The position numbers and the translations under genes are program-made. 64,000 nucleotides of DNA from Marivirga aurantiaca (GTDB lineage Bacteria > Bacteroidota > Bacteroidia > Cytophagales > Cyclobacteriaceae), in the NCBI RefSeq assembly GCF_016679925.1, contig NZ_JAEQBW010000002.1, positions 186,001 to 250,000 on the forward strand, read 5' to 3'. This document shows positions 1-64,000 of this stretch, piece after piece. Below the pieces are notes generated by a model that was not told the DNA's origin, did no database searches, and worked only from the letters and a program-made list of their open reading frames with translations. Position 1 is the first letter of the stretch. Every line of letters begins with the position of its first letter.

Positions 1-14
1 TAATAAAATATCAT

Positions 15-86
15 GGCCCGTTCATCTAGGGGTTAGGATATCAGGTTTTCATCCTGGAAACAGGGGTTCGATTCCCCTACGGGCTA
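15..86 (+). tRNA. tRNA-Glu (anticodon TTC)
   Basis: A complete cloverleaf can be folded. The acceptor stem is GGCCCGT with ACGGGCT (one G-U at the end) and the discriminator base is A. The D arm contains the GG pair. The anticodon stem TCAGG/CCTGG encloses loop TTTTCAT, giving anticodon TTC, and the T arm carries the canonical GGTTCGATTCC. No CCA is encoded, as is usual for this phylum. A rho-independent terminator follows within 5 bases, so this is the end of a transcript whose upstream part lies outside the window. Confidence 0.97.
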
Positions 87-90
87 CAAA

Positions 91-117
91 GGCTGTCAGA
101 AATGGCAGCCTTTTTTT
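91..117 (+). terminator. Terminator of tRNA-Glu
   Basis: Stem GGCTGTC / GGCAGCC (one G-U pair) with a 6-base loop is followed directly by seven T residues, five bases after the tRNA end. Confidence 0.9.
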
Positions 118-559
118 ATTTCCACTAAATCAATTACTTTAGTATTTAAAAATAAGATTTATAAGCCTGAGTCAAGGATTCTCAATTATCGAAAATCCGT
201 AAAGCCCTGCGGAACTCTACAGATAGGTGAGGTGAATAGAGTATAGTTCCTTCTTTGAAGCCTGTCAAAAAGAGCGTTTGATGGCCGTCTCAGAACGTCC
301 CTGAAGCTCCTCTTTAAGTTAAGCCAAGGAACAAATCATTTCCCCATCGATAATGATTTGTTCATCCAAGCTTCCAGACTAAGATGCTCTTTGTGTGCAT
401 TCATTTTAGATAACCATTTTGCAAAAAAAAAGTCCCACATTTCAGTACTTTTTGCAAATTATTACGCTTTAATTCTTCTAGGCCAATATTTATAGACTCG
501 TTCAAAATTAATTATTTATTGAGGTGTTAATATATTCAACCTACCTATTGGTAGCCTAA
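118..559. other. Non-coding stretch with strong secondary structure
   Basis: No plausible coding frame is seen. Positions 211-250 can pair (GGAACT with AGTTCC, enclosing CTA/TAG). Positions 267-392 are bounded by AAAGAGC (269-275) and GCTCTTT (386-392), and inside them an 11-base perfect hairpin pairs 330-340 with 352-362. Read on the minus strand the outer stem ends in GCTCTTTTT, like a terminator. This may be a structured small RNA; I do not recognise a known family. Confidence 0.4.
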
Positions 560-982
560 TTACTCACTCATTAAAAAATCAACTACTTCTTCTTCACTTC
601 CACAAAGTTTGAAGGGTAAATTGAATTTATTAACAGATTTGAGAAGCATGTTTAAATAATATCTTTTAAAGATACTTGCATCACTTATGGTTCCGGCCCT
701 TTTTAAACCTGATTCTATTGCTTTAGGCAACATAACCTGCTCAAACCATTTTCTATTTTCTGGTCCAATTACCCCTTGCTCTCGTGTGTCGGTATAAAAT
801 CTCTTAACAGGATAGCCAGATTGTGCATGTTTTAGAGCAGCCTCAAATGCACTTCTATACTGCTCGTTGGTCACAGAGCCTTTCCATTTTATCCTTACCA
901 TTTGCCTGGATGGGAAATATGCCACTTCAGCATATGATGCATCTATTAGTATTTCGATATCATTGGTTTCAGAATTATCCAT
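560..982 (-). CDS. STAS/SpoIIAA-like hypothetical protein
   Basis: A 140-residue cytoplasmic protein with no signal peptide or membrane segment. The pattern is an early beta strand (VRIKWKGSVTNEQYRSAFE), a YTDTREQGVIGPENRKW stretch around residues 64-80, and a C-terminal SEEEVVDFL helix. This resembles the small SpoIIAA/STAS-fold proteins common in Cytophagales, where the fold usually mediates protein contacts in signalling. The assignment rests on overall pattern, not on a catalytic motif. It is a single gene, 160 bases downstream of smc on the same strand, and its actual function is unknown. Confidence 0.6.
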   Translation of the reverse strand: MDNSETNDIEILIDASYAEVAYFPSRQMVRIKWKGSVTNEQYRSAFEAALKHAQSGYPVKRFYTDTREQGVIGPENRKWFEQVMLPKAIESGLKRAGTISDASIFKRYYLNMLLKSVNKFNLPFKLCGSEEEVVDFLMSE

Positions 983-1143
983 ATTGTCAAATCTCTCTCT
1001 TTAAATTATCAATTACTTTATAATTTAACAATTTATAATCGACCAACAATAGAATTTGAGTGATCAATTTCTACTTGTATTAAGCTTTGAGTATTGTTGA
1101 TGGTATTGGGAGGCAAGGTTCATTATTCTAAGGAAGCTAATGA

Positions 1144-4100
1144 TCACTCAACGGCATCAGCTAAATCCCTTAAATCTACAGGAACTACCCTGGAAACGCC
1201 CTGTTCTATCATGGTTACTCCGTAAATTACGTCAGTGCTGGACATGGTACGTTTGTTATGGGTTACCACTATAAATTGAGATTCATTTGAAAATTCCCGG
1301 ATGATATTGTTGAACTTATCAATGTTGGCATCATCCAAAGGTGCATCCACTTCGTCAAAAATACAAAATGGAGCAGGTTTTAAAAGGTAAATAGCAAATA
1401 GGAGGGAAATGGCTGTTAAAGTTTTTTCACCACCGGAAAGCTGATTAATGGTTAGTGGTCTTTTCCCTTTGGGTTTCGCCATGATCTCAATCTTGGACTC
1501 AAGTGGATTATCCGGATCTGAAAGTTGTAAGTCGCATTCGTCTTCTTCAGTGAAGAGAGCGCGGAACACTTTCATGAAATTTTCTTTGATTTTTTCGTAA
1601 GCTTCAATGAAATTGACTCTTGCTACTTCGTCAATTTCACTGATGGTAGATAAGAGTGATTCCTTGGCATTTCGTAAATCTTCTCTTTGGGTGATGATGA
1701 AGTCATTTCTTTCTTTTATTTCCTCATACGCTTCCATGGCCATAGGATTAACAGGTCCCATTCGCTCCATCTTTTCTTTCAGACGCGAAACTTCTTCTCT
1801 TAAATCATCAGCATTTGTGTTGTCCTCAGTTTCTTCCTCTTCCTGAGCCATGATTTTGTCCAAATCAATATCAAACTCTACAGAAAGCCTTTCTTTCACG
1901 CTGTTAAGTTGCAGTTTGGTTTCATTGAGGTTGTTCTGCATCTCCATCAAAAGAGTGTCTACCTGCTCTTTATTACGCTGTATCTGGCGTGTTTCCTTCT
2001 CTATTTCATCAATCCCACCACGGGCTGCATAATATGCTTTCTCTACCTCATTTACACCCAGTTCAATCGATTCTTTCTCTTCATACATACCTAAAAGCTC
2101 ATCATCACTGCTTTCAGCTGTATCGATCAGATGCTTGATGTCCTCATCATTTTGTTTGAGTTGTACCTGGTTCTTTTCGAGCCTTTCCGAGCTGCTCTCG
2201 AATGCATTTTGCTTATAGCCAATTTCCTGTTCAAGGCTATTGACCCTATTCTGTTGTTGGTGAAACTCTATATTTTCCTGATTAAAGGCAGATGATTTCT
2301 GGCTCAATAAATCGTCCTGAATGCTTAAATCCTCACTAATAAGGTTAAGTCTTTGCTCAATTTCTTTCAGTCGCTCAGTTTTTTGCTGTGCCTCAGGTCG
2401 GATGGTTTCAATTTCTTCAAATAGCTTTTCTCTTTGTTCTTCTAAGCCCTCTCTTTTATTGGCCGCGGAACTAAGCATTTGTGCAAACTGCTCTTGTTTG
2501 GTTTTTACGGATATATATTCTGAATTGACTTCACTAATTTCAGCCTGTAGTAATTCTATATTTTCCCTGTAACTGTGCTGTTTTAGGTTTTCTAAGTCCT
2601 TTTGTCTGGTTTCCAGGCTTTCTTTTATGCCTGTAATTTTTTTATTGAGTTGCTTAATTTCTTCCTGTAACTTTTCCAGGTTTTTGGCACGTCCTATTCT
2701 TTTACCCTCAAACAAACCCACTGAACCACCGGACATGCTGAACTTTCTTTTGGTTACTTTGCCACTTTCTGTAATGAATGTGCTGTCCTTGTCATCAGGA
2801 ATTTTATTATAATCCCCTTTAACTACATATACATTGTCCAATATGTAGGCCACCAATCTTTTATATTTTGCATCGTACTCTACAATTTCAGTGGCCGCCA
2901 CTGCATTGTCGTATAATTTAGTATCTGATGGAAGGAATTTTTCGAAGCTGTCTAAAATAAAGAAATGTGCTTTTCCTTTACTGGCATCACTTAACAAATT
3001 AACTGCCTCATATGCCTGAGCCTCAGTTTCTACAATATAATAATTCATGTAGGGCTCCAGGAAATTTTCAATAGTAATACGGTAGTCTTCAGAGCAGGTT
3101 AGGATATCAGATAATAAAGGAGCATTCTTTCCCCACTTAGAGCTTTTCTTTAGGAACTTAATGGCTTCCGGAAATCCCTCCAAATTATCTACCAGTGATT
3201 TCGTGAGGTTATATTCATTCTCCCGGGCATCCAGCTTTCTTGAAGATTGCGTGAGTTCTTCTTTTATGAGTTCAATAGTATGTTTTGATTCCTCCATCTG
3301 TTGGTTCAGATGGTCTTCCTTAGATTTCAGGTTCTGGAGGTATTCATTTTTTTCGGCCAGTAAAGTAGAAAGTGTACTTGTTTTGTGGTCAAACTCAGCT
3401 ACACTGGCGCTTTGTTCAGAACTATCACTGGTGCTTTTCTCCAATTCCTGCTTGATGGAAGAAAGCTGAATTTCTTTGATTTCCAGCGATTTATTTAGTT
3501 GATATACTTGATTCTGAAACTCTTTTTGCTGTGTGTTAAGCGTATTTACTTCTTCCCTGATGGCGGCTGTTTTTGCTTTTTGCGCTTCATATTCTTCCTG
3601 TAAAACTTGAACACGCTGCTCTGTTTCTAAAAATATCTTTTGGGCTGACTCCTTTTCCTGATTCAGGCTTTTAATACTAAAGGAAGCGCGCTCATTGCTT
3701 TGTTTGTCCTGTTCTATTTGTTGTTTCAGGCTATCGCTTTTGTCTTGAAGAAAACGTAATCTTTCATTTTTGATTTTCTTCTCACTTTCATATTGCCTGA
3801 TTTTATTGACGTGCTCATTCAGGGCTTTTTGCCGAGTGGCCAATAATTTTTCCTGCTGCAATAGTTCAGTTTTAGCTTTTTCAAGTATGGCTTCCTGCTC
3901 TGCAGATTGCCTGTTAAGGCTTATTTTTTTATCGTTTTCTGCTTGTACCTGCTTTGTTAATGATAAGAATACATCGCGTTTCTCTGCTACTGTTTTTTTC
4001 GCCAGTAGTACACTTTTATCTTTATATTCTGCTTTATACTGGTAATACCTTTCTGCTTGTTTGGCTTGTTTTTCCAGTGATTTAAGATTCTTCTCTATCT

Positions 4101-4689
4101 CAAAAAGTAAATCTTCCACACGTTCCAGATCAGTGTCTGTATCAGCCAGTTTTTTAAGCGTTTCTTTCTTCCTGATTTTGAATTTACTAATCCCTGCAGC
4201 TTCTTCAAAAAGCCCTCTACGGGAATTGTCCTTATCAGTAAGGATGTCATCTACCATCTTAAGTTCTATGATGGCATAGCTATTGGAACTTATGCCTGTA
4301 TCCATGAACAAATTGGTAATGTCTTTTAATCTACAGCTTACGCCATTGAGTAAATATTCACTTTCCCCTGATCGGTAGTATCTACGGGTAATGGTAACGT
4401 TGGAATATTCTGTGGGTAAAAGATTTTTTGTATTACTGAAGGTAAGGGATACTTCTGCTAAATTGCTTTGTTTTCTTTTTTTAGTTCCGTTGAAAATGAT
4501 GTTTTCCATTTTATCGGAGCGGAGCATACGAGATTTTTGCTCTCCCAGTACCCAGCGAATAGAATCTACTACATTGGATTTACCACATCCGTTAGGGCCT
4601 ACCACTCCGGTAATTCCTTTGTCAAAATTGATGACCATCCGGTCCCCAAAACTCTTAAATCCTTTAATCTCCAGTTTGGTAAGCTGCAT
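1144..4689 (-). CDS. smc: Chromosome segregation protein SMC
   Basis: A 1181-residue SMC ATPase of normal bacterial length. Walker A GPNGCGKS sits at residues 31-38. Two very long coiled-coil arms (about 170-500 and 660-1000) flank a hinge near 500-650, recognisable from the GFPEAIKFLKKSS and LSDILTC segments. At the C terminus are the ABC signature LSGGEKTLTAISLLFA and Walker B with CIFDEVDAPLDDAN. Together these make the head ATPase that, with ScpA and ScpB, compacts and organises DNA around the origin. Neither scpA nor scpB is in the window. A TAAATTTG box lies about 40 bases before the ATG. Confidence 0.98.
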   Translation of the reverse strand: MQLTKLEIKGFKSFGDRMVINFDKGITGVVGPNGCGKSNVVDSIRWVLGEQKSRMLRSDKMENIIFNGTKKRKQSNLAEVSLTFSNTKNLLPTEYSNVTITRRYYRSGESEYLLNGVSCRLKDITNLFMDTGISSNSYAIIELKMVDDILTDKDNSRRGLFEEAAGISKFKIRKKETLKKLADTDTDLERVEDLLFEIEKNLKSLEKQAKQAERYYQYKAEYKDKSVLLAKKTVAEKRDVFLSLTKQVQAENDKKISLNRQSAEQEAILEKAKTELLQQEKLLATRQKALNEHVNKIRQYESEKKIKNERLRFLQDKSDSLKQQIEQDKQSNERASFSIKSLNQEKESAQKIFLETEQRVQVLQEEYEAQKAKTAAIREEVNTLNTQQKEFQNQVYQLNKSLEIKEIQLSSIKQELEKSTSDSSEQSASVAEFDHKTSTLSTLLAEKNEYLQNLKSKEDHLNQQMEESKHTIELIKEELTQSSRKLDARENEYNLTKSLVDNLEGFPEAIKFLKKSSKWGKNAPLLSDILTCSEDYRITIENFLEPYMNYYIVETEAQAYEAVNLLSDASKGKAHFFILDSFEKFLPSDTKLYDNAVAATEIVEYDAKYKRLVAYILDNVYVVKGDYNKIPDDKDSTFITESGKVTKRKFSMSGGSVGLFEGKRIGRAKNLEKLQEEIKQLNKKITGIKESLETRQKDLENLKQHSYRENIELLQAEISEVNSEYISVKTKQEQFAQMLSSAANKREGLEEQREKLFEEIETIRPEAQQKTERLKEIEQRLNLISEDLSIQDDLLSQKSSAFNQENIEFHQQQNRVNSLEQEIGYKQNAFESSSERLEKNQVQLKQNDEDIKHLIDTAESSDDELLGMYEEKESIELGVNEVEKAYYAARGGIDEIEKETRQIQRNKEQVDTLLMEMQNNLNETKLQLNSVKERLSVEFDIDLDKIMAQEEEETEDNTNADDLREEVSRLKEKMERMGPVNPMAMEAYEEIKERNDFIITQREDLRNAKESLLSTISEIDEVARVNFIEAYEKIKENFMKVFRALFTEEDECDLQLSDPDNPLESKIEIMAKPKGKRPLTINQLSGGEKTLTAISLLFAIYLLKPAPFCIFDEVDAPLDDANIDKFNNIIREFSNESQFIVVTHNKRTMSSTDVIYGVTMIEQGVSRVVPVDLRDLADAVE

Positions 4690-4728
4690 AATTTATAGAA
4701 ACGATAGATAGCTCAGTAGAGCGAATAA

Positions 4729-4736
4729 CAAATTTA
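4729..4736 (-). promoter_or_regulatory. Possible -7 box of the smc promoter
   Basis: On the minus strand the octamer TAAATTTG matches the Bacteroidota -7 consensus TAnnTTTG exactly, 40 bases upstream of the smc ATG. No convincing TTTG element is seen at -33, so this is a half-supported promoter call. Confidence 0.35.
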
Positions 4737-4850
4737 TCATTTATTTGCACAAGTCTATAATGAAAAAGCTAAAATAGGAAAGGGAATAATTGGATTTGAT
4801 GTACAGGATTGAAAATAGAGTTAAAGCTCTTATGTTTGTCAGATGATTTT

Positions 4851-5573
4851 TTACTGGTCTTCTTTTTTAAAATAAATCCTCACTTTTGGTTTACTTGAAC
4901 CTGACTCTTGTTTCTCATACCAAAGTAATTCATCTTCTATATGAAAGGCAATAAATGATTCTTCAGAAGTTTTTTTGTTGAAAAAATTAATTTGTGATAA
5001 AGATTCATCCATTTTCCAATAACCTGTATTTTGGTTCTGTCCTTTTCCCCCGTTATAAAACTTCCCTTCTTTTGATAGCAAAATCCATCGATCTGTGAAA
5101 GCATATTCAGAAGTATTGTCATAGCCATTGATAGTTACTTTTTCGACTTTCCATTTCCCTATTAAATCATTCTTATCCAAAAGGTTTAATTCCGGGATTT
5201 TTTCAATTCTTTTAAGTATTATTCTATAATGGCCATGTTTGTCTTCTAATTCTATATGTTCATCTGAAGCTTTTATTTTCCATTTTGTTACATTTTCTAC
5301 AGGGCTACCATTAAGCAGAATTAATTCATTTTTCTCTGAATATATCAACCAGGTTTTTTCTTTTGTATCAGGAGTGCCGTAGGTAAAGGTTCCGTTTTCA
5401 TGGAAAGCAAGGTGCCGATTGTATTGATTTACATATTTGGAGGTAAAATCGTGTCCATTTTCACTGATAGCTTCAATATACCAGTTCCCTATCACCATTT
5501 CAGGAGGTACTTCATATTTACAGCTAGTAAGCAGTGCACAGCTAATCAATATATAATTTAATAGTTTTTTCAA
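4851..5573 (-). CDS. Lipoprotein with two lipocalin-like domains
   Basis: A 240-residue protein that starts with TTG, overlapping the TGA of the upstream gene by 4 bases. The N terminus is a lipoprotein signal peptide ending in LLTSC, so it is probably anchored to the envelope. Two similar halves follow: residues 25-125 open with VIGNWYIEAISENGHDFTS and residues 135-240 open with LIGKWKVEKVTINGYDNTS. This GxWxxE pattern is typical of lipocalin-like DUF domains and points to an internal duplication. It is the last gene of an operon with two outer-membrane beta-barrel genes. No ligand can be inferred. Confidence 0.7.
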   Translation of the reverse strand: MKKLLNYILISCALLTSCKYEVPPEMVIGNWYIEAISENGHDFTSKYVNQYNRHLAFHENGTFTYGTPDTKEKTWLIYSEKNELILLNGSPVENVTKWKIKASDEHIELEDKHGHYRIILKRIEKIPELNLLDKNDLIGKWKVEKVTINGYDNTSEYAFTDRWILLSKEGKFYNGGKGQNQNTGYWKMDESLSQINFFNKKTSEESFIAFHIEDELLWYEKQESGSSKPKVRIYFKKEDQ

Positions 5574-7648
5574 ATCTTATACATCATTTGTAACTTGACT
5601 TCCGAACGCGTGTTTCCTTCAATCTGTTCATTTCCAGTACCTATAGTTTCTGCATCAAGATATTTAAACTGGGCCCATCTTGCCCAAATTTGAAGTTTCT
5701 TAGATAACTTATATTGAAGCAATGCATATGTACGCGTACCTGTATTTTGATAGGCAGGAATAGAAAAAGCATACAATACATCTTTTTCATATACATATTG
5801 CCTGTTCTCAAAATCTTCTGTATCAAAAATAGCATAACGAGTGCTTAATCGCAATTTTCCAAAGTCGAAATTAATGTCCTGAATGAGTGCCATTCCTGTA
5901 GTATATTCATTATCGAATAAAAACTCACTGAATTGTATTCTTGATTTGATTGAGATAAGACTTTTGGGCCTAATATCCAGATTTACAATATAGTTTCTTT
6001 TTTGTGCAGTGGCCAATCCATAGATGTTGGGATTTTCCGGCCTGTTTAAGTTTCTCTCCTTACTTTCTACTCTCGCTTGTCCATATAGGGAAATATTACG
6101 ATTAAAATTATAGGTGATTCTTCCCAAGTACTCATTGCCTTTTGAGGGACCATCTGCCCTGAACCTGAGCCATGGAAATGTAAAGCGATCATAATAGGAA
6201 GAGATAATGAATTTCTTTGACGGTTGAAATTTAATTCCCCAATAGACACCTTGTTCATTTATGTTTCGGGTACTTTCACCAAAGGAAGTTCCGTAAAAAG
6301 AGTGAAAATCACGGTCGTAATTCCGCAAAATGAAGCTGGTTTGTAAGGAAGGGGAAATGGAAGCTATAAAGCCACCAATTGCTCCAACTCCTTGGGATTG
6401 ACTAATGGCAGACTCTCCAAAAAAATGGAAATTACGCCAATAATAGTTGGCGAAAAGCCCGAGGATACGATTTACTTTACCTGAAAATTCAAATTGATTA
6501 TATTTTTTTGGATTTCGTATAAAATCCCTGTCATAAACTGTCTGGATGTAATTCAATCCAATATTAAGATCTTCGGATGTATTATGAAAAAGAAGATTGC
6601 CACCAAAATTTTGAGATTGAATGGCATTTTTACCAGCTAACTCTGCTTCGGTTCTGTGAAATCCTGTCAATCGTATAGAGGTAAAAAATTCCTCTGCACT
6701 TTGGGCAGAATCAAGATCCACATTTCCATTTACTGAATTATAACTATAGAATGTAGTAAGGTCAATTTGTTTACTGAGCTCATAAGTAGCAGCAAGTCCA
6801 CGAAAATAATTAGTTTCCAGAACGGAAGTATAGGGTAAAATACCCAAGTTACTTCTCCTGGCAGTGGCTACAGTTTCACTCCCTTTACCTACGGCAAATC
6901 CGGCACCAAAAATCAAAGATTGACCAAATTGCATCTGGTAATCACCTAATACGATATTTTTTAATTTGCCTTGATTCTGTAATTGGAAATGGAAAGAAAA
7001 GAAATCCATTCCATATTGTTCTTTTTTGGTATCCCAGGCAAACTGTTCACCTGCATCTTTTTCCGCTGTAAACCCTAAACTAAAGTCATTAGTGTGTTTT
7101 ACTCTAAAACGGGCATATAGGCGGTTAGGGTCGCCCAAATATTGATGTTCCCTTTCATCTGAGGAAGTGTAGCCTCTTTTCTCTTCCAATGTACGGTCTG
7201 CTCTGATGATTAAATAATTATTCTCTTCACTCAAAATCCTTTTCAATAAGGGACGATTATCGGATTGTAATCCTCCTTCTCGTATGTCTACAAAAGGCAG
7301 TAAGTTATAGATGGTATTCAAATCAAATTCAGGGATGGCCTGTAATTCGTAAATACTTAGAAATTTGCCATTGGTATTTCTGTAGTTCAGGAATGCGTTG
7401 ATCTGAATATTGCTTAGGACAAGCAGGGATTGTAAATCCTGACGATTGGCCTGGTTGAGATTTACCGGGGACTGATAAAGCTGAAATAGAGCCTCATATA
7501 CATCTTCATAATTTGTGTCATCATCCTGCACTGAGAAATTACTTTCAATGAATTCTTCCAGATCAAAATCATTGAAGTCATTTTGAGCCAACATGGGGAA
7601 GGAGACTAAAAACAAAGAAAATGCCAGTATAAAATTAAATGACTTCAT
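5570..7648 (-). CDS. Helix-hairpin-helix N-terminal beta-barrel protein
   Basis: A 692-residue protein with a cleavable signal peptide ending near MLAQ (about residue 22). After an acidic linker comes a ComEA-like helix-hairpin-helix module at about 55-125 (PVNLNQANRQDLQSLLVL, then KFLSIYELQAIPEFD). The remaining 550 residues alternate aromatic and polar strands (for example NYYWRNFHFFGES, YDRFTFPWLRFRADG) as in outer-membrane barrels, and the last residue region ends QMMYKI. It overlaps both neighbours by 4 bases and so is translationally coupled to the PorQ-like and lipoprotein genes. Bacteroidota genomes commonly carry this architecture, but its function is not established. DNA uptake or a periplasmic nucleic-acid role is only a guess from the HHH module. 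Confidence 0.75.
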   Translation of the reverse strand: MKSFNFILAFSLFLVSFPMLAQNDFNDFDLEEFIESNFSVQDDDTNYEDVYEALFQLYQSPVNLNQANRQDLQSLLVLSNIQINAFLNYRNTNGKFLSIYELQAIPEFDLNTIYNLLPFVDIREGGLQSDNRPLLKRILSEENNYLIIRADRTLEEKRGYTSSDEREHQYLGDPNRLYARFRVKHTNDFSLGFTAEKDAGEQFAWDTKKEQYGMDFFSFHFQLQNQGKLKNIVLGDYQMQFGQSLIFGAGFAVGKGSETVATARRSNLGILPYTSVLETNYFRGLAATYELSKQIDLTTFYSYNSVNGNVDLDSAQSAEEFFTSIRLTGFHRTEAELAGKNAIQSQNFGGNLLFHNTSEDLNIGLNYIQTVYDRDFIRNPKKYNQFEFSGKVNRILGLFANYYWRNFHFFGESAISQSQGVGAIGGFIASISPSLQTSFILRNYDRDFHSFYGTSFGESTRNINEQGVYWGIKFQPSKKFIISSYYDRFTFPWLRFRADGPSKGNEYLGRITYNFNRNISLYGQARVESKERNLNRPENPNIYGLATAQKRNYIVNLDIRPKSLISIKSRIQFSEFLFDNEYTTGMALIQDINFDFGKLRLSTRYAIFDTEDFENRQYVYEKDVLYAFSIPAYQNTGTRTYALLQYKLSKKLQIWARWAQFKYLDAETIGTGNEQIEGNTRSEVKLQMMYKI

Positions 7649-8463
7649 TTTTTGCGTAGAGCATATTGCATGGAGATAGCATGAGAAAATCCTAATTCAG
7701 GATGATTGCTCAATGCATAATCCCATTGTAATGATAAATATTTGAACCCAAGCCCGTAAAAAGTTTGAAATGAGCCGCTTTGCACCCCACTGCGCAAATA
7801 AAATTTTTCAAGGAAGTTATACTCGGCTCCAATTTTCATCAAAGATTTCTTTTGTATGTCTTTTTCAATTTCTGTATTTAGCATAAAATAAGCTTTTGGC
7901 CTATAGGAAGCTCCAAACTTCAATAAGGTAGGTACAGCTTGACTATCTTCGTTGCTTAATACACTTTGAGTAATATTGAGTGCTTGAGCACCTATCACTA
8001 GTTGAGGAGTTAAATTAGCAATTCCACCAAAGTCAATAGAGTAGGTGCCTTTTGTGCCAAAACCCATGATCTGATATTGCAAATAGTTTGCCCTTCCTCC
8101 TAATTGAATAATGCCAATTTCTGTCGCGTAACCTAAAGAAACTTTATGTTCGTTATAAAATTCATCGCCAAAACGAAAAACACCAATAAAAGCATTGCCT
8201 GATGGAATAGGGCTGGAAATTCCCAAAGCCATAAAGTTAAATCCATCCATTCCATAACGATTTTCATAATTGGCTCCCACTTCAAATTTGTCTGACTGGG
8301 AAATCCCGGCAGTATTTTGAAATCCGGCCCAAAGGTCTGAAATTGTAACTGAAGCGTCTCCCATACCAATGGCACGTCCACCAATGGGAGCATAAATGGA
8401 TTGAGAAAATCCTGCTGAAATGAAACAACCCATAATAGTAGTAAACAGTATAATTTTTCTCAT
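7645..8463 (-). CDS. PorV/PorQ-like outer-membrane protein
   Basis: About 272 residues from the ATG at 8463. I prefer this over the ATG at 8490 because it begins a clean signal peptide (MRKIILFTTIMGCFISAGFS). The mature start, APIGGRAIGMGDASVTISDLW, is the hallmark of the PorV/PorQ branch of FadL-like barrels that work with type IX secretion, and many barrel strands follow. At about 270 residues it is shorter than typical PorQ, so it may be a paralogue. Its stop overlaps the ATG of the next gene (ATGA), forming a three-gene envelope operon. Confidence 0.7.
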   Translation of the reverse strand: MRKIILFTTIMGCFISAGFSQSIYAPIGGRAIGMGDASVTISDLWAGFQNTAGISQSDKFEVGANYENRYGMDGFNFMALGISSPIPSGNAFIGVFRFGDEFYNEHKVSLGYATEIGIIQLGGRANYLQYQIMGFGTKGTYSIDFGGIANLTPQLVIGAQALNITQSVLSNEDSQAVPTLLKFGASYRPKAYFMLNTEIEKDIQKKSLMKIGAEYNFLEKFYLRSGVQSGSFQTFYGLGFKYLSLQWDYALSNHPELGFSHAISMQYALRKK

Positions 8464-8554
8464 TCTTTGGAAATTTGAGAATGAAGTCATAAGATACTAG
8501 TACATCTATTATCTATTAGTTATAAATAGATTGACTCGGAAATATTAAACAAAT

Positions 8555-9205
8555 ATGAAAAATATTTATAAAATCACTAGCATATATTTAATTATTCTTC
8601 TTTTTTATGGGCAGCACGTATATAGTCAGAGTCCCGATTCTCTTTTTTATCCCACTGGGGAGTTAAAAGCTGTAGGAAAAGAGATTGATAATAGGAAAGA
8701 TAGTCTTTGGATATTTTACTACCCCACCGGAGAGAAGAGTGCGGAGGAAAACTACAAGCAGGGACTTCTTGATAAGCAAGCTTTGTATTTTTATCCCAAT
8801 GGACAAAAATCAGCCATTGAATTTTGGGTTGATGACGAGTTGCAGGATAGCGCCTATTACTTTTTTGAAAATGGAGATTTAGAAAAAAAAGGAATATATA
8901 AGAATAGCTTATATGAGGGAGAATGGCATTTCTGGTATGAAAATGAACATTTAAGACAGATTGGAAACTATGAAAATGGTACACCCCATGGCCCATGGTT
9001 TTTTTATGATTCCTTAGGAAATATAGAGCAAAAAGGTTTTTATAAAGAAGGGAAGGCAGATAGTTTATGGCAATATTTTGATCTAAAGGGGAATAAGACC
9101 TATCAGGGTCATTTCAAGGATGATAAAAGAGTAGGAGAGTGGTTTTATTTCTCCAGATGGGGTAGAAAGAAAAGAATTAACCCGGATGAGCTTGAAGAGG
9201 AGTAA
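8555..9205 (+). CDS. Secreted MORN/YwqK-repeat protein
   Basis: A 216-residue protein with a signal peptide ending in QHVYSQ (about residue 25). It contains roughly seven imperfect repeats of about 23 residues with the pattern F/YxNGxLxxxGxYxxGxxxGxWxxY (FYPTGELKAVGKE, FYPNGQKSAIEF, FYKEGKADSLW). These are the MORN-variant repeats of the family often named YwqK antitoxin. The name is misleading here, since no partner toxin is visible. It ends back to back with the Omp85-like gene, and a much longer relative lies at 29478-31313. Confidence 0.8.
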   Translation: MKNIYKITSIYLIILLFYGQHVYSQSPDSLFYPTGELKAVGKEIDNRKDSLWIFYYPTGEKSAEENYKQGLLDKQALYFYPNGQKSAIEFWVDDELQDSAYYFFENGDLEKKGIYKNSLYEGEWHFWYENEHLRQIGNYENGTPHGPWFFYDSLGNIEQKGFYKEGKADSLWQYFDLKGNKTYQGHFKDDKRVGEWFYFSRWGRKKRINPDELEEE

Positions 9206-10690
9206 TTAAATACCAGCTTTTACATTAATGAAAAAACCAGCTTCATTCAATGCATTAACAGAATATTCCAGTCGTAATACTGCGTCATAATAAGTGACAA
9301 GATCCACTCCTACACCATAACTATAGAGATAGCGATTGGAAAGAATGGATCCGGTGGAGATATCAAGATTGTTTTCTACATATCCCTGATCAAAATATAT
9401 TTTCACATATCCGGCAATGGGTACTTTTCTAAACTGCTTTAGCGGCATTAATTTACCGAGGTTAGCTTCGATAGAAAATAATCGTTTTTTCAATTCACTT
9501 TTATGCATAATATAATGTTGTCCTTGTATCACATAAAGCTCGTACCCTTTAAGCAGTTCATTGGCAAAACCCAAGCCGTTAAGTGTGGTATAGGGCTGGT
9601 TTTGTGGGAAGCTGGTATAGGCAGTGATTGAGGAGGCTATATTAAAGTTATGCTTTAGAGGCTTATATCGGCTCACTTTTAGATTTAAACTTCCCTGATT
9701 GATGTCATTGAATATTCCCAAACCATTTTTTTCGACAGTTACATCTATCAGGAAGCCTTTCAGGGGATAATTATTCCTGTCTCTGAAATCACGTCTAAAG
9801 TTATAGCGTAGGTTGAGCGATCGCTGTACAGATTTGCCATTGCCCAGGTAATCAGGGTTGAGTATGGCAATTGTGTCAGCCACAGATATTTGATTATAGG
9901 ACAGCGCCACTGCATGTGCATTATAAAAATTTTCCCTATAGGTGAAATCAAGAGAGGTGTAAAATCTTGTGGATAGCAGATTCCTGCCTGAATTGTCCCC
10001 AAAAAGGCTATCAGCATCAATGAATTCTCTTTTGTCTTTAATGTTTTTTATATCAATTTGATCAAATTCACTATAAGAAGAATTGAAGCCAATTCCGAGT
10101 TTTTGTTTCTTATTAATATAGGGAATTCTATACCCCATGGTAAAGCGTCTTTTAAAGCCAAATTGGGCCATTACCCTCAATTTTTCATTTAAGCCTCTCA
10201 CATTGAATTGATCAAATCGGAAACCGTATTCAAACCTGTCTGTTGCAGCATCCTGGTTAAACAGCCAGTCACTAAAGTTTCTGTCAGCCAGGTTGAATAT
10301 AATACTTGGCCATATGTACCATCGCTCTTCAATAAAAAATTTAACTTCCACATCATTCCCTCCGGATTCTATAAAGGCAATCTCTCCTTGTACTGAATTG
10401 AATAAACCTGTATTGAATATTTTGTTTTCATCCAGTTTCACTAGTTTTCTTAATTCAAGCAAAGTATAGCCCAAGCCTGGTTCAATATCAATTTCCCTTG
10501 TGATAATTCTATTCTTGGTTTTTTTATTCCCTACTATTTGTATGCTGCGAACATTTACTATCCTGGTATCGGCACTATCAATTTCAATATTTTTAATTTG
10601 TACCTGATTGTTGTTTTTCTGAACTGAAATCTGGGAAAACCCATTATAGGAGGATAGAAGCAGAAAAATAAAAAGGAGAGGATATAGTAT
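9206..10690 (-). CDS. Omp85/BamA-like protein with one POTRA domain
   Basis: A signal peptide (LLFIFLLLSSYNGFSQ) is followed by a POTRA domain (VRSIQIVGNKKTKNRIITRE, then LGYTLLELRKLVKLDENKIF) and a 16-strand-type barrel ending in FFINVKAGI. Omp85 proteins insert or export outer-membrane proteins, and this short single-POTRA type is an accessory paralogue rather than BamA itself. The frame is open from about 10774 but has no ATG, GTG or TTG before the signal peptide; the first TTG (10474) lies inside the POTRA. I place the start at an ATA (10690) for want of better. A rare start codon or a small frameshift near 10700 are both possible. Confidence 0.75.
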   Translation of the reverse strand: MLYPLLFIFLLLSSYNGFSQISVQKNNNQVQIKNIEIDSADTRIVNVRSIQIVGNKKTKNRIITREIDIEPGLGYTLLELRKLVKLDENKIFNTGLFNSVQGEIAFIESGGNDVEVKFFIEERWYIWPSIIFNLADRNFSDWLFNQDAATDRFEYGFRFDQFNVRGLNEKLRVMAQFGFKRRFTMGYRIPYINKKQKLGIGFNSSYSEFDQIDIKNIKDKREFIDADSLFGDNSGRNLLSTRFYTSLDFTYRENFYNAHAVALSYNQISVADTIAILNPDYLGNGKSVQRSLNLRYNFRRDFRDRNNYPLKGFLIDVTVEKNGLGIFNDINQGSLNLKVSRYKPLKHNFNIASSITAYTSFPQNQPYTTLNGLGFANELLKGYELYVIQGQHYIMHKSELKKRLFSIEANLGKLMPLKQFRKVPIAGYVKIYFDQGYVENNLDISTGSILSNRYLYSYGVGVDLVTYYDAVLRLEYSVNALNEAGFFINVKAGI

Positions 10691-10782
10691 AAATTCACTT
10701 TGTTTACAAAGTGTGCTTTTAGATGCCCTATAGTATTTATATTTGTTAATAATCTCTGTATTAAAAATTTTAAATCAATCAA

Positions 10783-11028
10783 TTGGCTTTCTTCACAAAA
10801 CTCAAAACCATAAAGCTCATAAGGAAATTCGCTTCCTTGCCAATCATTTTTTATCAGTATGGAATTTCCCCATTTTTCCCGGCTTCATGCCGATATACCC
10901 CCACCTGCTCTGAATATGCCAAACAAGCGATTCTAAAACATGGAATCATCAAAGGGTCAAAATTAGCGGCAAAACGAATTTCCAAATGCCATCCCTGGGG
11001 CGGATCAGGTCACGATCCTGTTCCTTGA
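10783..11028 (+). CDS. yidD: Membrane protein insertion efficiency factor YidD
   Basis: An 81-residue protein with the diagnostic YidD segments [32 protein letters not shown] and [13 protein letters not shown]. YidD is a small peripheral inner-membrane protein that assists YidC and Sec in membrane insertion. No ATG is available, and TTG at 10783 is the only start that keeps the whole domain. It diverges from the Omp85-like gene, with the two 5' ends almost touching. Confidence 0.92.
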
Positions 11029-11112
11029 TCCACTTTAATCAATTATTCCATTAGAATAGCAATTTTCATGTAGAATCATCAATTAATAAACTATTGAGTA
11101 GAAAAAAAAGAT

Positions 11113-12189
11113 TCAGCTTTTAATTCCTTTCTCTGCCTTAAAGGACATAATAATAAAATAAACGCCCGCCAGTACAAGCGGAATACTTAGCCACTGCCCC
11201 ATATTTAATGCAAGATTTTCTTCAAAAGCTACCTGGTTTTCTTTCAAAAATTCGTAGAAGAACCTCAATCCAAAACTTCCAATTAGAAAGATACCAAAAA
11301 GACGTCCATCTGCCAGCCCACTTCTATTTTTATTCCATAAATAGAAAAGCAAAAGGAATAGGAAAAAATGAGAAATCCCCTCATATAATTGAGCAGGGTG
11401 TCTTGGTATGCCTTCTCCATATATAGTGGCTGTTACCTTTCCATCTTTCTCTGAGTATTGTATTTTGGGTTTACTACCAAATACTGCGTGTTCCGTGATT
11501 TGTTCGTTTTGTAAATAGTCAGTCAATGTTTTTTCCGTGTAATTTTTCACTACATCTATGTCATTTCCTGCACTGTATTCTATACTTAATTCTATAGGAT
11601 GATTAAACTCGTAGTCGACACCTTCTTGTGCAGAAGCTTTTTCTATGGAAACATCCTCTATGGCTGTGTTTAAATAGTTAATTCGGGTTTCGACATCCCG
11701 TCCAAACACTACCCCATAATTGCTATCTGTTGGCAGACCGATTATTTCAGAGTTAACAAAGTTGCCGGTTCTTATTAAAGTGGCTGTTATGGCAACTACA
11801 ATTACTATCCTGTCCAGAATCCAGAGATAGCTGATATCTTTATATTTTCTGGAAAACAGATACAAAGCGATCAGTATTCCTGCTGCGCCCCCATGACTTG
11901 CAAGTCCACCTTCCCACACTTTGAGAATATCCAGCGGGTTGCTGAGGTATTTGGCAGGTTCGTAAAATAGCACATGCCCAAGCCTGGCACCTATTATAGT
12001 AGCTATTACCATGTAGAATGTCAGTACTTCTACCTCTTTCTCAGATTTACCTTCTTTCTTGAATATGTGAAACATTATTTGCTGTGAGATAATAAAACCT
12101 AATGCAAATAATAATCCGTACCACCTTAATTCTGTAAAACCCAGATCGACAATATATGGTTTGGGTGACCAAACAATGTAACTCAACAT
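11113..12189 (-). CDS. lgt: Prolipoprotein diacylglyceryl transferase
   Basis: Integral membrane enzyme of 358 residues that transfers diacylglycerol from phosphatidylglycerol to the lipobox cysteine of prelipoproteins. Family motifs are IIGARLGHVLFYEP (Arg contact), GGLASHGGAAG, RTGNFVNSEIIG and RHPAQLYEG, with about seven membrane helices. Between VVF (about residue 165) and RHPAQLYEG (about 262) there is a hydrophilic insert of some 90 residues that is absent in E. coli Lgt. The gene stands alone, upstream of which nadE runs on the same strand. It would serve the many lipoproteins in this window. Confidence 0.96.
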   Translation of the reverse strand: MLSYIVWSPKPYIVDLGFTELRWYGLLFALGFIISQQIMFHIFKKEGKSEKEVEVLTFYMVIATIIGARLGHVLFYEPAKYLSNPLDILKVWEGGLASHGGAAGILIALYLFSRKYKDISYLWILDRIVIVVAITATLIRTGNFVNSEIIGLPTDSNYGVVFGRDVETRINYLNTAIEDVSIEKASAQEGVDYEFNHPIELSIEYSAGNDIDVVKNYTEKTLTDYLQNEQITEHAVFGSKPKIQYSEKDGKVTATIYGEGIPRHPAQLYEGISHFFLFLLLFYLWNKNRSGLADGRLFGIFLIGSFGLRFFYEFLKENQVAFEENLALNMGQWLSIPLVLAGVYFIIMSFKAEKGIKS

Positions 12190-12239
12190 AAATTTATTAT
12201 TTGTGACAAAATTAGGGTAAAAACTAAGAATTCAATGTG

Positions 12240-14087
12240 TTAATTCCATTTTTCCAAAATAGATAGCTCTTCCTGAAATCCTGAAGATAAAATGGGGAAT
12301 CTACACCAGGTTTTAGGATCTACATTAAAGGTGTCTAAATGGAAGGAGGGGGCTAACCTTTCCCTTTTCCACTGATTTCGAGCCCATAATTTGAAGAACT
12401 TTATAATCGCTTCTTTTAAATTTCTCTCTTCATGAGGGGTTATTTCTTTTAATTTCTCATAAACCTCTACAGGGGAAAGTTTTTCTTCAATGGCCAGCTT
12501 TTCAATAGAGAGAAGTAGCTGATATGGCATTAGGTCTGTTTCATCAGTTTGATTTTCACCTTTTGGCCGTAGTTCGGCACTTGGCTGTAACTTGTTCACA
12601 TAACCCAGACTTTTATAGTTTAGTGTGTTTTCGGCCCATTTTAGCCACTGAATAATAAAAAATTTATCAATAGCAGCAATTGGAGCAATGCTTCCGCTTG
12701 TATCTCCATCCATTGTGGTATAACCTACATCTCCCTCACTTCTGTTAGAAGTGGTAATAAGCAATGCATTATTGATGTTGGCGAGCATCCATATGATGGG
12801 AGACCTGGCCCGTGCCTGAATATTTTGTAAAGCAATGTCATCCCTTTCCCAACTTAGCTGTCTGTTAAGGCTTTGTTCTATTTTCTTAGTATAGGTTTCC
12901 ACCTCATCATCAATACCCCAGTGGTAAAATACAGCCCCTATCTCTTTGGCCAGTTTCCTGGCAGATTCATAGGTGTTATGCCCGGAATTTTTAGTGCTTT
13001 GATAGGCCGTAGTCAGTAATTTGTGGGTGATAAATTGCTCCGGCTGCTGGTTTTTGGTAATTTCATTGAGCCACTCTTTTTTGTGGATTTTTTCCAGAAA
13101 TCTTGCAAGGCCCAATTCTTTCAGCCCTAGCCTGACCATTTCCGCTACCAGGATTGCACAAGTGGAAGAGTCAGCCCCCCCGCTTAAGGATAATACAAAG
13201 CCGTTGCTCTTGCTTTTTCTTAAGTAGTCGAACAAGGCTAAGGCCACTGCATGTTGAAATTCTTCATTTGACCTGGCTTCGTAAAGTTCAGCTTCTTTTG
13301 TTTCATCATTGGTATCCCAGCAGCAAATCTGAAAATCATGAAAGGAAAGTAATTGGTTTTTCAAAATGAGCGTACCTTCTTTGGCAATCATTACTTCTCC
13401 ATCATAGATCATACGGCCTGCCTCATTGCCTAATAGATTGGCATATATGTAGGTGCATTTATATTGTTTGGAACTGCTGATGACCAATTCCTGCCGGATA
13501 ATGCTTTTGCCAATGGCAAAATGACTAGCACTTGGGTTTAAAATTAAATTGACCTCTTTTTCCATAAACCTGCAAGCAGGGCGATCCACCCTCCAGGCAT
13601 CTTCACATATTTCAAAACCAATTTTGTAATTGGCAAACTCAATGATGTAGTCTCCCATCAGATAATCTTTCCCTTTCCAATGAATGTTGGATTGCTGGCT
13701 ATATTTCCAGGGAGTAAACCAGCGAGGTTCATAATGAACGCCATCATTAGCCAGGTTTTGCTTCGGGATAATATGAAGTAATTCACCATTTTGAATAAAT
13801 GCTACGCAGTTATAGAGATTATCCTCATGTTTTACTGGAAGTCCTACTGCACAAGCAATGTTTTTGGTGTTTGGAAGAATCTTTTCTATCAATATGTCAA
13901 AACACTTTTTCCACAACCAGTTGCTTAAGAACATATCTTCACAACCATATCCACAAATACTTAACTCAGGAAAGCAGATAAGATCTATTTGTTCTTTCCT
14001 CGCCTCTTCCAATGCATGGATTATGTTTTCAGAGTTTCCTTTCCAATCTAATGGAGTTTGGTTCAATGTAGCTCCTGCTATTTTCAT
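12240..14087 (-). CDS. nadE: Glutamine-dependent NAD+ synthetase
   Basis: A 615-residue two-domain enzyme making NAD from deamido-NAD, ATP and glutamine in the cytoplasm. The N-terminal nitrilase/amidase domain has its Glu-Lys-Cys triad visible as FPELS (E41), IIPKQN (K109) and FEICEDAW (C161), and it releases ammonia. The C-terminal synthetase domain has the P-loop SLSGGADSSTCAIL near residue 300 and NRSEGDVGYTTMDGD near 455. Length and domain order fit the long, glutamine-using form. It is followed by lgt on the same strand. Confidence 0.96.
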   Translation of the reverse strand: MKIAGATLNQTPLDWKGNSENIIHALEEARKEQIDLICFPELSICGYGCEDMFLSNWLWKKCFDILIEKILPNTKNIACAVGLPVKHEDNLYNCVAFIQNGELLHIIPKQNLANDGVHYEPRWFTPWKYSQQSNIHWKGKDYLMGDYIIEFANYKIGFEICEDAWRVDRPACRFMEKEVNLILNPSASHFAIGKSIIRQELVISSSKQYKCTYIYANLLGNEAGRMIYDGEVMIAKEGTLILKNQLLSFHDFQICCWDTNDETKEAELYEARSNEEFQHAVALALFDYLRKSKSNGFVLSLSGGADSSTCAILVAEMVRLGLKELGLARFLEKIHKKEWLNEITKNQQPEQFITHKLLTTAYQSTKNSGHNTYESARKLAKEIGAVFYHWGIDDEVETYTKKIEQSLNRQLSWERDDIALQNIQARARSPIIWMLANINNALLITTSNRSEGDVGYTTMDGDTSGSIAPIAAIDKFFIIQWLKWAENTLNYKSLGYVNKLQPSAELRPKGENQTDETDLMPYQLLLSIEKLAIEEKLSPVEVYEKLKEITPHEERNLKEAIIKFFKLWARNQWKRERLAPSFHLDTFNVDPKTWCRFPILSSGFQEELSILEKWN

Positions 14088-14499
14088 GTGTATATAATTG
14101 TTTTTTAGTAATCACATGGTATAACCTGAACATAATTCTCTTGCTGAATGAACGTTTTGTTTCCAAATATTCACCCTCGGTTGGTATGTTCGGCTTATGG
14201 TTATTTCATAGATTATTGTTATTTGGAAAATTGTAGTTTATTGTGGTTTGATCAATTAATCAACTACGAATTCTTCCTCATGTCGTTTGTGAATATGAAT
14301 TTATAGTAATATAGGTGATTGTTTAACTTATCGTGAGTGGACAAAACCAATCAACTTCTGCTTTTCAGCTTGAATATAAGCGATAGTTAACCAAATTTAA
14401 TGAAATAGATGATAGATTTTTGATATAAGTTGCAAACTTGCTGAATCACTTTGCCCTCCCCATTTTTTTAAAGGACTTTTATAGATATTATTTGCTCTT
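14088..14499. other. Intergenic region, nadE 5' side and rnc 3' side
   Basis: About 410 AT-rich bases between the end of rnc and the start of nadE, both on the minus strand. I see no coding frame, no tRNA and no convincing terminator or promoter match. A small palindromic patch (TTGATCAATTAATCAA, near 14250) is the only structure noted. Confidence 0.5.
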
Positions 14500-15231
14500 C
14501 TAATCTAACTTATACAATTGACAGGCCTTGAAAGCTGCATTTTGTTCAGCTTTTTTCTTGTTTAAACCTGATCCGTGGGCTATCGTTTTTCCATCAATTT
14601 CAATAACAGCCTTAAATTCTTTTTTTCTTTTTTCTTGAATTATGTCTACAATATTGAATGATATTTCTTTACCGGTTTTTTGTGACCATTCAATAAGAAT
14701 ACTTTTGTAATTCGTATTGTTTTTGATGATTTCATCCAAATCATAATGGGGCTGAAGTAGTCGGTTAATTATGAATTTCCGACAAGATTTATAGCCTTTG
14801 TCCAAATATACTGCCCCAATAAAAGCTTCCATCATATCTCCATACAAAGACTTATAACTGTATTTGTTTTGGACGAGATCTACATCCAGTAGTGCTTTGA
14901 TCCCTACTTTTCTGGCTAATTGGCTCAGTGATTCTCTGTTGACTAACCTGGAGCGTATTTCTGTAAGAAAACCCTCATCTTTGAAAGGATATTTTTTAAA
15001 AAGATAATCTGCTACTACAGCTCCTAATATGGCATCACCTAAATACTCAAGGCGCTCATTAGATTGTTTGAAGCCGTTGTGGTGCGATTTGGCTATGCTA
15101 CTGTGTTGGGTCACTAAGCGGTATAGCTCTAAACGAAAAGGCCTATAACCCACAATGTTTTTTATTGCAGCTATAAGCCTTTTGTCTTTATCAGAATATT
15201 TTTTAAGTCGAAAAAAAAGATGCTTAATCAA
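14500..15231 (-). CDS. rnc: Ribonuclease III
   Basis: A 243-residue double-strand-specific endoribonuclease for rRNA and mRNA processing. The catalytic signature NERLEYLGDAILGAVV lies at about residues 58-73 and the second acidic helix GDMMEAFIGAVYLDKG at about 131-146. The C-terminal dsRNA-binding domain runs from SILIEWSQKTGKEI to KKAEQNAAFKACQLY. Translation appears to begin at TTG, nine bases after the fabF stop, with no ATG upstream, which suggests coupling within the acpP-fabF-rnc operon. Confidence 0.96.
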   Translation of the reverse strand: MIKHLFFRLKKYSDKDKRLIAAIKNIVGYRPFRLELYRLVTQHSSIAKSHHNGFKQSNERLEYLGDAILGAVVADYLFKKYPFKDEGFLTEIRSRLVNRESLSQLARKVGIKALLDVDLVQNKYSYKSLYGDMMEAFIGAVYLDKGYKSCRKFIINRLLQPHYDLDEIIKNNTNYKSILIEWSQKTGKEISFNIVDIIQEKRKKEFKAVIEIDGKTIAHGSGLNKKKAEQNAAFKACQLYKLD

Positions 15232-15240
15232 TGTGAATGA

Positions 15241-16494
15241 TTAGTCATTAAGTTTTTTCAACACAATGGAGGTATTATGTCCTCCAAAGCCGAAAGTATT
15301 GCTCAATACTGTATTGACCTTTCGAGATTGCGCCTTATTGAATGTAAAATTCAATTTAGGATCAAACTGATCATCATCTGTAAAATGATTGATTGTTGGA
15401 GGAATCATTTGTTTTTCCAACGCAAAAATACAAGCAAGGGCTTCAATGGCACCGGCTGCACCTAAGAGATGACCGGTCATTGATTTAGTTGAACTTATAT
15501 TTAAGTTGTAGGCATGCTCTCCAAATACTTTCTTAATGGCTGATGACTCACTTAAATCCCCTAAAGGGGTAGAAGTACCATGTACATTAATGTAATCAAT
15601 TTCAGTATGATCAATTTCTGCATCTTTCAATGCGTTTTTCATCACATTGGTAGCTCCCAACCCTTCAGGGTGTGGTGCAGTCATGTGATAAGCATCTGCG
15701 GACATTCCGCCACCAATTATCTCAGCGTAGATTTTTGCTCCCCTGGCTTTGGCATGCTCATACTCTTCCAGTATAAGGGCCCCGGCACCTTCTCCTAATA
15801 CAAAGCCATCTCTGTCTTTGTCAAAAGGCCTGGAAGCTGTAGCGAAATCATCATTTCTTTCGGACAAAGCTTTCATTGCATTAAAGCCCCCAATACCTGA
15901 TTCTGTCACTGAAGCTTCAGAACCACCGGATATGAATATGTCAGCCGTGCCCAATCGAATGTAATTGTATGCATCTATCAAGGCATTTGTTGCAGATGCA
16001 CATGCCGAAACAGTAACAAAATTAGGACCCCTAAAGCCATATTTGATCGAAATCAAACCGGCACAAATATCAGTGATCATTTTTGGGATAAAGAATGGAT
16101 TGAATCTTGGGTTTCTATCATTGGTTACAAAATTATCAACTTCCTCCTGGAAAGTTTTTAATCCTCCAATTCCTGATCCCCAGATTACTCCAGCTCTATC
16201 TAAATTAATTTTTTCCAGGTCAAGCTTGGAATCCTGAATAGCCTGCTCTGCTACAATCATTCCGAATTGAGTAAAAGGATCCATTTTCCTGGCTTCCTTT
16301 CTGTCGAAATAATCCTCAGCGTTGAAATTTTTTACTTCACAAGCAAACTGTGTTTTGAATTTAGACGCATCGAATCTAGTAATGGGACCGGCACCGCTTT
16401 TACCAGCAGATAAGCTTTCCCAGTATTCTTCAACTGTGTTTCCTATAGGTGTGAGCGCACCCAGTCCCGTTACAACTACCCGTTTTAAATTCAT
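15241..16494 (-). CDS. fabF: 3-oxoacyl-ACP synthase II
   Basis: A 417-residue condensing enzyme elongating fatty acids by decarboxylative Claisen condensation of malonyl-ACP. The active-site cysteine is C165 in TVSACASATNAL. The two catalytic histidines lie in VHGTSTPLGD and MTGHLLGAAGAIEAL, and the C-terminal NTFGFGGHN loop is present. Length is normal for FabF. It follows acpP by 23 bases and precedes rnc by 9, the standard bacterial order. Confidence 0.97.
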   Translation of the reverse strand: MNLKRVVVTGLGALTPIGNTVEEYWESLSAGKSGAGPITRFDASKFKTQFACEVKNFNAEDYFDRKEARKMDPFTQFGMIVAEQAIQDSKLDLEKINLDRAGVIWGSGIGGLKTFQEEVDNFVTNDRNPRFNPFFIPKMITDICAGLISIKYGFRGPNFVTVSACASATNALIDAYNYIRLGTADIFISGGSEASVTESGIGGFNAMKALSERNDDFATASRPFDKDRDGFVLGEGAGALILEEYEHAKARGAKIYAEIIGGGMSADAYHMTAPHPEGLGATNVMKNALKDAEIDHTEIDYINVHGTSTPLGDLSESSAIKKVFGEHAYNLNISSTKSMTGHLLGAAGAIEALACIFALEKQMIPPTINHFTDDDQFDPKLNFTFNKAQSRKVNTVLSNTFGFGGHNTSIVLKKLND

Positions 16495-16517
16495 AAATGA
16501 ATTTTGGTGATATGAAA

Positions 16518-16754
16518 TTATTTTACGTTTTCTTCTAAGTAAGAGATGGCCTGACCAACCGTCCCGATATTCTCAGCTTGATCATCCGGAATGGAAATAT
16601 TGAATTCTTTTTCAAATTCCATGATTAACTCAACTGTGTCAAGTGAATCGGCTCCTAAATCATTAGTGAAACTTGCCTCAGCTGTCACCTCTGATTCTTC
16701 TACACCTAGCTTATCAATGATAATTGCCTTTACTTTCTGTGCTATTTCAGACAT
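16518..16754 (-). CDS. acpP: Acyl carrier protein
   Basis: A 78-residue, strongly acidic four-helix carrier with the phosphopantetheine attachment motif [13 protein letters not shown] (Ser37). It is the first gene of the acpP-fabF-rnc operon and carries the growing acyl chain for FabF. A good Bacteroidota-type promoter lies 31-62 bases upstream. Confidence 0.98.
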
Positions 16755-16784
16755 TATTTTAGAATTTTAGTTTTAAATACTCCG

Positions 16785-16816
16785 CAAAGAAATGTATTTC
16801 CCTCATTAATGTCAAA
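16785..16816 (-). promoter_or_regulatory. Predicted promoter of acpP-fabF-rnc
   Basis: On the minus strand TTTG (16813-16816) is followed after 20 bases by TTTCTTTG (16785-16792), one mismatch from the Bacteroidota -7 consensus TAnnTTTG. Spacing and distance to the acpP ATG are both suitable. Confidence 0.5.
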
Positions 16817-16907
16817 CTATTTTTTCATTCTTAAGGTATTTTAAATAATTTAATGATTAAATCAACCCTAAATATGATTCCTCGAATTATTAATTATCTT
16901 GATTTCT

Positions 16908-17333
16908 ATGCATAAGAACGTTTTAAAAGCAGATGCGCCTTTCGATTTCCAATTGTTGGGATTTTCTACTCCATTGCCTGATTTTCAACTCGCCTGGCAT
17001 ATTAACCAGGTACTAAACATTCATTTGAAAAGAGGAAATGACCATGAGATCGCTTTTAAAAACAATCAATTTTTGCGGACTTCCAATTTTCAATATAAAA
17101 CAGAGCACCTTTGTATAAAACTTATCAAAAACAGAGTAGAAGAGAGTGAAGATTTTGCTTATGTGATACCTGAAGCCAAAAATATAGACTATTTCCTTGT
17201 AATTCAGGATGAAACAAAAGATTTGGAAATACTTATTGTAAAAAATACACTAAGTAAAATAAAAAATGTAAATTTGGTTCAGAAAATGGATCTGGAAAGG
17301 CTGAAATCTGTAGATAATCTAATCGATATTTAG
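16908..17333 (+). CDS. IPExxxVDY family protein
   Basis: A 141-residue protein of a Bacteroidota-specific family, named for the conserved motif seen here as IPEAKNIDYFLV (Val replaced by Ile, an allowed variant). It lacks a signal peptide and membrane helices. I use the ATG at 16908 rather than the TTG three codons earlier. It is divergent from acpP and upstream of pyruvate kinase, the neighbourhood in which this family is often found. Its molecular role is unknown. Confidence 0.85.
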   Translation: MHKNVLKADAPFDFQLLGFSTPLPDFQLAWHINQVLNIHLKRGNDHEIAFKNNQFLRTSNFQYKTEHLCIKLIKNRVEESEDFAYVIPEAKNIDYFLVIQDETKDLEILIVKNTLSKIKNVNLVQKMDLERLKSVDNLIDI

Positions 17334-17430
17334 CGATATTTATTAGATTTTGAATAAGATAGATACGTCTTTTTGGATTTTCTTTTTATTTCAGAGATGA
17401 ATAAGACTGCATTAAAAATCATTAACTTTT

Positions 17431-18867
17431 ATGAAAACTCAATCTATTAAATTTAATAAATCAAAAATAGTGGCAACTGTTGGGCCAGCATCCAATACTA
17501 AAGAAATGCTTCAGAAATTGGTAATGGCAGGAGCGGATGTGTTTCGACTTAATTTTTCACACGGGGATCATAAAGTGCACCAGCAAACTTTTGATTTTAT
17601 TAAGGAAATAAATAAGGAATGGGGAACTAATGTTAGTGTCTTGCAAGATTTGCAGGGGCCTAAAATCCGACTGGGTGAGATAAAGGATGGTGAAGTTGAA
17701 ATTAAAGAAGGGGATGAATTTATTGTTACCACACAGGAAATGGTTGGCGATAATAAAAAGGCCAGCACTACTTATTTAGGATTGCCCAGTGATGTTAAAA
17801 AAGGAGACCAGATATTAATAGATGATGGTAAGATAGAGTTGTTGGTTAAATACGTGGAGGGATGGAATGTTCACACCATGGTAGTATATGGTGGTATGCT
17901 TAAATCCAAAAAGGGAATTAACTTGCCTTCTACCAATGTTTCTGCTCCAAGTTTAACTGAAAAAGATTTGAACGATCTTAAATTTGGATTGAAGAATGAT
18001 GTAGAATGGATTGCACTTTCTTTTGTACGATCAGCAGCAGATGTTTTGGATTTACAAAACAGGATTAAATATGCAGGGAAATCTTGCAAAGTGGTGGCTA
18101 AAATTGAAAAGCCTGAAGCTTTAAAAGATATTGATAATATTATTGCTGCTACAGATGCAGTGATGGTGGCCAGAGGGGACTTAGGAGTAGAGATTCCTAT
18201 GGAAGATGTGCCACTGGCGCAAAAAATGATGGTTGAGAAGTGCAATAAAGCCTGTAAACCGGTGATTATTGCTACCCAGATGATGGAGAGCATGATTGAA
18301 AATCCCCGACCTACAAGAGCTGAAACCAATGATGTGGCCAATGCTATTTTAGATGGTGCCGATGCTGTAATGCTTTCTGCTGAATCAGCAGCTGGTAAAT
18401 ATCCGGTGGAGTCTGTTCAGAGTATGACGCAAACTATTGCGAGTATAGAAAAGCATGATAATATCTTTTTTAAATATGGGCATGTAACCAAGGAGTCAAA
18501 AACTTTTATGAGTGATAATTTGGTGCAGACGGCATGTAAACTAGCAGAGGAAACCAATGCCAAAGCTATAATAGGTATGACCAAATCAGGCTATACAGCT
18601 TATAGATTGGCAAGTCACAGGCCAAAAGCAGATATATTTATTTTTACTGGCAACAGTCAATTACTTGAAACCCTTAATTTGGTGTGGGGTGTAAGAGGTT
18701 TCTATTACAATAAGTATGAAAGTACTGATAAAACTTTTTCAGATATTGAGAGCAGGCTTAAAAAAGACAATCATGTTCAAAAAGGAGATGTCATCATTTT
18801 AACCGCAAGTATGCCTATTAAGGAAAAACATAGAACGAATATGCTTAAAGTGAAGGTGGTAGATTAA
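17431..18867 (+). CDS. pyk: Pyruvate kinase
   Basis: A 478-residue glycolytic enzyme converting phosphoenolpyruvate and ADP to pyruvate and ATP. It opens with KIVATVGPASN and carries FRLNFSHGDH (substrate Arg/Asn), the active-site segment VVAKIEKPEAL with catalytic Lys, the metal-binding MVARGDLGVEIP, and TRAETNDVANAILDGADAVM. The C-terminal regulatory domain (from about 350) is complete. A strong bidirectional terminator follows. Confidence 0.97.
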   Translation: MKTQSIKFNKSKIVATVGPASNTKEMLQKLVMAGADVFRLNFSHGDHKVHQQTFDFIKEINKEWGTNVSVLQDLQGPKIRLGEIKDGEVEIKEGDEFIVTTQEMVGDNKKASTTYLGLPSDVKKGDQILIDDGKIELLVKYVEGWNVHTMVVYGGMLKSKKGINLPSTNVSAPSLTEKDLNDLKFGLKNDVEWIALSFVRSAADVLDLQNRIKYAGKSCKVVAKIEKPEALKDIDNIIAATDAVMVARGDLGVEIPMEDVPLAQKMMVEKCNKACKPVIIATQMMESMIENPRPTRAETNDVANAILDGADAVMLSAESAAGKYPVESVQSMTQTIASIEKHDNIFFKYGHVTKESKTFMSDNLVQTACKLAEETNAKAIIGMTKSGYTAYRLASHRPKADIFIFTGNSQLLETLNLVWGVRGFYYNKYESTDKTFSDIESRLKKDNHVQKGDVIILTASMPIKEKHRTNMLKVKVVD

Positions 18868-18883
18868 ATCATCTTGTATTAAC

Positions 18884-18928
18884 AAAAGGGGGAAGGGCTA
18901 CAATGTGTATAGTACTTCCCCTTTTTTT
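18884..18928. terminator. Bidirectional terminator between pyk and the kinase gene
   Basis: The sequence AAAAGGGGGAAG pairs with CTTCCCCTTTT across a 20-base loop with one extra G, flanked by A and T runs on either side. It can serve the two convergent genes. Confidence 0.85.
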
Positions 18929-18934
18929 AAATAA

Positions 18935-20353
18935 TTATTTTAGGGGGATTTCAACATATATCAAAGTTCCTTTTTTGGGAGCTGAGTCAATCACCATTTT
19001 GCCGGACAAGCTCTCTGCCCTTTTACGCATATTGAATAAACCAAAACTACTGCTTCCTTTATTCAGTTTTTCTTCCACATCAAAGCCTTTTCCATCATCT
19101 TCAATTGTTAGTTGTAAAATTTGATCCTGTAGCACTAGTTGCAAAAATACTTCTTTGGCTTCCGCATATTTAATGATGTTGTTTAAGGATTCCTGGGTAA
19201 TTCTGAATAAATTATATTCTATATTCTGATTCTCTACCCGTTTTTTAAGGTTGGTGTAAAATTTAAATTGAGTGTTGGTGCTATTGGTTAAATCTTCCAG
19301 TAAGCTTTTAACAGTCTCTATGTAGCCGAAATCTTCCACTGCTTTTGGAATGAGACTATAGGCTATATGTCGTGTTTCATGGAGTCCTTTTTCCAAATGA
19401 TGGAATCCCCTCATATATTTCTCAGACTTCTTCTCGTCCAAAAGCTCAAATACATTTCCTACTGATTCGAAATTCATTAAAGCGATAGTAAGCGTTTGCT
19501 GGAGGCCATCATGAATATCTCGGGCAATTCTGCTCTTTTGCCTGTCTTCAGCTTCCAATACAGCAGACATAATACGTTCCTCACTGTTAATTCTTTCTGT
19601 TATGTCCTGAATGACCATTAAAAAACCATATACTTTTCCTCTTGAAGTTAAAGGGCCAATTAATGTGGAATGCCAATTGTAGTTTTTATAAAAATCGAAC
19701 CCTCTTGTAATAATATTCACATTTTTTCTGTGCTTTACTACTTGATTCATAGCTTTTACGAATGATTTCATCTCATCTTCAGGCATGAAATTGGTGATAT
19801 TTCTACCGATGTCAGCCATTTTAATTCCTCCAAATTCAATATTAATTTCTTTAATTACACCATCTGTATCAGTGTGAAGAATCTGGGCGGGCACATTTTC
19901 AGAAATCAGCCTGTATTTTTCCATGGTTTCCTGAAGCTGTTTGTGGTAATAATTTTTTTGGCGCATCGCTTCCACCATCTGATAGGCATTTTCAATATCC
20001 AATTTCAATGCTTCAAAATTTTGCGATTTTTCATGAAAGCGATAAATATGGACTTTATTGATGGCCATAAACATTACTTCCTGACTTACTACACCGGTAA
20101 GTAGAATTCTTGCGACTTCAGGTTGAATATCTTTTATGGCTTCTAGAAATTCTATACCATCCATGTGTGGCATTATTTGATCGGTTAGAATTACATCTAC
20201 CTCTTTTTCCTTCAGATAGTTAATTGCTTTTGAAGGATCAGTTTCTCCTATTATTTCATAATTGTCCTCTAAATTGGCTTTTAATAATACTATATTGATT
20301 TCGTCATCGTCAAGATAAAACACTTTAGGTTTCCTACTGATTGGCTTTTCCAT
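18935..20353 (-). CDS. Hybrid REC-PAS-histidine kinase
   Basis: A 472-residue cytoplasmic signalling protein. An N-terminal receiver has phospho-acceptor D58 (LTDQIMPHMDG) and switch residues LLTG and K109 (FHEKS). A PAS domain covers about 145-255. A HisKA_3 dimerisation domain carries His281 (RIARDIHDGLQQT), and the HATPase_c domain has EDDGKGFD and SFGLFNMRKRAE. There is no transmembrane helix, so the input is probably another kinase acting on the receiver, or a PAS ligand. It is divergent from a NarL-type regulator with only 47 bases between, and the HisKA_3 type normally pairs with such regulators. Confidence 0.93.
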   Translation of the reverse strand: MEKPISRKPKVFYLDDDEINIVLLKANLEDNYEIIGETDPSKAINYLKEKEVDVILTDQIMPHMDGIEFLEAIKDIQPEVARILLTGVVSQEVMFMAINKVHIYRFHEKSQNFEALKLDIENAYQMVEAMRQKNYYHKQLQETMEKYRLISENVPAQILHTDTDGVIKEINIEFGGIKMADIGRNITNFMPEDEMKSFVKAMNQVVKHRKNVNIITRGFDFYKNYNWHSTLIGPLTSRGKVYGFLMVIQDITERINSEERIMSAVLEAEDRQKSRIARDIHDGLQQTLTIALMNFESVGNVFELLDEKKSEKYMRGFHHLEKGLHETRHIAYSLIPKAVEDFGYIETVKSLLEDLTNSTNTQFKFYTNLKKRVENQNIEYNLFRITQESLNNIIKYAEAKEVFLQLVLQDQILQLTIEDDGKGFDVEEKLNKGSSSFGLFNMRKRAESLSGKMVIDSAPKKGTLIYVEIPLK

Positions 20354-20400
20354 TGGTTAATTAATTTACTAAGTTTCTAAAGTTATTATTATATTTCGAA

Positions 20401-21045
20401 ATGATAAAGATTTTACTTGTAGATGATCATCGGTTGATAAGGGATGGTATCCGCTTTTACTTAGAATCCGAGGATAATATTTCCATTGTAGGAGAGGCTT
20501 CAAATGGAAAAGAAGGAATTATATTTTTAGAAAAGAACCCTGGAGGGGTGGATTTGGTCATGACTGATATTAGCATGCCTGAGATGAATGGTGTAGATTT
20601 CACTATAGCAATTCAGAAAAACTTTTCTGAAGTTAAAGTATTAGGCCTCACCATGATAAAAGATAGCCAGTATGTAAAGCAAATGTTGCAGGCAGGGGCT
20701 TCCGGTTATTTATTGAAGAATGCCAGGGAAAAAGAAATTGTAGAAGCGATTAATACAATCATGAAAGGCGGGACTTATTATGCTCAGGAAGCTACTCAGG
20801 CCATTATGGACTTTATGAGCAAGAAAAAGAAAAGCGATGATGTGGTTTCTATTTCAGCCCGGGAGAAAGAAGTGTTGAGGCTTATAATAGATGAGTTGAG
20901 CAATCAGGAAATAGCTGATAAACTTTTTATAAGTATACGGACTGTTGAAGCCCACAAACGTAATTTATTGGAAAAAACAAACTCTAAAACCCTGGCAGGA
21001 CTGGTTAAGTATGCCATCAACAATTTCCTTTTTGAAGACTTATAA
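20401..21045 (+). CDS. NarL/LuxR-type response regulator
   Basis: A 214-residue transcription factor. The receiver domain has the acidic pair DD at 8-9, phospho-acceptor D56 (LVMTDISMPEMNG) and K106 region LLKNA. The C-terminal LuxR helix-turn-helix runs from ISAREKEVLRLIIDE through NQEIADKLFISIRTVEAHK. It is the likely partner of the divergent REC-PAS kinase. Targets cannot be told from the sequence. Confidence 0.94.
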   Translation: MIKILLVDDHRLIRDGIRFYLESEDNISIVGEASNGKEGIIFLEKNPGGVDLVMTDISMPEMNGVDFTIAIQKNFSEVKVLGLTMIKDSQYVKQMLQAGASGYLLKNAREKEIVEAINTIMKGGTYYAQEATQAIMDFMSKKKKSDDVVSISAREKEVLRLIIDELSNQEIADKLFISIRTVEAHKRNLLEKTNSKTLAGLVKYAINNFLFEDL

Positions 21046-21140
21046 AATTGATTCTTTTTAAAAGAAGTTAATCAATAGCTATTTTTATTCTAAACTAAAG
21101 ATGAAGATGTAAAGTAAGTTCCGGTTTTTTACATTCAAAG

Positions 21141-23441
21141 ATGCGAAAGCCGGTAATTATGAATATGTATTATATGAAAAGAATATTCGAAATCTTCAGC
21201 AATTCTTTCCCGATACGTTTGCTTATTATCCATTTTAAAAAGAACCAGGTATTGCTATTATGTTGGTTGCTTTTATTTCTTATCATTAATGGATCCTTTG
21301 CCAGAGGGTTGGGAATCCCTTATTTATTTCTTTCTCCTGAATATTTGAATGAAGTAAGCTATTTGAGTTTCTTGATTGTAGGACTCACTTTAGGAGGGCT
21401 TATAGTGGCATTTAATATAGCCTCTTACATTTTAGACGGCCCTCGCTTTCAATTCATTGGTGCTATTTCAAAGCCTTTTTCTAATTTCTCCCTCAATAAT
21501 TCTCTTATTCCGCTTGCTTTTTTGATTAACTATATCATCCAAATTGTTAATTACCAAATGTTATATGAGTTTATGAGCTTATTTGATGCCCTTCTACTGG
21601 CATCTGCACTGCCACTGGGTGTCATCCTTTCCATACTCACTTTGCAGGTTTACTTCTGGTTTACCAATAAAGACGTGAGGGATGTATTAGCTGAACGGGT
21701 GGAAAAAAGGATAAGAAAGTTAACTGTGGCAAGGATAGTTGCTGTTAAACGGCATAAATCCATAAAAAACAACAAAATCAAAATATCTGGATATTTTGAT
21801 TTCCGTTTTGGATGGCGCAAATTGGATAAGAAGAACAAAGGACATCTTGCTTTAATTGTTTCGAGTATCTTTAACCAGAATCATTTAAATACTGTAATAG
21901 CGGAGCTTTTCATTTTCGCACTCATATTGTTGTTGGGAGTGTTTAGAGAATATCCTGTATTTCAAATTCCTGCAGCAGCAAGTACAATTCTGTTTATTAC
22001 AATCATTTTAATGTTTATTGGTGCTATCACTTTTTGGTTCAGGGGCTGGGCAATTACAGTTAGCCTTGCTTTATTCTTTGTAATCAATTTTCTTGTCACT
22101 TTGGACTTTTTAAGTAAAGAGCATTATGCTCATGGCCTTAATTATAAAACAGAGCCTGTTGTTTATAATATAGAGAATATTCAGAGACTTAGTAGTAAAA
22201 AAATCATTCAGGAAGACAAACAGACTACTTTGGGAATACTGGAGAATTGGCGTAGTAAGTTTGATCATAAACCTAAAATGATTCTGCTTACTGCTAGCGG
22301 AGGAGGGCAGAGGGCAGCTTACTGGACTATGCACGCCCTTCAGCAACTTGATAGCGCAACATCGGGTAGAATGTTTGATCATACTGTAAGTATCACAGGG
22401 GCTTCGGGAGGATTAATTGGAGCGGCCTACTTCAGGGAATTGAAATATCAGGAAAAAGTAAACTCGGGTTTAAGCCCTTATAGAAGAGAATTTCTTAATA
22501 ATATTGGACAAGAAGCGTTGAACCCGATTATTTTCAGCTTGTTAACGAATGATATTTTTATCAGATATCAAAAATTCAAGTACGGAGGATATAGTTATCC
22601 CAAGGACAGAGGTTATGCGTTTGAACAAAAACTTAATAGAAATACTGAAGGGATATTGAATAAGAAATTAATCGATTATCGGACATTGGAATTGAATGCT
22701 GATATCCCGATTCTGTTCCTGGCACCAACAAGCGTGAACGATGGAAGGAAACTCTATATTACCCCTCATTCCGTGAGCTACATGGCTGAAAATCCTTACA
22801 AGAGTGATTCTCTCGAGATAATGTTTCAAAGCAGGAGCATTGATTTTCTAAGGACTTTTGAAGAGCAGGATTCCAAGAATCTGAGTTTTCTTACTGCATT
22901 GAGAATGAGTGCATCATTCCCTTATATTACTCCCAATGTAAATTTGCCCAGCAATCCTTCACTGGAGATCATGGATGCTGGTCTTGCAGATAATTTCGGA
23001 ATTAGTGACGCAGTTTTATTTTTATATAATTTTCAGGGCTGGATTAAGGAGAATACCTCTGGGGTAATTATATTATCTATCAGGGATTCCAGGAAAGCAG
23101 CAATTATTGAGCAAAAGGAGAATCTTTCTATCACGGATAAAATATTTACTCCCATTACGAATATTTATAATAACTGGTCTAAAATACAAGATGGACGAAA
23201 TGATTTACTGGTAGAATATGCAAGGGAATGGTATGAGGGAGATTTGCAACATTTATGGATTTCCTATGATGCAGACATGGAAATAAACAATGAAAAAGTT
23301 TCTGATTTAGTGCATATTGAGGAACGAGCCTCTTTAAGCTGGCGCCTTACTGGCAGGGAGAAATTTAATATCCGCAATGCCATATGGGCAGAAGAAAACC
23401 AGAGGGTTATCAAGTTTCTGTATCAGGAACTGGGAGATTAA
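21141..23441 (+). CDS. Membrane-anchored patatin-like phospholipase
   Basis: A 766-residue protein. Roughly the first 350 residues hold several hydrophobic helices (for example LLLCWLLLFLIING, FIVGLTLGGLIVAF and a pair near 255-330). The C-terminal half is a patatin lipase: oxyanion loop ASGGGQRAAYW near 383, nucleophile serine in TGASGGLIG near 421, and catalytic aspartate in IMDAGLADNFG near 612. This catalytic dyad hydrolyses acyl-ester bonds of lipids. Several in-frame ATGs lie within the first 12 codons, so the exact start is uncertain. Convergent with the MscS gene, 5 bases apart. Confidence 0.85.
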   Translation: MRKPVIMNMYYMKRIFEIFSNSFPIRLLIIHFKKNQVLLLCWLLLFLIINGSFARGLGIPYLFLSPEYLNEVSYLSFLIVGLTLGGLIVAFNIASYILDGPRFQFIGAISKPFSNFSLNNSLIPLAFLINYIIQIVNYQMLYEFMSLFDALLLASALPLGVILSILTLQVYFWFTNKDVRDVLAERVEKRIRKLTVARIVAVKRHKSIKNNKIKISGYFDFRFGWRKLDKKNKGHLALIVSSIFNQNHLNTVIAELFIFALILLLGVFREYPVFQIPAAASTILFITIILMFIGAITFWFRGWAITVSLALFFVINFLVTLDFLSKEHYAHGLNYKTEPVVYNIENIQRLSSKKIIQEDKQTTLGILENWRSKFDHKPKMILLTASGGGQRAAYWTMHALQQLDSATSGRMFDHTVSITGASGGLIGAAYFRELKYQEKVNSGLSPYRREFLNNIGQEALNPIIFSLLTNDIFIRYQKFKYGGYSYPKDRGYAFEQKLNRNTEGILNKKLIDYRTLELNADIPILFLAPTSVNDGRKLYITPHSVSYMAENPYKSDSLEIMFQSRSIDFLRTFEEQDSKNLSFLTALRMSASFPYITPNVNLPSNPSLEIMDAGLADNFGISDAVLFLYNFQGWIKENTSGVIILSIRDSRKAAIIEQKENLSITDKIFTPITNIYNNWSKIQDGRNDLLVEYAREWYEGDLQHLWISYDADMEINNEKVSDLVHIEERASLSWRLTGREKFNIRNAIWAEENQRVIKFLYQELGD

Positions 23442-23446
23442 TGAAC

Positions 23447-24532
23447 TTATATTTCTTTATTTTCTACTGTTTTAGCTACTTGCTCTATATTGACTCTTGT
23501 CTTTGGTAAGGCATCAGGATAATTCTCCTGAATGAAAACCAACATTTTTTCTCTGATAAAACATCTTAAATCCCATGCGGTAGGAGAGTTTTTGGCAGTC
23601 ATTAGCAAACGTAATTGCATTGTTCTTTCTGTACAATCCACTACTTGTAAAACTTTGGCTTTCCCGTCCCAAAGTGGAGTTTCTTCAAGAAATCCGTCAA
23701 ATGCTTCCCTTAATTTAGCAATTGGAATGGTATAATCTGTGAAAAGGAATACGGAACCCATGATGTCTGCGGAATTCCTGGTCCAGTTTTGAAATGTCTT
23801 TTCCGTAAAATAGGTGATGGGAACCACTAAGCGTCTCAAATCCCAGACTTTGATCACTACATAAGTCAGGTTTATTTCTTCAACCCATCCCCATTCATTT
23901 TCTACTATTACCGCATCCCCGATTTTTATAGGCTGGGTAAAAGCAATTTGAAAGCCTGCCATTAAGTTACCGATAGTTTTTTGTGCGGCAAATCCAATGA
24001 TAATTCCCGCTACACCAGCAGAAGTCAATAATGTAGCACCATATTTTCTAACCCCGTCAAATTGAAGTAAAATCAGGCTAATTGCAATGATGGAGACAAT
24101 TACTATTATAAGTTTCCTTAAAAAATTTATTTGGGTAACAGCTTGCCTTTCCTTTATGTTGTCGTCTTTATCTATGTCATAGTTCATTAATAGAACGTCC
24201 TGGATAAAGTATATCAATCGAATAATAATGATTGTAAATGAGACTATGATAGTAATCTCTAAAATATTATCAAGCGAGTTGGTTAACTGTTCAGAAAGGT
24301 TTAGATCAGGTAAATAGGCCAATAAAATCATTGCAGGAATGAAAAGGAAAATACTTCCTTTAAATCTTACGGAAAGTCTGTGTACTAGCTTTTTGTTCTT
24401 TCTATCACTGGAGAAATGAAGTATTTTGAAAAATGTAAAGCGTATGATTAAACCAACTATAAAAGAAAGAACAGCAAGAATAAAAAAATGTATAAGCGGA
24501 GAATTACTCCATTGAGTAATTAATGAAATCAT
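23447..24532 (-). CDS. MscS family mechanosensitive channel
   Basis: A 361-residue membrane protein with four or five N-terminal helices, then the pore-lining and beta-domain signature: GVAGIIIGFAAQKTIGNLMAG followed by QPIKIGDAVIVENEWGWVEEI and the cytoplasmic alpha-beta domain. MscS-type channels release solutes upon hypo-osmotic shock. Its C terminus (VNIEQVAKTVENKEI) is short. The gene is monocistronic and converges with the patatin gene. Confidence 0.92.
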   Translation of the reverse strand: MISLITQWSNSPLIHFFILAVLSFIVGLIIRFTFFKILHFSSDRKNKKLVHRLSVRFKGSIFLFIPAMILLAYLPDLNLSEQLTNSLDNILEITIIVSFTIIIIRLIYFIQDVLLMNYDIDKDDNIKERQAVTQINFLRKLIIVIVSIIAISLILLQFDGVRKYGATLLTSAGVAGIIIGFAAQKTIGNLMAGFQIAFTQPIKIGDAVIVENEWGWVEEINLTYVVIKVWDLRRLVVPITYFTEKTFQNWTRNSADIMGSVFLFTDYTIPIAKLREAFDGFLEETPLWDGKAKVLQVVDCTERTMQLRLLMTAKNSPTAWDLRCFIREKMLVFIQENYPDALPKTRVNIEQVAKTVENKEI

Positions 24533-24599
24533 GATTTAATCTTTTTATGTGTGCATTAGTAAACGGATTAATCCGTTTTATCCTAGAATTGGTATACTT

Positions 24600-25922
24600 C
24601 TAATCCTCTTTTGTCAGTATAAATGAATTTCCCATTTGATTGAGTTCTAAAGTACGCTTTTCAGCATCAAAGCTAATTTTTAGTCCTGCAGGATCGAAAC
24701 TGAAAGTATTGGCACTCTCAGCTGACAGGGGGAAAGAGGGTTGTCCTGTAGCTTGCCCGGTTAACTGAGTGCCGTCCAGTGAAATGGTGATTTTTAACGG
24801 GAAAGTTTTTGAAGAATAAATTCCTGTATAGGGTTGGATCTGCTCAGGCAGTAGAACTATTTCTTTTTGAAACTCCGGGATTTTGTAGGGCACATTAAAG
24901 TAAATACTCAATGCACCAATCAAAACATTGTTTAAAGGGTATTTTACCCCATTGCTCAAAATGGTAAAACTAAGCTGTTCTTCCGGGAAATAAGCACTAA
25001 CAGATTGAAAACCATCAATACCACCATTGTGGCCTATAGCCATTTTTTCATTAAATGGCATATTGAACATACCTATGCCAAAATTATTTTCCATGGCTTT
25101 CATATTATCCAATGATGCCTCTGAAACTATATCCCCTTTTAATAATTTATGGAAGAAAATACTTGTTTCAGTAGCAGTGGAGGTAATTGCTCCGGCTCCC
25201 ATGGGGATTTTCATAAAAGTTTCCGGGAGTTTTTCCCAACGGCCACTTCTCCTGTATGAATTAGCTTCATTATTACGGGTTTCTATTTCCTCTCCAAATG
25301 CTGTCCTTTTTAGTTGGAGGGGCAAAATTATCTTTTCTTTTAGAATAGCTGCATAAGGTTTTTGATATACATCTTCCAGGATGTAGGATAAAAGAACATA
25401 GCCGGTATTAGAGTATTCAAACTTTTCACCGGGCGGAAAAGAGCTTCCACCTTCTGCCATTATTGCAAGCAATTCATCTTTTCCTAGCTCTTTGGTCATG
25501 TAAGTGGGGTAATCGGGTGAGTTAGTGAAATTATATAGCCCACTCTTATGTCTTAATAAATGCTCTATGGTGATGTTATCACTATTTTCAAACTGTGGAT
25601 AGTATTTTGAAAGTTTGTCATCCAGCTTTAGTAAGCCATTTTCTTCAACAGCCAGCATAATTAGTGTGGCTGTAAAGGTTTTTGAAATAGAACCAATTCT
25701 ATAAATAGTTTCTGTGTTGGCTTTTTTTTCACTCTCCACCTCTGACATTCCATAAGCAAGGCTATAAATCAGCTCGCCCTCTTTTAGAATGGCAATATTA
25801 CCCATTCCCTGATTTTCATTTTCAATAACAGTAAAAAGACTGTCCATTTTTTGGGTATTTAAGTGCTGTCCTGATACAGCACTGGCCAATGAACAAATAA
25901 ATAGAGTGAGTAAAAGTTTCAT
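24600..25922 (-). CDS. Secreted beta-lactamase-like serine hydrolase
   Basis: A 440-residue class C beta-lactamase-fold protein with a signal peptide (LASAVSGQ). The catalytic SxxK is S78-I-S-K81, YxN is Y170-S-N172 and the third motif is HNGG. A lipocalin-like C-terminal domain (about 355-440, beginning PYTGIYSSKT) is common in esterase and D-aminopeptidase relatives. The substrate, peptide or ester, cannot be assigned. The gene lies downstream of nothing obvious and is probably monocistronic. Confidence 0.88.
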   Translation of the reverse strand: MKLLLTLFICSLASAVSGQHLNTQKMDSLFTVIENENQGMGNIAILKEGELIYSLAYGMSEVESEKKANTETIYRIGSISKTFTATLIMLAVEENGLLKLDDKLSKYYPQFENSDNITIEHLLRHKSGLYNFTNSPDYPTYMTKELGKDELLAIMAEGGSSFPPGEKFEYSNTGYVLLSYILEDVYQKPYAAILKEKIILPLQLKRTAFGEEIETRNNEANSYRRSGRWEKLPETFMKIPMGAGAITSTATETSIFFHKLLKGDIVSEASLDNMKAMENNFGIGMFNMPFNEKMAIGHNGGIDGFQSVSAYFPEEQLSFTILSNGVKYPLNNVLIGALSIYFNVPYKIPEFQKEIVLLPEQIQPYTGIYSSKTFPLKITISLDGTQLTGQATGQPSFPLSAESANTFSFDPAGLKISFDAEKRTLELNQMGNSFILTKED

Positions 25923-26147
25923 GAGGCAAGAGAATTAGTAGGTTAATAGTAATGAATACTAAATTTAGCCCAAAAATTCAATTAATACAAGGGTAGTTGA
26001 ATGGGAGTGGTGGTTGCTATTTTTCCAGATAAAGAATAGCTGTTAGACAAAGAAGCAGGTTTTCATTTCTTCATCTTTAGGGTTTTATTTTGAACTAAGT
26101 TAGAAAATTTGGGAGTAAATGGTATTTGTATGTATTGGGGAAATCAT

Positions 26148-26429
26148 TCAGAATTTTCTTTTTGCACTTTCTAAGCTGTTAGAAAAAGCTTCTGCCGAGG
26201 TAAAAAATTCCTTACTGAATTCTTCCAAAGTAGTTTGTCCAAAGTTGTCCATTCGATCATATTTCTCACGCAAATCCCTTTCTGCAAGCTCTAACTCTCT
26301 CATATTATCTTCAATCTCCTTTTTACGCTCTGATTGTGCGTTTCTGGCTTTAGCTTTCAGTTTTTCAAATTCTGTGAGCAATTCATCTACTCTTTGCTTA
26401 GCTTGTTCTTTATTTTTCAAATTTGCCAT
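26148..26429 (-). CDS. Small coiled-coil protein
   Basis: A 93-residue, highly charged protein predicted to be one long coiled coil between about residues 5 and 60 (KNKEQAKQRVDELLTEFEKL, then ERKKEIEDNMRELELAERDL). The strong Lys/Glu heptad composition argues for this frame over the overlapping plus-strand frame. No membrane segment or known domain. A 45-base perfect palindrome lies 28 bases upstream of its ATG. Confidence 0.6.
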   Translation of the reverse strand: MANLKNKEQAKQRVDELLTEFEKLKAKARNAQSERKKEIEDNMRELELAERDLREKYDRMDNFGQTTLEEFSKEFFTSAEAFSNSLESAKRKF

Positions 26430-26456
26430 AACTATTGTTTTTAGGGGCTAAGGTTA

Positions 26457-26501
26457 ATTAATATTACTGGCAGCATAACTTATGCTGCCAGTAATATTAA
26501 T
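26457..26501. repeat. 45-bp perfect palindrome
   Basis: Two 22-base arms, exactly complementary, surround a single central C (26479). As a hairpin this gives a stem of about 20 pairs with a 5-base loop, with a GC-rich middle (ACTGGCAGCAT) and AT-rich ends. It sits between the stop of the 26552 gene and the start of the coiled-coil gene, both minus strand. No T tract follows, so it is not a canonical terminator. Confidence 0.9.
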
Positions 26502-26551
26502 CGTATAAAAACAAAATTGGTTATAGTTTCCCTTAAATTGATAAGGAAGGA

Positions 26552-27154
26552 TTACTGAGTGACTAGAATGAAGAAAAGCACATTTACACCGATTCCTAAT
26601 ATTAACCCCTTCCCAACTTTACCCCATTTCTTTTGTTGGGCCCTTTTCATAAAGGCATTATAATACTCAGGAGAATTTAATAAATCTTTATCTGGTATTA
26701 ATACCTCAATGTTTGGAGTGGCTATCCCGCTAATGAGGCCGGCAGCTAAACCAACAGGTAAGAAAATAATAGTACCGCCAAAAGTGGTCCATAATGGCCA
26801 ATTTTTATTGTAATAATAATCAGCATCAACAGATCCTTTGTAGGCTAAGTTAATTGAAGGATCAATACCTTTTTTACTTGTCAAACCTGTTTCACTATTC
26901 TGTAGGAAGAATTCATCCTGACCATTTTCGTAAGTGATTTTCAATACATCATCTTTGGCTATTTCATAGCTTGGACCGTCAAGATTTTCAAATTTTTTAT
27001 AAGTAATATTTGTTAAACCTACCACTATCACTTTTGCGGAAATTTTTTCATTATTGTTCAAAACAATAATATCCTGTGCGTTTAGTGAAAATGAGTTTAA
27101 AAATAAAATCAATATTACCAATATACTAATGTTATTCTTCCCTGGATTTTTCAT
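26552..27154 (-). CDS. Exported hypothetical protein with membrane segments
   Basis: A 200-residue protein with a signal peptide ending SLNAQ (about 27). Residues 28-85 form a small beta domain (DIIVLNNNEKISAKV, then GQDEFFLQN), a pattern common in Bacteroidota secreted proteins. Two hydrophobic segments follow (WTTFGGTIIFLPVGLAAGLI near 125 and GLILGIGVNVLFFILV at the C terminus). It lies 8 bases downstream of the acyl-CoA dehydrogenase and may be co-transcribed, but no functional link is evident. Confidence 0.7.
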   Translation of the reverse strand: MKNPGKNNISILVILILFLNSFSLNAQDIIVLNNNEKISAKVIVVGLTNITYKKFENLDGPSYEIAKDDVLKITYENGQDEFFLQNSETGLTSKKGIDPSINLAYKGSVDADYYYNKNWPLWTTFGGTIIFLPVGLAAGLISGIATPNIEVLIPDKDLLNSPEYYNAFMKRAQQKKWGKVGKGLILGIGVNVLFFILVTQ

Positions 27155-27162
27155 GCGAATAT

Positions 27163-28350
27163 TTATTCAAAAGCTGGTATTCCTGTTATTTCCTTGCCTA
27201 AAATCAATAAGTGAATATCATGGGTGCCTTCATAAGTAACTACTGATTCCAGGTTTGCCATATGTCGCATCATAGGATATTCTCCGGTAATTCCCATGCC
27301 ACCATGAATTTGACGTGCTTCCCTTGCAATATTAAGCGCTACTTCTACCGCATTTCTTTTGGCTAAAGAAATTTGTGCAGTACTTGCTTTTCCTTCATTA
27401 AATAACTGTCCTAAGCGGTAATTCAATAATTGTGACTTGGTAATTTCAGTCAGCATTTCAGCTAATTTTTTCTGGATCAACTGGAATGAACCAATGGGTT
27501 TACCAAACTGGATACGCTCCTGAGAATAATTTTTTGCTGAATCGTAGCAATCCATCGCTGCACCAATAGCACCCCATGCAATTCCAAACCTTGCTGAATC
27601 CAAACACATCATAGGTGCACCTAACCCGGATTTTCCCTCCAGAAGGTTTTCTTTCGGTACTTTCACATTGTCAAAAACCAATTCTCCGGTGGTGCTGGCT
27701 CTTAATGACCATTTGCCATGGGTTTCAGGAGTAGTGAATCCCTCCATTCCACGTTCCACAATCAACCCGTGTATTCTGCCTTCTTCGCTTTTAGCCCATA
27801 CCACTGCCACATCTGATTTTGGCGCATTTGAAATCCACATTTTAGCACCATTCAATATATAATGATCGCCCGCATCCTTAAAATTGGTAGTCATACCACT
27901 TGGGTTTGATCCATGATCAGGTTCAGTCAATCCGAAGCAGCCCAGCCATTCACCTGAAGCCAATTTAGGTAAGTATTTTTTTCTTTGCGCTTCATTCCCA
28001 AATTTGTAAATAGGGTACATCACCAAAGAACCTTGAACAGAAGCGGTGGAGCGCATGCCCGAATCACCTCTTTCTATTTCTTGCATAATAAGTCCGTAAG
28101 AGATGTAATCTAAGCCACCTCCACCATATTCTTGTGGAATAGTTGGCCCGAAAGCACCTACATCTCCGAATTTTTTCACTATTTCATATGGGAAATGCGC
28201 TTTTTGAGACCATTCCTCTATATTTGGGCTGATTTCTTTTTTTACAAAATCCCGAATAGATTGACGAATTAATAAATGCTCCTCACTAAGCAAACCATCC
28301 AAGGCATAAAAGTCAGGTGATTCAAAGCGGTCTTTTGAGGCTGTAGTCAT
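27163..28350 (-). CDS. gcdH: Acyl-CoA dehydrogenase, glutaryl-CoA dehydrogenase type
   Basis: A 395-residue FAD flavoprotein. Signatures are GCFGLTEPDHGSNPSGMTT, YILNGAKMWISNAP, RFGIAWGAIGAAMDC, QIHGGMGITGEYPMMRHM and the catalytic glutamate in SVVTYEGTHDIH. The sequence around the substrate pocket (RSTASVQGSLVMYPIYKFG) is that of glutaryl-CoA dehydrogenase, which oxidises and decarboxylates glutaryl-CoA to crotonyl-CoA in lysine and tryptophan breakdown. It is divergent from tryptophan 2,3-dioxygenase, consistent with amino-acid catabolism. Confidence 0.9.
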   Translation of the reverse strand: MTTASKDRFESPDFYALDGLLSEEHLLIRQSIRDFVKKEISPNIEEWSQKAHFPYEIVKKFGDVGAFGPTIPQEYGGGGLDYISYGLIMQEIERGDSGMRSTASVQGSLVMYPIYKFGNEAQRKKYLPKLASGEWLGCFGLTEPDHGSNPSGMTTNFKDAGDHYILNGAKMWISNAPKSDVAVVWAKSEEGRIHGLIVERGMEGFTTPETHGKWSLRASTTGELVFDNVKVPKENLLEGKSGLGAPMMCLDSARFGIAWGAIGAAMDCYDSAKNYSQERIQFGKPIGSFQLIQKKLAEMLTEITKSQLLNYRLGQLFNEGKASTAQISLAKRNAVEVALNIAREARQIHGGMGITGEYPMMRHMANLESVVTYEGTHDIHLLILGKEITGIPAFE

Positions 28351-28446
28351 ATATTATATTGGTTTATATTTTTGTAATTTTGTGTGTGTTAATTTATGAG
28401 TGCAAATTTAATAGGATTTTTCGGAATCCATTGGTTAAATAAATAA

Positions 28447-29478
28447 TTGAATAAGGACATTAATTTTTTGAAAGTGGATAAAAATCAAACAAAGGAAAAT
28501 TTGGAGAAGCTAAATGAAAAGTATCAATCTATGGGACAGGACATTTCTGCCTATTTAGATGGTTTGCTGATTTCAAATTTCACGAATTACTGGGAGTATA
28601 TTAATGTCGACACTTTGCTGACACTGCAAAGGCCTAAAACTGATTTTCCTGATGAGCATATCTTTATCATGTATCATCAAATTACAGAATTGTATTTTAA
28701 GCTGTGCTTGCATGAAATGGAACAGATAGCTGGAAATGGTAAAATTATTGATGCCAATGGAGAAGATAAAGGATGGAATAAGTCATTGGATATCAATTTC
28801 TTTATTGATCGTTTACAAAGATTGGATCGCTATTTTGAAGCTTTAACAAAATCTTTTGACATTATGGTTGTCGGGATGGAAAAGGAACAATTTCAGAGAT
28901 TCAGGATGGCACTTTTGCCAGCAAGTGGTTTTCAGTCTGCCCAGTATAGGTTGATCGAGTTTGCTTCCACTTCTTTAATTAATTTGGTACAAAAGGATAG
29001 AAGAGAGTTTGTAAAAAATGAAAATCTTGAAAAGCAATATGAATATGTGTACTGGAAACAAGGTGCTACTGAAATAGCCACGGGTCAGAAAACATTGACT
29101 TTGGAACAATTTGAGAAAAAATACAAATCGGAATTTCTTGCGTGGATTAAACGTTTTGAGAAAAATAATATCTGGGGAAAATTCAATCAGCTGGACGAAC
29201 AAGATCAGCAAAACCCCAAATTAAGAGAGGCTATGCGTAATTTTGATTTACAAGTGAACGTATTTTGGCCATTGGTGCATTATAAATCTGCAGTGCGCTA
29301 TTTGCATACTAAAGATTCTGATATTGCAGCTTCAGGTGGAACCAACTGGCAAAATTACCTGCCGCCACGTTTCCAAAAGAGGATATTCTTTCCTGACCTT
29401 TGGACTGACCAGGAAAAGGAAGAGTGGGGAAAAGGATGGGTAATGGAGCAAATTTTAGGAGGAAATCCCGTGAGTTAA
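28447..29478 (+). CDS. Tryptophan 2,3-dioxygenase
   Basis: A 343-residue haem enzyme opening the indole ring of tryptophan to N-formylkynurenine. Diagnostic stretches are HIFIMYHQITELYFK, ALLPASGFQSAQYRLIE (about residues 158-174) and SGGTNWQNYLPPRFQK near the C terminus. It is longer than the about 280-residue proteobacterial form because of inserts in the middle. The only upstream start is TTG at 28447; a GTG nine codons later is an alternative. The stop overlaps the next ATG by one base (TAATG). Confidence 0.93.
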   Translation: MNKDINFLKVDKNQTKENLEKLNEKYQSMGQDISAYLDGLLISNFTNYWEYINVDTLLTLQRPKTDFPDEHIFIMYHQITELYFKLCLHEMEQIAGNGKIIDANGEDKGWNKSLDINFFIDRLQRLDRYFEALTKSFDIMVVGMEKEQFQRFRMALLPASGFQSAQYRLIEFASTSLINLVQKDRREFVKNENLEKQYEYVYWKQGATEIATGQKTLTLEQFEKKYKSEFLAWIKRFEKNNIWGKFNQLDEQDQQNPKLREAMRNFDLQVNVFWPLVHYKSAVRYLHTKDSDIAASGGTNWQNYLPPRFQKRIFFPDLWTDQEKEEWGKGWVMEQILGGNPVS

Positions 29479-31313
29479 TGAGGATAATATTTTGGGCCAT
29501 ATTGTATCTTTCTTCACTTCACCTTCATGCTCAAAGCAAAGAGGTGAGGGTTTATTATGATGACGAAAGAGAACATTTGCAAGAGAGGTATTTTGTAAAA
29601 GATATGGATCATTCAGTTTTATACGGGGACTATGAATCCTATTATATTTCAGGTCAGTTGAAGAGTAAGGGAAAGTATGAAAATAATGAGTCTTTTGGTC
29701 AATGGAAATACTTTTATGAGAATGGAAGTCTTAAAATGAAAGGACAACTGAAAGATAATTCAAACCATGGCTTTTGGTCTTATTATTACGAAAATGGCAA
29801 GCTCAGGATGGAAGGCAATATTTATGAAGGCAAAAGGGAGGGGGAATGGGTCTATTATTTTGAAACAGGAGTTATTAAAAGTGAAGGTGCCTACCTCAAC
29901 GACATTAAAAATGGACTGTGGTCTTACTATTATGAAGATGGTACCTTAAAGGGGCAGGCGATTTATGACTTAGGAAATGGTTTGTATAAAGAGTTTTATC
30001 CCGATGGAGCCTTGAAACTGGAAGGTTTTATTAGGAACGAAAAAAGTGACAGCCTGTGGAAAAGCTATTACGAAACAGGGGAGTTAAAATCTAAAGGACA
30101 TTATTTAGAAGGTGCCAAAGATGGAAAATGGACCTATTATTTTAAAGATGGAAACGTTTCAGGAGAAGGTGATTTTATAGATAACCTGAGCCACGGGAAA
30201 TGGGTTTACTATTATGAAAATGGTGCTGTGAAAGCAGAGGGTGCGGAAAGGGCAGGAAAAAGAGAGGGTTATTGGAAGTTATATTATAATGATGGTGTTT
30301 TAAAAGGAGAAGGGGTGTATGAAGCCGGAAGTGGCAGTTATAAGGAGTTTTATGAAAGTGGGAAGCTAAAGTTGAAGGGCCAGGTTTTAGAGGGTAAAAA
30401 CCATGGGCCATGGACCTACTATTACGAAACAGGTGAGCTGGAAGGTAAGATAAATTATGAAGAAGGTGTTGGTGAATACTCCGGCTTTTACAAAGATGGC
30501 ACATTGAAAATGACTGGTGAGATAGAAGAAGGTGTAAAACGTGGCACTTGGGAACTTTATGATGAAAAAGGACAATTGGTGGGTTATTACAAACCTATTT
30601 ATGAAGAATATGAGCCTATTCTCAGGCAAGCCAAAAGTAAATCGGACAGTAATACGGCAGGAACAAAATATAATAAACCGGAATATCGGTTCAAATCTAA
30701 AAGTGGTTCCTATTTCCAATCAAGGAACAATGATTTCCCGACAGTAATTCTTCAGGCCAACCCATTCAATATGATCTTTGGCGATTTACAGGTATCTGTT
30801 GAATACAATATTCAACAACGGATAGGATACGAATTGCTTGTGCACACTTTCAGAAATCCTTTTTTTGCTAATTCATTTAATTTGCGGGCAGGGGATGATT
30901 TTTTCAATGGCTACGGTTTTAGTTTCAGACAAAGGTTTTATCACAAAGATTCAAAATTCGGAGTACCCTATTTTGGCCATTCGGTTTCCTACACCAATGT
31001 GAATCATTTGAAGCTTTATGAATCGAGCAATAATGGATCGGAGATCAAAGCTCAAATTCAAGCACAGGGTGTACGTTATGGATTGCTGGTGGGAAGTCGG
31101 ATTTTACAAAATCTGAATGATAGCGGGTTTACGTTTGATATCAATGCCGGCATCAATTTCAATTATTACTTCTATGGAAATGAAAATAATACGGCTGATC
31201 AACCCAATATTTTTGAAGAATTAAAGAATAAGAAGTTCATTCTTCAACCCATTGTAGGCCTTTCATTTGGCTATGTTTTTCGCATTAAAAAGGTATCTAC
31301 CTTAAATCCATAA
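29478..31313 (+). CDS. MORN-repeat protein with C-terminal beta-barrel domain
   Basis: A 611-residue envelope protein starting at the ATG that overlaps the TDO stop, with a signal peptide ending SLHLHAQ. Residues about 45-375 are 14 tandem repeats of 22-23 residues of the MORN/YwqK type (headers such as YYENGKLRMEG, FYPDGALKLEG, YYETGELKSKG, FYESGKLKLKG). The last 200 residues (from NDFPTVILQANPFNM) look like a DUF3575-type outer-membrane barrel with strands ending in FGYVFRIKK. MORN-like repeats plus barrel suggest a surface-exposed or periplasmic repeat domain tethered to the outer membrane. The link to TDO is translational only. Confidence 0.82.
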   Translation: MRIIFWAILYLSSLHLHAQSKEVRVYYDDEREHLQERYFVKDMDHSVLYGDYESYYISGQLKSKGKYENNESFGQWKYFYENGSLKMKGQLKDNSNHGFWSYYYENGKLRMEGNIYEGKREGEWVYYFETGVIKSEGAYLNDIKNGLWSYYYEDGTLKGQAIYDLGNGLYKEFYPDGALKLEGFIRNEKSDSLWKSYYETGELKSKGHYLEGAKDGKWTYYFKDGNVSGEGDFIDNLSHGKWVYYYENGAVKAEGAERAGKREGYWKLYYNDGVLKGEGVYEAGSGSYKEFYESGKLKLKGQVLEGKNHGPWTYYYETGELEGKINYEEGVGEYSGFYKDGTLKMTGEIEEGVKRGTWELYDEKGQLVGYYKPIYEEYEPILRQAKSKSDSNTAGTKYNKPEYRFKSKSGSYFQSRNNDFPTVILQANPFNMIFGDLQVSVEYNIQQRIGYELLVHTFRNPFFANSFNLRAGDDFFNGYGFSFRQRFYHKDSKFGVPYFGHSVSYTNVNHLKLYESSNNGSEIKAQIQAQGVRYGLLVGSRILQNLNDSGFTFDINAGINFNYYFYGNENNTADQPNIFEELKNKKFILQPIVGLSFGYVFRIKKVSTLNP

Positions 31314-31332
31314 TTTTTAGGAACAGCATTAT

Positions 31333-32904
31333 ATGTTTATTAAAGAAATTATTTTAACACCGGAACAGGCTTTTGATGAGGAACATGTTTTGGAACATGT
31401 CAGGCGTAATCTCGGGTTAAAGGAAAACTCAGCTGTAAGAATACATAAGCGCTCCATTGATGCTCGCTCAAAGTCTGTGGTAGTGCGTTTACAGGTAGAA
31501 GTTTTTGGGGAAGAGCCCGTGCCTAATCGTATTAATTATTCCATTGAAAATTTACCGAGGGTTTCCGAAAGTAAAAAAGTAGTGATAATAGGAGCTGGTC
31601 CTGCCGGAATGTTTGCAGCTCTCCGTTTGATAGAGTTAGGGTGGAAACCTATTCTTTTGGAACGCGGAAAAGATGTAAGAGCCAGAAGGCGTGATCTGGC
31701 AGATATCAATAAAAAGCACCTGGTGAATAGTGAAAGTAACTACTGTTTTGGTGAAGGTGGTGCCGGTACCTATTCTGATGGGAAACTTTATACCCGATCC
31801 AAGAAAAGAGGGGATATTTATCGCATTCTGGAAATCCTGGTGGCTCATGGTGCTTCCGAAGATATCATGATTGATGCACACCCACATATTGGCACCAATA
31901 AATTACCAAAAATTATACAAAGTATTAGGGAAACCATTATTGAAAAAGGTGGAGAAGTTCACTTTAACACAAAGGTGACTGGTTTTATTCTTGAAAATCA
32001 GGAAATGAGAGCAGTTAAAACTGAAGAAGGCAATATATATAATGCGGAAGCCTTTATTTTGGCAACGGGACACTCAGCCAGGGATATTTTTGAACTATTG
32101 CACAATACAGGAATTACTATTGAAGCCAAACCATTTGCTTTAGGTGTACGAGTAGAACATCCGCAACATATAATTGATAAAATTCAGTACAAATGTGATG
32201 ACAGAGGAGTCTACCTTCCGGCTTCCTCTTATGCATTGGTACACCAAACTCATTTTAAAGGAAAGCAGCGAGGTGTATTTTCATTTTGCATGTGCCCCGG
32301 GGGCTTTATTGTTCCCTCGGCAACTTCTAATGGAGAAGTAGTAGTTAACGGAATGAGTCCTTCACGCAGAGATTCAAAGTATGCCAATTCAGGAATAGTA
32401 GTAGCGGTGGAGTTGGAAGATATGGAAGAATACGCAGAATTGGGTCCTTTAAAAGGATTGGAACTGCAAAAGAATATTGAACATAAAGCCTGGGAAAAAG
32501 CAGGGAAAACACAAACCGCACCTGCCCAGCGATTGATAGATTTTACCCAGGGAAAAGTAAGCAAAGATTTAGCTGATACTTCTTATCAACCGGGATTAAA
32601 ATCTGTAAACATGGAAGAAGTTCTGCCCGATTTTATTTCTCAAAGATTAAAAGAAGCTTTTGTCTCTTTCGGAAAAAAAATGAAGGGCTACCTGACCAAT
32701 GAAGCTCAGATTGTAGGAGTAGAGAGCCGTACTTCCTCACCTGTACGTATCCCTCGTGATAAAATAACGTTGGAACACATAAGCACAAAAAGGCTTTTTC
32801 CTTGTGGGGAAGGTGCCGGATATGCCGGTGGCATTGTTTCAGCGGCCATGGATGGAGAAAGGTGTGCTGAACAAATTCTGGCACTTTACGGAGAAGGGAA
32901 TTAG
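31333..32904 (+). CDS. FAD-dependent dehydrogenase (COG2509 type)
   Basis: A 523-residue flavoprotein. An N-terminal 90-residue domain (IHKRSIDARSKSVVVRLQVEV) precedes the dinucleotide fold VVIIGAGPAGMFAALRLIELG. Further conserved parts are CFGEGGAGTYSDGKLYTRS, the ILATGHSARDIF loop and the C-terminal FPCGEGAGYAGGIVSAAMDG. The family is widespread, uncharacterised and belongs with HI0933-like and thiazole-biosynthesis-like FAD proteins. It begins a co-directional run with the CoA-binding, NUDIX and MFS genes. Confidence 0.88.
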   Translation: MFIKEIILTPEQAFDEEHVLEHVRRNLGLKENSAVRIHKRSIDARSKSVVVRLQVEVFGEEPVPNRINYSIENLPRVSESKKVVIIGAGPAGMFAALRLIELGWKPILLERGKDVRARRRDLADINKKHLVNSESNYCFGEGGAGTYSDGKLYTRSKKRGDIYRILEILVAHGASEDIMIDAHPHIGTNKLPKIIQSIRETIIEKGGEVHFNTKVTGFILENQEMRAVKTEEGNIYNAEAFILATGHSARDIFELLHNTGITIEAKPFALGVRVEHPQHIIDKIQYKCDDRGVYLPASSYALVHQTHFKGKQRGVFSFCMCPGGFIVPSATSNGEVVVNGMSPSRRDSKYANSGIVVAVELEDMEEYAELGPLKGLELQKNIEHKAWEKAGKTQTAPAQRLIDFTQGKVSKDLADTSYQPGLKSVNMEEVLPDFISQRLKEAFVSFGKKMKGYLTNEAQIVGVESRTSSPVRIPRDKITLEHISTKRLFPCGEGAGYAGGIVSAAMDGERCAEQILALYGEGN

Positions 32905-32933
32905 ATTTTGATAATCTTTAGATAAATAATTGA

Positions 32934-33305
32934 ATGATGAGCAAGAAAACATTAATAGTAGGAGCTACCAATAACCCATCAAGATATGCTTATTTAGCTG
33001 CGGAAAGGTTAACCCGTGCAGGCCATGAAATTGTACCTATAGGAATTAAAAAAGGAGAAGTGTTAGGCCATGAAATACTGGACATAAAAACTGCCCCTGT
33101 TTTGAAAGACATAGATACCATTACCATGTATATAGGTCCACAGCATCAACCGGAATATTACGATTACCTGATCGGTTTGGCTCCCAAGAGAATCATTTTC
33201 AATCCCGGAACGGAAAATCCTGAATTAGCAGTGAAGGCATCCGGAAACGGTATTGAAACCGAAAATTCCTGTACATTAGTGATGTTGGGCAGTGGGGTTT
33301 ATTGA
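32934..33305 (+). CDS. CoA-binding domain protein
   Basis: A 123-residue Rossmann-fold protein of the YccU-type CoA-binding family: TLIVGATNNPSRYAYLAAER near the start, then GHEIVPIGIKKGEVLG and a terminal NSCTLVMLGSG. Members bind CoA or acyl-CoA, but no reaction is known for the single-domain form. It lies 29 bases after the FAD protein gene. Confidence 0.88.
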   Translation: MMSKKTLIVGATNNPSRYAYLAAERLTRAGHEIVPIGIKKGEVLGHEILDIKTAPVLKDIDTITMYIGPQHQPEYYDYLIGLAPKRIIFNPGTENPELAVKASGNGIETENSCTLVMLGSGVY

Positions 33306-33392
33306 TTCACAATTCTTAATAAAGGAGTTTTTTGATTTCTATGTTTAATTTTCTGAATTTTATCCCTTCAATAATTCCTGAAATCAAGAAAA

Positions 33393-33965
33393 ATGCCTGA
33401 TAAAGATCCCACTCATAATCCCTGGAAAAAAATCAGCTCTGAAATTAAATATGAAAATCCATGGATCAAAGTGGAGGAGGATCAGGTAATCAACCCTTCC
33501 GGAGGGGAAAGTATTTATGGAAGGGTGCATTTTAAAAATATAGCCATCGGTATAATTCCTATTGATGAAGATGGTAATACCTGGCTGGTGGGGCAGTATC
33601 GTTACCCTTTAAATGAGTACAGCTGGGAAATCCCGGAAGGAGGGAGCCCGGAAGGAGAAGATCTATTAGCCACTGCTAAAAGAGAATTGAAGGAAGAAAC
33701 CGGGCTTACGGCTTCTCACTGGGAGCAATTTATGCGTATCCATACCAGTAATTCTGTTTCAGATGAGGTGGGGTATGTGTTTTTAGCAAGAGGTTTAACG
33801 GAGGGTGAAACTGAATTTGAAGAGACTGAAGAGTTGAAAATAAAGAAATTACCTTTACAGGAAGCCCTGGAAATGGTGATGAGAGGAGAAATTTCGGATT
33901 CCATTAGCATGGCGGCACTTTTGAAATTGGATAGAGAGATAAAGACAGGAAACATAAATAGCTGA
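33393..33965 (+). CDS. NUDIX hydrolase, ADP-ribose pyrophosphatase-like
   Basis: A 190-residue enzyme with a complete Nudix box: GSPEGEDLLATAKRELKEET followed by GL, matching Gx5Ex7REUxEExGU. Upstream PLNEYSWEIPEGG is typical of the ADP-ribose and sugar-nucleotide pyrophosphatases. It probably hydrolyses ADP-ribose or a similar nucleoside diphosphate linked to X. Its end is 18 bases from the MFS gene, suggesting co-transcription. Confidence 0.9.
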   Translation: MPDKDPTHNPWKKISSEIKYENPWIKVEEDQVINPSGGESIYGRVHFKNIAIGIIPIDEDGNTWLVGQYRYPLNEYSWEIPEGGSPEGEDLLATAKRELKEETGLTASHWEQFMRIHTSNSVSDEVGYVFLARGLTEGETEFEETEELKIKKLPLQEALEMVMRGEISDSISMAALLKLDREIKTGNINS

Positions 33966-33983
33966 TATATTCCTCTTAACATT

Positions 33984-35150
33984 ATGCAAAAAGCACCTCT
34001 TCTCAATAAGTCTTTCCTACTCCTCAGCCTTAGTGCATTCTTATTCTTTGCCAGTTTTAACATGATTATTCCTGAGCTGCCAGCTTATATTACCAGTTTG
34101 GGCGGAGCAGAATATAAAGGCTGGATCATTGGCTTATTCACTATTACTGCAGGAATTTCCAGGCCTTTCAGCGGGAAATTGGCTGATAAAATAGGCAGGT
34201 TACCTGTCATGATTTTTGGCGCGGTCATTTGTTTTGTCACTGGCTTAATTTATCCTTTTGTGACCACAGTAGTAGCTTTTCTGGTCCTGCGACTGGTACA
34301 TGGTTTTTCTACTGGTTTTACCCCTACCGGCAATGCTGCTTATGTGGCTGATATTGTACCGCCAAGAAGAAGAGGTGAGGCAATGGGTGTAATTGGAGTG
34401 GCCATTAGTGTAGGTACGGCTACCGGCAATGCAGTGGGTGGTCATCTGGGCAGTATGTATCCTGTGGATGTGGTATTTTATACTTCTTCTGTTTTGGCAA
34501 TTCTCAGTATCATTATTTTGGCTGGAATGAATGAAACCCTGGCTGACAAAGTTCCTTTTCATTTTCGTTTGTTAAAGTTGAAGAGAAATGAGATCATAGA
34601 TGTAAATGTATTGCCTCCAGCCATTTTTATGGCTTTGACAGTTTTTTCTTTCGGTTTGGTGCTTACCATTATGCCTGATTATAGTGAATATCTTAACATA
34701 AGTAATAAAGGGTTATTTTTTGCTGTATTTGTATTGGCTTCTCTGGTGGTGAGGATAGTGGCAGGTAAAATATCTGATAGGATAGGTAGGGTAAAGGTAT
34801 TAACTGTTTCGGCCCTGCTGTTATCGGTGGCCATGGTTTTAATAGCTTATTCTGGCTCCCTTGTTACCTTAATAGGAGCGGGGATTGTATTTGGTTTTGC
34901 AGTTGGCATGAACTCGCCTACTGTATTTGCATGGGCCATTGATCTTGCGGAAGAGGATAAAAGAGGAAAGGCCCTGGCTACTTTGTACATATTTCTTGAA
35001 ATCGGAGTAGGTTTAGGGGCTGTTATTTCAGGATGGGTTTACGCCAATGATAGCGCTAATTTTAAACTGACATTTTTCACCGGTGCGGGTTTTGCATTTG
35101 CTGGTTTTTTGTATTTGAGGTTTCTGGCTCCGAAGAGGTCGTTTAAATGA
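33984..35150 (+). CDS. MFS transporter
   Basis: A 388-residue permease with about 12 membrane helices in two six-helix halves. The MFS loop 2-3 motif reads GKLADKIGRLPVM and is repeated in the second half as GKISDRIGRVKVL. The helix 4-5 region holds RLVHGFSTGFTPTGNAAYVAD. The substrate is not deducible; the drug:H+ antiporter group is plausible. It is the last gene of the run that begins at 31333. Confidence 0.92.
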   Translation: MQKAPLLNKSFLLLSLSAFLFFASFNMIIPELPAYITSLGGAEYKGWIIGLFTITAGISRPFSGKLADKIGRLPVMIFGAVICFVTGLIYPFVTTVVAFLVLRLVHGFSTGFTPTGNAAYVADIVPPRRRGEAMGVIGVAISVGTATGNAVGGHLGSMYPVDVVFYTSSVLAILSIIILAGMNETLADKVPFHFRLLKLKRNEIIDVNVLPPAIFMALTVFSFGLVLTIMPDYSEYLNISNKGLFFAVFVLASLVVRIVAGKISDRIGRVKVLTVSALLLSVAMVLIAYSGSLVTLIGAGIVFGFAVGMNSPTVFAWAIDLAEEDKRGKALATLYIFLEIGVGLGAVISGWVYANDSANFKLTFFTGAGFAFAGFLYLRFLAPKRSFK

Positions 35151-35220
35151 TGCTGATTAATAGGTAAGCCTGAAAGATAAAAATCATGTGCTATTAGTTG
35201 CCAGACTTCTGATAATTCGA

Positions 35221-35279
35221 AACTGTCTGAAGCCTCTCTAGCTGGCTGGCGTCAGAAGGCTTTAAGCCGTCAGACGCAT
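35221..35279. repeat. GTCAGAAGGC repeat, copy A
   Basis: This stretch of about 58 bases shares the core GTCAGAAGGCTTTAAGCCGT plus CAG and GCAT flanks with 36068-36123, in the same orientation. The core contains the palindrome GGCTTTAAGCC. The two copies flank the small lipoprotein gene at 35434. Confidence 0.85.
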
Positions 35280-35433
35280 GTAGTGTAAACGAGATGGTTC
35301 AAAAGCTGAGAACAACTAGTTGTATTGATAGACTCTACCAAAAAAGTTGATAGCATTTTGACCAATTGATTTCTTAAATATTCACTATATTTAAACAAAA
35401 CGACAGCTTATTTTAAGCCTTAACCGATTTAGA

Positions 35434-36039
35434 TTGAAATCAATCTTTATCTTATTAATTATTTCATTATTCTCCTGCAACAGTAGTCAAGAGAGTAGGA
35501 TTTCTGATTCTAATGAATCCCTGAATGTTTTGAAAAAATTAATACTTCATGATTCTTTAAATCAATATGGTGCAATCTCTACCGAGCTTAAGACTTATAA
35601 ATACTTCAAAATACAGTATAATAATGATAGTGTACAGTCTGCACCACCCGATGGTGGGTACGAGTGGAAGAATGAGGAATACTTGATTGAAAAAATTGAC
35701 TTGAAGATTCATTTCGGATATTCTGTTACAAAAAGACATGAGAAATATCAGATTCAAGCATCAAGCAAGCATACAGATAATTTAAATCTGAATAGTTTCA
35801 ATAAAGATTTATTGGGATTAAAACATGAAGGGAAAGATGCTTTTTGTGTTTTATACCCTCCTATCTTTAACCATGATTCTTATGCGGCCTATGTACAGTA
35901 TGATCATTTTGATAATGGTTACGAAGAAGGAAACGCAGCTATTTTTATCAAAGTTAAGGGTGAATGGATTTATCTAAAGCGTATCTTAGGGTACATAACT
36001 GTTAAATCAAAGATAGATTTGCAGTATGATGTTGCTTAA
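35434..36039 (+). CDS. Hypothetical lipoprotein
   Basis: A 201-residue protein starting at TTG (no ATG is available) with a lipoprotein signal peptide ending in SLFSC. The rest is polar and rich in Tyr, Asn and Lys, with no motif I recognise; the middle has PPDGGYEWKNEEYLIEKID and the end WIYLKRILGYITVKS. It lies between two direct copies of a GTCAGAAGGC-type repeat, 283 bases from the MFS gene, and looks like an isolated accessory gene. Confidence 0.6.
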   Translation: MKSIFILLIISLFSCNSSQESRISDSNESLNVLKKLILHDSLNQYGAISTELKTYKYFKIQYNNDSVQSAPPDGGYEWKNEEYLIEKIDLKIHFGYSVTKRHEKYQIQASSKHTDNLNLNSFNKDLLGLKHEGKDAFCVLYPPIFNHDSYAAYVQYDHFDNGYEEGNAAIFIKVKGEWIYLKRILGYITVKSKIDLQYDVA

Positions 36040-36051
36040 CTCTAATCATGC

Positions 36052-36077
36052 GTCAGACGGTTCGTAAACCGTCTGAC
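36052..36077. repeat. GTCAGACGG hairpin
   Basis: GTCAGACGGTT pairs exactly with AACCGTCTGAC around a 4-base loop (CGTA), 13 bases after the stop of the lipoprotein gene. There is no T tract, so it is better called a repeat element than a terminator. It joins directly onto repeat copy B. Confidence 0.85.
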
Positions 36078-36123
36078 ACCTATCTCTGACTGGTGTCAGA
36101 AGGCTTTAAGCCGTCAGCTGCAT
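36068..36123. repeat. GTCAGAAGGC repeat, copy B
   Basis: Direct repeat of 35221-35279 with an identical 23-base core around GGCTTTAAGCC and scattered differences outside it. Its left end overlaps the right arm of the GTCAGACGG hairpin. Confidence 0.85.
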
Positions 36124-36438
36124 TCAAATATTAAATCCTATCTCAATCCAATTCTCAACCATTCGAATCTTTTAATTTATTCTGTGTAGCCTATTCGATG
36201 AAATGTAAAATCTTCCAGTTTAAATTGAATATTATTTACCTAGCTTAGCGGTTTATTAAACCTTACATAACTTATTGGTTGAGGCTTTGAAAAGGAGGTA
36301 GAATGCTTAAGATTATTAACGCTCTTTTCAAAAATAGCTTGATAGAAGGAGATGAAACGATTTTGATTATTTTTCAAAGTTTGAGTGTTTACCAATCGGT
36401 TAGCTATTCTTGAAAATCAAAAACTTCATATAAAAAAA
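36124..36438. other. Intergenic leader of the 36439 gene
   Basis: About 315 AT-rich bases downstream of the repeat cluster. No convincing frame, RNA gene or promoter match is seen. An upstream in-frame GTG at 36385 could extend the next gene by 18 codons, but the extension precedes the signal peptide and is unlikely. Confidence 0.45.
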
Positions 36439-38049
36439 ATGACGAAAATTATTAAAATTACTGTAGCCATACTTATTTGCACGTGCACTAGTGGGTATTC
36501 ACAGACATATGTTGGTTATAAAACTGATTGGAATGGTAATATTTTCGATGGATATTTTGATCCCATTATTTATTCGCCCGAAAACAAATTAACTGAAATT
36601 TTCAATGTTGAATCTTATGAAATTGGCCATTACTATAATCGTTCGGGCAGTAAAGTAAGAGGACTGATTAAATTTAAAGGGGATAAAATTTTGTTTAAGA
36701 ATGGGGAAGGTGAATTTCGGGATAAAATTAAACCGGAAGAAGTCCAGGGTTTTGTAATAGGGGTAGATTCCTTTTTTGTTATTTCGAAATATTTTAATCA
36801 GAATACGCTAAAAGATAAGCCTGATTATGCACAGTTTATTTCTGAATTTGGTGACATGACTTTTGCTAAACATTATCATTTCAGGAAGATGTATTCGAGT
36901 GGTCAGTCCCCCATTGTAGAAACTTATTTGGTGAAAGAAAAAGGTAGCGAGTTTTGGCAAAACTTTCCAGATAACAAATATTTTAAAGAAAAAGCTTTAA
37001 AATATTTTTCTGATATCCCCAGTTTGAAAGAAAAGATCACCTCCGGTCAATATGAGTATAATAACATACTTTCCATTATAAAAACAGCAGAATATTACGA
37101 AAAATATCATAATGACGAGCCTATACTTTATGATAAATACTGGCAGGAAACCGGGAACATCGAAAATGCATTTTTTTATTCTAAAATAGTTGAAAAAAAG
37201 GACTCCTTGTGGAATCTAGATTATTATAATATAGAGGATACTATTAAGTTGTACTCAGCGACTTATTCTTCTTTTTATCCTAATATAAAAAATGGAATTT
37301 TTGAGTCATATTATCCAAATGGCTATATCAGGCAGGAAATTATATATGAAGATAATGACCCTAAGGAAGTGAAAATATATAATCAAAAGGGAAATTTAAA
37401 AAAGTATTACAAATATATAGAAACTAATACATATGGTGCGCAAAATAAGGTTGAATATATTTCTATTATAGATTCTACTGGTACAAATATTTTAGAATCA
37501 AATAATTATACAGAGATAAATGAATATGATCAATTAAACAATACAACACATACCAATATTTTCCGCAAGAATACCTTAGTATCATCTTATAGAATTGGAG
37601 AGGATTCGGATACGATATTCCAAATAACAGATGATAGGTATAACTTTAAAATAAAGAGGTTGCAGAAAAAATTTACTAATCACATAAACCAATACTTTTA
37701 TGATGAGGCATTAAGTGTTAATGCACAAGGGTTTTTGCTCATACATTTTGTGCTTGATGATAGAGGTAATGTTGTGGATTACTCTTTACTAAATGAAATT
37801 CATCCCCAAATAAACGGTTTGGTGAATAACTTTATTAAATATTACCTTTTCAATAAACGTGCTTTTCGTCCATACAAGAAAAATAGAGTTAAAAGATACA
37901 GTGAATTTGTTGCTCCTGTTGAATTTAGCATTAATAGGTATTATCGCCAGCCTGTAAACTATTATCATCTTAATCACTTACACATGCACATGCATCACCA
38001 GAGGATGATGAACAATTTTAATCCTCCTGCTTCGCCAATGGGGTATTGA
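36439..38049 (+). CDS. Secreted protein with MORN-like centre and TonB-C-like end
   Basis: A 536-residue protein from the ATG at 36439, which gives a signal peptide ending TSGYSQ. Residues about 20-200 are unrecognised (YKTDWNGNIFDGYFDPIIY). The middle has MORN/YwqK-type pieces (GIFESYYPNGYIRQEIIY, KIYNQKGNLKKYYKY). Near 430-520, the stretch LSVNAQGFLLIHFVLDDRG followed by FRPYKKNRVKRYSEFVAPVE resembles the TonB C-terminal fold seen in many Bacteroidota secreted proteins. The His-rich tail (HLHMHMHHQRMM) is unusual. No function assigned. Confidence 0.6.
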   Translation: MTKIIKITVAILICTCTSGYSQTYVGYKTDWNGNIFDGYFDPIIYSPENKLTEIFNVESYEIGHYYNRSGSKVRGLIKFKGDKILFKNGEGEFRDKIKPEEVQGFVIGVDSFFVISKYFNQNTLKDKPDYAQFISEFGDMTFAKHYHFRKMYSSGQSPIVETYLVKEKGSEFWQNFPDNKYFKEKALKYFSDIPSLKEKITSGQYEYNNILSIIKTAEYYEKYHNDEPILYDKYWQETGNIENAFFYSKIVEKKDSLWNLDYYNIEDTIKLYSATYSSFYPNIKNGIFESYYPNGYIRQEIIYEDNDPKEVKIYNQKGNLKKYYKYIETNTYGAQNKVEYISIIDSTGTNILESNNYTEINEYDQLNNTTHTNIFRKNTLVSSYRIGEDSDTIFQITDDRYNFKIKRLQKKFTNHINQYFYDEALSVNAQGFLLIHFVLDDRGNVVDYSLLNEIHPQINGLVNNFIKYYLFNKRAFRPYKKNRVKRYSEFVAPVEFSINRYYRQPVNYYHLNHLHMHMHHQRMMNNFNPPASPMGY

Positions 38050-38291
38050 ATATTAAGTTAAAGAAAGGGATGTTGTAGTGGGGTAAAGCAATAAAAGTAA
38101 AAGGGTGGATAAAGATTTTTTAAGTTTTTTCGAATACCAAAAGAAAAAGCCTATTAATTAAAAGTATTTACCATAGCTATAGTAAGTAGCAGTTGATTTG
38201 GCAATTGTATAAGGCTGTCCTGGCTTAGCAATTAGAAAAACCTTATGCTTCTTACTAGGTAAAATGATTTAGTGAGTTCTAATCCTTAACC

Positions 38292-38323
38292 AAAAAAAGC
38301 GTCAAACTTTCGTTCAACGCTTT
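38292..38323 (-). terminator. asnS terminator
   Basis: Read on the minus strand AAAGCGT pairs with ACGCTTT around an 18-base loop and runs straight into seven T residues, 22 bases after the asnS stop. Confidence 0.85.
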
Positions 38324-38344
38324 CTACCTTATGATTTCAATACT

Positions 38345-39796
38345 TTAAAACTCTGCATTGTCCGGGGTCCTCGGGAAAGGAATAACATCCCTGATATTGC
38401 CCATGCCGGTCACAAATAGCATAAGCCTTTCAAAGCCTAGTCCGAAGCCGCTATGTGGGGCGGTACCAAATTTACGGGTATCTAAATACCACCATAAATC
38501 TTCTTCAGGAATATGCATTTCACCCATTCTGGCCTGTAGTTTTTCCAGTCGCTCTTCCCTTTGGGAGCCACCTACTATTTCTCCAATACCCGGGAATAAA
38601 ATATCCATGGCAGCCACTGTTTTATCATCCTCATTCTGACGCATATAAAATGCCTTGATCTCTTTTGGGTAGTTATAAATTACTACTGGTTTTTTGAAAT
38701 GCTTCTCCACCAAATATCTTTCATGTTCCGATTGGAGATCAGCACCCCAATCTTCAATAATATAATTGAACTTCTTCTTTTTGTTAGGCTTACTGTTTTT
38801 CAAAATTTCAATGGCTTCAGTATAGGTTATGCGCTCGAAATCATTGTCAAGAATAAACTGTAACCTTTCCAGCAGGCTCATTTCCTGTCTTTCGGTTTGC
38901 GGCTTGTTCTTTTCTTCCTCTTCAGCCCTTGCAGATAAAAACTGCAAATCATCCTGACAATTGGTAATGGCATATTTTACCACATATTTCAATAAATCCT
39001 CAGCTAGCTGTATGTTATCCTGCAATTCATAAAAAGCCATTTCAGGCTCTATCATCCAGAATTCAGCTAAATGCCGGGTAGTGTTGGAGTTTTCAGCTCT
39101 GAAAGTAGGGCCGAAAGTATAAATTTCCCCTAGGGCCATGGCACCTAACTCGCCTTCCAACTGACCGGAAACCGTTAAATTGGTTTCACTGCCAAAGAAA
39201 TCTTTTTTATAATCTACCTCACCTTCTTCGGTTAAAGGGATTTTTTTCAAGTCGAAATTTGTCACATGAAAAGTTTCGCCTGCACCTTCCGCATCGCTCC
39301 CTGTTATGATAGGCGTATGCAAATTGTAAAATCCTTTTTCATGGAAAAACTGGTGTACAGCAAAGGAAAGAGCATGTCTCACTCTGAAAACAGCACCAAA
39401 AGTATTGCTACGCATGCGCAAATGAGCTATTTCACGCATAAACTCCATTGAATGCTTCTTAGGCTGCAAAGGATATTTTTCAGGATCAGCTGTTCCCAGT
39501 ACTTCTATTTGCTCAGCAACAACTTCCACGGCTTGCCCACTTCCAGCAGATTCAACCACCTTACCAATTACACTGATAGCAGCTCCGGTAGTGATTTTTT
39601 TCAATGTATCCTCACTGATGACAGCAGGATCTGCTACTATTTGGATGTTATTGATTGTAGAACCATCATTTAAAGCAATAAAGTTAACATTCTTATTTCC
39701 CCTCTTAGTTCTTACCCATCCTTTTACTAAAGTCGGCTGATTGCTGGCCTGCTCCGTTAATAACTTTTTAATCTTAATTCTCGCTGGAACCGTCAT
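38345..39796 (-). CDS. asnS: Asparaginyl-tRNA synthetase
   Basis: A 483-residue class IIb aminoacyl-tRNA synthetase, using the ATG at 39796. An N-terminal OB-fold anticodon-binding domain ([20 protein letters not shown]) leads to the catalytic core. Motif 2 is [20 protein letters not shown] and motif 3 is [16 protein letters not shown]. An acidic, Gln-rich loop near residue 300 ([14 protein letters not shown]) separates catalytic segments, as is usual in Bacteroidota AsnRS. It is divergent from rpoN. Confidence 0.96.
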
Positions 39797-40041
39797 ATAA
39801 TATTTGCGTTTAACAATGGTACAAAATCGAGGCAAAAAAACGATATTTTAGCCTTTTTATCAAAGATTTAAAGAATTTAAATAAATTTGAATTGATTCTA
39901 TTGGTTCCATCCCGAATTTATTGAGAAATTTACAGCGTTTAGTGGTCGTTTTTGATTTTTTAAACAGTTGAAATTACCTTATCTTAAGGTGTAAAATAGA
40001 GAATAATAATAATTGGCACAATTTTTAGTTTTTAAACTTCT

Positions 40042-41469
40042 ATGCAGAAACTCATATTAACACAAGGTCTAGGTCAGCGTTTATCTCCGCAGCAAATCCA
40101 ATTTATCAAATTGCTGCAGGTTCCTACTGCTGAGCTCGATAGCCGCATTGAAGAAGAACTTGAAATAAACCCTGCTTTGGAAGAAGGCAAGGAGGAGGAT
40201 GATTCAGCTGATGAATATGAGGAGGATACTAGTAATGACGAAATCGACATCAATGATTATTTGCAGGATGATGATTATGCCGGTTATAAAATGCAAAGTG
40301 ATAATGGCGGACAGGAAGAGGAAAGGGAGATGCCTATTGCCGTCAGCACTTCATTGAATGATCAGCTCATGACACAATTGGGCTTTTTGGGGTTGGATTC
40401 CAGAAGGGAGAAAATCGGGAAGCAACTCATTGGTAGTATTGAGAGTGATGGCTACATCCGCAGAGAACTTGATGCCATTGTAAATGATCTGGCCTTTTCT
40501 CAAAATGTGGAAACAGATGAGGAAGAAGTTGAGGAAGTTTTGATGTTGATCCAGGATTTCGACCCGGCTGGTATAGCTGCACGAAATCTACAGGAATGTT
40601 TATTACTACAACTTGAAAGAAGAATTGAACAATCGGAAGCCAATAAGCTGGCTGCTCAGATTATTGATGTTTGCTTTGAGGAATTTAGTAAAAAGCATTA
40701 CGAAAAAATCATTAAGAAACTCAATATTGAAGATGAGGATTTATTTAAAGAGGCGGTTAATGCGATTACCAAACTTAATCCGAAGCCAGGTGGCTCAGGA
40801 TCAGGCCTGGTAAAAACGCAATATCTAATGCCTGATTTTATCCTCAATAATCAGCATGGAGAATTAGTGTTGAGTCTTAATTCCAGAAATGCTCCTGATC
40901 TACGCGTGAGTTCATCTTATTCTGAAATGATGAAAGCTTATGACAAGAGCGATAAAAAAGACAAGAAGTTAAAAGAAACAGTTGGCTTTGTAAAGCAAAA
41001 ACTGGATGCAGCTAAATGGTTTATTGATGCTATTAAACAAAGACAGCTGACATTATTGAATACCATGCAGGCCATTTTGGAATATCAATATGAGTTTTTT
41101 AAAGATGGTGATGAAAGTAAATTACGCCCTATGATTCTGAAGGACATAGCCGAAAAGATTGATATGGATATTTCTACTGTTTCCAGAGTAGCTAACAGTA
41201 AATCAGTACAGACAGAATTTGGTATTTATCCTTTGAAATATTTCTTCTCTGAAGGTATAGCTACAGATTCAGGTGAGGATGTGAGTTCTCGCGAAGTTAA
41301 AAATACACTAAAGTCTTTCATTGATAAAGAAGATAAAAGTAAGCCTTTATCTGATGATAAATTGGAGAAATTATTAAAAGAAAAAGGGTATCAGATTGCC
41401 CGCAGAACGGTGGCCAAATACCGAGAGCAGTTAAACATTCCTGTAGCACGATTAAGAAAAGAATTGTAG
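40042..41469 (+). CDS. rpoN: RNA polymerase sigma-54 factor
   Basis: A 475-residue alternative sigma factor. The N-terminal activator-interacting region is Gln-rich (LGQRLSPQQIQFIKLLQVP), followed by an acidic linker. The core-binding domain follows, then the helix-turn-helix DIAEKIDMDISTVSRVANSK (about 373-392), and the C-terminal RpoN box RRTVAKYREQLNIPVARLR. It directs promoters of the -24/-12 type that need an AAA+ activator; none is in this window. The stop overlaps the GTG of the next gene by one base. Confidence 0.96.
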   Translation: MQKLILTQGLGQRLSPQQIQFIKLLQVPTAELDSRIEEELEINPALEEGKEEDDSADEYEEDTSNDEIDINDYLQDDDYAGYKMQSDNGGQEEEREMPIAVSTSLNDQLMTQLGFLGLDSRREKIGKQLIGSIESDGYIRRELDAIVNDLAFSQNVETDEEEVEEVLMLIQDFDPAGIAARNLQECLLLQLERRIEQSEANKLAAQIIDVCFEEFSKKHYEKIIKKLNIEDEDLFKEAVNAITKLNPKPGGSGSGLVKTQYLMPDFILNNQHGELVLSLNSRNAPDLRVSSSYSEMMKAYDKSDKKDKKLKETVGFVKQKLDAAKWFIDAIKQRQLTLLNTMQAILEYQYEFFKDGDESKLRPMILKDIAEKIDMDISTVSRVANSKSVQTEFGIYPLKYFFSEGIATDSGEDVSSREVKNTLKSFIDKEDKSKPLSDDKLEKLLKEKGYQIARRTVAKYREQLNIPVARLRKEL

Positions 41470-42089
41470 TGAGCATCCGTGCCGCAAAATTTATATCGAT
41501 AGCTTTTCAGCCGTTGCTTATGCCCAGCTATATCTTCCTGGGCATATTGTTTTTTATCCCTTATTCATTAGGTTTTCAGCCGGATTTGAGCTGGCGCTTT
41601 ATGGTGATGGTTTTAATGACCACCTTTTTAATCCCATTAATGGGGGTGTTGTTATTAAATTTCACTAAGAACATAAGTAATTTAAATATGGAAATCAGGA
41701 GGGAGAGGTTCATTCCATTCTTTTTTAATTCCTTATTTTACATGGCTACCACTTATTTGTTTTGGGAGAAATTTCGTTTCCCTCCCTTAGTCAATTATGT
41801 AATGGTTTCTATTACTTTCAGCATTGTACTTCTCACTATTATTACTTTATTTTGGAAGATAAGTGCACATGCTATTGCTGTTTCAGGAGCCACAGGTATT
41901 TATTTTGCTTTGCTGTTTCAAACGGAAAGTTCCAATTTGTACATGGGGCTCGCTCTTTGCTTTGCCCTTTGTGGCCTTGTAGCCTCAGCTCGCTTAAAAT
42001 TGCTGGTACATAGTGTAAGTCAGGTTTGGGCAGGCTTAGCATTGGGATTTTTGATAAATTTTCTGACGATATTAATTTTAAACAGATAA
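41469..42089 (+). CDS. PAP2-like membrane protein
   Basis: A 206-residue protein with about six membrane helices, starting at a GTG that overlaps the rpoN stop. The pattern RRERFIPFF, then SAHAIAVSGATG, then SARLKLLVHSVSQVWAGLALGF echoes the three PAP2 phosphatase motifs (KxxxxxxRP, PSGH, SRxxxxxHxxxD), but key residues are changed: SGH is SGATG and the final Asp is Gly. It may be a degenerate lipid phosphatase without activity. Its position behind rpoN recurs in this phylum. Confidence 0.65.
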   Translation: MSIRAAKFISIAFQPLLMPSYIFLGILFFIPYSLGFQPDLSWRFMVMVLMTTFLIPLMGVLLLNFTKNISNLNMEIRRERFIPFFFNSLFYMATTYLFWEKFRFPPLVNYVMVSITFSIVLLTIITLFWKISAHAIAVSGATGIYFALLFQTESSNLYMGLALCFALCGLVASARLKLLVHSVSQVWAGLALGFLINFLTILILNR

Positions 42090-42092
42090 AAA

Positions 42093-42872
42093 ATGTACGA
42101 GTTTTTAAAATATGATCTAAGTGAAGGTGTTTGTACCATCACTTTTAACAGGCCGGAATTTTATAATGCTTTTAATGATGGCATTAGTTATGAATTCCAG
42201 AATGCCTTAAAAAGTGCTGCCAAAGACGAAGCGGTAAGGGTAGTGGTTATCACAGGTGAAGGAAAGGCTTTTTGTTCCGGGCAGGATTTAAAATCTGCAA
42301 GGGACGATGATGACAAAATGTTTTACAATTCGCTTGAGAAGAGGTATAATCCGATCATCCGATCCATGAGAAGCCTTCCTAAGCCTATCATTGCAAGGTT
42401 GAATGGCGTGGCCGCGGGGGCAGGTTGCTCACTGGCACTCGCAGCAGATATGATTGTGGCAGCTGAATCCGCCAAAATGGTAGAAGTTTTTATTAATATT
42501 GGTTTAGTGCCTGATTCAGGTTCTTCCTTCTTTCTGCCAAACCTGGTAGGTTATCAAAAAGCTTTTGAACTATGTGCGATGGGTACAAAAGTAAGTGCTA
42601 GAGAAGCTTTTGAGTTGGGGATAATCAATAAGGTTGTGCCGGATGAGGAATTGGATGAAGCAGTAAAATCCTATACCGATTATTTTGCCAAAGCCCCTAC
42701 CAAATCTATAGGTATGATCAAGAAAATGCTGAACAAGGCTTCTTCGTCTTCATTAGATGAAATGCTGGAATATGAAAAATACAGTCAGCAAATAGCTGGC
42801 ACTTCTGATGATTATAAAGAAGGTAAACAGGCTTTTCTGGATAAGAGAAAGCCCGAGTTTAAAGGAGTTTAA
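42093..42872 (+). CDS. Enoyl-CoA hydratase/isomerase, PaaG-like
   Basis: A 259-residue crotonase-fold enzyme. Oxyanion-hole segments are GKAFCSGQDLKSA near 65 and NGVAAGAGCSLALAADM near 105. The NIGLVPDSGSSFFLP stretch near 136 has Asp where hydratases have the second Glu. This, with FYNAFNDGISYEF, is typical of PaaG, the ring 1,2-epoxyphenylacetyl-CoA isomerase, but no other paa genes are present. It may be co-transcribed with rpoN. A strong terminator follows. Confidence 0.85.
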   Translation: MYEFLKYDLSEGVCTITFNRPEFYNAFNDGISYEFQNALKSAAKDEAVRVVVITGEGKAFCSGQDLKSARDDDDKMFYNSLEKRYNPIIRSMRSLPKPIIARLNGVAAGAGCSLALAADMIVAAESAKMVEVFINIGLVPDSGSSFFLPNLVGYQKAFELCAMGTKVSAREAFELGIINKVVPDEELDEAVKSYTDYFAKAPTKSIGMIKKMLNKASSSSLDEMLEYEKYSQQIAGTSDDYKEGKQAFLDKRKPEFKGV

Positions 42873-42898
42873 ATATTTTAATAAAAAAGTAGATGCCA

Positions 42899-42936
42899 TA
42901 AAAAAGTCCATGCTTTTCAAGAGCATGGACTTTTTT
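42899..42936. terminator. Bidirectional terminator after the PaaG-like gene
   Basis: AGTCCATGCT pairs with AGCATGGACT around a short loop, with A and T runs on the two sides. It separates convergent genes. Confidence 0.9.
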
Positions 42937-42959
42937 ATGGTATCAAATGTTCGTCATTT

Positions 42960-42978
42960 CCCCGATAGGCTATCGGGG
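42960..42978. repeat. Short palindrome CCCCGATAG/CTATCGGGG
   Basis: A 9-base perfect inverted repeat around one G, 24 bases after a terminator. It belongs to the same sequence family as the palindromes at 43933, 49691 and 59215. Confidence 0.85.
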
Positions 42979-43034
42979 GGCTTATTTTCAAGTAGTTACA
43001 AATGATTCTCTTGTAATTGCTTAATAGGCTCTAT

Positions 43035-43775
43035 TTAAAATAAATTAATACTTAATCCAAATCTGTATGGGGTAGCTGAAGTATTTTCAGGACCTCTTCC
43101 CGGATTAAACAATTCAGATACGTCATAATTAAAGAAAGCACCAAATCCGGCAATTCCTACCCTCACATGAGCTCCGTAGCGAAATTGATTTAACTCAAAG
43201 CCTTCTTTTCGTTTAAGCTTTTTAGTATCCTCATTTTCAACATATTTAATTTTTGTTTTACCGTTAATTAAATAACCAATACTTCCACCGGCAGCAAGAA
43301 ATAAACCTCTTCCAATTTTGTCTTTATTGAAGTAGTACCTGAATTCAATAGGGATATTGATATAATTGGCTTCAAATTTTGATTTCTCAACAAATCCATC
43401 TCCAATTATATTGTTGCCAATGGAATCAAGAAAAACAGTTTGCCCTTCATCAAGAACGCTTTCAGTGTAATTAAGTGTAAGAGCAGTGTCTAAAGCATAT
43501 TTTTCAAAAGAGAAAGAAAAACCTCCATTGAAAGTGAAATTTGTATTCCCGAGACGAACAGGATAGGAATAACCTGCTGAGAAATAGTTGTTTCCAAAAG
43601 TCTTTAGTTTCATGGCTTCCACACTATTATGTGCCAACATGTTTAGCCCGAATGATAAAGTTAAATCTCCGGGAAGGTCAGGACGAGGACCAAAAGTATT
43701 TTTTTCTTTAAGGTTTTGCGAATGCGCTGATAGGATTGTGATAAATAAAAGGCTAAGCGTCAATAATTTCTTCAT
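43035..43775 (-). CDS. Outer-membrane beta-barrel protein (PorT-like)
   Basis: A 246-residue protein from the ATG at 43775, giving a signal peptide ending ILSAHSQ. The mature part is an eight-strand-type barrel with aromatic strands (YFSAGYSYPVRLGNTNFTF, YINIPIEFRYYFNKD, GLFLAAGGSIGYLING) and a terminal strand RFGLSINLF. This is the OMP_b-brl_2/PorT-like family of Bacteroidota. Function unknown. The longer frame adds 11 residues before the signal and is unlikely. Confidence 0.78.
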   Translation of the reverse strand: MKKLLTLSLLFITILSAHSQNLKEKNTFGPRPDLPGDLTLSFGLNMLAHNSVEAMKLKTFGNNYFSAGYSYPVRLGNTNFTFNGGFSFSFEKYALDTALTLNYTESVLDEGQTVFLDSIGNNIIGDGFVEKSKFEANYINIPIEFRYYFNKDKIGRGLFLAAGGSIGYLINGKTKIKYVENEDTKKLKRKEGFELNQFRYGAHVRVGIAGFGAFFNYDVSELFNPGRGPENTSATPYRFGLSINLF

Positions 43776-43920
43776 AAATGATTTGTGGTTTTCACTTTCA
43801 GCGGACAAAGATAGTGTTTTAATTTATAGCATAAATAATTAAAAGGCTTTTCTTATCCTGAATAATTCCATAGATTTGCAAACTGATTCTCAAACGTAGT
43901 TTCAGAATTTTTATTGTAAT

Positions 43921-44002
43921 GGCTTCGTAGCTCTTCCGATAGCTATCGGAAGAATAGAGCATCCCGCTAGGGCGGGAAGGTTACAGGATAGAGTCCTGTC
44001 AC
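43921..44002 (+). pseudogene. Degenerate tRNA-Arg copy 1
   Basis: Begins exactly like the intact tRNA (GGCTTCGTAGCTC). The D loop is then enlarged by the 20-base palindrome CTTCCGATAGCTATCGGAAG (43933-43952). The anticodon arm is replaced by TCCCGCTAGGGCGGGA (43962-43977), with no anticodon loop, and the T-like arm is CAGGA/TCCTG. The 3' acceptor half CGAGGTC is missing. It cannot be a working tRNA, though each arm still pairs. Confidence 0.8.
43933..43952. repeat. 20-bp palindrome in the D arm of tRNA-Arg copy 1
   Basis: CTTCCGATAGCTATCGGAAG is its own reverse complement. A decayed version sits at the same place in copy 4 (about 44584-44602). The GATAGCTATC centre is shared with the palindromes at 42960 and 59215. 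Confidence 0.9.
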
Positions 44003-44041
44003 AAGCAAGCTTTAAAAGAATAAATAAAACAGTCAATATAT

Positions 44042-44115
44042 GGCTTCGTAGCTCAATTGAATAGAGCACCTGATTACGGCTCAGGAGGTTGCAGGTTTGA
44101 ATCCTGCCGAGGTCA
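44042..44115 (+). tRNA. tRNA-Arg (anticodon ACG)
   Basis: The only intact member of four tandem copies. The acceptor GGCTTCG/CGAGGTC has two G-U pairs, the D stem is GCTC/GAGC, the anticodon stem CCTGA/TCAGG holds loop TTACGGC, and the T arm GCAGG TTTGAAT CCTGC is canonical. The discriminator is A and no CCA is encoded. ACG reads CGN Arg codons after A34 is changed to inosine. Confidence 0.93.
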
Positions 44116-44119
44116 CTAA

Positions 44120-44147
44120 AGCTTGCTCTAACCAGCAGGCTTTTTTT
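44120..44147 (+). terminator. tRNA-Arg terminator
   Basis: GCTTGCT pairs with AGCAGGC (one G-U) around CTAACC and is followed by seven T residues. Near-identical copies follow degenerate tRNA copies 3 (about 44474-44501) and 4 (about 44688-44714). Confidence 0.85.
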
Positions 44148-44152
44148 ATGTC

Positions 44153-44395
44153 ATGAGTTTTCAAGTTTATATATTATACAGTAAAAAGCTTGGTCAATAT
44201 TATGTAGGTCAAACTTCCGATATAGAAGAGCGACTCATAAGGCATAATCTAGGTCATGGGAAGCATACAAGGAAGGGCGTTCCCTGGATTTTGGTTTGGA
44301 GCATTGAGGTAGCTGATCGGAGTGAAGCAATGAAATTAGAGACAAAGATAAAGAAACGAGGAGCGGCACGTTTCTTAAAGGATTTACCTTCATAG
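44153..44395 (+). CDS. GIY-YIG endonuclease-domain protein
   Basis: An 80-residue single-domain protein. The GIY-YIG signature appears as VYILYSKKLGQYYVGQ, followed by the catalytic Arg region IEERLIRHN, a short HTRKGVPWILVWS strand and the metal-binding Glu region RSEAMKLETKIKKRG. All expected active-site residues are present. This UvrC/homing-nuclease fold cuts DNA. The gene starts 5 bases after the T tract of the tRNA-Arg terminator, inside the repeated unit, so its own promoter is unclear and read-through from the tRNA is possible. A decayed copy of its first codons follows tRNA copy 3. Confidence 0.9.
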   Translation: MSFQVYILYSKKLGQYYVGQTSDIEERLIRHNLGHGKHTRKGVPWILVWSIEVADRSEAMKLETKIKKRGAARFLKDLPS

Positions 44396-44399
44396 CTAT

Positions 44400-44467
44400 G
44401 GCTAGGTAGCTCAATTGAATAGAGCATCCCGCTATCAGCGGGAAGGTTGCAGAATTCTGCGAGGTCA
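44400..44467 (+). pseudogene. Degenerate tRNA-Arg copy 3
   Basis: The D arm (GCTCAATTGAATAGAGC) equals that of the intact gene. The anticodon arm is replaced by TCCCGCT ATC AGCGGGA with a 3-base loop and no anticodon. The T arm has lost its loop, leaving the palindrome GCAGAATTCTGC, and the acceptor pairs only partly (GGCTAGG against GAGGTC). The following terminator and an ATGTCCAAAATTTCAAGTTT stretch match the region behind the intact tRNA, including the start of the GIY-YIG gene. Confidence 0.8.
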
Positions 44468-44571
44468 CTATAAAGCTTGCTCTAACCGGCAGGCTTTTTT
44501 TATGTCCAAAATTTCAAGTTTACCTATTCTGTGGTTTGGGTCGTTTTCTAAATGATCTATCTTCAAGCTAT

Positions 44572-44682
44572 GGCTTCGTAGCTCTTCCGATAGTTATGGG
44601 AAGAATAGGGCATATGATTACGGCTCAGGAGTTAGCAGAGCCTGTGCCGAACTTACTCGGCATTTGAATCCTGCCGAGGTCA
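44572..44682 (+). pseudogene. Degenerate tRNA-Arg copy 4
   Basis: Retains the acceptor halves GGCTTCG and CGAGGTC and the anticodon stretch GATTACGGCTCAGG, but has two insertions. The D loop holds a decayed CTTCCGATAGTTATGGGAAG, and the T arm is split after GCAG by about 24 bases containing the hairpin TGCCGA/TCGGCA. At 111 bases it is too long for a tRNA. A weakened terminator copy follows. Confidence 0.8.
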
Positions 44683-44835
44683 CAAAAGCTTGCTCTAACC
44701 GGCAGTCTCTTTTTGTGGATGGAGTTATTACTTGCAGCTATCACTATGAAAGTCCTCTAAATGTTTACTTAACCCACTAATTAGGGATAATGAAGAAAAG
44801 AATGTTTTTATGAAATTGTGTAGAGTTAACAATAT

Positions 44836-45777
44836 ATGCATCTTTATAAAAATAATATAGCTCTCTTGTTTTCTTTCATTGCCATGGCTTGTCAACCTAA
44901 TACATTACAAATTGAAATTTTAGAAACAAAAGTTCTAGATGGCGTACCTAGTGCTTCCGGAATGGCTATTTCTGGTATGGACATCTATTTAATAGGGGAT
45001 GATAGCCCTTTTCTATTTCAATTGGATGACAACTTTAATATAGTGTCTAAAACAACTATTTTTTCAATAGAAAACTTATCTGATGAACAAATCCCCAAGC
45101 CATTGAAGCCTGATTTTGAAGCTATGGAAATGGTGAATGAAGATGAGATTATTTTATTCGGATCAGGCTCTAAATCACCTGAAAGGGATTATTTTGTTAG
45201 GGTATTATTAGGCAAAACTCTATCTATTAAGAAATATCAGATCAGTGCTTTTTATCATTATTTAAAAGGGATACAAGAAGTACATAATAATGAATTGAAT
45301 ATTGAAGCCGTTGCTTTGGTGGATCAAGAATTGTTATTGTTTAACCGAAGTGGTAATTTAATATTCCTTTTTAATTACGATAATTTTTTGCGTGCTATTC
45401 AGAATGAAATACCTTTTCCCAAACCTCAAATAATTAAAATGGATTTGCCAGCTATTAAAGGGATTGAAGCAGGTGTTTCCGGAGCTACTATCACTAACAA
45501 TTCCACACATTTAATCCTTTCCGCTTCAGTGGAAGATACTGATAACGCATATGATGACGGGGCAATTCTAGGGAGTTTCATTGGGATAGTAGATATAGCC
45601 AGTATTGATGATCAGAATGCCTGGCGCTGGACTTTAATAGGTGCTACTAATAAATTTATCAAGGTGGAATCTGTGTCTGTTTTCAATCAAATATCAGCTA
45701 ATGAAGCAGAGCTATTATTGGTGACTGATAGCGATGGGGGTGAATCTCTCTTGTTGAGAGGCCGATTGAAGTGGTGA
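44836..45777 (+). CDS. Hypothetical lipoprotein, beta-propeller-like
   Basis: A 313-residue protein with a lipoprotein signal peptide (FIAMAC). Repeating strand-rich units such as GMDIYLIGDDSPFLFQLD, EIILFGSGSKSPERDYF, LLLFNRSGNLIFLFNYDN and AELLLVTDSDGG suggest a beta-propeller, close to the DUF6929 family as I recall it. There is no catalytic motif. It is convergent with the first DUF4842-like gene and lies directly behind the tRNA-Arg repeat array. Confidence 0.65.
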   Translation: MHLYKNNIALLFSFIAMACQPNTLQIEILETKVLDGVPSASGMAISGMDIYLIGDDSPFLFQLDDNFNIVSKTTIFSIENLSDEQIPKPLKPDFEAMEMVNEDEIILFGSGSKSPERDYFVRVLLGKTLSIKKYQISAFYHYLKGIQEVHNNELNIEAVALVDQELLLFNRSGNLIFLFNYDNFLRAIQNEIPFPKPQIIKMDLPAIKGIEAGVSGATITNNSTHLILSASVEDTDNAYDDGAILGSFIGIVDIASIDDQNAWRWTLIGATNKFIKVESVSVFNQISANEAELLLVTDSDGGESLLLRGRLKW

Positions 45778-45817
45778 TGTGAGGGTAAACCTCTCTCAAA
45801 TCCAGATGTATTCTATA

Positions 45818-45851
45818 GAAAAGGATACCTTCTATTGAAGATATCCTTTTT
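45818..45851. terminator. Bidirectional terminator
   Basis: AAAAGGATA pairs with TATCCTTTT between the convergent genes ending at 45777 and 45868, with A and T runs on each side. Confidence 0.8.
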
Positions 45852-45867
45852 CAACTGTGATCAGAGC

Positions 45868-47397
45868 TTATGGACAGTTGGCATATAATGTATAGAGATT
45901 AGAAATAGGAATAAAGTTTGTTTCGAAATTATTACCATAAATAGTTCTGATGTCAACACTTTCTCTAGCCCATTTCCAGTCCAGAGGAGTAATAAGGCCA
46001 TTTCTAAAAGTTTCTCCATCTTTAGTGAAAGTTGATGGCGGGAAAAGATTGCCCATAGTCAAATCATAATCCGGACCACCCTGCACAGCAAGGTTTGCTG
46101 AAAATGGATTGGTTAACCAGAAAGTGAAATCTGTTGGAGCACTTTCAATAGTAACAGTTTTCTCAATACCTACGTCTGAATACCCGCTACATCTAACATT
46201 CACGAATTTTTCATTGATAGGAAATGCATCCCTGGTTTCCGGATAAACAACTACAATAGTATTGCCACCTGACTCTGTTACGCTGGCGGCATCACCTGAT
46301 ATCACATAACCGGTTCCTGGTAACCACATTTTGAAAGCGTGATTATATGAACCGCCTCTTGCTAATGGCTCAAATTTAAAATTTAAATAACCTGTGTTAA
46401 TATCAGTATAAGTTGTGGTTCTCACTATAAAGTCATTATAGTCCAGATCATTTTCCTGTAGTTCCCCAGGCTCTTGTTCATCATTTATATCTTCCCAGGA
46501 AATATTATATGAGTTTTCAAGGAAGTCAAAATCACCTTGGCAATTTTCATTTAAGTGCAGGTAACCATCCTCTTCATTGATCATGTCTACTCTGTCCAGA
46601 CTGATAGTTCCTGAGAATAATATGCCATTTATATATAATTCCACATAATAAGATTGCTCTTCAGTTGGCATATTTGCATCATAAGGGAATTTCAGACAAA
46701 GGAGCTCATTAGTTTCATCATCGCTTTCAAAATCACCATCTGCTGAACCACTCCATATTAAATCCGTTTCTGTTGTTTCTTCCGAATTAGGATAAATGAA
46801 AGCCTCTAAGGTTGCAACTTCATGACCTGCTTCAGGTTGACAGAAATTAGCGAATACACAAAGGTTTTTGACTTCCTTCAGTTCAATATTCCAGAATACG
46901 AAACCAAATTGCGGTGGAGTGAAATCTTCCACACAAAGCACTTCCATGTTATATTCTATTTTTCTGTATTGCTCAACCTCAAAATCAATAGGTAATGCGT
47001 GGTTGACAAATTTCCCAAATTCACTTCCCTCCATTGGAGTAGCGAATAGCGGGTTGTCATCTTCATCATATAACTGGCAGCTGGTAACAGTATAGCTTCC
47101 TGGTCCTAATTCAATTAAATCAGTTTTAAAGTTACTTTCCCATTGCTTTATGTCTACTTTATAGCTGTTTCCGCTAATTTCCACTAAAGCATAAGCCGCT
47201 AAAGAAATATCACAATCTGACACACCGTTTTCATGTTCGTCTCTCTGTGAGGTTTTACTATCATCTACCATGTCTCCGGTGAGTATTAGTTCTATACCGT
47301 TTTTCTCGTCTACAGTAATTTCATCCTGCTGACAAGAACACATAAAAAACATTGCCATGGAAGCCAGGCATATGTTTAAAGTTTTAAAGTTTTTCAT
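45868..47397 (-). CDS. DUF4842/LruC-like lipoprotein, paralogue 1
   Basis: A 509-residue lipoprotein (signal MFFMCSC, then QQDEI). The mature N-terminal half has strand-rich segments shared with its neighbour (VDIKQWESNFKTDLIELGPG, YTVTSCQLYDEDDNPLFATP). The C-terminal half holds the LruC/DUF4842 signature NISWEDINDEQ, NDLDYNDFIVRTT and HAFKMWLPGTGYVISGD. The Asp-rich DYNDF part is probably a calcium-binding site, by analogy. It is very similar over its whole length to the protein encoded at 47608-49164, so this is a tandem duplicate. The role of the family is unknown; a surface location is likely. Confidence 0.75.
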   Translation of the reverse strand: MKNFKTLNICLASMAMFFMCSCQQDEITVDEKNGIELILTGDMVDDSKTSQRDEHENGVSDCDISLAAYALVEISGNSYKVDIKQWESNFKTDLIELGPGSYTVTSCQLYDEDDNPLFATPMEGSEFGKFVNHALPIDFEVEQYRKIEYNMEVLCVEDFTPPQFGFVFWNIELKEVKNLCVFANFCQPEAGHEVATLEAFIYPNSEETTETDLIWSGSADGDFESDDETNELLCLKFPYDANMPTEEQSYYVELYINGILFSGTISLDRVDMINEEDGYLHLNENCQGDFDFLENSYNISWEDINDEQEPGELQENDLDYNDFIVRTTTYTDINTGYLNFKFEPLARGGSYNHAFKMWLPGTGYVISGDAASVTESGGNTIVVVYPETRDAFPINEKFVNVRCSGYSDVGIEKTVTIESAPTDFTFWLTNPFSANLAVQGGPDYDLTMGNLFPPSTFTKDGETFRNGLITPLDWKWARESVDIRTIYGNNFETNFIPISNLYTLYANCP

Positions 47398-47548
47398 AAT
47401 TCGTTCTTAGTTTAAAAAGTGTTATACGCTTGCTAGTATTTTATTTTTTGTTCTCAAAATGTAGTGAATCGATAGCTAAATACATGTTTCAAGTATAATT
47501 TGCTCCTTAAACCGGAAACACTACATCTAGAAAACTTTTGCTTTTTTA

Positions 47549-47584
47549 AAAAAAAAATGATGGTTTTAAAAGAACCATCATTTT
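47549..47584 (-). terminator. Terminator of paralogue 2
   Basis: On the minus strand ATGATGGTT pairs with AACCATCAT and runs into nine or more T residues, about 25 bases after the stop at 47608. It separates the two paralogues, so they are independent transcripts unless read-through occurs. Confidence 0.85.
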
Positions 47585-47607
47585 GTTTATATCATGAATT
47601 ATGATGC

Positions 47608-49164
47608 TCATGCACCTTCCGGACAATTAGCATATAAATCATCTGTATTGGAAATAGGAGTGAAGTTCGTTTCAAAATCAACACCATAGATAGTTCTGAT
47701 ATCTACATTTTCTTGAGGCCATTGCCAATCAAGAGGTGTAACTAGCCCATTCCTGAAAGTTTCACCATCTTTGGTGAAAGTTGATAGCTCGAACATGTCA
47801 CCTATCATCAGATCATAAACCGCATCGCCTGCAACTTCCAAATTAGCAGTGAAAGGATTTACCAGATAATAAGTAAATTCTTCGGGAGCATTTTCTATTG
47901 TTACTGTTCTCTCTACACCAGTTCCAGTTGTTTCACCACAGATCACGTTGATGAAACTTGCATTTGGATTAAATGCTTGATTGGTATTGGAGTAAACTGT
48001 TACTACAGTATTACCACCTTCTGTTAAAACGCTTTCAGCATCACCTGATATCACATAACCAGTTCCAGGGAACCACATTTTGAAAGCGTGAGTATAAGTA
48101 CCTCCCCTTGCCAATGGCTTGAACTGAAAATTTAAATGACCAGTAGTCATATCAGTATTTACTGTAGTTTGGAGTACAAAATCATTGTAATCAAGGTCAT
48201 TTTCCAAAAGGTCTTCCCCATCCGGAGCTACATCGTCATTGATATCTTCCCATGAAACATTATATGAAGTTTCCAGAAAATCAAAATCTCCATCGCAATC
48301 TTCATTCAGGTGCAGATAGCCATACTCTGAATTGATCATATCCACTCTGTCGAGATAAATTGTTCCTGAAAATAAGGATCCGTTTATGTAAAGATTTACA
48401 TAATAAGATTGCTCTTCGGTTGGTTGATTAGCGTCATAAGGGAATTTAAGGCAAAGTAACTCATTGTCCTCTGTTTCACTTTCATAATCACCATCAGCTG
48501 ATCCACTCCAGATGAGATCTTCATCGCTGGTATTTTCAGCATCAGGATAAACATAAGCTTCTAAGGTAGCTACTTGATGTCCCATATCAGGTTCGCAGAA
48601 GTTAGCAAAAATACAAAGATTTTTCACCTCCTTAAGGCTAATGCTCCAGGATGTAAAGCCAAACATTGGTGGGGTGAAATCTTCCACACAAAGCACTTCC
48701 ATATCGTACTCTATTTTCCTGTATTGCTCAACTTCAATGTCAATAGGTAAGGGTTGAGAAACAAATTTACCGAATTCACTTCCCTCCATCGGGGTTGCAA
48801 ATATTGGATTATCATCTTCGTCATATAGCTGGCAACTTGTTACGGTATAACTTCCCGGATCTAATTCAATTAAATTTGTTTTGAAGTCATCGCCCCATTG
48901 TTTAATGTCGATTTTGTAATCGTTGTCATTAATAGTCACTATGGCATACGATGCATAAGAAAGATCACATCCTCCTTCTTCTACGGTAGGAAAGTCCGGG
49001 TCTGCTCTTTGTGAGGAATTGCCATCGTCTACCCTGTCACCTGCAAGTATTAATTCAATTCCATTTTTCTCGCTCACCTCTATGTCGTCTTGTTGACAGG
49101 AGTACATGAAAACTATTGCCATTGATGCCAGGCATAAGTTGAAAAGTTTATTAAGGTATTTCAT
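47608..49164 (-). CDS. DUF4842/LruC-like lipoprotein, paralogue 2
   Basis: A 518-residue lipoprotein, starting at the ATG at 49164 that gives the signal LASMAIVFMYSC. The frame remains open 32 codons further, but those residues do not resemble a signal. Domain layout equals paralogue 1: a shared N-terminal region (YTVTSCQLYDEDDNPIFATP), then NVSWEDINDDVAPDG, NDLDYNDFVLQTT and HAFKMWFPGTGYVISGD. Differences cluster in short loops. A long palindrome-rich intergenic region precedes it. Confidence 0.75.
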   Translation of the reverse strand: MKYLNKLFNLCLASMAIVFMYSCQQDDIEVSEKNGIELILAGDRVDDGNSSQRADPDFPTVEEGGCDLSYASYAIVTINDNDYKIDIKQWGDDFKTNLIELDPGSYTVTSCQLYDEDDNPIFATPMEGSEFGKFVSQPLPIDIEVEQYRKIEYDMEVLCVEDFTPPMFGFTSWSISLKEVKNLCIFANFCEPDMGHQVATLEAYVYPDAENTSDEDLIWSGSADGDYESETEDNELLCLKFPYDANQPTEEQSYYVNLYINGSLFSGTIYLDRVDMINSEYGYLHLNEDCDGDFDFLETSYNVSWEDINDDVAPDGEDLLENDLDYNDFVLQTTVNTDMTTGHLNFQFKPLARGGTYTHAFKMWFPGTGYVISGDAESVLTEGGNTVVTVYSNTNQAFNPNASFINVICGETTGTGVERTVTIENAPEEFTYYLVNPFTANLEVAGDAVYDLMIGDMFELSTFTKDGETFRNGLVTPLDWQWPQENVDIRTIYGVDFETNFTPISNTDDLYANCPEGA

Positions 49165-50264
49165 AATTTTGGTTTTTAGATTAAAAAGTTTGTGATTTTT
49201 TTTCGTTAAAAAAGTAATAAATATTACATTAAAATCGGGCGATCTTATTGAAGGTTTCATGATGTGATTAGTTTTAAATAGTTGAAAATACGGTGTTAAG
49301 TGCTCAATTGATGTAATTGCGCATTTATTACCCTCTGTTGTATATAGTTGGACGTACGTTTTTTTGATTTGTTCCCATATATTCTTTTATTTTTAAAAGA
49401 ATTCACTATGATTTATATGATCCACACACCCTGTATTTGTATTTTTTAGGATTTAACCTAATTAGTTATAGGATTATTTAATGATTAAGAGGGTGTATAA
49501 GTGCTTTTGTAAATAAATATATTAAATATATAACTAAAAGGTACATTTAGTTTTGTGCTAGTTAACCTTTAAATCAAGGTTTCCTCTTTCATCAACATTT
49601 GAATGATGCGGTATTAACCTGAGTTCGATTTTAAATATTAGTAAGAATTGCTGTAAGTCGTTCCCGCTAGGGCGGGACTGGCTATTTCGGTCCCGATGCA
49701 TCGGGATTACATTTTTCATAAAAAAGAGAATTAGCTTGTGCCGCCACAGCGGTATCCGTAATCTCATTGTGTTTAGTATGAGATACCGCATAAATAAAGA
49801 CTTTTTGAAAAAGTAAGTCTTAATTTTGCGGCATAGCCTGCCCCGTATACGGGGACGCTATCATTAATTGTCGAACTTAGGTTATTAGTCAACATGGGCT
49901 TTCCGATAGAGTTTGTGAATAGTGGGAGAGTTTTAACTGCTTAGCTTGAGTGGATAAAAGATAGTGTCCTGCTCTATAGGTTAAATACAGATAAGCTGGA
50001 GTTATAATTTTTCTCTTATCTTATGAGGGCGGACAGGAGAGGGGGTATGACAAAGTGGGCCTTCTATTTGAGTAGTTGATTTGTATTTCAACTGATAAGT
50101 TATTAAAACTGGCTGCTTGCTATGAAGCATAGTAGCCAGAGGATACGTTGTACGTGCCGATTTTATTCCCTTTAATTCTAATACTGTATCCTGACACATT
50201 GGTGGACAAGCTTGAGAAAAGTTAACCAATGCATTTTTAAATAGAGATGATAAAACCGGCTTAA
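49165..50264. other. Palindrome-rich 1.1 kb intergenic region
   Basis: No frame here has support. It contains TCCCGCTAGGGCGGGA (49662-49677), identical to the palindrome in tRNA-Arg copy 1. It also has TCCCGATGCATCGGGA (49691-49706), the perfect 14-base CCCCGTATACGGGG (49841-49854), and a longer imperfect hairpin around 49760-49790. Two minus-strand frames (49558-49791 and 50002-50229) are open but unlike known proteins, and the first runs through two of these palindromes. Confidence 0.6.
49662..49706. repeat. Pair of short palindromes
   Basis: TCCCGCTAGGGCGGGA and TCCCGATGCATCGGGA stand 13 bases apart. The first has exactly the sequence that replaces an anticodon arm at 43962-43977. Confidence 0.9.
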
Positions 50265-51530
50265 TCAGGTTTTCTTCTTCTTCTTTTTAGCCGCAGGGAA
50301 CAAAATATTGTTCAGAATCAATCGATAACCTGCAGAGTTAGGGTGTAAGTTTAGGTCTGTAGGGGGTTCGCCTACAAAATGTTGATAATCCTCAGGATCG
50401 TGCCCGCCATAAAAAGTCCAGAAACCCTTCCCAAATATACCGTGAATGTATCTCGCTTCATTGATAGATTCTGTTTCTCCCAATATCACTACATCAGATT
50501 TAATCAAGTCTTTTTTATAAGCAGTGGTTTGCCCCATAAATCCTTTTATCAATTTCTCATGGTTTTGAGTAAGCATCGTAGGAATGGGATCCCATTTGGC
50601 GGAAAATTCAAAAAGTGTGAAAAAATCATTTCCTTCTTTAATACCAGGCCTGTCAGGAATATTTTGATCAATGTTGGAGTATTCATACTCCAGTGGATTC
50701 ATTTCCAATACAAAATCCTTGAAAGCAAAAGTCTTGTCATAATCTAATTTTTCCTGCGCATTCGGATCGGCAGGGTCTCCATCATATACCCTCCCCACAA
50801 TATCAATTCCTGCAGCGGCCAGGGATATATCATAAGTGTCAGTGGCAGAGCACATGGCAAAAAGAAAACCTCCTTTTGTTACAAATGATTGTATTTGTTG
50901 AACTACGGCTAATTTGAATTCTGATACTTTTTTGAATCCATATTTTTTAGCCAATGCCTTATATTCATTTTGTTGCTCAATATACCAGGGTTGGTTGGAA
51001 TAAGTTCTGTGAAATTTCCCGAACTGACCAGTAAAATCTTCATGATGAAGGTGCAACCAATCATAATCAGCCAATTCATCGTTCATCACTTCATCATCGA
51101 AAATCACATCATAAGGAATTTCTGCATAGGTGAGGACAAGTGTTACTGCATCATCCCAGGGTTGTTTAGACTTTGGAGAATAAACAGCAATTTTTGGCAC
51201 TTTATCCAACCTCATAGCATCTTTATTGGAAGAAGGACTGGCAATTTCATCAAGAAGTTGGTTGGTTTGAGCATCAGAAATAATTTCATAACTAACTCCT
51301 CTTATAATCAATTCATTAATAATAGATTGTCTGCTTTCCACAAGAAAACTACCCCCTCTAAAATTGAGGAGCCAATCCATGGAAACATCATTACCAAGTA
51401 TCCAGTATGAAATCCCGTATGCTTTTAAATGGTTGGATTGTTTGTCATCCATAGGGATTAAGATATAATTAGCCTTCAGCTGAAAAGCTATTAAAACAAG
51501 GATAATGGAGACGAGAATTTTTTTATACAT
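50265..51530 (-). CDS. Exported GATase-like protein (often labelled asparagine synthetase B)
   Basis: A 421-residue protein with a signal peptide (VLIAFQLKA). Databases often call the family asparagine synthetase B, but no such motif is visible. Instead the sequence alternates strands and helices (VPKIAVYSPKSKQPWDDAVT, YDWLHLHHEDFTGQFG, FVTKGGFLFAMCSATDTYD), as in class I glutamine-amidotransferase-like or ThuA-like folds; a cysteine is present in FAMCSATD. The end has an unusual run of six lysines. It is divergent from an ABC permease gene. Enzymatic role unknown. Confidence 0.7.
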   Translation of the reverse strand: MYKKILVSIILVLIAFQLKANYILIPMDDKQSNHLKAYGISYWILGNDVSMDWLLNFRGGSFLVESRQSIINELIIRGVSYEIISDAQTNQLLDEIASPSSNKDAMRLDKVPKIAVYSPKSKQPWDDAVTLVLTYAEIPYDVIFDDEVMNDELADYDWLHLHHEDFTGQFGKFHRTYSNQPWYIEQQNEYKALAKKYGFKKVSEFKLAVVQQIQSFVTKGGFLFAMCSATDTYDISLAAAGIDIVGRVYDGDPADPNAQEKLDYDKTFAFKDFVLEMNPLEYEYSNIDQNIPDRPGIKEGNDFFTLFEFSAKWDPIPTMLTQNHEKLIKGFMGQTTAYKKDLIKSDVVILGETESINEARYIHGIFGKGFWTFYGGHDPEDYQHFVGEPPTDLNLHPNSAGYRLILNNILFPAAKKKKKKT

Positions 51531-51662
51531 AAATATCTGTGATGTTTAAATGATGAATCTCTTCGGTAAAGTAGTAGATTCTATATTTAAATAAAAAACT
51601 AATTGTTATTCAAATAATTAAATGTGTATTTTATGTAATATATCGTGAAAATTAGCGATTAA

Positions 51663-52931
51663 TTGTTAAAATTTACAAAAAAAAATAAGGCATTGGACTA
51701 TTTAGAAAACATAAAGGAGGGAATTCGTTCCATAAAAGGCAATAGATTGAGAACTATTTTAACAGCTCTGATTATTGCTATTGGAATAACTTCGCTAGTG
51801 GGTATTTTAACCGCTATTGAGGGAATTCAAAGTTCAGTAGGAAGTAACTTTGCAAGTTTAGGGGCTAATAATTTTGATATTGAGTCCAAGCGACTTGACG
51901 GCAGAAGCAGTACTTCCCAGGGAGTGCAGGAAAAAAAGTATGAACCGATAGGCTATAAAGAAGCACAACAATTTAAAAGTAAGTACGATTTTACCGGCTC
52001 TGTTTCCATATATGCAAGAATAACGGGAAATGGAGAGGTGAAATACCAATCAACCACTACAACACCTACCATCAATATAGCGGCCACTGATGAAAATTAT
52101 TTTGTTCAAAATGCTTTCGAAATAGCGGAGGGTAGAAATTTTACTTTTCTTGAAATCCAACAAAATAATAATGTGGCAGTTATAGGTGCGAATGTTGTGA
52201 AAAAATTATTCCCTGAAAATGTTAATCCTATCAATGAGAATATTTCTTTTTTAGGTAATAAATTTAAGGTGATTGGAGTTTTGGAAGAAAAAGGAGGAAT
52301 GGGTGGAGGAGGATCTGACCAATCTATTTATATACCTATTGGGCTTTCCACAATCTTAGCGGATAGAGAGCTGCAATATTCACTAACAGTATCGGTAGAA
52401 AATCCCATATTTATGGAACCGGCTATTGGTGAAGCAACCGGGGTGATGAGAGGTGTGAGAGGAGATAGGATAGGTGAGGAGAGTTCTTTTAAAATTGAAA
52501 AAAGTCAATCTTTGGCAGATAGAATGGATGAAATAGCTGGATATTTGAGAATTGGAGGTTTTTCTATTGGAGCCATTACATTACTTGGGGCTTCCATTGG
52601 TTTAATGAATATTATGATGGTTTCTGTAACCGAACGTACCCGTGAAATAGGAATCAGGAAAGCAATTGGTGCTTCTCCTACAAAAATCAGGTTGCAATTT
52701 TTATGGGAAGCCATTGTGATTTGCCAATTGGGAGGATTGGCAGGTGTTGTTTTTGGTATACTTATTGGTAATGGTATATCCTCGCTCATTAGCGAGGGAG
52801 GGTTTGTAATTCCATGGCTTTGGATGATAACAGGATTAGTGATTTGTGTGGCGGTTGGTTTAATTTCAGGATACTATCCTGCCCATAAAGCTTCAAAATT
52901 AGACCCTATTGAAGCGTTACGCTACGAATAA
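51663..52931 (+). CDS. MacB/FtsX-type ABC transporter permease
   Basis: A 422-residue permease starting at TTG, with no ATG available. One N-terminal helix ([17 protein letters not shown]), then a MacB-type periplasmic core domain (about 70-260, ending before [10 protein letters not shown]), then three C-terminal helices in the FtsX domain with the [20 protein letters not shown] coupling loop. It needs a separate ATP-binding subunit, which is not adjacent. Substrate could be a lipoprotein or small molecule. Confidence 0.9.
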
Positions 52932-52945
52932 GTGCTAAAAATTTA

Positions 52946-53740
52946 ATGACGAAGACATACTTTATATTATTTTTACTTACGGGCTTTCTTTTGGTAGACA
53001 ACCAGGTGGCGTTAAGTCAAGATACTTATTTTAGAGGTTTTTACCATGGAAGGAACGTCTTTGTCCGTAACCCTTATATTGAATCTGAAAAACAATTTTG
53101 CATTCAGTCCATCTATCTGAATGGTAAAAAAATTACGGATTCGCCAGGCAGATCTGCCTACGAGTTGTCTATGGAGGATTTGCCTTTGGATAGTAGAGTG
53201 GTAATCCGTATAGTACACCATAATACCTGTAAGCCTGAATTGATCAACCCAGAGGTAATTCAGAATGACCTTAAGTTTTCCTGGTTGAAATTATATGTAA
53301 ATGAAGAAAGCATTATTTGGATTACCACCAAAGAGGATAAGGAAGGACGCTATGTTATCCAACGTGAATCCGCAGGAGAATGGGAAACAATAGATTCTAC
53401 GCAAGCCAAAGGGGGGATTTTTATTAATCAGCACAGCAAGGAGCTGGACCATAATAAAGGGGACAATACTTACCGGGTATTATATAAAGATCCTCAAGGT
53501 GAAATTATGAGTTCAGATGAATTCAACTATTTTTCCGACAAAAGTGAAATCAGTCATGTAATTGATACTGATAAATGGTCAATTGAATTCACTGAAGAAG
53601 TTAGCTTTCAGCTATTGAATGCCGGTGGACGGATCATCATGCGTGGAAAGTCTGTTTCTTGCGATATCAGGAAGTTGCCTTATGCATCTTATATAATCCG
53701 TTATGAAGGTAAGGACTACCCTTTTGAGAAAAAGAAATAA
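52946..53740 (+). CDS. Hypothetical secreted protein
   Basis: A 264-residue protein with a signal peptide ending VALSQ. Residues 26-95 include FYHGRNVFVRNPYIESEKQF. The second half looks like fibronectin-type strands (YVIQRESAGEWETIDS, YRVLYKDPQGEIMSS) and the last 60 residues resemble a type IX sorting-like beta domain (VSFQLLNAGGRIIMRG, DIRKLPYASYIIRY). It follows the permease by 14 bases, so it is likely co-transcribed. No function assigned. Confidence 0.65.
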   Translation: MTKTYFILFLLTGFLLVDNQVALSQDTYFRGFYHGRNVFVRNPYIESEKQFCIQSIYLNGKKITDSPGRSAYELSMEDLPLDSRVVIRIVHHNTCKPELINPEVIQNDLKFSWLKLYVNEESIIWITTKEDKEGRYVIQRESAGEWETIDSTQAKGGIFINQHSKELDHNKGDNTYRVLYKDPQGEIMSSDEFNYFSDKSEISHVIDTDKWSIEFTEEVSFQLLNAGGRIIMRGKSVSCDIRKLPYASYIIRYEGKDYPFEKKK

Positions 53741-53950
53741 TTTCCATTTGGCCTTTCAATAAGTTGTAGTATTCTTAAAATTTATTTTTGCTCTCACAGA
53801 ATTTCCTTATCTCAAAGTATAGTGATGGACATGTCACCTATAAAACGCTGTAAAGTAGTTATAACAGTTTTTTGGCTTGAAAGAATCCCTTAACAGTTGA
53901 TTCACTTCTTCAATATGTGACAAGATAAATCCATACAAAATTTCTATAAA

Positions 53951-54033
53951 CGTTTGTTAGTTAGGTTAATATTTCTCAATTTACTCTGCATACAGCATAA
54001 AATTTTAATTTATAACCAAAAAACTAACAAACG
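53951..54033 (+). promoter_or_regulatory. Inverted repeat in the leader of the subtilase gene
   Basis: CGTTTGTTAGTT at 53951-53962 is exactly complementary to AACTAACAAACG at 54022-54033, whose last base touches the ATG. If transcribed, the leader can fold into a 12-pair stem that hides the translation start. Confidence 0.55.
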
Positions 54034-55575
54034 ATGAAAAGAATTTTAACCGTATTAGTAGCAATGACTATTCTTTGGTCATGTTCAAAAGATGAAGAAA
54101 ACCTGAAAGTCGAGGAACAGCTTGTTGATGTACAACAAACGACTGAAATAATCCCCAAGGAAAAGATTGATGAATTTATTATCAATAGTTTAAAAAAGAA
54201 CAATGAATTTAACTGGTCAGAGGTCAATGATGTAATGCTTTGGAGTGCATTAGTACATGCTGACAGCATATTGACAGTAGGCTATACCGCAAGTGGTCAA
54301 GCCAACATTAATGAAAGAATGACTTCTATTAATGTTCAGGATCCTGAATGGATAAAGTCTCGGGATGAAGTGTTTGATGAAACAGCGAGTGTATTGTCCA
54401 GAAAGTATAATAAGTCAGTGGAAGTGGATGATTTACCGAGTTTCACTCATGAGGTATTGCCTTTTGTAGAAATGAAAGCGAGCGATTTGGAAGTGATTAA
54501 CAGGTTACGCTCATTGGAAAATGTAAGATATATTGAGCCATTAGGCTATGAAGTGGATTTTCAAACCTACGGGTCAGGTGAAAGATACAGTGATTCGGGT
54601 TGTTCCAATAGTCCTGATTTTGGTTTAGCATCTGATAATTACTCTACAATTTCCCCTAATGCTAAAATGTCATGGAATTACCCTGGAATGGGAATTGATC
54701 AGGCCTGGAACTATAGCACAGGTCAGGGCATTACAGTAGGATTGATTGACACAGGACTTTCACCTGATCAAATAAAATTAGGGAACGAATTTAATTCTGG
54801 TTCTTCAGCCAATAGAACGGTAGAACGATTTGGCTTTCATGCTACAGGAATGTGGTGGTGGAAAGCCATTGATGGCCCTGATGACCAATGTGGTCATGGA
54901 ACGGCAATGGCTGGTGTTATAGCTGCCCCAAGAAGTACTTCAGGCTCTTCTGTAGGAGTAGCGTACAATGCCAACCTGATTGGCGTAAGAGGCACCGGGG
55001 ATGTAGTAGTTAATAGTGGAAATGAAAAAACAGGAGTTTCCGATGCTTTGATTTATTTAGGAAACAGAAATGATGTAAAAATCATTAGTATGTCTATAGG
55101 GGATGTTTTTCATAATTCCAAAGTAGCAGATGCTATCAGGTATGCACATGGAAAAGGGAAATTAATATTTGCCGCAGCGGGAACTTCTACCAGTTTTACT
55201 AACTGGTTTGGAGTTATTTTCCCAGCAACTATGAATGAGACTGTGGCCGTTACAGGTGTAAAAGAAGGTCAGTATGTGCGTTGTGATGTTTGTCATTCAG
55301 GCGATAAGGTTGATTTTACAGTAGTAATGGAAAAAGCAGGCACAAATGCTCACCCGCTTTCTTTGGCTATGAGTGGTTCTGATCCATCTACTGTAGGTGG
55401 ATCCTCCGTTGCCACTGCAACCGCAGCAGGAATAGCTGCTTTAGTTTGGTCTAAGAATCCCGGATGGAACCGTGATCAGGTGCTAAACAAGCTGAAGCAA
55501 TCGGCTGATTTTTATCCTAACCGTAATTCCAGCTTTGGCTATGGGAATTTAAATGCGCTTACTGCAGTACAATAA
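54034..55575 (+). CDS. Subtilisin-family (S8) serine protease lipoprotein
   Basis: A 513-residue lipoprotein (signal MTILWSC, then SKDEE). A propeptide-like region covers about 20-200. The catalytic triad is visible: Asp239 (VGLIDTGLS), His288 (QCGHGTAMAGV) and Ser458 (VGGSSVATATAAG). The loop that normally supplies the oxyanion Asn (AAGNxG) reads FAAAGTSTS, with Thr384 in place of Asn. Activity may be reduced or the hole filled otherwise. The envelope location suggests protein turnover or self-processing on the cell surface. A terminator follows. Confidence 0.9.
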   Translation: MKRILTVLVAMTILWSCSKDEENLKVEEQLVDVQQTTEIIPKEKIDEFIINSLKKNNEFNWSEVNDVMLWSALVHADSILTVGYTASGQANINERMTSINVQDPEWIKSRDEVFDETASVLSRKYNKSVEVDDLPSFTHEVLPFVEMKASDLEVINRLRSLENVRYIEPLGYEVDFQTYGSGERYSDSGCSNSPDFGLASDNYSTISPNAKMSWNYPGMGIDQAWNYSTGQGITVGLIDTGLSPDQIKLGNEFNSGSSANRTVERFGFHATGMWWWKAIDGPDDQCGHGTAMAGVIAAPRSTSGSSVGVAYNANLIGVRGTGDVVVNSGNEKTGVSDALIYLGNRNDVKIISMSIGDVFHNSKVADAIRYAHGKGKLIFAAAGTSTSFTNWFGVIFPATMNETVAVTGVKEGQYVRCDVCHSGDKVDFTVVMEKAGTNAHPLSLAMSGSDPSTVGGSSVATATAAGIAALVWSKNPGWNRDQVLNKLKQSADFYPNRNSSFGYGNLNALTAVQ

Positions 55576-55598
55576 CTTTAGTTTATAAATAAGATTTC

Positions 55599-55631
55599 AA
55601 AGCCAATCCATCAACTATGGGTTGGCTTTTT
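55599..55631. terminator. Bidirectional terminator after the subtilase gene
   Basis: AAAGCCAAtCC pairs with GGgTTGGCTTT around an 11-base loop, with a T run on the plus side, between convergent genes. Confidence 0.8.
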
Positions 55632-55647
55632 GTATTGGTTGAGGCTG

Positions 55648-56535
55648 TTAATCAAACTTTTGCCTTCCTTTTAATTTTGAAACACCGATGGCCAACAGAA
55701 TAATTACAATTCCAATCCACTGTAAGAAGGTGACTTTTTCAGCTAATAGCCAACTGGAAAAGAACACGGCTACAGGTAATTCCACAGAGCTTAAAATAGC
55801 ACTAACACTCACACCTGTTTTAGGAATACCATAGGCAAAAAACAGTGGAGGGATAACTGTTCCAAATAGGGCGAATATAATTCCCCATTCGGTTAAGCCT
55901 TTGGCTAAACTACCATTCCATAAAAATTCAGGAGGAAACAACAGGAATATAAACATACAAGATCCGGTGATCATCAATGCGCTTTTTTGTACAGGAACCA
56001 ATTTGTTTCCAACCCTGCCATTTGCCCAGATAAATACAGCATAAAAGAATCCGGCCAATAAACCATAACCAATCCCTTCAAGGCTCCACGGGATATTTTC
56101 CAGACTGTATACATTTCCGGCAAGATAAGTACCGAATAAGATAAACAATACTGAAACCCATTGCATAGGGGTAGGATATTTTCTGTGCAAAACAATTTCT
56201 ATCAAAAGGCTAATCCATGTGAATTGCATGAGGAGGAGAATACCAATAGAGGCAGGTAGTTCTTGAATGGATTTGTAATAAAAAACACTCACTAATCCCG
56301 TGCTTATGCCTGTCAGTAATATACGCCAGCTACTTTTCCAGGTGAATTTTATTTTTATTTTCTGGATGAGTATCCTTCCCAGTAAAATCACCCAGAGAAT
56401 GAGCATTCCGAAAAAAACCTGCACTCCTGTTACTTCTCCAAGCGTGAATCCTTCTTGATAGGAAAGTTTTACTAATGTGGTAAGAATTCCAAAGCTACAA
56501 GCTCCAAGGAAAACTAATATGGCACCTTTAATCAT
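55648..56535 (-). CDS. EamA/DMT family transporter
   Basis: A 295-residue inner-membrane protein with ten predicted helices forming two EamA halves (first half GAILVFLGACSFGILTTLV, second half IGYGLLAGFFYAVFIWANG). The final helices carry the conserved SVELPVAVFFSSWLLAE, and the end is basic (KLKGRQKFD). DMT permeases move metabolites or amino acids; the substrate is unknown. It is monocistronic. Confidence 0.9.
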   Translation of the reverse strand: MIKGAILVFLGACSFGILTTLVKLSYQEGFTLGEVTGVQVFFGMLILWVILLGRILIQKIKIKFTWKSSWRILLTGISTGLVSVFYYKSIQELPASIGILLLMQFTWISLLIEIVLHRKYPTPMQWVSVLFILFGTYLAGNVYSLENIPWSLEGIGYGLLAGFFYAVFIWANGRVGNKLVPVQKSALMITGSCMFIFLLFPPEFLWNGSLAKGLTEWGIIFALFGTVIPPLFFAYGIPKTGVSVSAILSSVELPVAVFFSSWLLAEKVTFLQWIGIVIILLAIGVSKLKGRQKFD

Positions 56536-56892
56536 ATTTTAAAATTTGGGATTGCAAAAATGAGGAAATTTTTGAGCGCAAACAGCATTCACTGAATAAA
56601 TCTTAAAGAAAATAAACCCCCTTGTTCAGCTATGAACTCATAAAAGTACTTCCAGAGAGTAATTGGAAAGATAAATGCAGTGGAAAAAATTTTTTATTTC
56701 ATCGCCAAGGTTTTGCTTTACCAATGAAGTTCTCTTACATCTGTCAATCTTTTTACGGTTTGATAGTGCTTTTTACCCGGTTGATGATTTATATATCCAT
56801 ATGTATCATTTCTGTGTCAGATGCGTAAGCTTTATTAGATACTGATTTCAATTTAAAACGGTTCCACTATTTTTTACTTTAAAAAAGAAGTT
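56536..56892. other. Intergenic region before the stress cluster
   Basis: About 357 bases between divergent genes. A 68-codon frame from TTG at 56622 exists but has no family likeness. I see no RNA gene or repeat. The promoter of the 56893 cluster must lie here, but no clear consensus match was found. Confidence 0.45.
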
Positions 56893-57141
56893 ATGGCTGA
56901 GAAAGGTAATCCTAGGATAAAAAACGAAAAGCAATATGAGGCACTTCGTGATCAGGGAGTGAGCAAGAAAAAAGCTGCCAGAATAGCGAATACCCCTAAT
57001 GAGGAAATGAGTAGTGGTGGGGAGAAATATGAAGAACGTACCAAAGAAGAATTATATAATAAAGCAAAAGAGGTTGGGATAGAAGGCCGGAGTAAAATGA
57101 AAAAAGAAGAGTTAATCAAAGCCTTGAGAAAGGGCAAATGA
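56893..57141 (+). CDS. Rho-N/DUF7218-like small protein
   Basis: An 82-residue, highly charged protein. The first 45 residues (NEKQYEALRDQGVSKKKAAR, then IANTP) match the DUF7218-like stress family. The last 35 (RTKEELYNKAKEVGIEGRSK, then MKKEELIKALR) form a Rho termination factor N-terminal or SAP-like helix pair that could bind nucleic acid. It precedes the DUF2383 gene by 39 bases; together with the PfpI gene they resemble general-stress clusters. Confidence 0.75.
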   Translation: MAEKGNPRIKNEKQYEALRDQGVSKKKAARIANTPNEEMSSGGEKYEERTKEELYNKAKEVGIEGRSKMKKEELIKALRKGK

Positions 57142-57180
57142 TACTCAGATTATAAAATAAACTTCTTAAAATTTGTAATT

Positions 57181-57633
57181 ATGAAAGATCAGGAAATTGT
57201 GGATTCACTTAATAAACTACTTACCAGAAACTATGATGCGGAAAAAGGCTATGAGCTGTTAGCTGATAAAATTGAAAGAGAGGAATTAAAGGGTTTCTTC
57301 CAACATGCCTATAAAGAACGATATCACTTCGGACACGAAATTAAAGACATACTAAAAGCTTATGACGCCAAACCTGACAAAGGAACGAGTCTTATAGCAG
57401 ATACTCATCGTGCTTTAATAAATGTGCGGGATTTATTAACAGGAGAAGATAAAGAGGCCGTACTTGATGAAGCAATAAGAGGAGAAGACTATGCCATCAA
57501 TGATTATAAGGAAGTATTGGAGTTATCTTCATTACGGGTTGAACATAAACGTATTTTGACAGATCATTTAGAGTCTATCAAGACTTCCAAAGCTGAGCTT
57601 GAGGGGATGAGGAAAACTCTTCATTCTTCATGA
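57181..57633 (+). CDS. PA2169/DUF2383 four-helix-bundle protein
   Basis: A 150-residue all-alpha protein of the ferritin-like DUF2383 (PA2169) family. The pattern is EIVDSLNKLLTRNYDAEKGY, then FFQHAYKERYHFGHEIKDIL, then EDYAINDYKEVLELSSLRVE, with conserved Glu/His pairs in the helices. A metal or redox role is possible but not shown. Members are often linked to stress genes, as here. Confidence 0.85.
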   Translation: MKDQEIVDSLNKLLTRNYDAEKGYELLADKIEREELKGFFQHAYKERYHFGHEIKDILKAYDAKPDKGTSLIADTHRALINVRDLLTGEDKEAVLDEAIRGEDYAINDYKEVLELSSLRVEHKRILTDHLESIKTSKAELEGMRKTLHSS

Positions 57634-57672
57634 ATTAAAATTGATATTTTTTAACCTTTAAAACTATAAACC

Positions 57673-58218
57673 ATGGGACAATTAGATAATAAAAAAATCG
57701 CCATTTTGACAGAAACAGGATTTGAAGAAATTGAGCTAACAGATCCTAAGCAAAAATTGGAAGAGGAAGGTGCTACAGTTCATATAATATCACCAACCAA
57801 AAAATTGCGTAGTTGGCACAAAGGTGAATGGAACCTGGAGATGAATGCGGATAAATTGGTAAATGAAGTAAATGCCTCAGATTATGATGGTTTAATGCTT
57901 CCAGGAGGAGTTATTAACCCGGATAAATTGCGCAGAAGCTCGGAGGCAATTGAATTTATTCGTCACTTTCTTAAAAATGGCAAACCTATTGCTGCCATTT
58001 GTCATGGAGCGCAGTCATTAATTGAAACAGGTGAACTGAAAGGCAGGATAATGACCTCTTTTCCAAGTATCCGGACAGATTTGGAAAATGCCGGAGTCCT
58101 GTGGGAAGACAAGGAAGTAGTAGTAGATCAAGGGCTGACAACCAGCCGATCACCAGATGATCTGGATGCTTTTAATTCTAAAATGATAGAAGAATTTGCT
58201 GAAGGAGTGCATGCTTAA
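57673..58218 (+). CDS. PfpI/DJ-1 family class I amidotransferase-like protein
   Basis: A 181-residue protein with the nucleophile elbow AAICHGAQSLIE (C110-H111) and the late RIMTSFPSIRTDLENAG stretch typical of the PfpI type of the DJ-1 superfamily. Members act as proteases, chaperones or deglycases in stress; which applies here is not decidable. It is 39 bases after the DUF2383 gene, in a three-gene stress cluster, with a strong terminator behind. Confidence 0.9.
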   Translation: MGQLDNKKIAILTETGFEEIELTDPKQKLEEEGATVHIISPTKKLRSWHKGEWNLEMNADKLVNEVNASDYDGLMLPGGVINPDKLRRSSEAIEFIRHFLKNGKPIAAICHGAQSLIETGELKGRIMTSFPSIRTDLENAGVLWEDKEVVVDQGLTTSRSPDDLDAFNSKMIEEFAEGVHA

Positions 58219-58279
58219 ATAGAGCCTATTAGGCAATTACAAACTTAGACGACAGATAATCTATAGTTTATTAATTGTT

Positions 58280-58317
58280 AAAAACTGCCTCATTGTTGAT
58301 TAGTGAGGCAGTTTTTT
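58280..58317 (+). terminator. Terminator of the stress cluster
   Basis: AAACTGCCTCA pairs with TGAGGCAGTTT around an 11-base loop and continues into six T residues, 60 bases after the PfpI-type gene. Confidence 0.9.
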
Positions 58318-58362
58318 ATGTCAATACCCACTTCAAAAGGTTTAGCTTTAATTCAATCGTAC

Positions 58363-59112
58363 CTAATTCCTGTATTCCGGATTTGGATGATCCTTATTTT
58401 CGCGCTCAGTCCATAGAGTGCTTTGATTTCCATAAGCAGGTATTCCTCCTTTATCTTTCAGTATTTTGGCTAAATGCATCAGGTTCCATGTCATAAAAGT
58501 AGTATTTCTATTAGTGAAATCATTTTTCGGGCCACCTGATTCTTCATCAAGGTAGGAGGGGCCGGGACCCGCTTCGCCTATCCACCCCGCATCTGCATTG
58601 GGAGGAATGGTGTAGCCCAAATGTTGAAGGGAGTAAAGTAAATTCATAGAGCAATGTTTGATGCCATCCTCATTGCCTGTGATAATGCAACCGCCTACCC
58701 GACCATAATAAGCAAACTGATCTTGGTCATTTAGCTCAGCTGAATTGGCGTATAATCGCTCTATTACCATAGTGGCCACAGAAGATTTATCGCCTAACCA
58801 AATGGGAGTTCCAATCACCAAAATGTCAGCACTCATTACTTTTTGATGAATTTCAGGCCATGCATCATTGGACCAGCCATGTTCTCTCATATCAGGATAA
58901 ATACCAAAAGCAATATCATGATCCACAGCTCTTATCATGGTAGTATCTACTCCATTGGCATCCATTATCGTACGGCTCATATCCATGAGGCCCTGTGTAT
59001 GTGATATTTCAGGAGATTTCTTCAGCGTACAGTTAATGAAAACTGCTTTCAAACCAGAAAAATCATATGGGTTTTCGTTATTGAGTTTTTCTTGAAGAGA
59101 ATTAAGTTTCAT
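58363..59112 (-). CDS. Flavodoxin-fold NAD(P)H/FMN-type reductase
   Basis: About 249 residues from the ATG at 59112, with a GTG 30 codons upstream as the alternative. An NADPH-dependent FMN reductase-like fold is seen: LKAVFINCTLKKSPEISHTQ (FMN phosphate loop), then ADILVIGTPIWLGDKSSVAT and RVGGCIITGNEDGIKH. Family members reduce flavins or quinones in the cytoplasm. The aromatic C terminus (TLWTERENKDHPNPEY) is distinctive. It is convergent with the stress cluster and may share a redox theme. Confidence 0.8.
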   Translation of the reverse strand: MKLNSLQEKLNNENPYDFSGLKAVFINCTLKKSPEISHTQGLMDMSRTIMDANGVDTTMIRAVDHDIAFGIYPDMREHGWSNDAWPEIHQKVMSADILVIGTPIWLGDKSSVATMVIERLYANSAELNDQDQFAYYGRVGGCIITGNEDGIKHCSMNLLYSLQHLGYTIPPNADAGWIGEAGPGPSYLDEESGGPKNDFTNRNTTFMTWNLMHLAKILKDKGGIPAYGNQSTLWTERENKDHPNPEYRN

Positions 59113-59214
59113 ATGTATGTGTTTATTTTCACCGATCACAACTTTTGCCGCCTTATATCCCGCAGGGACCTTTTGGGAGAATTCCTTACAAATTTTATTC
59201 ACCTTCAGTTGCCC

Positions 59215-59232
59215 CCCCGATAACTATCGGGG
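59215..59232. repeat. Short palindrome CCCCGATA/TATCGGGG
   Basis: Eight-base arms around AC. Same family as those at 42960 and 43933. A third CTATCGGGG half follows at 59233-59242. Confidence 0.85.
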
Positions 59233-59386
59233 CTATCGGGGTGGAGATGTCTAAAATTTATACTCATTTTATGGTATTACTTTGTGACCATTTATTATTC
59301 GGTAATATTTGCTCTCTATTAATACGTAGTAATTTAGAAATGTTTGTACTATTTGCCCTTTTGCTTCAATAAATAAATCTTAGGTA

Positions 59387-59419
59387 TAAAAAAGCCACTG
59401 TGGAGAATAACAGTGGCTC
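59387..59419 (-). terminator. DUF547 gene terminator
   Basis: On the minus strand AGCCACTG pairs with CAGTGGCT and ends in six T residues, 20 bases after the stop at 59438. Confidence 0.85.
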
Positions 59420-59437
59420 AATACTAAAACAGACCAA

Positions 59438-60163
59438 TTACTGTGCATTCAATGTCCAGTCATATGGATAAAACACAACTGAGTAATTGTCCGGTATTTT
59501 GTTGGTTCTATATTTATTCAGGTAAGCTAATATATTATCGTTTTCCTCTGTAAATTCTTTTCCGTACCATTTAAAAATCATAGAAAGTCCTACCTCTTTT
59601 TTATCCGGATCAACACGGATGAAATCCGGATTGTTAATGGAGTTTGCTGATCGTTTTTCTAATTGAGCCTCCAATTTTTCTGGGGTGAATGCAAAATTAG
59701 CTAACTCCGGACAACCCGCAGCGGCACATGAAAAAGCAAAATGCACGCGGGGATCTCTGAATTTCAAGATCACTTTTCCTTTTTCTATCTGGTCCAACGT
59801 TAGCCTTTCACCCGCAACATCATGCTTCACTTTATCAAAAAAGCCATTCCTGTCTAAGGCTGATTTCAAAGGGTAATATTCAGTGATTTGATGAATAACA
59901 ATGATGTTATAAGCATTGATGTAAAACGCTTTTAACTCATTATCGCTGATGTTTTTCACATTAACAGTACTGATTGATTTATATAGATTATCAATCTCAG
60001 TAAAGTTTTCTTTTAATTTCTTATAATCTACGTTTCCTTTCATTACGTATTTTGAAAGAAACTTATCCGCTTGTTGATTGAAATTATTTATATCTTGCCT
60101 AAAAGCAAATAAAGAATGGGTGGCTAGTATTAGTACCAGAAAGCTGTTGATTAAATGTTTCAT
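59438..60163 (-). CDS. Secreted DUF547 protein
   Basis: A 241-residue protein with a signal peptide ending LFAFRQ. It contains the DUF547 core: KAFYINAYNIIVIHQITEYY near 90, DPRVHFAFSCAAAGCPELAN near 145 and EKRSANSINNPDFIRVD near 175. The Cys and His in FSCAAAGCP suggest a thiol-hydrolase or transglutaminase-like site, but no activity is known. It is divergent from a redox operon and shares a dyad-rich 136-base control region with it. Confidence 0.88.
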   Translation of the reverse strand: MKHLINSFLVLILATHSLFAFRQDINNFNQQADKFLSKYVMKGNVDYKKLKENFTEIDNLYKSISTVNVKNISDNELKAFYINAYNIIVIHQITEYYPLKSALDRNGFFDKVKHDVAGERLTLDQIEKGKVILKFRDPRVHFAFSCAAAGCPELANFAFTPEKLEAQLEKRSANSINNPDFIRVDPDKKEVGLSMIFKWYGKEFTEENDNILAYLNKYRTNKIPDNYSVVFYPYDWTLNAQ

Positions 60164-60180
60164 TTTTATTTCTTTGAGTT

Positions 60181-60217
60181 TATTTTATGCTTTACATACG
60201 TAAACATGCATAAAATA
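60181..60217. promoter_or_regulatory. 37-bp dyad operator between DUF547 and redox operon
   Basis: TATTTTATGC (60181-60190) is complementary to GCATAAAATA (60208-60217), and inside it TTTAC (60191-60195) is complementary to GTAAA (60200-60204). This nested symmetry in a divergent intergenic region is what a dimeric regulator would bind. A Crp/Fnr-type site is one possibility, not shown. Confidence 0.55.
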
Positions 60218-60227
60218 GATTATACTT

Positions 60228-60249
60228 AAATGTCATTGAATAGACATTT
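60228..60249. promoter_or_regulatory. Second dyad AAATGTC/GACATTT
   Basis: Seven-base arms with an 8-base spacer, 51 bases upstream of the oxidoreductase ATG. This may be a second operator or part of the same control region. Confidence 0.35.
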
Positions 60250-60299
60250 ACCCAGATTAATTTAAATTATCATTGCAAATAGGTAGTAAGAACATCTTT

Positions 60300-61637
60300 A
60301 TGAAGAGAATTGTTATTATTGGAAATGGAATCTCCGGAATCACAGCGGCAAGACATATTAGAAAACATAGCGATGATGCTATTACAGTAATTTCAGCTGA
60401 AACAGATCATTTTTTCTCAAGAACGGCTCTGATGTACATTTACATGGGGCACATGAAATATGAACATACCAAACCTTATGAAGATTTCTTCTGGGGTAAA
60501 AACAGGATTGATTTAGTACGTGATTACGTGGAGAATGTAGATTTTTCCAGTAAAAAACTTCAATTAAGAAACCACCAGCCATTGGAATATGATGTGTTGA
60601 TTTTAGCTGTAGGATCAAAGCCTAATAAATTTGGTTGGTCGGGACAGGATTTAGAAGCAGTTCAAGGACTATACAGTTATCAGGATCTGGAATCGATGGA
60701 AAAATATTCTCCTACTACCAAACATGCGGTGATAGTTGGTGGTGGTTTAATTGGTATAGAAATGGGAGAGATGTTCCACACAAGGGACATTCATGTTACC
60801 TTTATAGTTCGCGAAAAGAGTTTTTGGAACAATGTGCTTCCTGCTGAGGAGTCAGAAATGGTGAACCGACAGATCAGGAAAAAAGGAATGACCTTAATGC
60901 TTGAATCGGAGCTGGAGAAAATTCTGGATGATGGCAATGGAAGAGCATCAGGAGTTATAACTAAAGAAGGAGAGCAGATTGATTGCCAGTTTGTTGGACT
61001 TACAGTAGGGGTGAGTCCTAATATTGATTTTTTAAAAGCGACTGAGCTTGAGTTAAATAGAGGTATAAAAGTAAACGAATATTTTGAAACCAACCAGCCT
61101 GATGTTTATGCTATAGGAGATTGTGCTGAATTTCATGAAGCTCCGGCAGGGGACCGTAAACCTATTGAGCAAGTATGGTATACCGGAAGAATGCATGGCG
61201 AAACTTTGGCCCAGACCATATGTGGTAATAAAACTGCTTATAAGCCAGGGATCTGGTTTAACTCAGCCAAATTTATTGATCTGGAATACCAGGTATATGG
61301 CCAAATAGGAAGTAAACCTGATGAAGAAAATGAAGAACATTTTTACTGGGAACATAAAGATGGTGCAAAATCCATTCGACTTGTTTTTCATAAAAAAGAT
61401 AAAACATTGAAAGGTGTGAATGTGATGGGAGTGCGTTATCGTCATGAAGTGTGCGATAAAATGATCCGGGATAAATGGCCTATGAAAAAAGTTTTTCAGG
61501 AATTGGATAAAGCCAATTTCGATCCTGAGTTTTTTAAACATTATGAAGGAGAGCTGAGGAAAATGTATAATAACAGATATGCTGATGAGCCTTTGAAGAT
61601 AAAATCCAAAAAGAGATTTGGCATTTTTAATTTTTAA
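60300..61637 (+). CDS. NAD(P)/FAD-dependent oxidoreductase
   Basis: A 445-residue flavoprotein starting at the ATG at 60300. An FAD fold VIIGNGISGITAARHIRKH begins the protein, an NAD fold HAVIVGGGLIGIEMGEMFH lies near 150, and VYAIGDCAEFHEAPAGD near 275 contacts FAD. The order matches rubredoxin-reductase and nitrite-reductase-like electron-transfer proteins. A 130-residue C-terminal extension (WFNSAKFIDLEYQVYG onward) follows. Its neighbour is a membrane Fe-S protein, so the pair may move electrons between NADH and a quinone or periplasmic acceptor. Confidence 0.88.
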   Translation: MKRIVIIGNGISGITAARHIRKHSDDAITVISAETDHFFSRTALMYIYMGHMKYEHTKPYEDFFWGKNRIDLVRDYVENVDFSSKKLQLRNHQPLEYDVLILAVGSKPNKFGWSGQDLEAVQGLYSYQDLESMEKYSPTTKHAVIVGGGLIGIEMGEMFHTRDIHVTFIVREKSFWNNVLPAEESEMVNRQIRKKGMTLMLESELEKILDDGNGRASGVITKEGEQIDCQFVGLTVGVSPNIDFLKATELELNRGIKVNEYFETNQPDVYAIGDCAEFHEAPAGDRKPIEQVWYTGRMHGETLAQTICGNKTAYKPGIWFNSAKFIDLEYQVYGQIGSKPDEENEEHFYWEHKDGAKSIRLVFHKKDKTLKGVNVMGVRYRHEVCDKMIRDKWPMKKVFQELDKANFDPEFFKHYEGELRKMYNNRYADEPLKIKSKKRFGIFNF

Positions 61638-61741
61638 TATGAGCCTGTTCAAAATGACGACATGTCGAGTTGAACTATACGAGAATTGATTGTATTTAAT
61701 TACCTGCTCAGAAAAGCAGTTCAATATAAATAAACGAAAGA

Positions 61742-63532
61742 ATGAAAAAATTAAAAGCAGTACATAAAGCAGGCCTGATCATTTTTTTGATTGGTTTTGG
61801 GTTTTTTATGAGTATGTTTTTCATTGGTGAATATCATATCACCAAAGAAGTACTGCAAAATCAATTGGGAGAGGATAGATATGAAAAAACAGCACCTCAT
61901 TTCCAGGAGATGATTAGCACTACCTACTCCAGTCAGTTCACCTTTGTCTCAGATATAAAGGAGGTATTTTCAAAGATCAACGATTCCATTCAAAGCAGGT
62001 ACCGTATTGAAGAAGGTGTGGCTGAGAAATTAGCTGCTGAAGCTTCCGGAAATGTTTATAAACAAGAGCTTATAGGAAATTATTATCAGAGTAATGATGA
62101 AATCAGTAGCTGGAAAAAAGATAAATTTTTATCCTACACTGATTGGATGCAGGATAAAAAATTTGATTCAGAGGAAGCCCTGGCCTCTCAATTGCGCAGT
62201 TCCATCAATGACATCAACTCAGAAATAGTAAGAAGCAAAGGCTATGAAGATGCCAATGTGAAGAATCATACTACGAGTATCACCAAAGCTTCGGATAAGA
62301 GCCATGTAGCATCAAATCCGTGGTTATGGTTATTATTATCAATCATTTTACCTATTAGTGGAGCATTGATGTATATGCTGCCTCGTCTGAAAACAACAGA
62401 TGCAGGAATTAAGAATGATCATATTTATCACAGGTCACTTACCAGTAGAGGTTGGTTGGGTATTTTTTTAGGAACATTTTTGATCTTGTTTTACATAGTA
62501 CTTTACTGGTATCCCGAATACATGACTACCTGGGTATTAATGCTGGACCCACTAAGTATGATGTTAAGTGGAAATCCTGCCAGCAGATGGTTTTTATATG
62601 GTTTCCTTTACACTTTGGCTATTCTTACCATGGGAGTAAGGATGATCATTAAGTACAGACATAGTCCGTACCAGATGGCAAGGACAGTATCTGTTATGTT
62701 CTTTCAGTTATCTTTTGCCTTTCTTATTCCTGAAATCCTGGTAAGGCTGAATCAGCCGTACATGGATTTAAAAAATATCTGGCCATTAAACTATGATTTC
62801 TTTTTTGATTATAAACTGAATGAAATGATTACTGCCGGCACCATAGGGATATTTATGTTGGGCTGGGGTATTGCACTCATCATTATTGCTGTCCCTCTTT
62901 TCACTTATTTATATGGGAAAAGATGGTACTGTAGTTGGGTTTGTGGTTGTGGAGGCTTAGCAGAAACGGCAGGAGATCCTTACCGTCAGCTGTCTGATAA
63001 ATCATTAAAAGCCTGGAAGTTCGAGCGCATTTCAGTCCATTCTGTATTGGTTTTCGCAGTTGTTATGACCATTGCAGTATTGTATAGTTATTTTACCGAA
63101 TCACAAACACTTGCCGGAATTAACACCTATTCCATTCGATCAGTTTATGGTTTTGCCATAGGCTCTATCTTCGCGGGAGTAATAGGTACCGGCTTTTATC
63201 CTTTAATGGGAAACAGAGTATGGTGCAGGTTTGGCTGTCCTTTGGCTGCATATATTGGCATCATCCAGAGATTCAAATCAAAGTTCAGAATTACTACCAA
63301 TGGTGGTCAGTGTATCTCATGTGGTAACTGTTCTACCTATTGCGAGATGGGTATAGACGTTCGTTGGTATGCACAGCGTGGCCAAAATATTATACGTGCT
63401 TCTTGCGTAGGCTGTGGAGTATGTTCTTCTGTTTGTCCGCGTGGAGTGCTTAACCTGGAGAATAAAGATGAGAATGGCAGATTTAACCAGCCAATTTTAA
63501 CAGGGAATGATAGCTTTGGAGTGACAAGCTAA
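61742..63532 (+). CDS. NapH/CcoG-like membrane iron-sulfur protein
   Basis: A 596-residue protein. One N-terminal helix (AGLIIFLIGFGFFMSM), a hydrophilic part of about 160 residues, then about seven helices. The cysteine-rich WYCSWVCGCGGLAE near 400 and VWCRFGCPLAAYIG near 500 mark the NapH/NosR/CcoG group. Two 4Fe-4S ferredoxin sites follow (CISCGNCSTYCEMG, CVGCGVCSSVCPRG). It should pass electrons across or into the membrane. The gene lies 104 bases after the FAD oxidoreductase and probably belongs to the same transcript. Partner acceptor unknown. Confidence 0.88.
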   Translation: MKKLKAVHKAGLIIFLIGFGFFMSMFFIGEYHITKEVLQNQLGEDRYEKTAPHFQEMISTTYSSQFTFVSDIKEVFSKINDSIQSRYRIEEGVAEKLAAEASGNVYKQELIGNYYQSNDEISSWKKDKFLSYTDWMQDKKFDSEEALASQLRSSINDINSEIVRSKGYEDANVKNHTTSITKASDKSHVASNPWLWLLLSIILPISGALMYMLPRLKTTDAGIKNDHIYHRSLTSRGWLGIFLGTFLILFYIVLYWYPEYMTTWVLMLDPLSMMLSGNPASRWFLYGFLYTLAILTMGVRMIIKYRHSPYQMARTVSVMFFQLSFAFLIPEILVRLNQPYMDLKNIWPLNYDFFFDYKLNEMITAGTIGIFMLGWGIALIIIAVPLFTYLYGKRWYCSWVCGCGGLAETAGDPYRQLSDKSLKAWKFERISVHSVLVFAVVMTIAVLYSYFTESQTLAGINTYSIRSVYGFAIGSIFAGVIGTGFYPLMGNRVWCRFGCPLAAYIGIIQRFKSKFRITTNGGQCISCGNCSTYCEMGIDVRWYAQRGQNIIRASCVGCGVCSSVCPRGVLNLENKDENGRFNQPILTGNDSFGVTS

Positions 63533-63554
63533 TATGATATAACCCTTTATCAAT

Positions 63555-63601
63555 TGATCTTGAATGGTAATATGGAAATATATAGCCATTCAAGATCCTT
63601 T
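63555..63601. terminator. Convergent hairpin terminator
   Basis: GATCTTGAATGG pairs exactly with CCATTCAAGATC around an 18-base loop between convergent genes. The T tract on the plus side is short (CTTTTAG), so its efficiency is uncertain. Confidence 0.65.
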
Positions 63602-63610
63602 TAGAAAGAA

Positions 63611-63847
63611 TTAAGCCAGCCCTTTCAGATACATATTAAATTCAAGCGCGTTTGATTTTTTGAACCCATCAACTTCCAAATCTTCTTTGATATCTTCATC
63701 AAAAGTCATTTTGGTTTTTTCTATCTTTTTATCAGGATGGATAATTAGCTCCAAACCTGTATAATCAAGAGGGTTTAATTGTACCAGTACGATATAATCG
63801 TCAAACACCCTTTTATAATATTCATGTACTACTAAACTACTTTTCAT
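63611..63847 (-). CDS. Small conserved hypothetical protein
   Basis: A 78-residue soluble protein (SSLVVHEYYKRVFDDYIVLV, then GLELIIHPDKKIEKTKMTFD) with no signal peptide or motif. Composition and length match a small conserved hypothetical protein found in many Bacteroidota. It lies 86 bases downstream of leuS on the same strand and may be co-transcribed with it. Confidence 0.65.
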   Translation of the reverse strand: MKSSLVVHEYYKRVFDDYIVLVQLNPLDYTGLELIIHPDKKIEKTKMTFDEDIKEDLEVDGFKKSNALEFNMYLKGLA

Positions 63848-63933
63848 AGGTTTTGATTAAGTAACAACTTCCGTCATTCCGGAAAATTTTTCTCTATTTT
63901 TTCAGAGAGAAAATTTATCCGGAATCTCAGGTT

Positions 63934-64000
63934 CTACACTACCACATTCACAATTTTATTAGGAACGAAAATGAACTTTTTAACAGGTTTATCCTCGATC
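63934..64000 (-). CDS. leuS: Leucyl-tRNA synthetase, C-terminal end (partial)
   Basis: Only the last 21 codons are in the window, read on the minus strand to a TAG at 63934-63936. The encoded tail (EDKPVKKFIFVPNKIVNVVV) matches the conserved KKVIVVPGKIVNIVV-type end of leucyl-tRNA synthetase. The rest of the gene lies beyond the right edge. Confidence 0.8.
   Translation of the reverse strand, partial: IEDKPVKKFIFVPNKIVNVVV

Follow-up and report, generated by a model that had tools for sequence, protein, structure and literature searches.

The window, a 64,000-nucleotide stretch of a Marivirga aurantiaca contig, carries at 43921-44714 a locus best read as a small mobile gene that resides at a tRNA gene and is repeated there in tandem, with homing-like mobility as the best-fitting explanation (probability of about 0.6). 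The unit would consist of the tRNA, its terminator, a gene for a single-domain GIY-YIG nuclease, and a disabled copy of the same tRNA with its terminator. The occurrence of this tRNA-linked arrangement across Bacteroidota suggests that mobile genes bound to tRNA genes form a type not described so far. A preliminary description made from the letters of this DNA was confirmed in what it observed and is partly supported in its overall interpretation; the hairpin swaps in the tRNA copies, the position of the first copy in the native slot, and the scale of the coupling go beyond it.

An array around one intact tRNA-Arg gene

Repeat comparison placed four tRNA-Arg(ACG)-like copies within 43921-44683 (Table 1), in the order pseudo-tRNA, tRNA-terminator-nuclease, pseudo-tRNA-terminator-remnant, and pseudo-tRNA-terminator. 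The preliminary description had likewise reported four units, the first without a terminator, with copy 2 alone being a tRNA and a complete GIY-YIG gene starting 5 bases past its terminator. Copy 2 was the sole tRNA in the stretch recognized by ARAGORN and, at the gathering score, by Rfam (ends at 44116 and 44115, respectively), which rules out an ordinary tRNA cluster. The decayed nuclease gene suspected behind copy 3 was also recovered, and its end is kept as well: the segment aligns to the start and end of the intact gene with a score of 18.8 versus a maximum of 5.7 in 200 shuffles. The proposal that degenerate tRNAs are left behind stood insofar as the copies are disabled, but random decay is not what disabled them, since a hairpin has taken the place of the anticodon arm in particular. 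In copy 3 the hairpin TCCCGCTATCAGCGGGA (44427-44443) stands for parent nucleotides 28 to 44, i.e., the whole 17-nt anticodon stem-loop, and the defects of the tRNA copies are largely such swaps and not simple decay. The ATG of the nuclease gene lies 5 nt past the T-run of the copy-2 terminator, and, judging by this gap, the gene may be transcribed from the tRNA promoter by read-through.

Table 1. Features of the tRNA-Arg array (positions in the window)
Feature	Position	Strand	Remarks
Copy 1, pseudo-tRNA-Arg in native tRNA slot	43921-44002	+	No proper terminator
Copy 1 hairpins	43932-43953; 43962-43977		D arm; anticodon-arm position
Copy 2, intact tRNA-Arg(ACG)	44042-44116	+	ARAGORN; Rfam RF00005, 61.5 bits
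Terminator-like hairpin and T-run 3' of copy 2	44118-44147	+	
GIY-YIG nuclease gene, 80 aa	44153-44395	+	PF01541, E 3e-16
Copy 3, pseudo-tRNA-Arg	44400-44468	+	Hairpin for anticodon arm; shortened T arm
Terminator-like copy 3' of copy 3	44472-44501	+	
Decayed GIY-YIG gene	44502-44571	+	Start and end retained, most of the middle gone
Copy 4, pseudo-tRNA-Arg	44572-44683	+	Anticodon loop sequence retained
Copy 4 hairpins	44583-44604; 44645-44662		D arm (imperfect); extra, 5' of T arm (by eye)
Decayed terminator copy 3' of copy 4	44685-44714	+	

Elsewhere in the window, a tRNA-Glu gene is located at 15-87, and a second tRNA with an equal Rfam score starts 164 bp upstream, beyond the window. Two minus-strand ORFs at 45868-47397 and 47608-49260 (509 and 550 aa) are clearly similar to each other and apparently represent a tandem duplication (by eye).

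In the congeners the corresponding site was empty. A single, intact tRNA-Arg(ACG) without nuclease was found at all eight readable syntenic loci (L131 to L138, with the tRNA inside a contig and 330 bp shown behind it), and the same divergent outer-membrane gene lies upstream of the tRNA in each of them. The tRNA and this gene were used as synteny anchors because DUF6929 gave no match at E 1e-30 in nine congeners. A further locus (L139) begins at a contig end, and congener G001 gave no tRNA-Arg(ACG) match. Four intact tRNAs, the pattern that the preliminary description had set against its own reading, were not found. Both empty and filled tRNA-Arg sites exist among the window genome and its congeners, and given the empty site in eight of eight, the insertion in the window genome is therefore recent; the tRNA end as landing site, proposed earlier, fits. 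By eye, copy 1 is preceded by a sequence homologous to the one that immediately precedes the single tRNA of congener G008; a disabled copy thus holds the native slot, with the intact tRNA second in the row.

The genome of the window (G000; 5.01 Mb, 38 Rfam tRNA matches) has only one intact match to the window tRNA-Arg(ACG). At another location, three nuclease genes spaced 392 bp apart stand behind an intact tRNA-Asn, with a hairpin-bearing tRNA copy after each of them and a decayed nuclease at the end; the same hairpin type replaces part of the anticodon arm in these copies. At tRNA-Asp, the order is similar (disabled copy, tRNA, terminator, nuclease, disabled copy), and the array is spread over two contigs, the ends of which overlap by 87 identical bases.

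The nuclease and its tRNA neighbors across genomes

The window protein belongs to the GIY-YIG superfamily by its PF01541 match. The top solved relatives of the nuclease profile were BH0048 (1zg2, E 1.7e-17) and EF2693 (1ywl, E 3.9e-15), proteins of similar size, and by these nearest solved sequence relatives it is classified as a UPF0213-type single-domain GIY-YIG protein, a type also named YhbQ. In an alignment of 14 sequences, Y6, Y17, G19, R27, H31, E63, and K67 were invariant; Y6, Y17, G19, R27, and E63 are the GIY-YIG catalytic residues. Unbroken proteins mostly have 78 to 112 aa, with little beyond the catalytic domain. Among 17 between-genome nuclease pairs with measurable dS, 16 gave dN/dS values of 0.05 to 0.22, and the exception (0.69) was a pair with almost no differences; by these ratios the nuclease is under purifying selection. 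The window protein had no match in PHROGs or among the PADLOC defence models. Two and one of 14 relatives matched phrog_5123 and phrog_314 (E 5.5e-4 and 1.8e-4), respectively, and two PDC-S14 candidate models of PADLOC matched one of the 14 each (best E 8.6e-5). A match to TIGR01453 reached 22.9 bits, below the cut-off of 56.05. A phage or plasmid vehicle found no support, as only 12 phage records, at 38 to 47% identity, and no plasmid matched.

The search of 39 genomes (including that of the window) with the window protein gave 78 matches in 22 genomes, 72 of them outside G000 and forming 57 clusters (loci). An intact tRNA (41 loci) or tmRNA (2 loci) was located on the same strand within 450 bp upstream in 43 of the 57, where chance adjacency of ca. 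0.17% per gene predicts ca. 0.1 (38 Rfam tRNAs in 5.01 Mb), so that the enrichment of GIY-YIG genes of this type next to tRNAs on which the preliminary description had staked its reading is huge. The remaining 14 loci comprise three with an intact tRNA within 65 bp downstream, four with truncated tRNAs upstream (L056, L066, L075, and L078), two that are close to a contig end and have a tRNA copy on the downstream side (L049 and L085, both by eye), and five with no recognized tRNA trace (L076, L079, L088, L100, and L101).

A census of PF01541 proteins in 12 genomes separated a group A from a sister group B, which forms its own clade. In group A, 25 of 35 loci are preceded within 450 bp by an intact tRNA or tmRNA on the same strand; in group B, none of the 11 loci is next to a tRNA. 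This census leaves out UvrC-size rows, those of about 470 and 736 aa, and the 258-aa G007:C81; the fragment L122 stays ungrouped. Among the ten group A loci without an intact upstream tRNA within that distance, L073 has one downstream, L123 has a tmRNA at 638 bp, L056, L108, L075, and L120 are near contig edges, and L078 has a truncated tRNA; at L076, L088, and L101 no tRNA was found beside the nuclease. The survey and the sister-group control together rule out a chance neighbor.

The same coupling appeared in broader scans. With a profile of the Val-linked clade, the best 80 of 165 loci in named genomes ranged from Algoriphagus and Cyclobacterium to Flavobacterium, Chitinophagaceae, and Bacteroidales. 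The nuclease lay within 600 bp behind a same-strand tRNA in 66 of these best 80 (median, 47 bp), mostly Val(TAC) (50 loci) or Arg(TCT) (10 loci), and none was antisense to its tRNA; after dropping five loci from genomes already among the relatives, the proportion was 64 of 75. A class sample of 68 loci, drawn from the better-scoring of 139 matches outside G000 (duplicate L148 dropped), was typed as A or B by the nearest known sequence, a typing that is uncertain under 70 bits. A-type loci had a tRNA upstream in 29 of 56 cases and downstream in 6, B-type loci in 0 of 12. Five of the 21 A-type loci without an intact tRNA alongside were at contig edges, and 6 of 10 inspected loci of this kind carry tRNA fragments (by eye). 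At the level of sequence, these surveys show the nuclease group to be coupled to tRNA genes, the nuclease gene standing beside a conserved gene with locus specificity, as is expected of a homing endonuclease.

The protein clades followed the tRNA type. In a tree of 89 loci with 14 labels (each locus of known tRNA type entered once, with some labels read by eye from fragments), 27 label changes were needed, compared with a mean of 64.8 for shuffled labels and 0 of 200 shuffles as low, although the tree has few columns and its deep forks are unresolved. Val (15 rows) required two changes and Met (15 rows) three; Arg (5 rows, 5 changes) and His (2 rows, 2 changes) were scattered, and tmRNA (5 rows) required three. 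In an earlier tree of 89 rows, in which some loci are represented more than once and from which rows under 60 aa as well as L122 are omitted, the three tmRNA-linked proteins formed one starred clade. The label counts show specificity of the protein clades for tRNA type.

Several related loci had other surroundings. GIY-YIG genes were found 112 to 638 bp behind tmRNA at L006/L123 (G000:C11), L102, L105, L118, L168, and L273, and in G000:C11 the gap between tmRNA and nuclease contains tandem hairpin-rich repeats. Inverted ends resembling CCCCGTAGGA / TCCAACGGGG flank related GIY-YIG genes without tRNA at L100 and L258, and at L088 and L162, also without tRNA, the left end of this type is visible; in L162 a recombinase-like reading frame follows the GIY-YIG gene (by eye). 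These four loci look like another cassette type. The B-type genes L003/L125 (G000:C7) and L002/L124 (G000:C22) are located between their own hairpin-rich repeats (by eye).

Disabled tRNA copies and dispersed hairpins

Copies behind the gene were searched for with the neighboring tRNA as query in 195 loci (64 from the relatives and the window genome together, 75 from the best 80 of 165 in the named scan, and 56 from the class sample), of which 55 lacked an intact upstream tRNA within 600 bp and 140 remained. A copy of the 3' part of the tRNA plus terminator was found 3' of the nuclease in 90 of these 140, and the other 50, some of them at contig ends, had no detectable copy. A perfect hairpin of at least 7 bp was present in 60 of 88 segments of testable length, versus 2.4 expected by mononucleotide shuffling. 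Among 78 segments with a stem of at least 6 bp, both flanks could be placed in 62, with the hairpin in the anticodon arm in 58 and in the T arm in 4; L068 and L249 are misplacements (negative length), the former counted among the 58.

The Val/Arg copies have, as a rule, the exact 17-nt stem-loop swapped. An identical 10 nt is lost in six Met-type rows, and L060 and L126 share the loss of 11 nt in their Asn copies. When the segment was delimited by its flanks only, which does not presuppose pairing, 47 of the 52 Val/Arg copies could be tested; 41 had a perfect hairpin, none an intact arm, and 6 something else, mostly imperfect hairpins (by eye). The hairpins share TCCCG..CGGGA or close forms, with 34 distinct sequences in 42 hairpin-bearing Val/Arg copies, a set whose pair counts are conditioned on pairing because it was restricted to copies with a hairpin. 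Identity of the Val/Arg copies to the parent was 36 to 42 of 41 to 42 positions in the 3' half and dropped to 1 of 25 at the 5' far end. This pattern of a near-parent 3' half and a decayed 5' half fits concerted evolution in which recombination takes place rightward of the hairpin, but selection may also have conserved the 3' half. Processing of the Val/Arg pseudo-tRNA in the manner of a tRNA is unlikely because the 5' acceptor half is lost. It is the spare copy that is altered in the anticodon arm, yet an intact tRNA persists in the array.

Hairpins of this family also occur away from tRNAs. The pattern TCCCGN5-12CGGGA was found 108 times in G000, compared with 10 for the reversed pattern, with examples in the window at 49600-49760 and at L301, L305, L307, L309, L013, and L018. 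Inside longer dispersed repeats, the hairpin sequence varies between copies and the surroundings are alike. In loci with a copy, their density was 6.9 per kb inside the tRNA copies versus 0.22 per kb outside them (ca. 31-fold). The pattern is also abundant in some genomes of the class sample that have no nuclease-profile match (G085, 42 versus 2 reversed; G068, 69 versus 11), and others are not enriched (G078, 8 and 9; G079, 16 and 17). Being dispersed, and enriched in some genomes without a nuclease match, the hairpins need not come from or serve the nuclease, and the idea that they are made only by the nuclease is unsupported. A RAYT origin found no support either, since none of three Y1_Tnp loci of G000 had a TCCCG-type hairpin within about 1.5 kb.

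Proposed homing-like mobility, its rivals, and known systems

Tandem arrays of two or three units made up 13 of the 57 relative clusters, with a spacing of 346 to 499 bp. Genomes G005 and G009 differ by one 390-bp unit at tRNA-Asn, between flanks that are 98.8% identical over 2.7 kb to the left and 91% identical to the right; the single G009 gene is a hybrid of two G005 genes (by eye), which suggests that G009 lost a unit by recombination. These comparisons show a change in copy number by whole units, and they uphold the earlier proposal that tRNA and nuclease gene are duplicated together as one unit. No integrase was found in the window array, and the units of the 13 tandem loci are too closely spaced to accommodate one.

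The nearest precedent is SegB of phages T4 and T6, a free-standing GIY-YIG homing endonuclease in a tRNA cluster (PMC13096335, PMC2988022), for which amplification of the tRNA plus nuclease unit is described as dependent on the nuclease and on recombination (PMC13096335). As described there, SegB shares with the arrays of the window group a GIY-YIG nuclease adjoining tRNA genes of many isotypes and tandem amplification of the tRNA plus nuclease unit by homologous recombination, and the catalytic Y17 and G19 of SegB bear the same numbers as the invariant Y17 and G19 of the window group. There are also clear differences. SegB is phage-borne, whereas the window group is chromosomal and its proteins, mostly of 78 to 112 aa, are little more than the catalytic domain; hairpin-swapped pseudo-tRNAs are absent from those descriptions of SegB, and cleavage, reported there for SegB, is a prediction for the window group. 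The window nuclease is SegB-like in arrangement and, by analogy, a candidate homing endonuclease that would cut at or near its tRNA gene, after which homologous repair would copy or multiply the unit, adding or removing whole units.

Within this homing-like reading, the hairpin could have been selected since it destroys the nuclease site in the spare copy, or the disabled tRNA arms may simply accept the dispersed TCCCG..CGGGA palindromes of the genome. As the only intact tRNA-Arg(ACG) stands between disabled copies, a deletion between copies 1 and 3 would remove the tRNA, and this loss would tend to preserve the array. Since the remaining intact tRNA would itself still be a target, the usual homing immunity is not explained. 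A bolder version, in which these are selfish genes throughout the phylum, with one clade per tRNA or tmRNA, a nuclease that recognizes anticodon-arm DNA, a hairpin that marks the copy as uncuttable, and an intact tRNA trapped in between, is tentative, and we consider it rather unlikely as a whole.

The hairpins themselves could be no more than REP-like invaders of neutral DNA, unrelated to the nuclease, in copies that just decay. This explanation concerns the hairpins only and is compatible with homing-like mobility; it has a real but minor chance of being correct, somewhat above that of the bolder version. TCCCG..CGGGA hairpins are indeed dispersed, vary within other repeats of the genome, and also occur in D and T arms of disabled copies. 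Their concentration within the copies (6.9 against 0.22 per kb) argues against it, as does the exact hit on the 17-nt anticodon stem-loop, seen with a perfect hairpin in 41 of the 47 Val/Arg copies that could be tested (none of which has an intact arm) and in at least two separate protein clades, together with the lack of hairpins near the three Y1 transposase loci of G000.

Whether the nuclease moves by homing at all was weighed against two readings that we regard as improbable. The gene might spread by other means and survive passively behind tRNA terminators, with the copies arising by tandem duplication and decay. At L066, L075, L078, L154, and L167, tRNA fragments starting near the anticodon arm precede the nuclease (by eye); integrases leave such fragments, which would make tRNA ends a busy insertion spot, and ordinary recombination was seen to change copy number in G005/G009. 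Against such a harbor stand the sister GIY-YIG group of similar size in the same census, which was never next to a tRNA (0 of 11), clades that mostly stay with one tRNA type, a copy that, where found, derives from the neighboring tRNA (which was used as the query), and Val/Arg copies that lose the same part. Slightly less probable still is a nuclease and hairpin pseudo-tRNA useful to the host, e.g., in regulating or repairing the tRNA locus, and not selfish. Strong purifying selection on the nuclease and the retention of a hairpin through changes of sequence (34 distinct in 42 Val/Arg copies) speak for such a function, and against it stand the absence of the nuclease from the locus in all eight readable congeners, the many tRNA types involved, and the frequency of tandem and decayed copies.

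Integrative elements that target tRNA genes with tyrosine integrases also duplicate the 3' part of the tRNA, with the crossover often in the anticodon loop. The arrays resemble them in the duplicated 3' part and differ in having no integrase, a spacing of only 346 to 499 bp, and a copy disabled by a hairpin. REP and other small palindromic repeats are likewise short, G+C-rich hairpins dispersed in the genome, but the hairpins described here sit exactly on tRNA arms, and no linked Y1 transposase was found. Among the papers listed in a literature search that covered mainly open papers, none describes such an arrangement in bacteria; a search for YhbQ with GIY-YIG retrieved no paper, and no tRNA-linked array was seen for the UPF0213/YhbQ type. 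In the GIY-YIG superfamily survey (PMC1564403), the passages that name tRNA do not concern tRNA genes.

These results give a common family of small bacterial nucleases a definite candidate target in the tRNA genes, and the isotype specificity of its clades is testable in vitro. They suggest a chromosomal, phylum-wide counterpart of the phage-like amplification of tRNA plus nuclease and provide a natural collection of tRNA gene copies with the anticodon arm exchanged at the same place in many genomes. The annotation of tRNAs is affected as well: ARAGORN names the hairpin-bearing tRNA-Asn copies of G000 (L126 = G000:C32; L008 to L010) tRNA-Gly(CCC), which are false tRNA calls.
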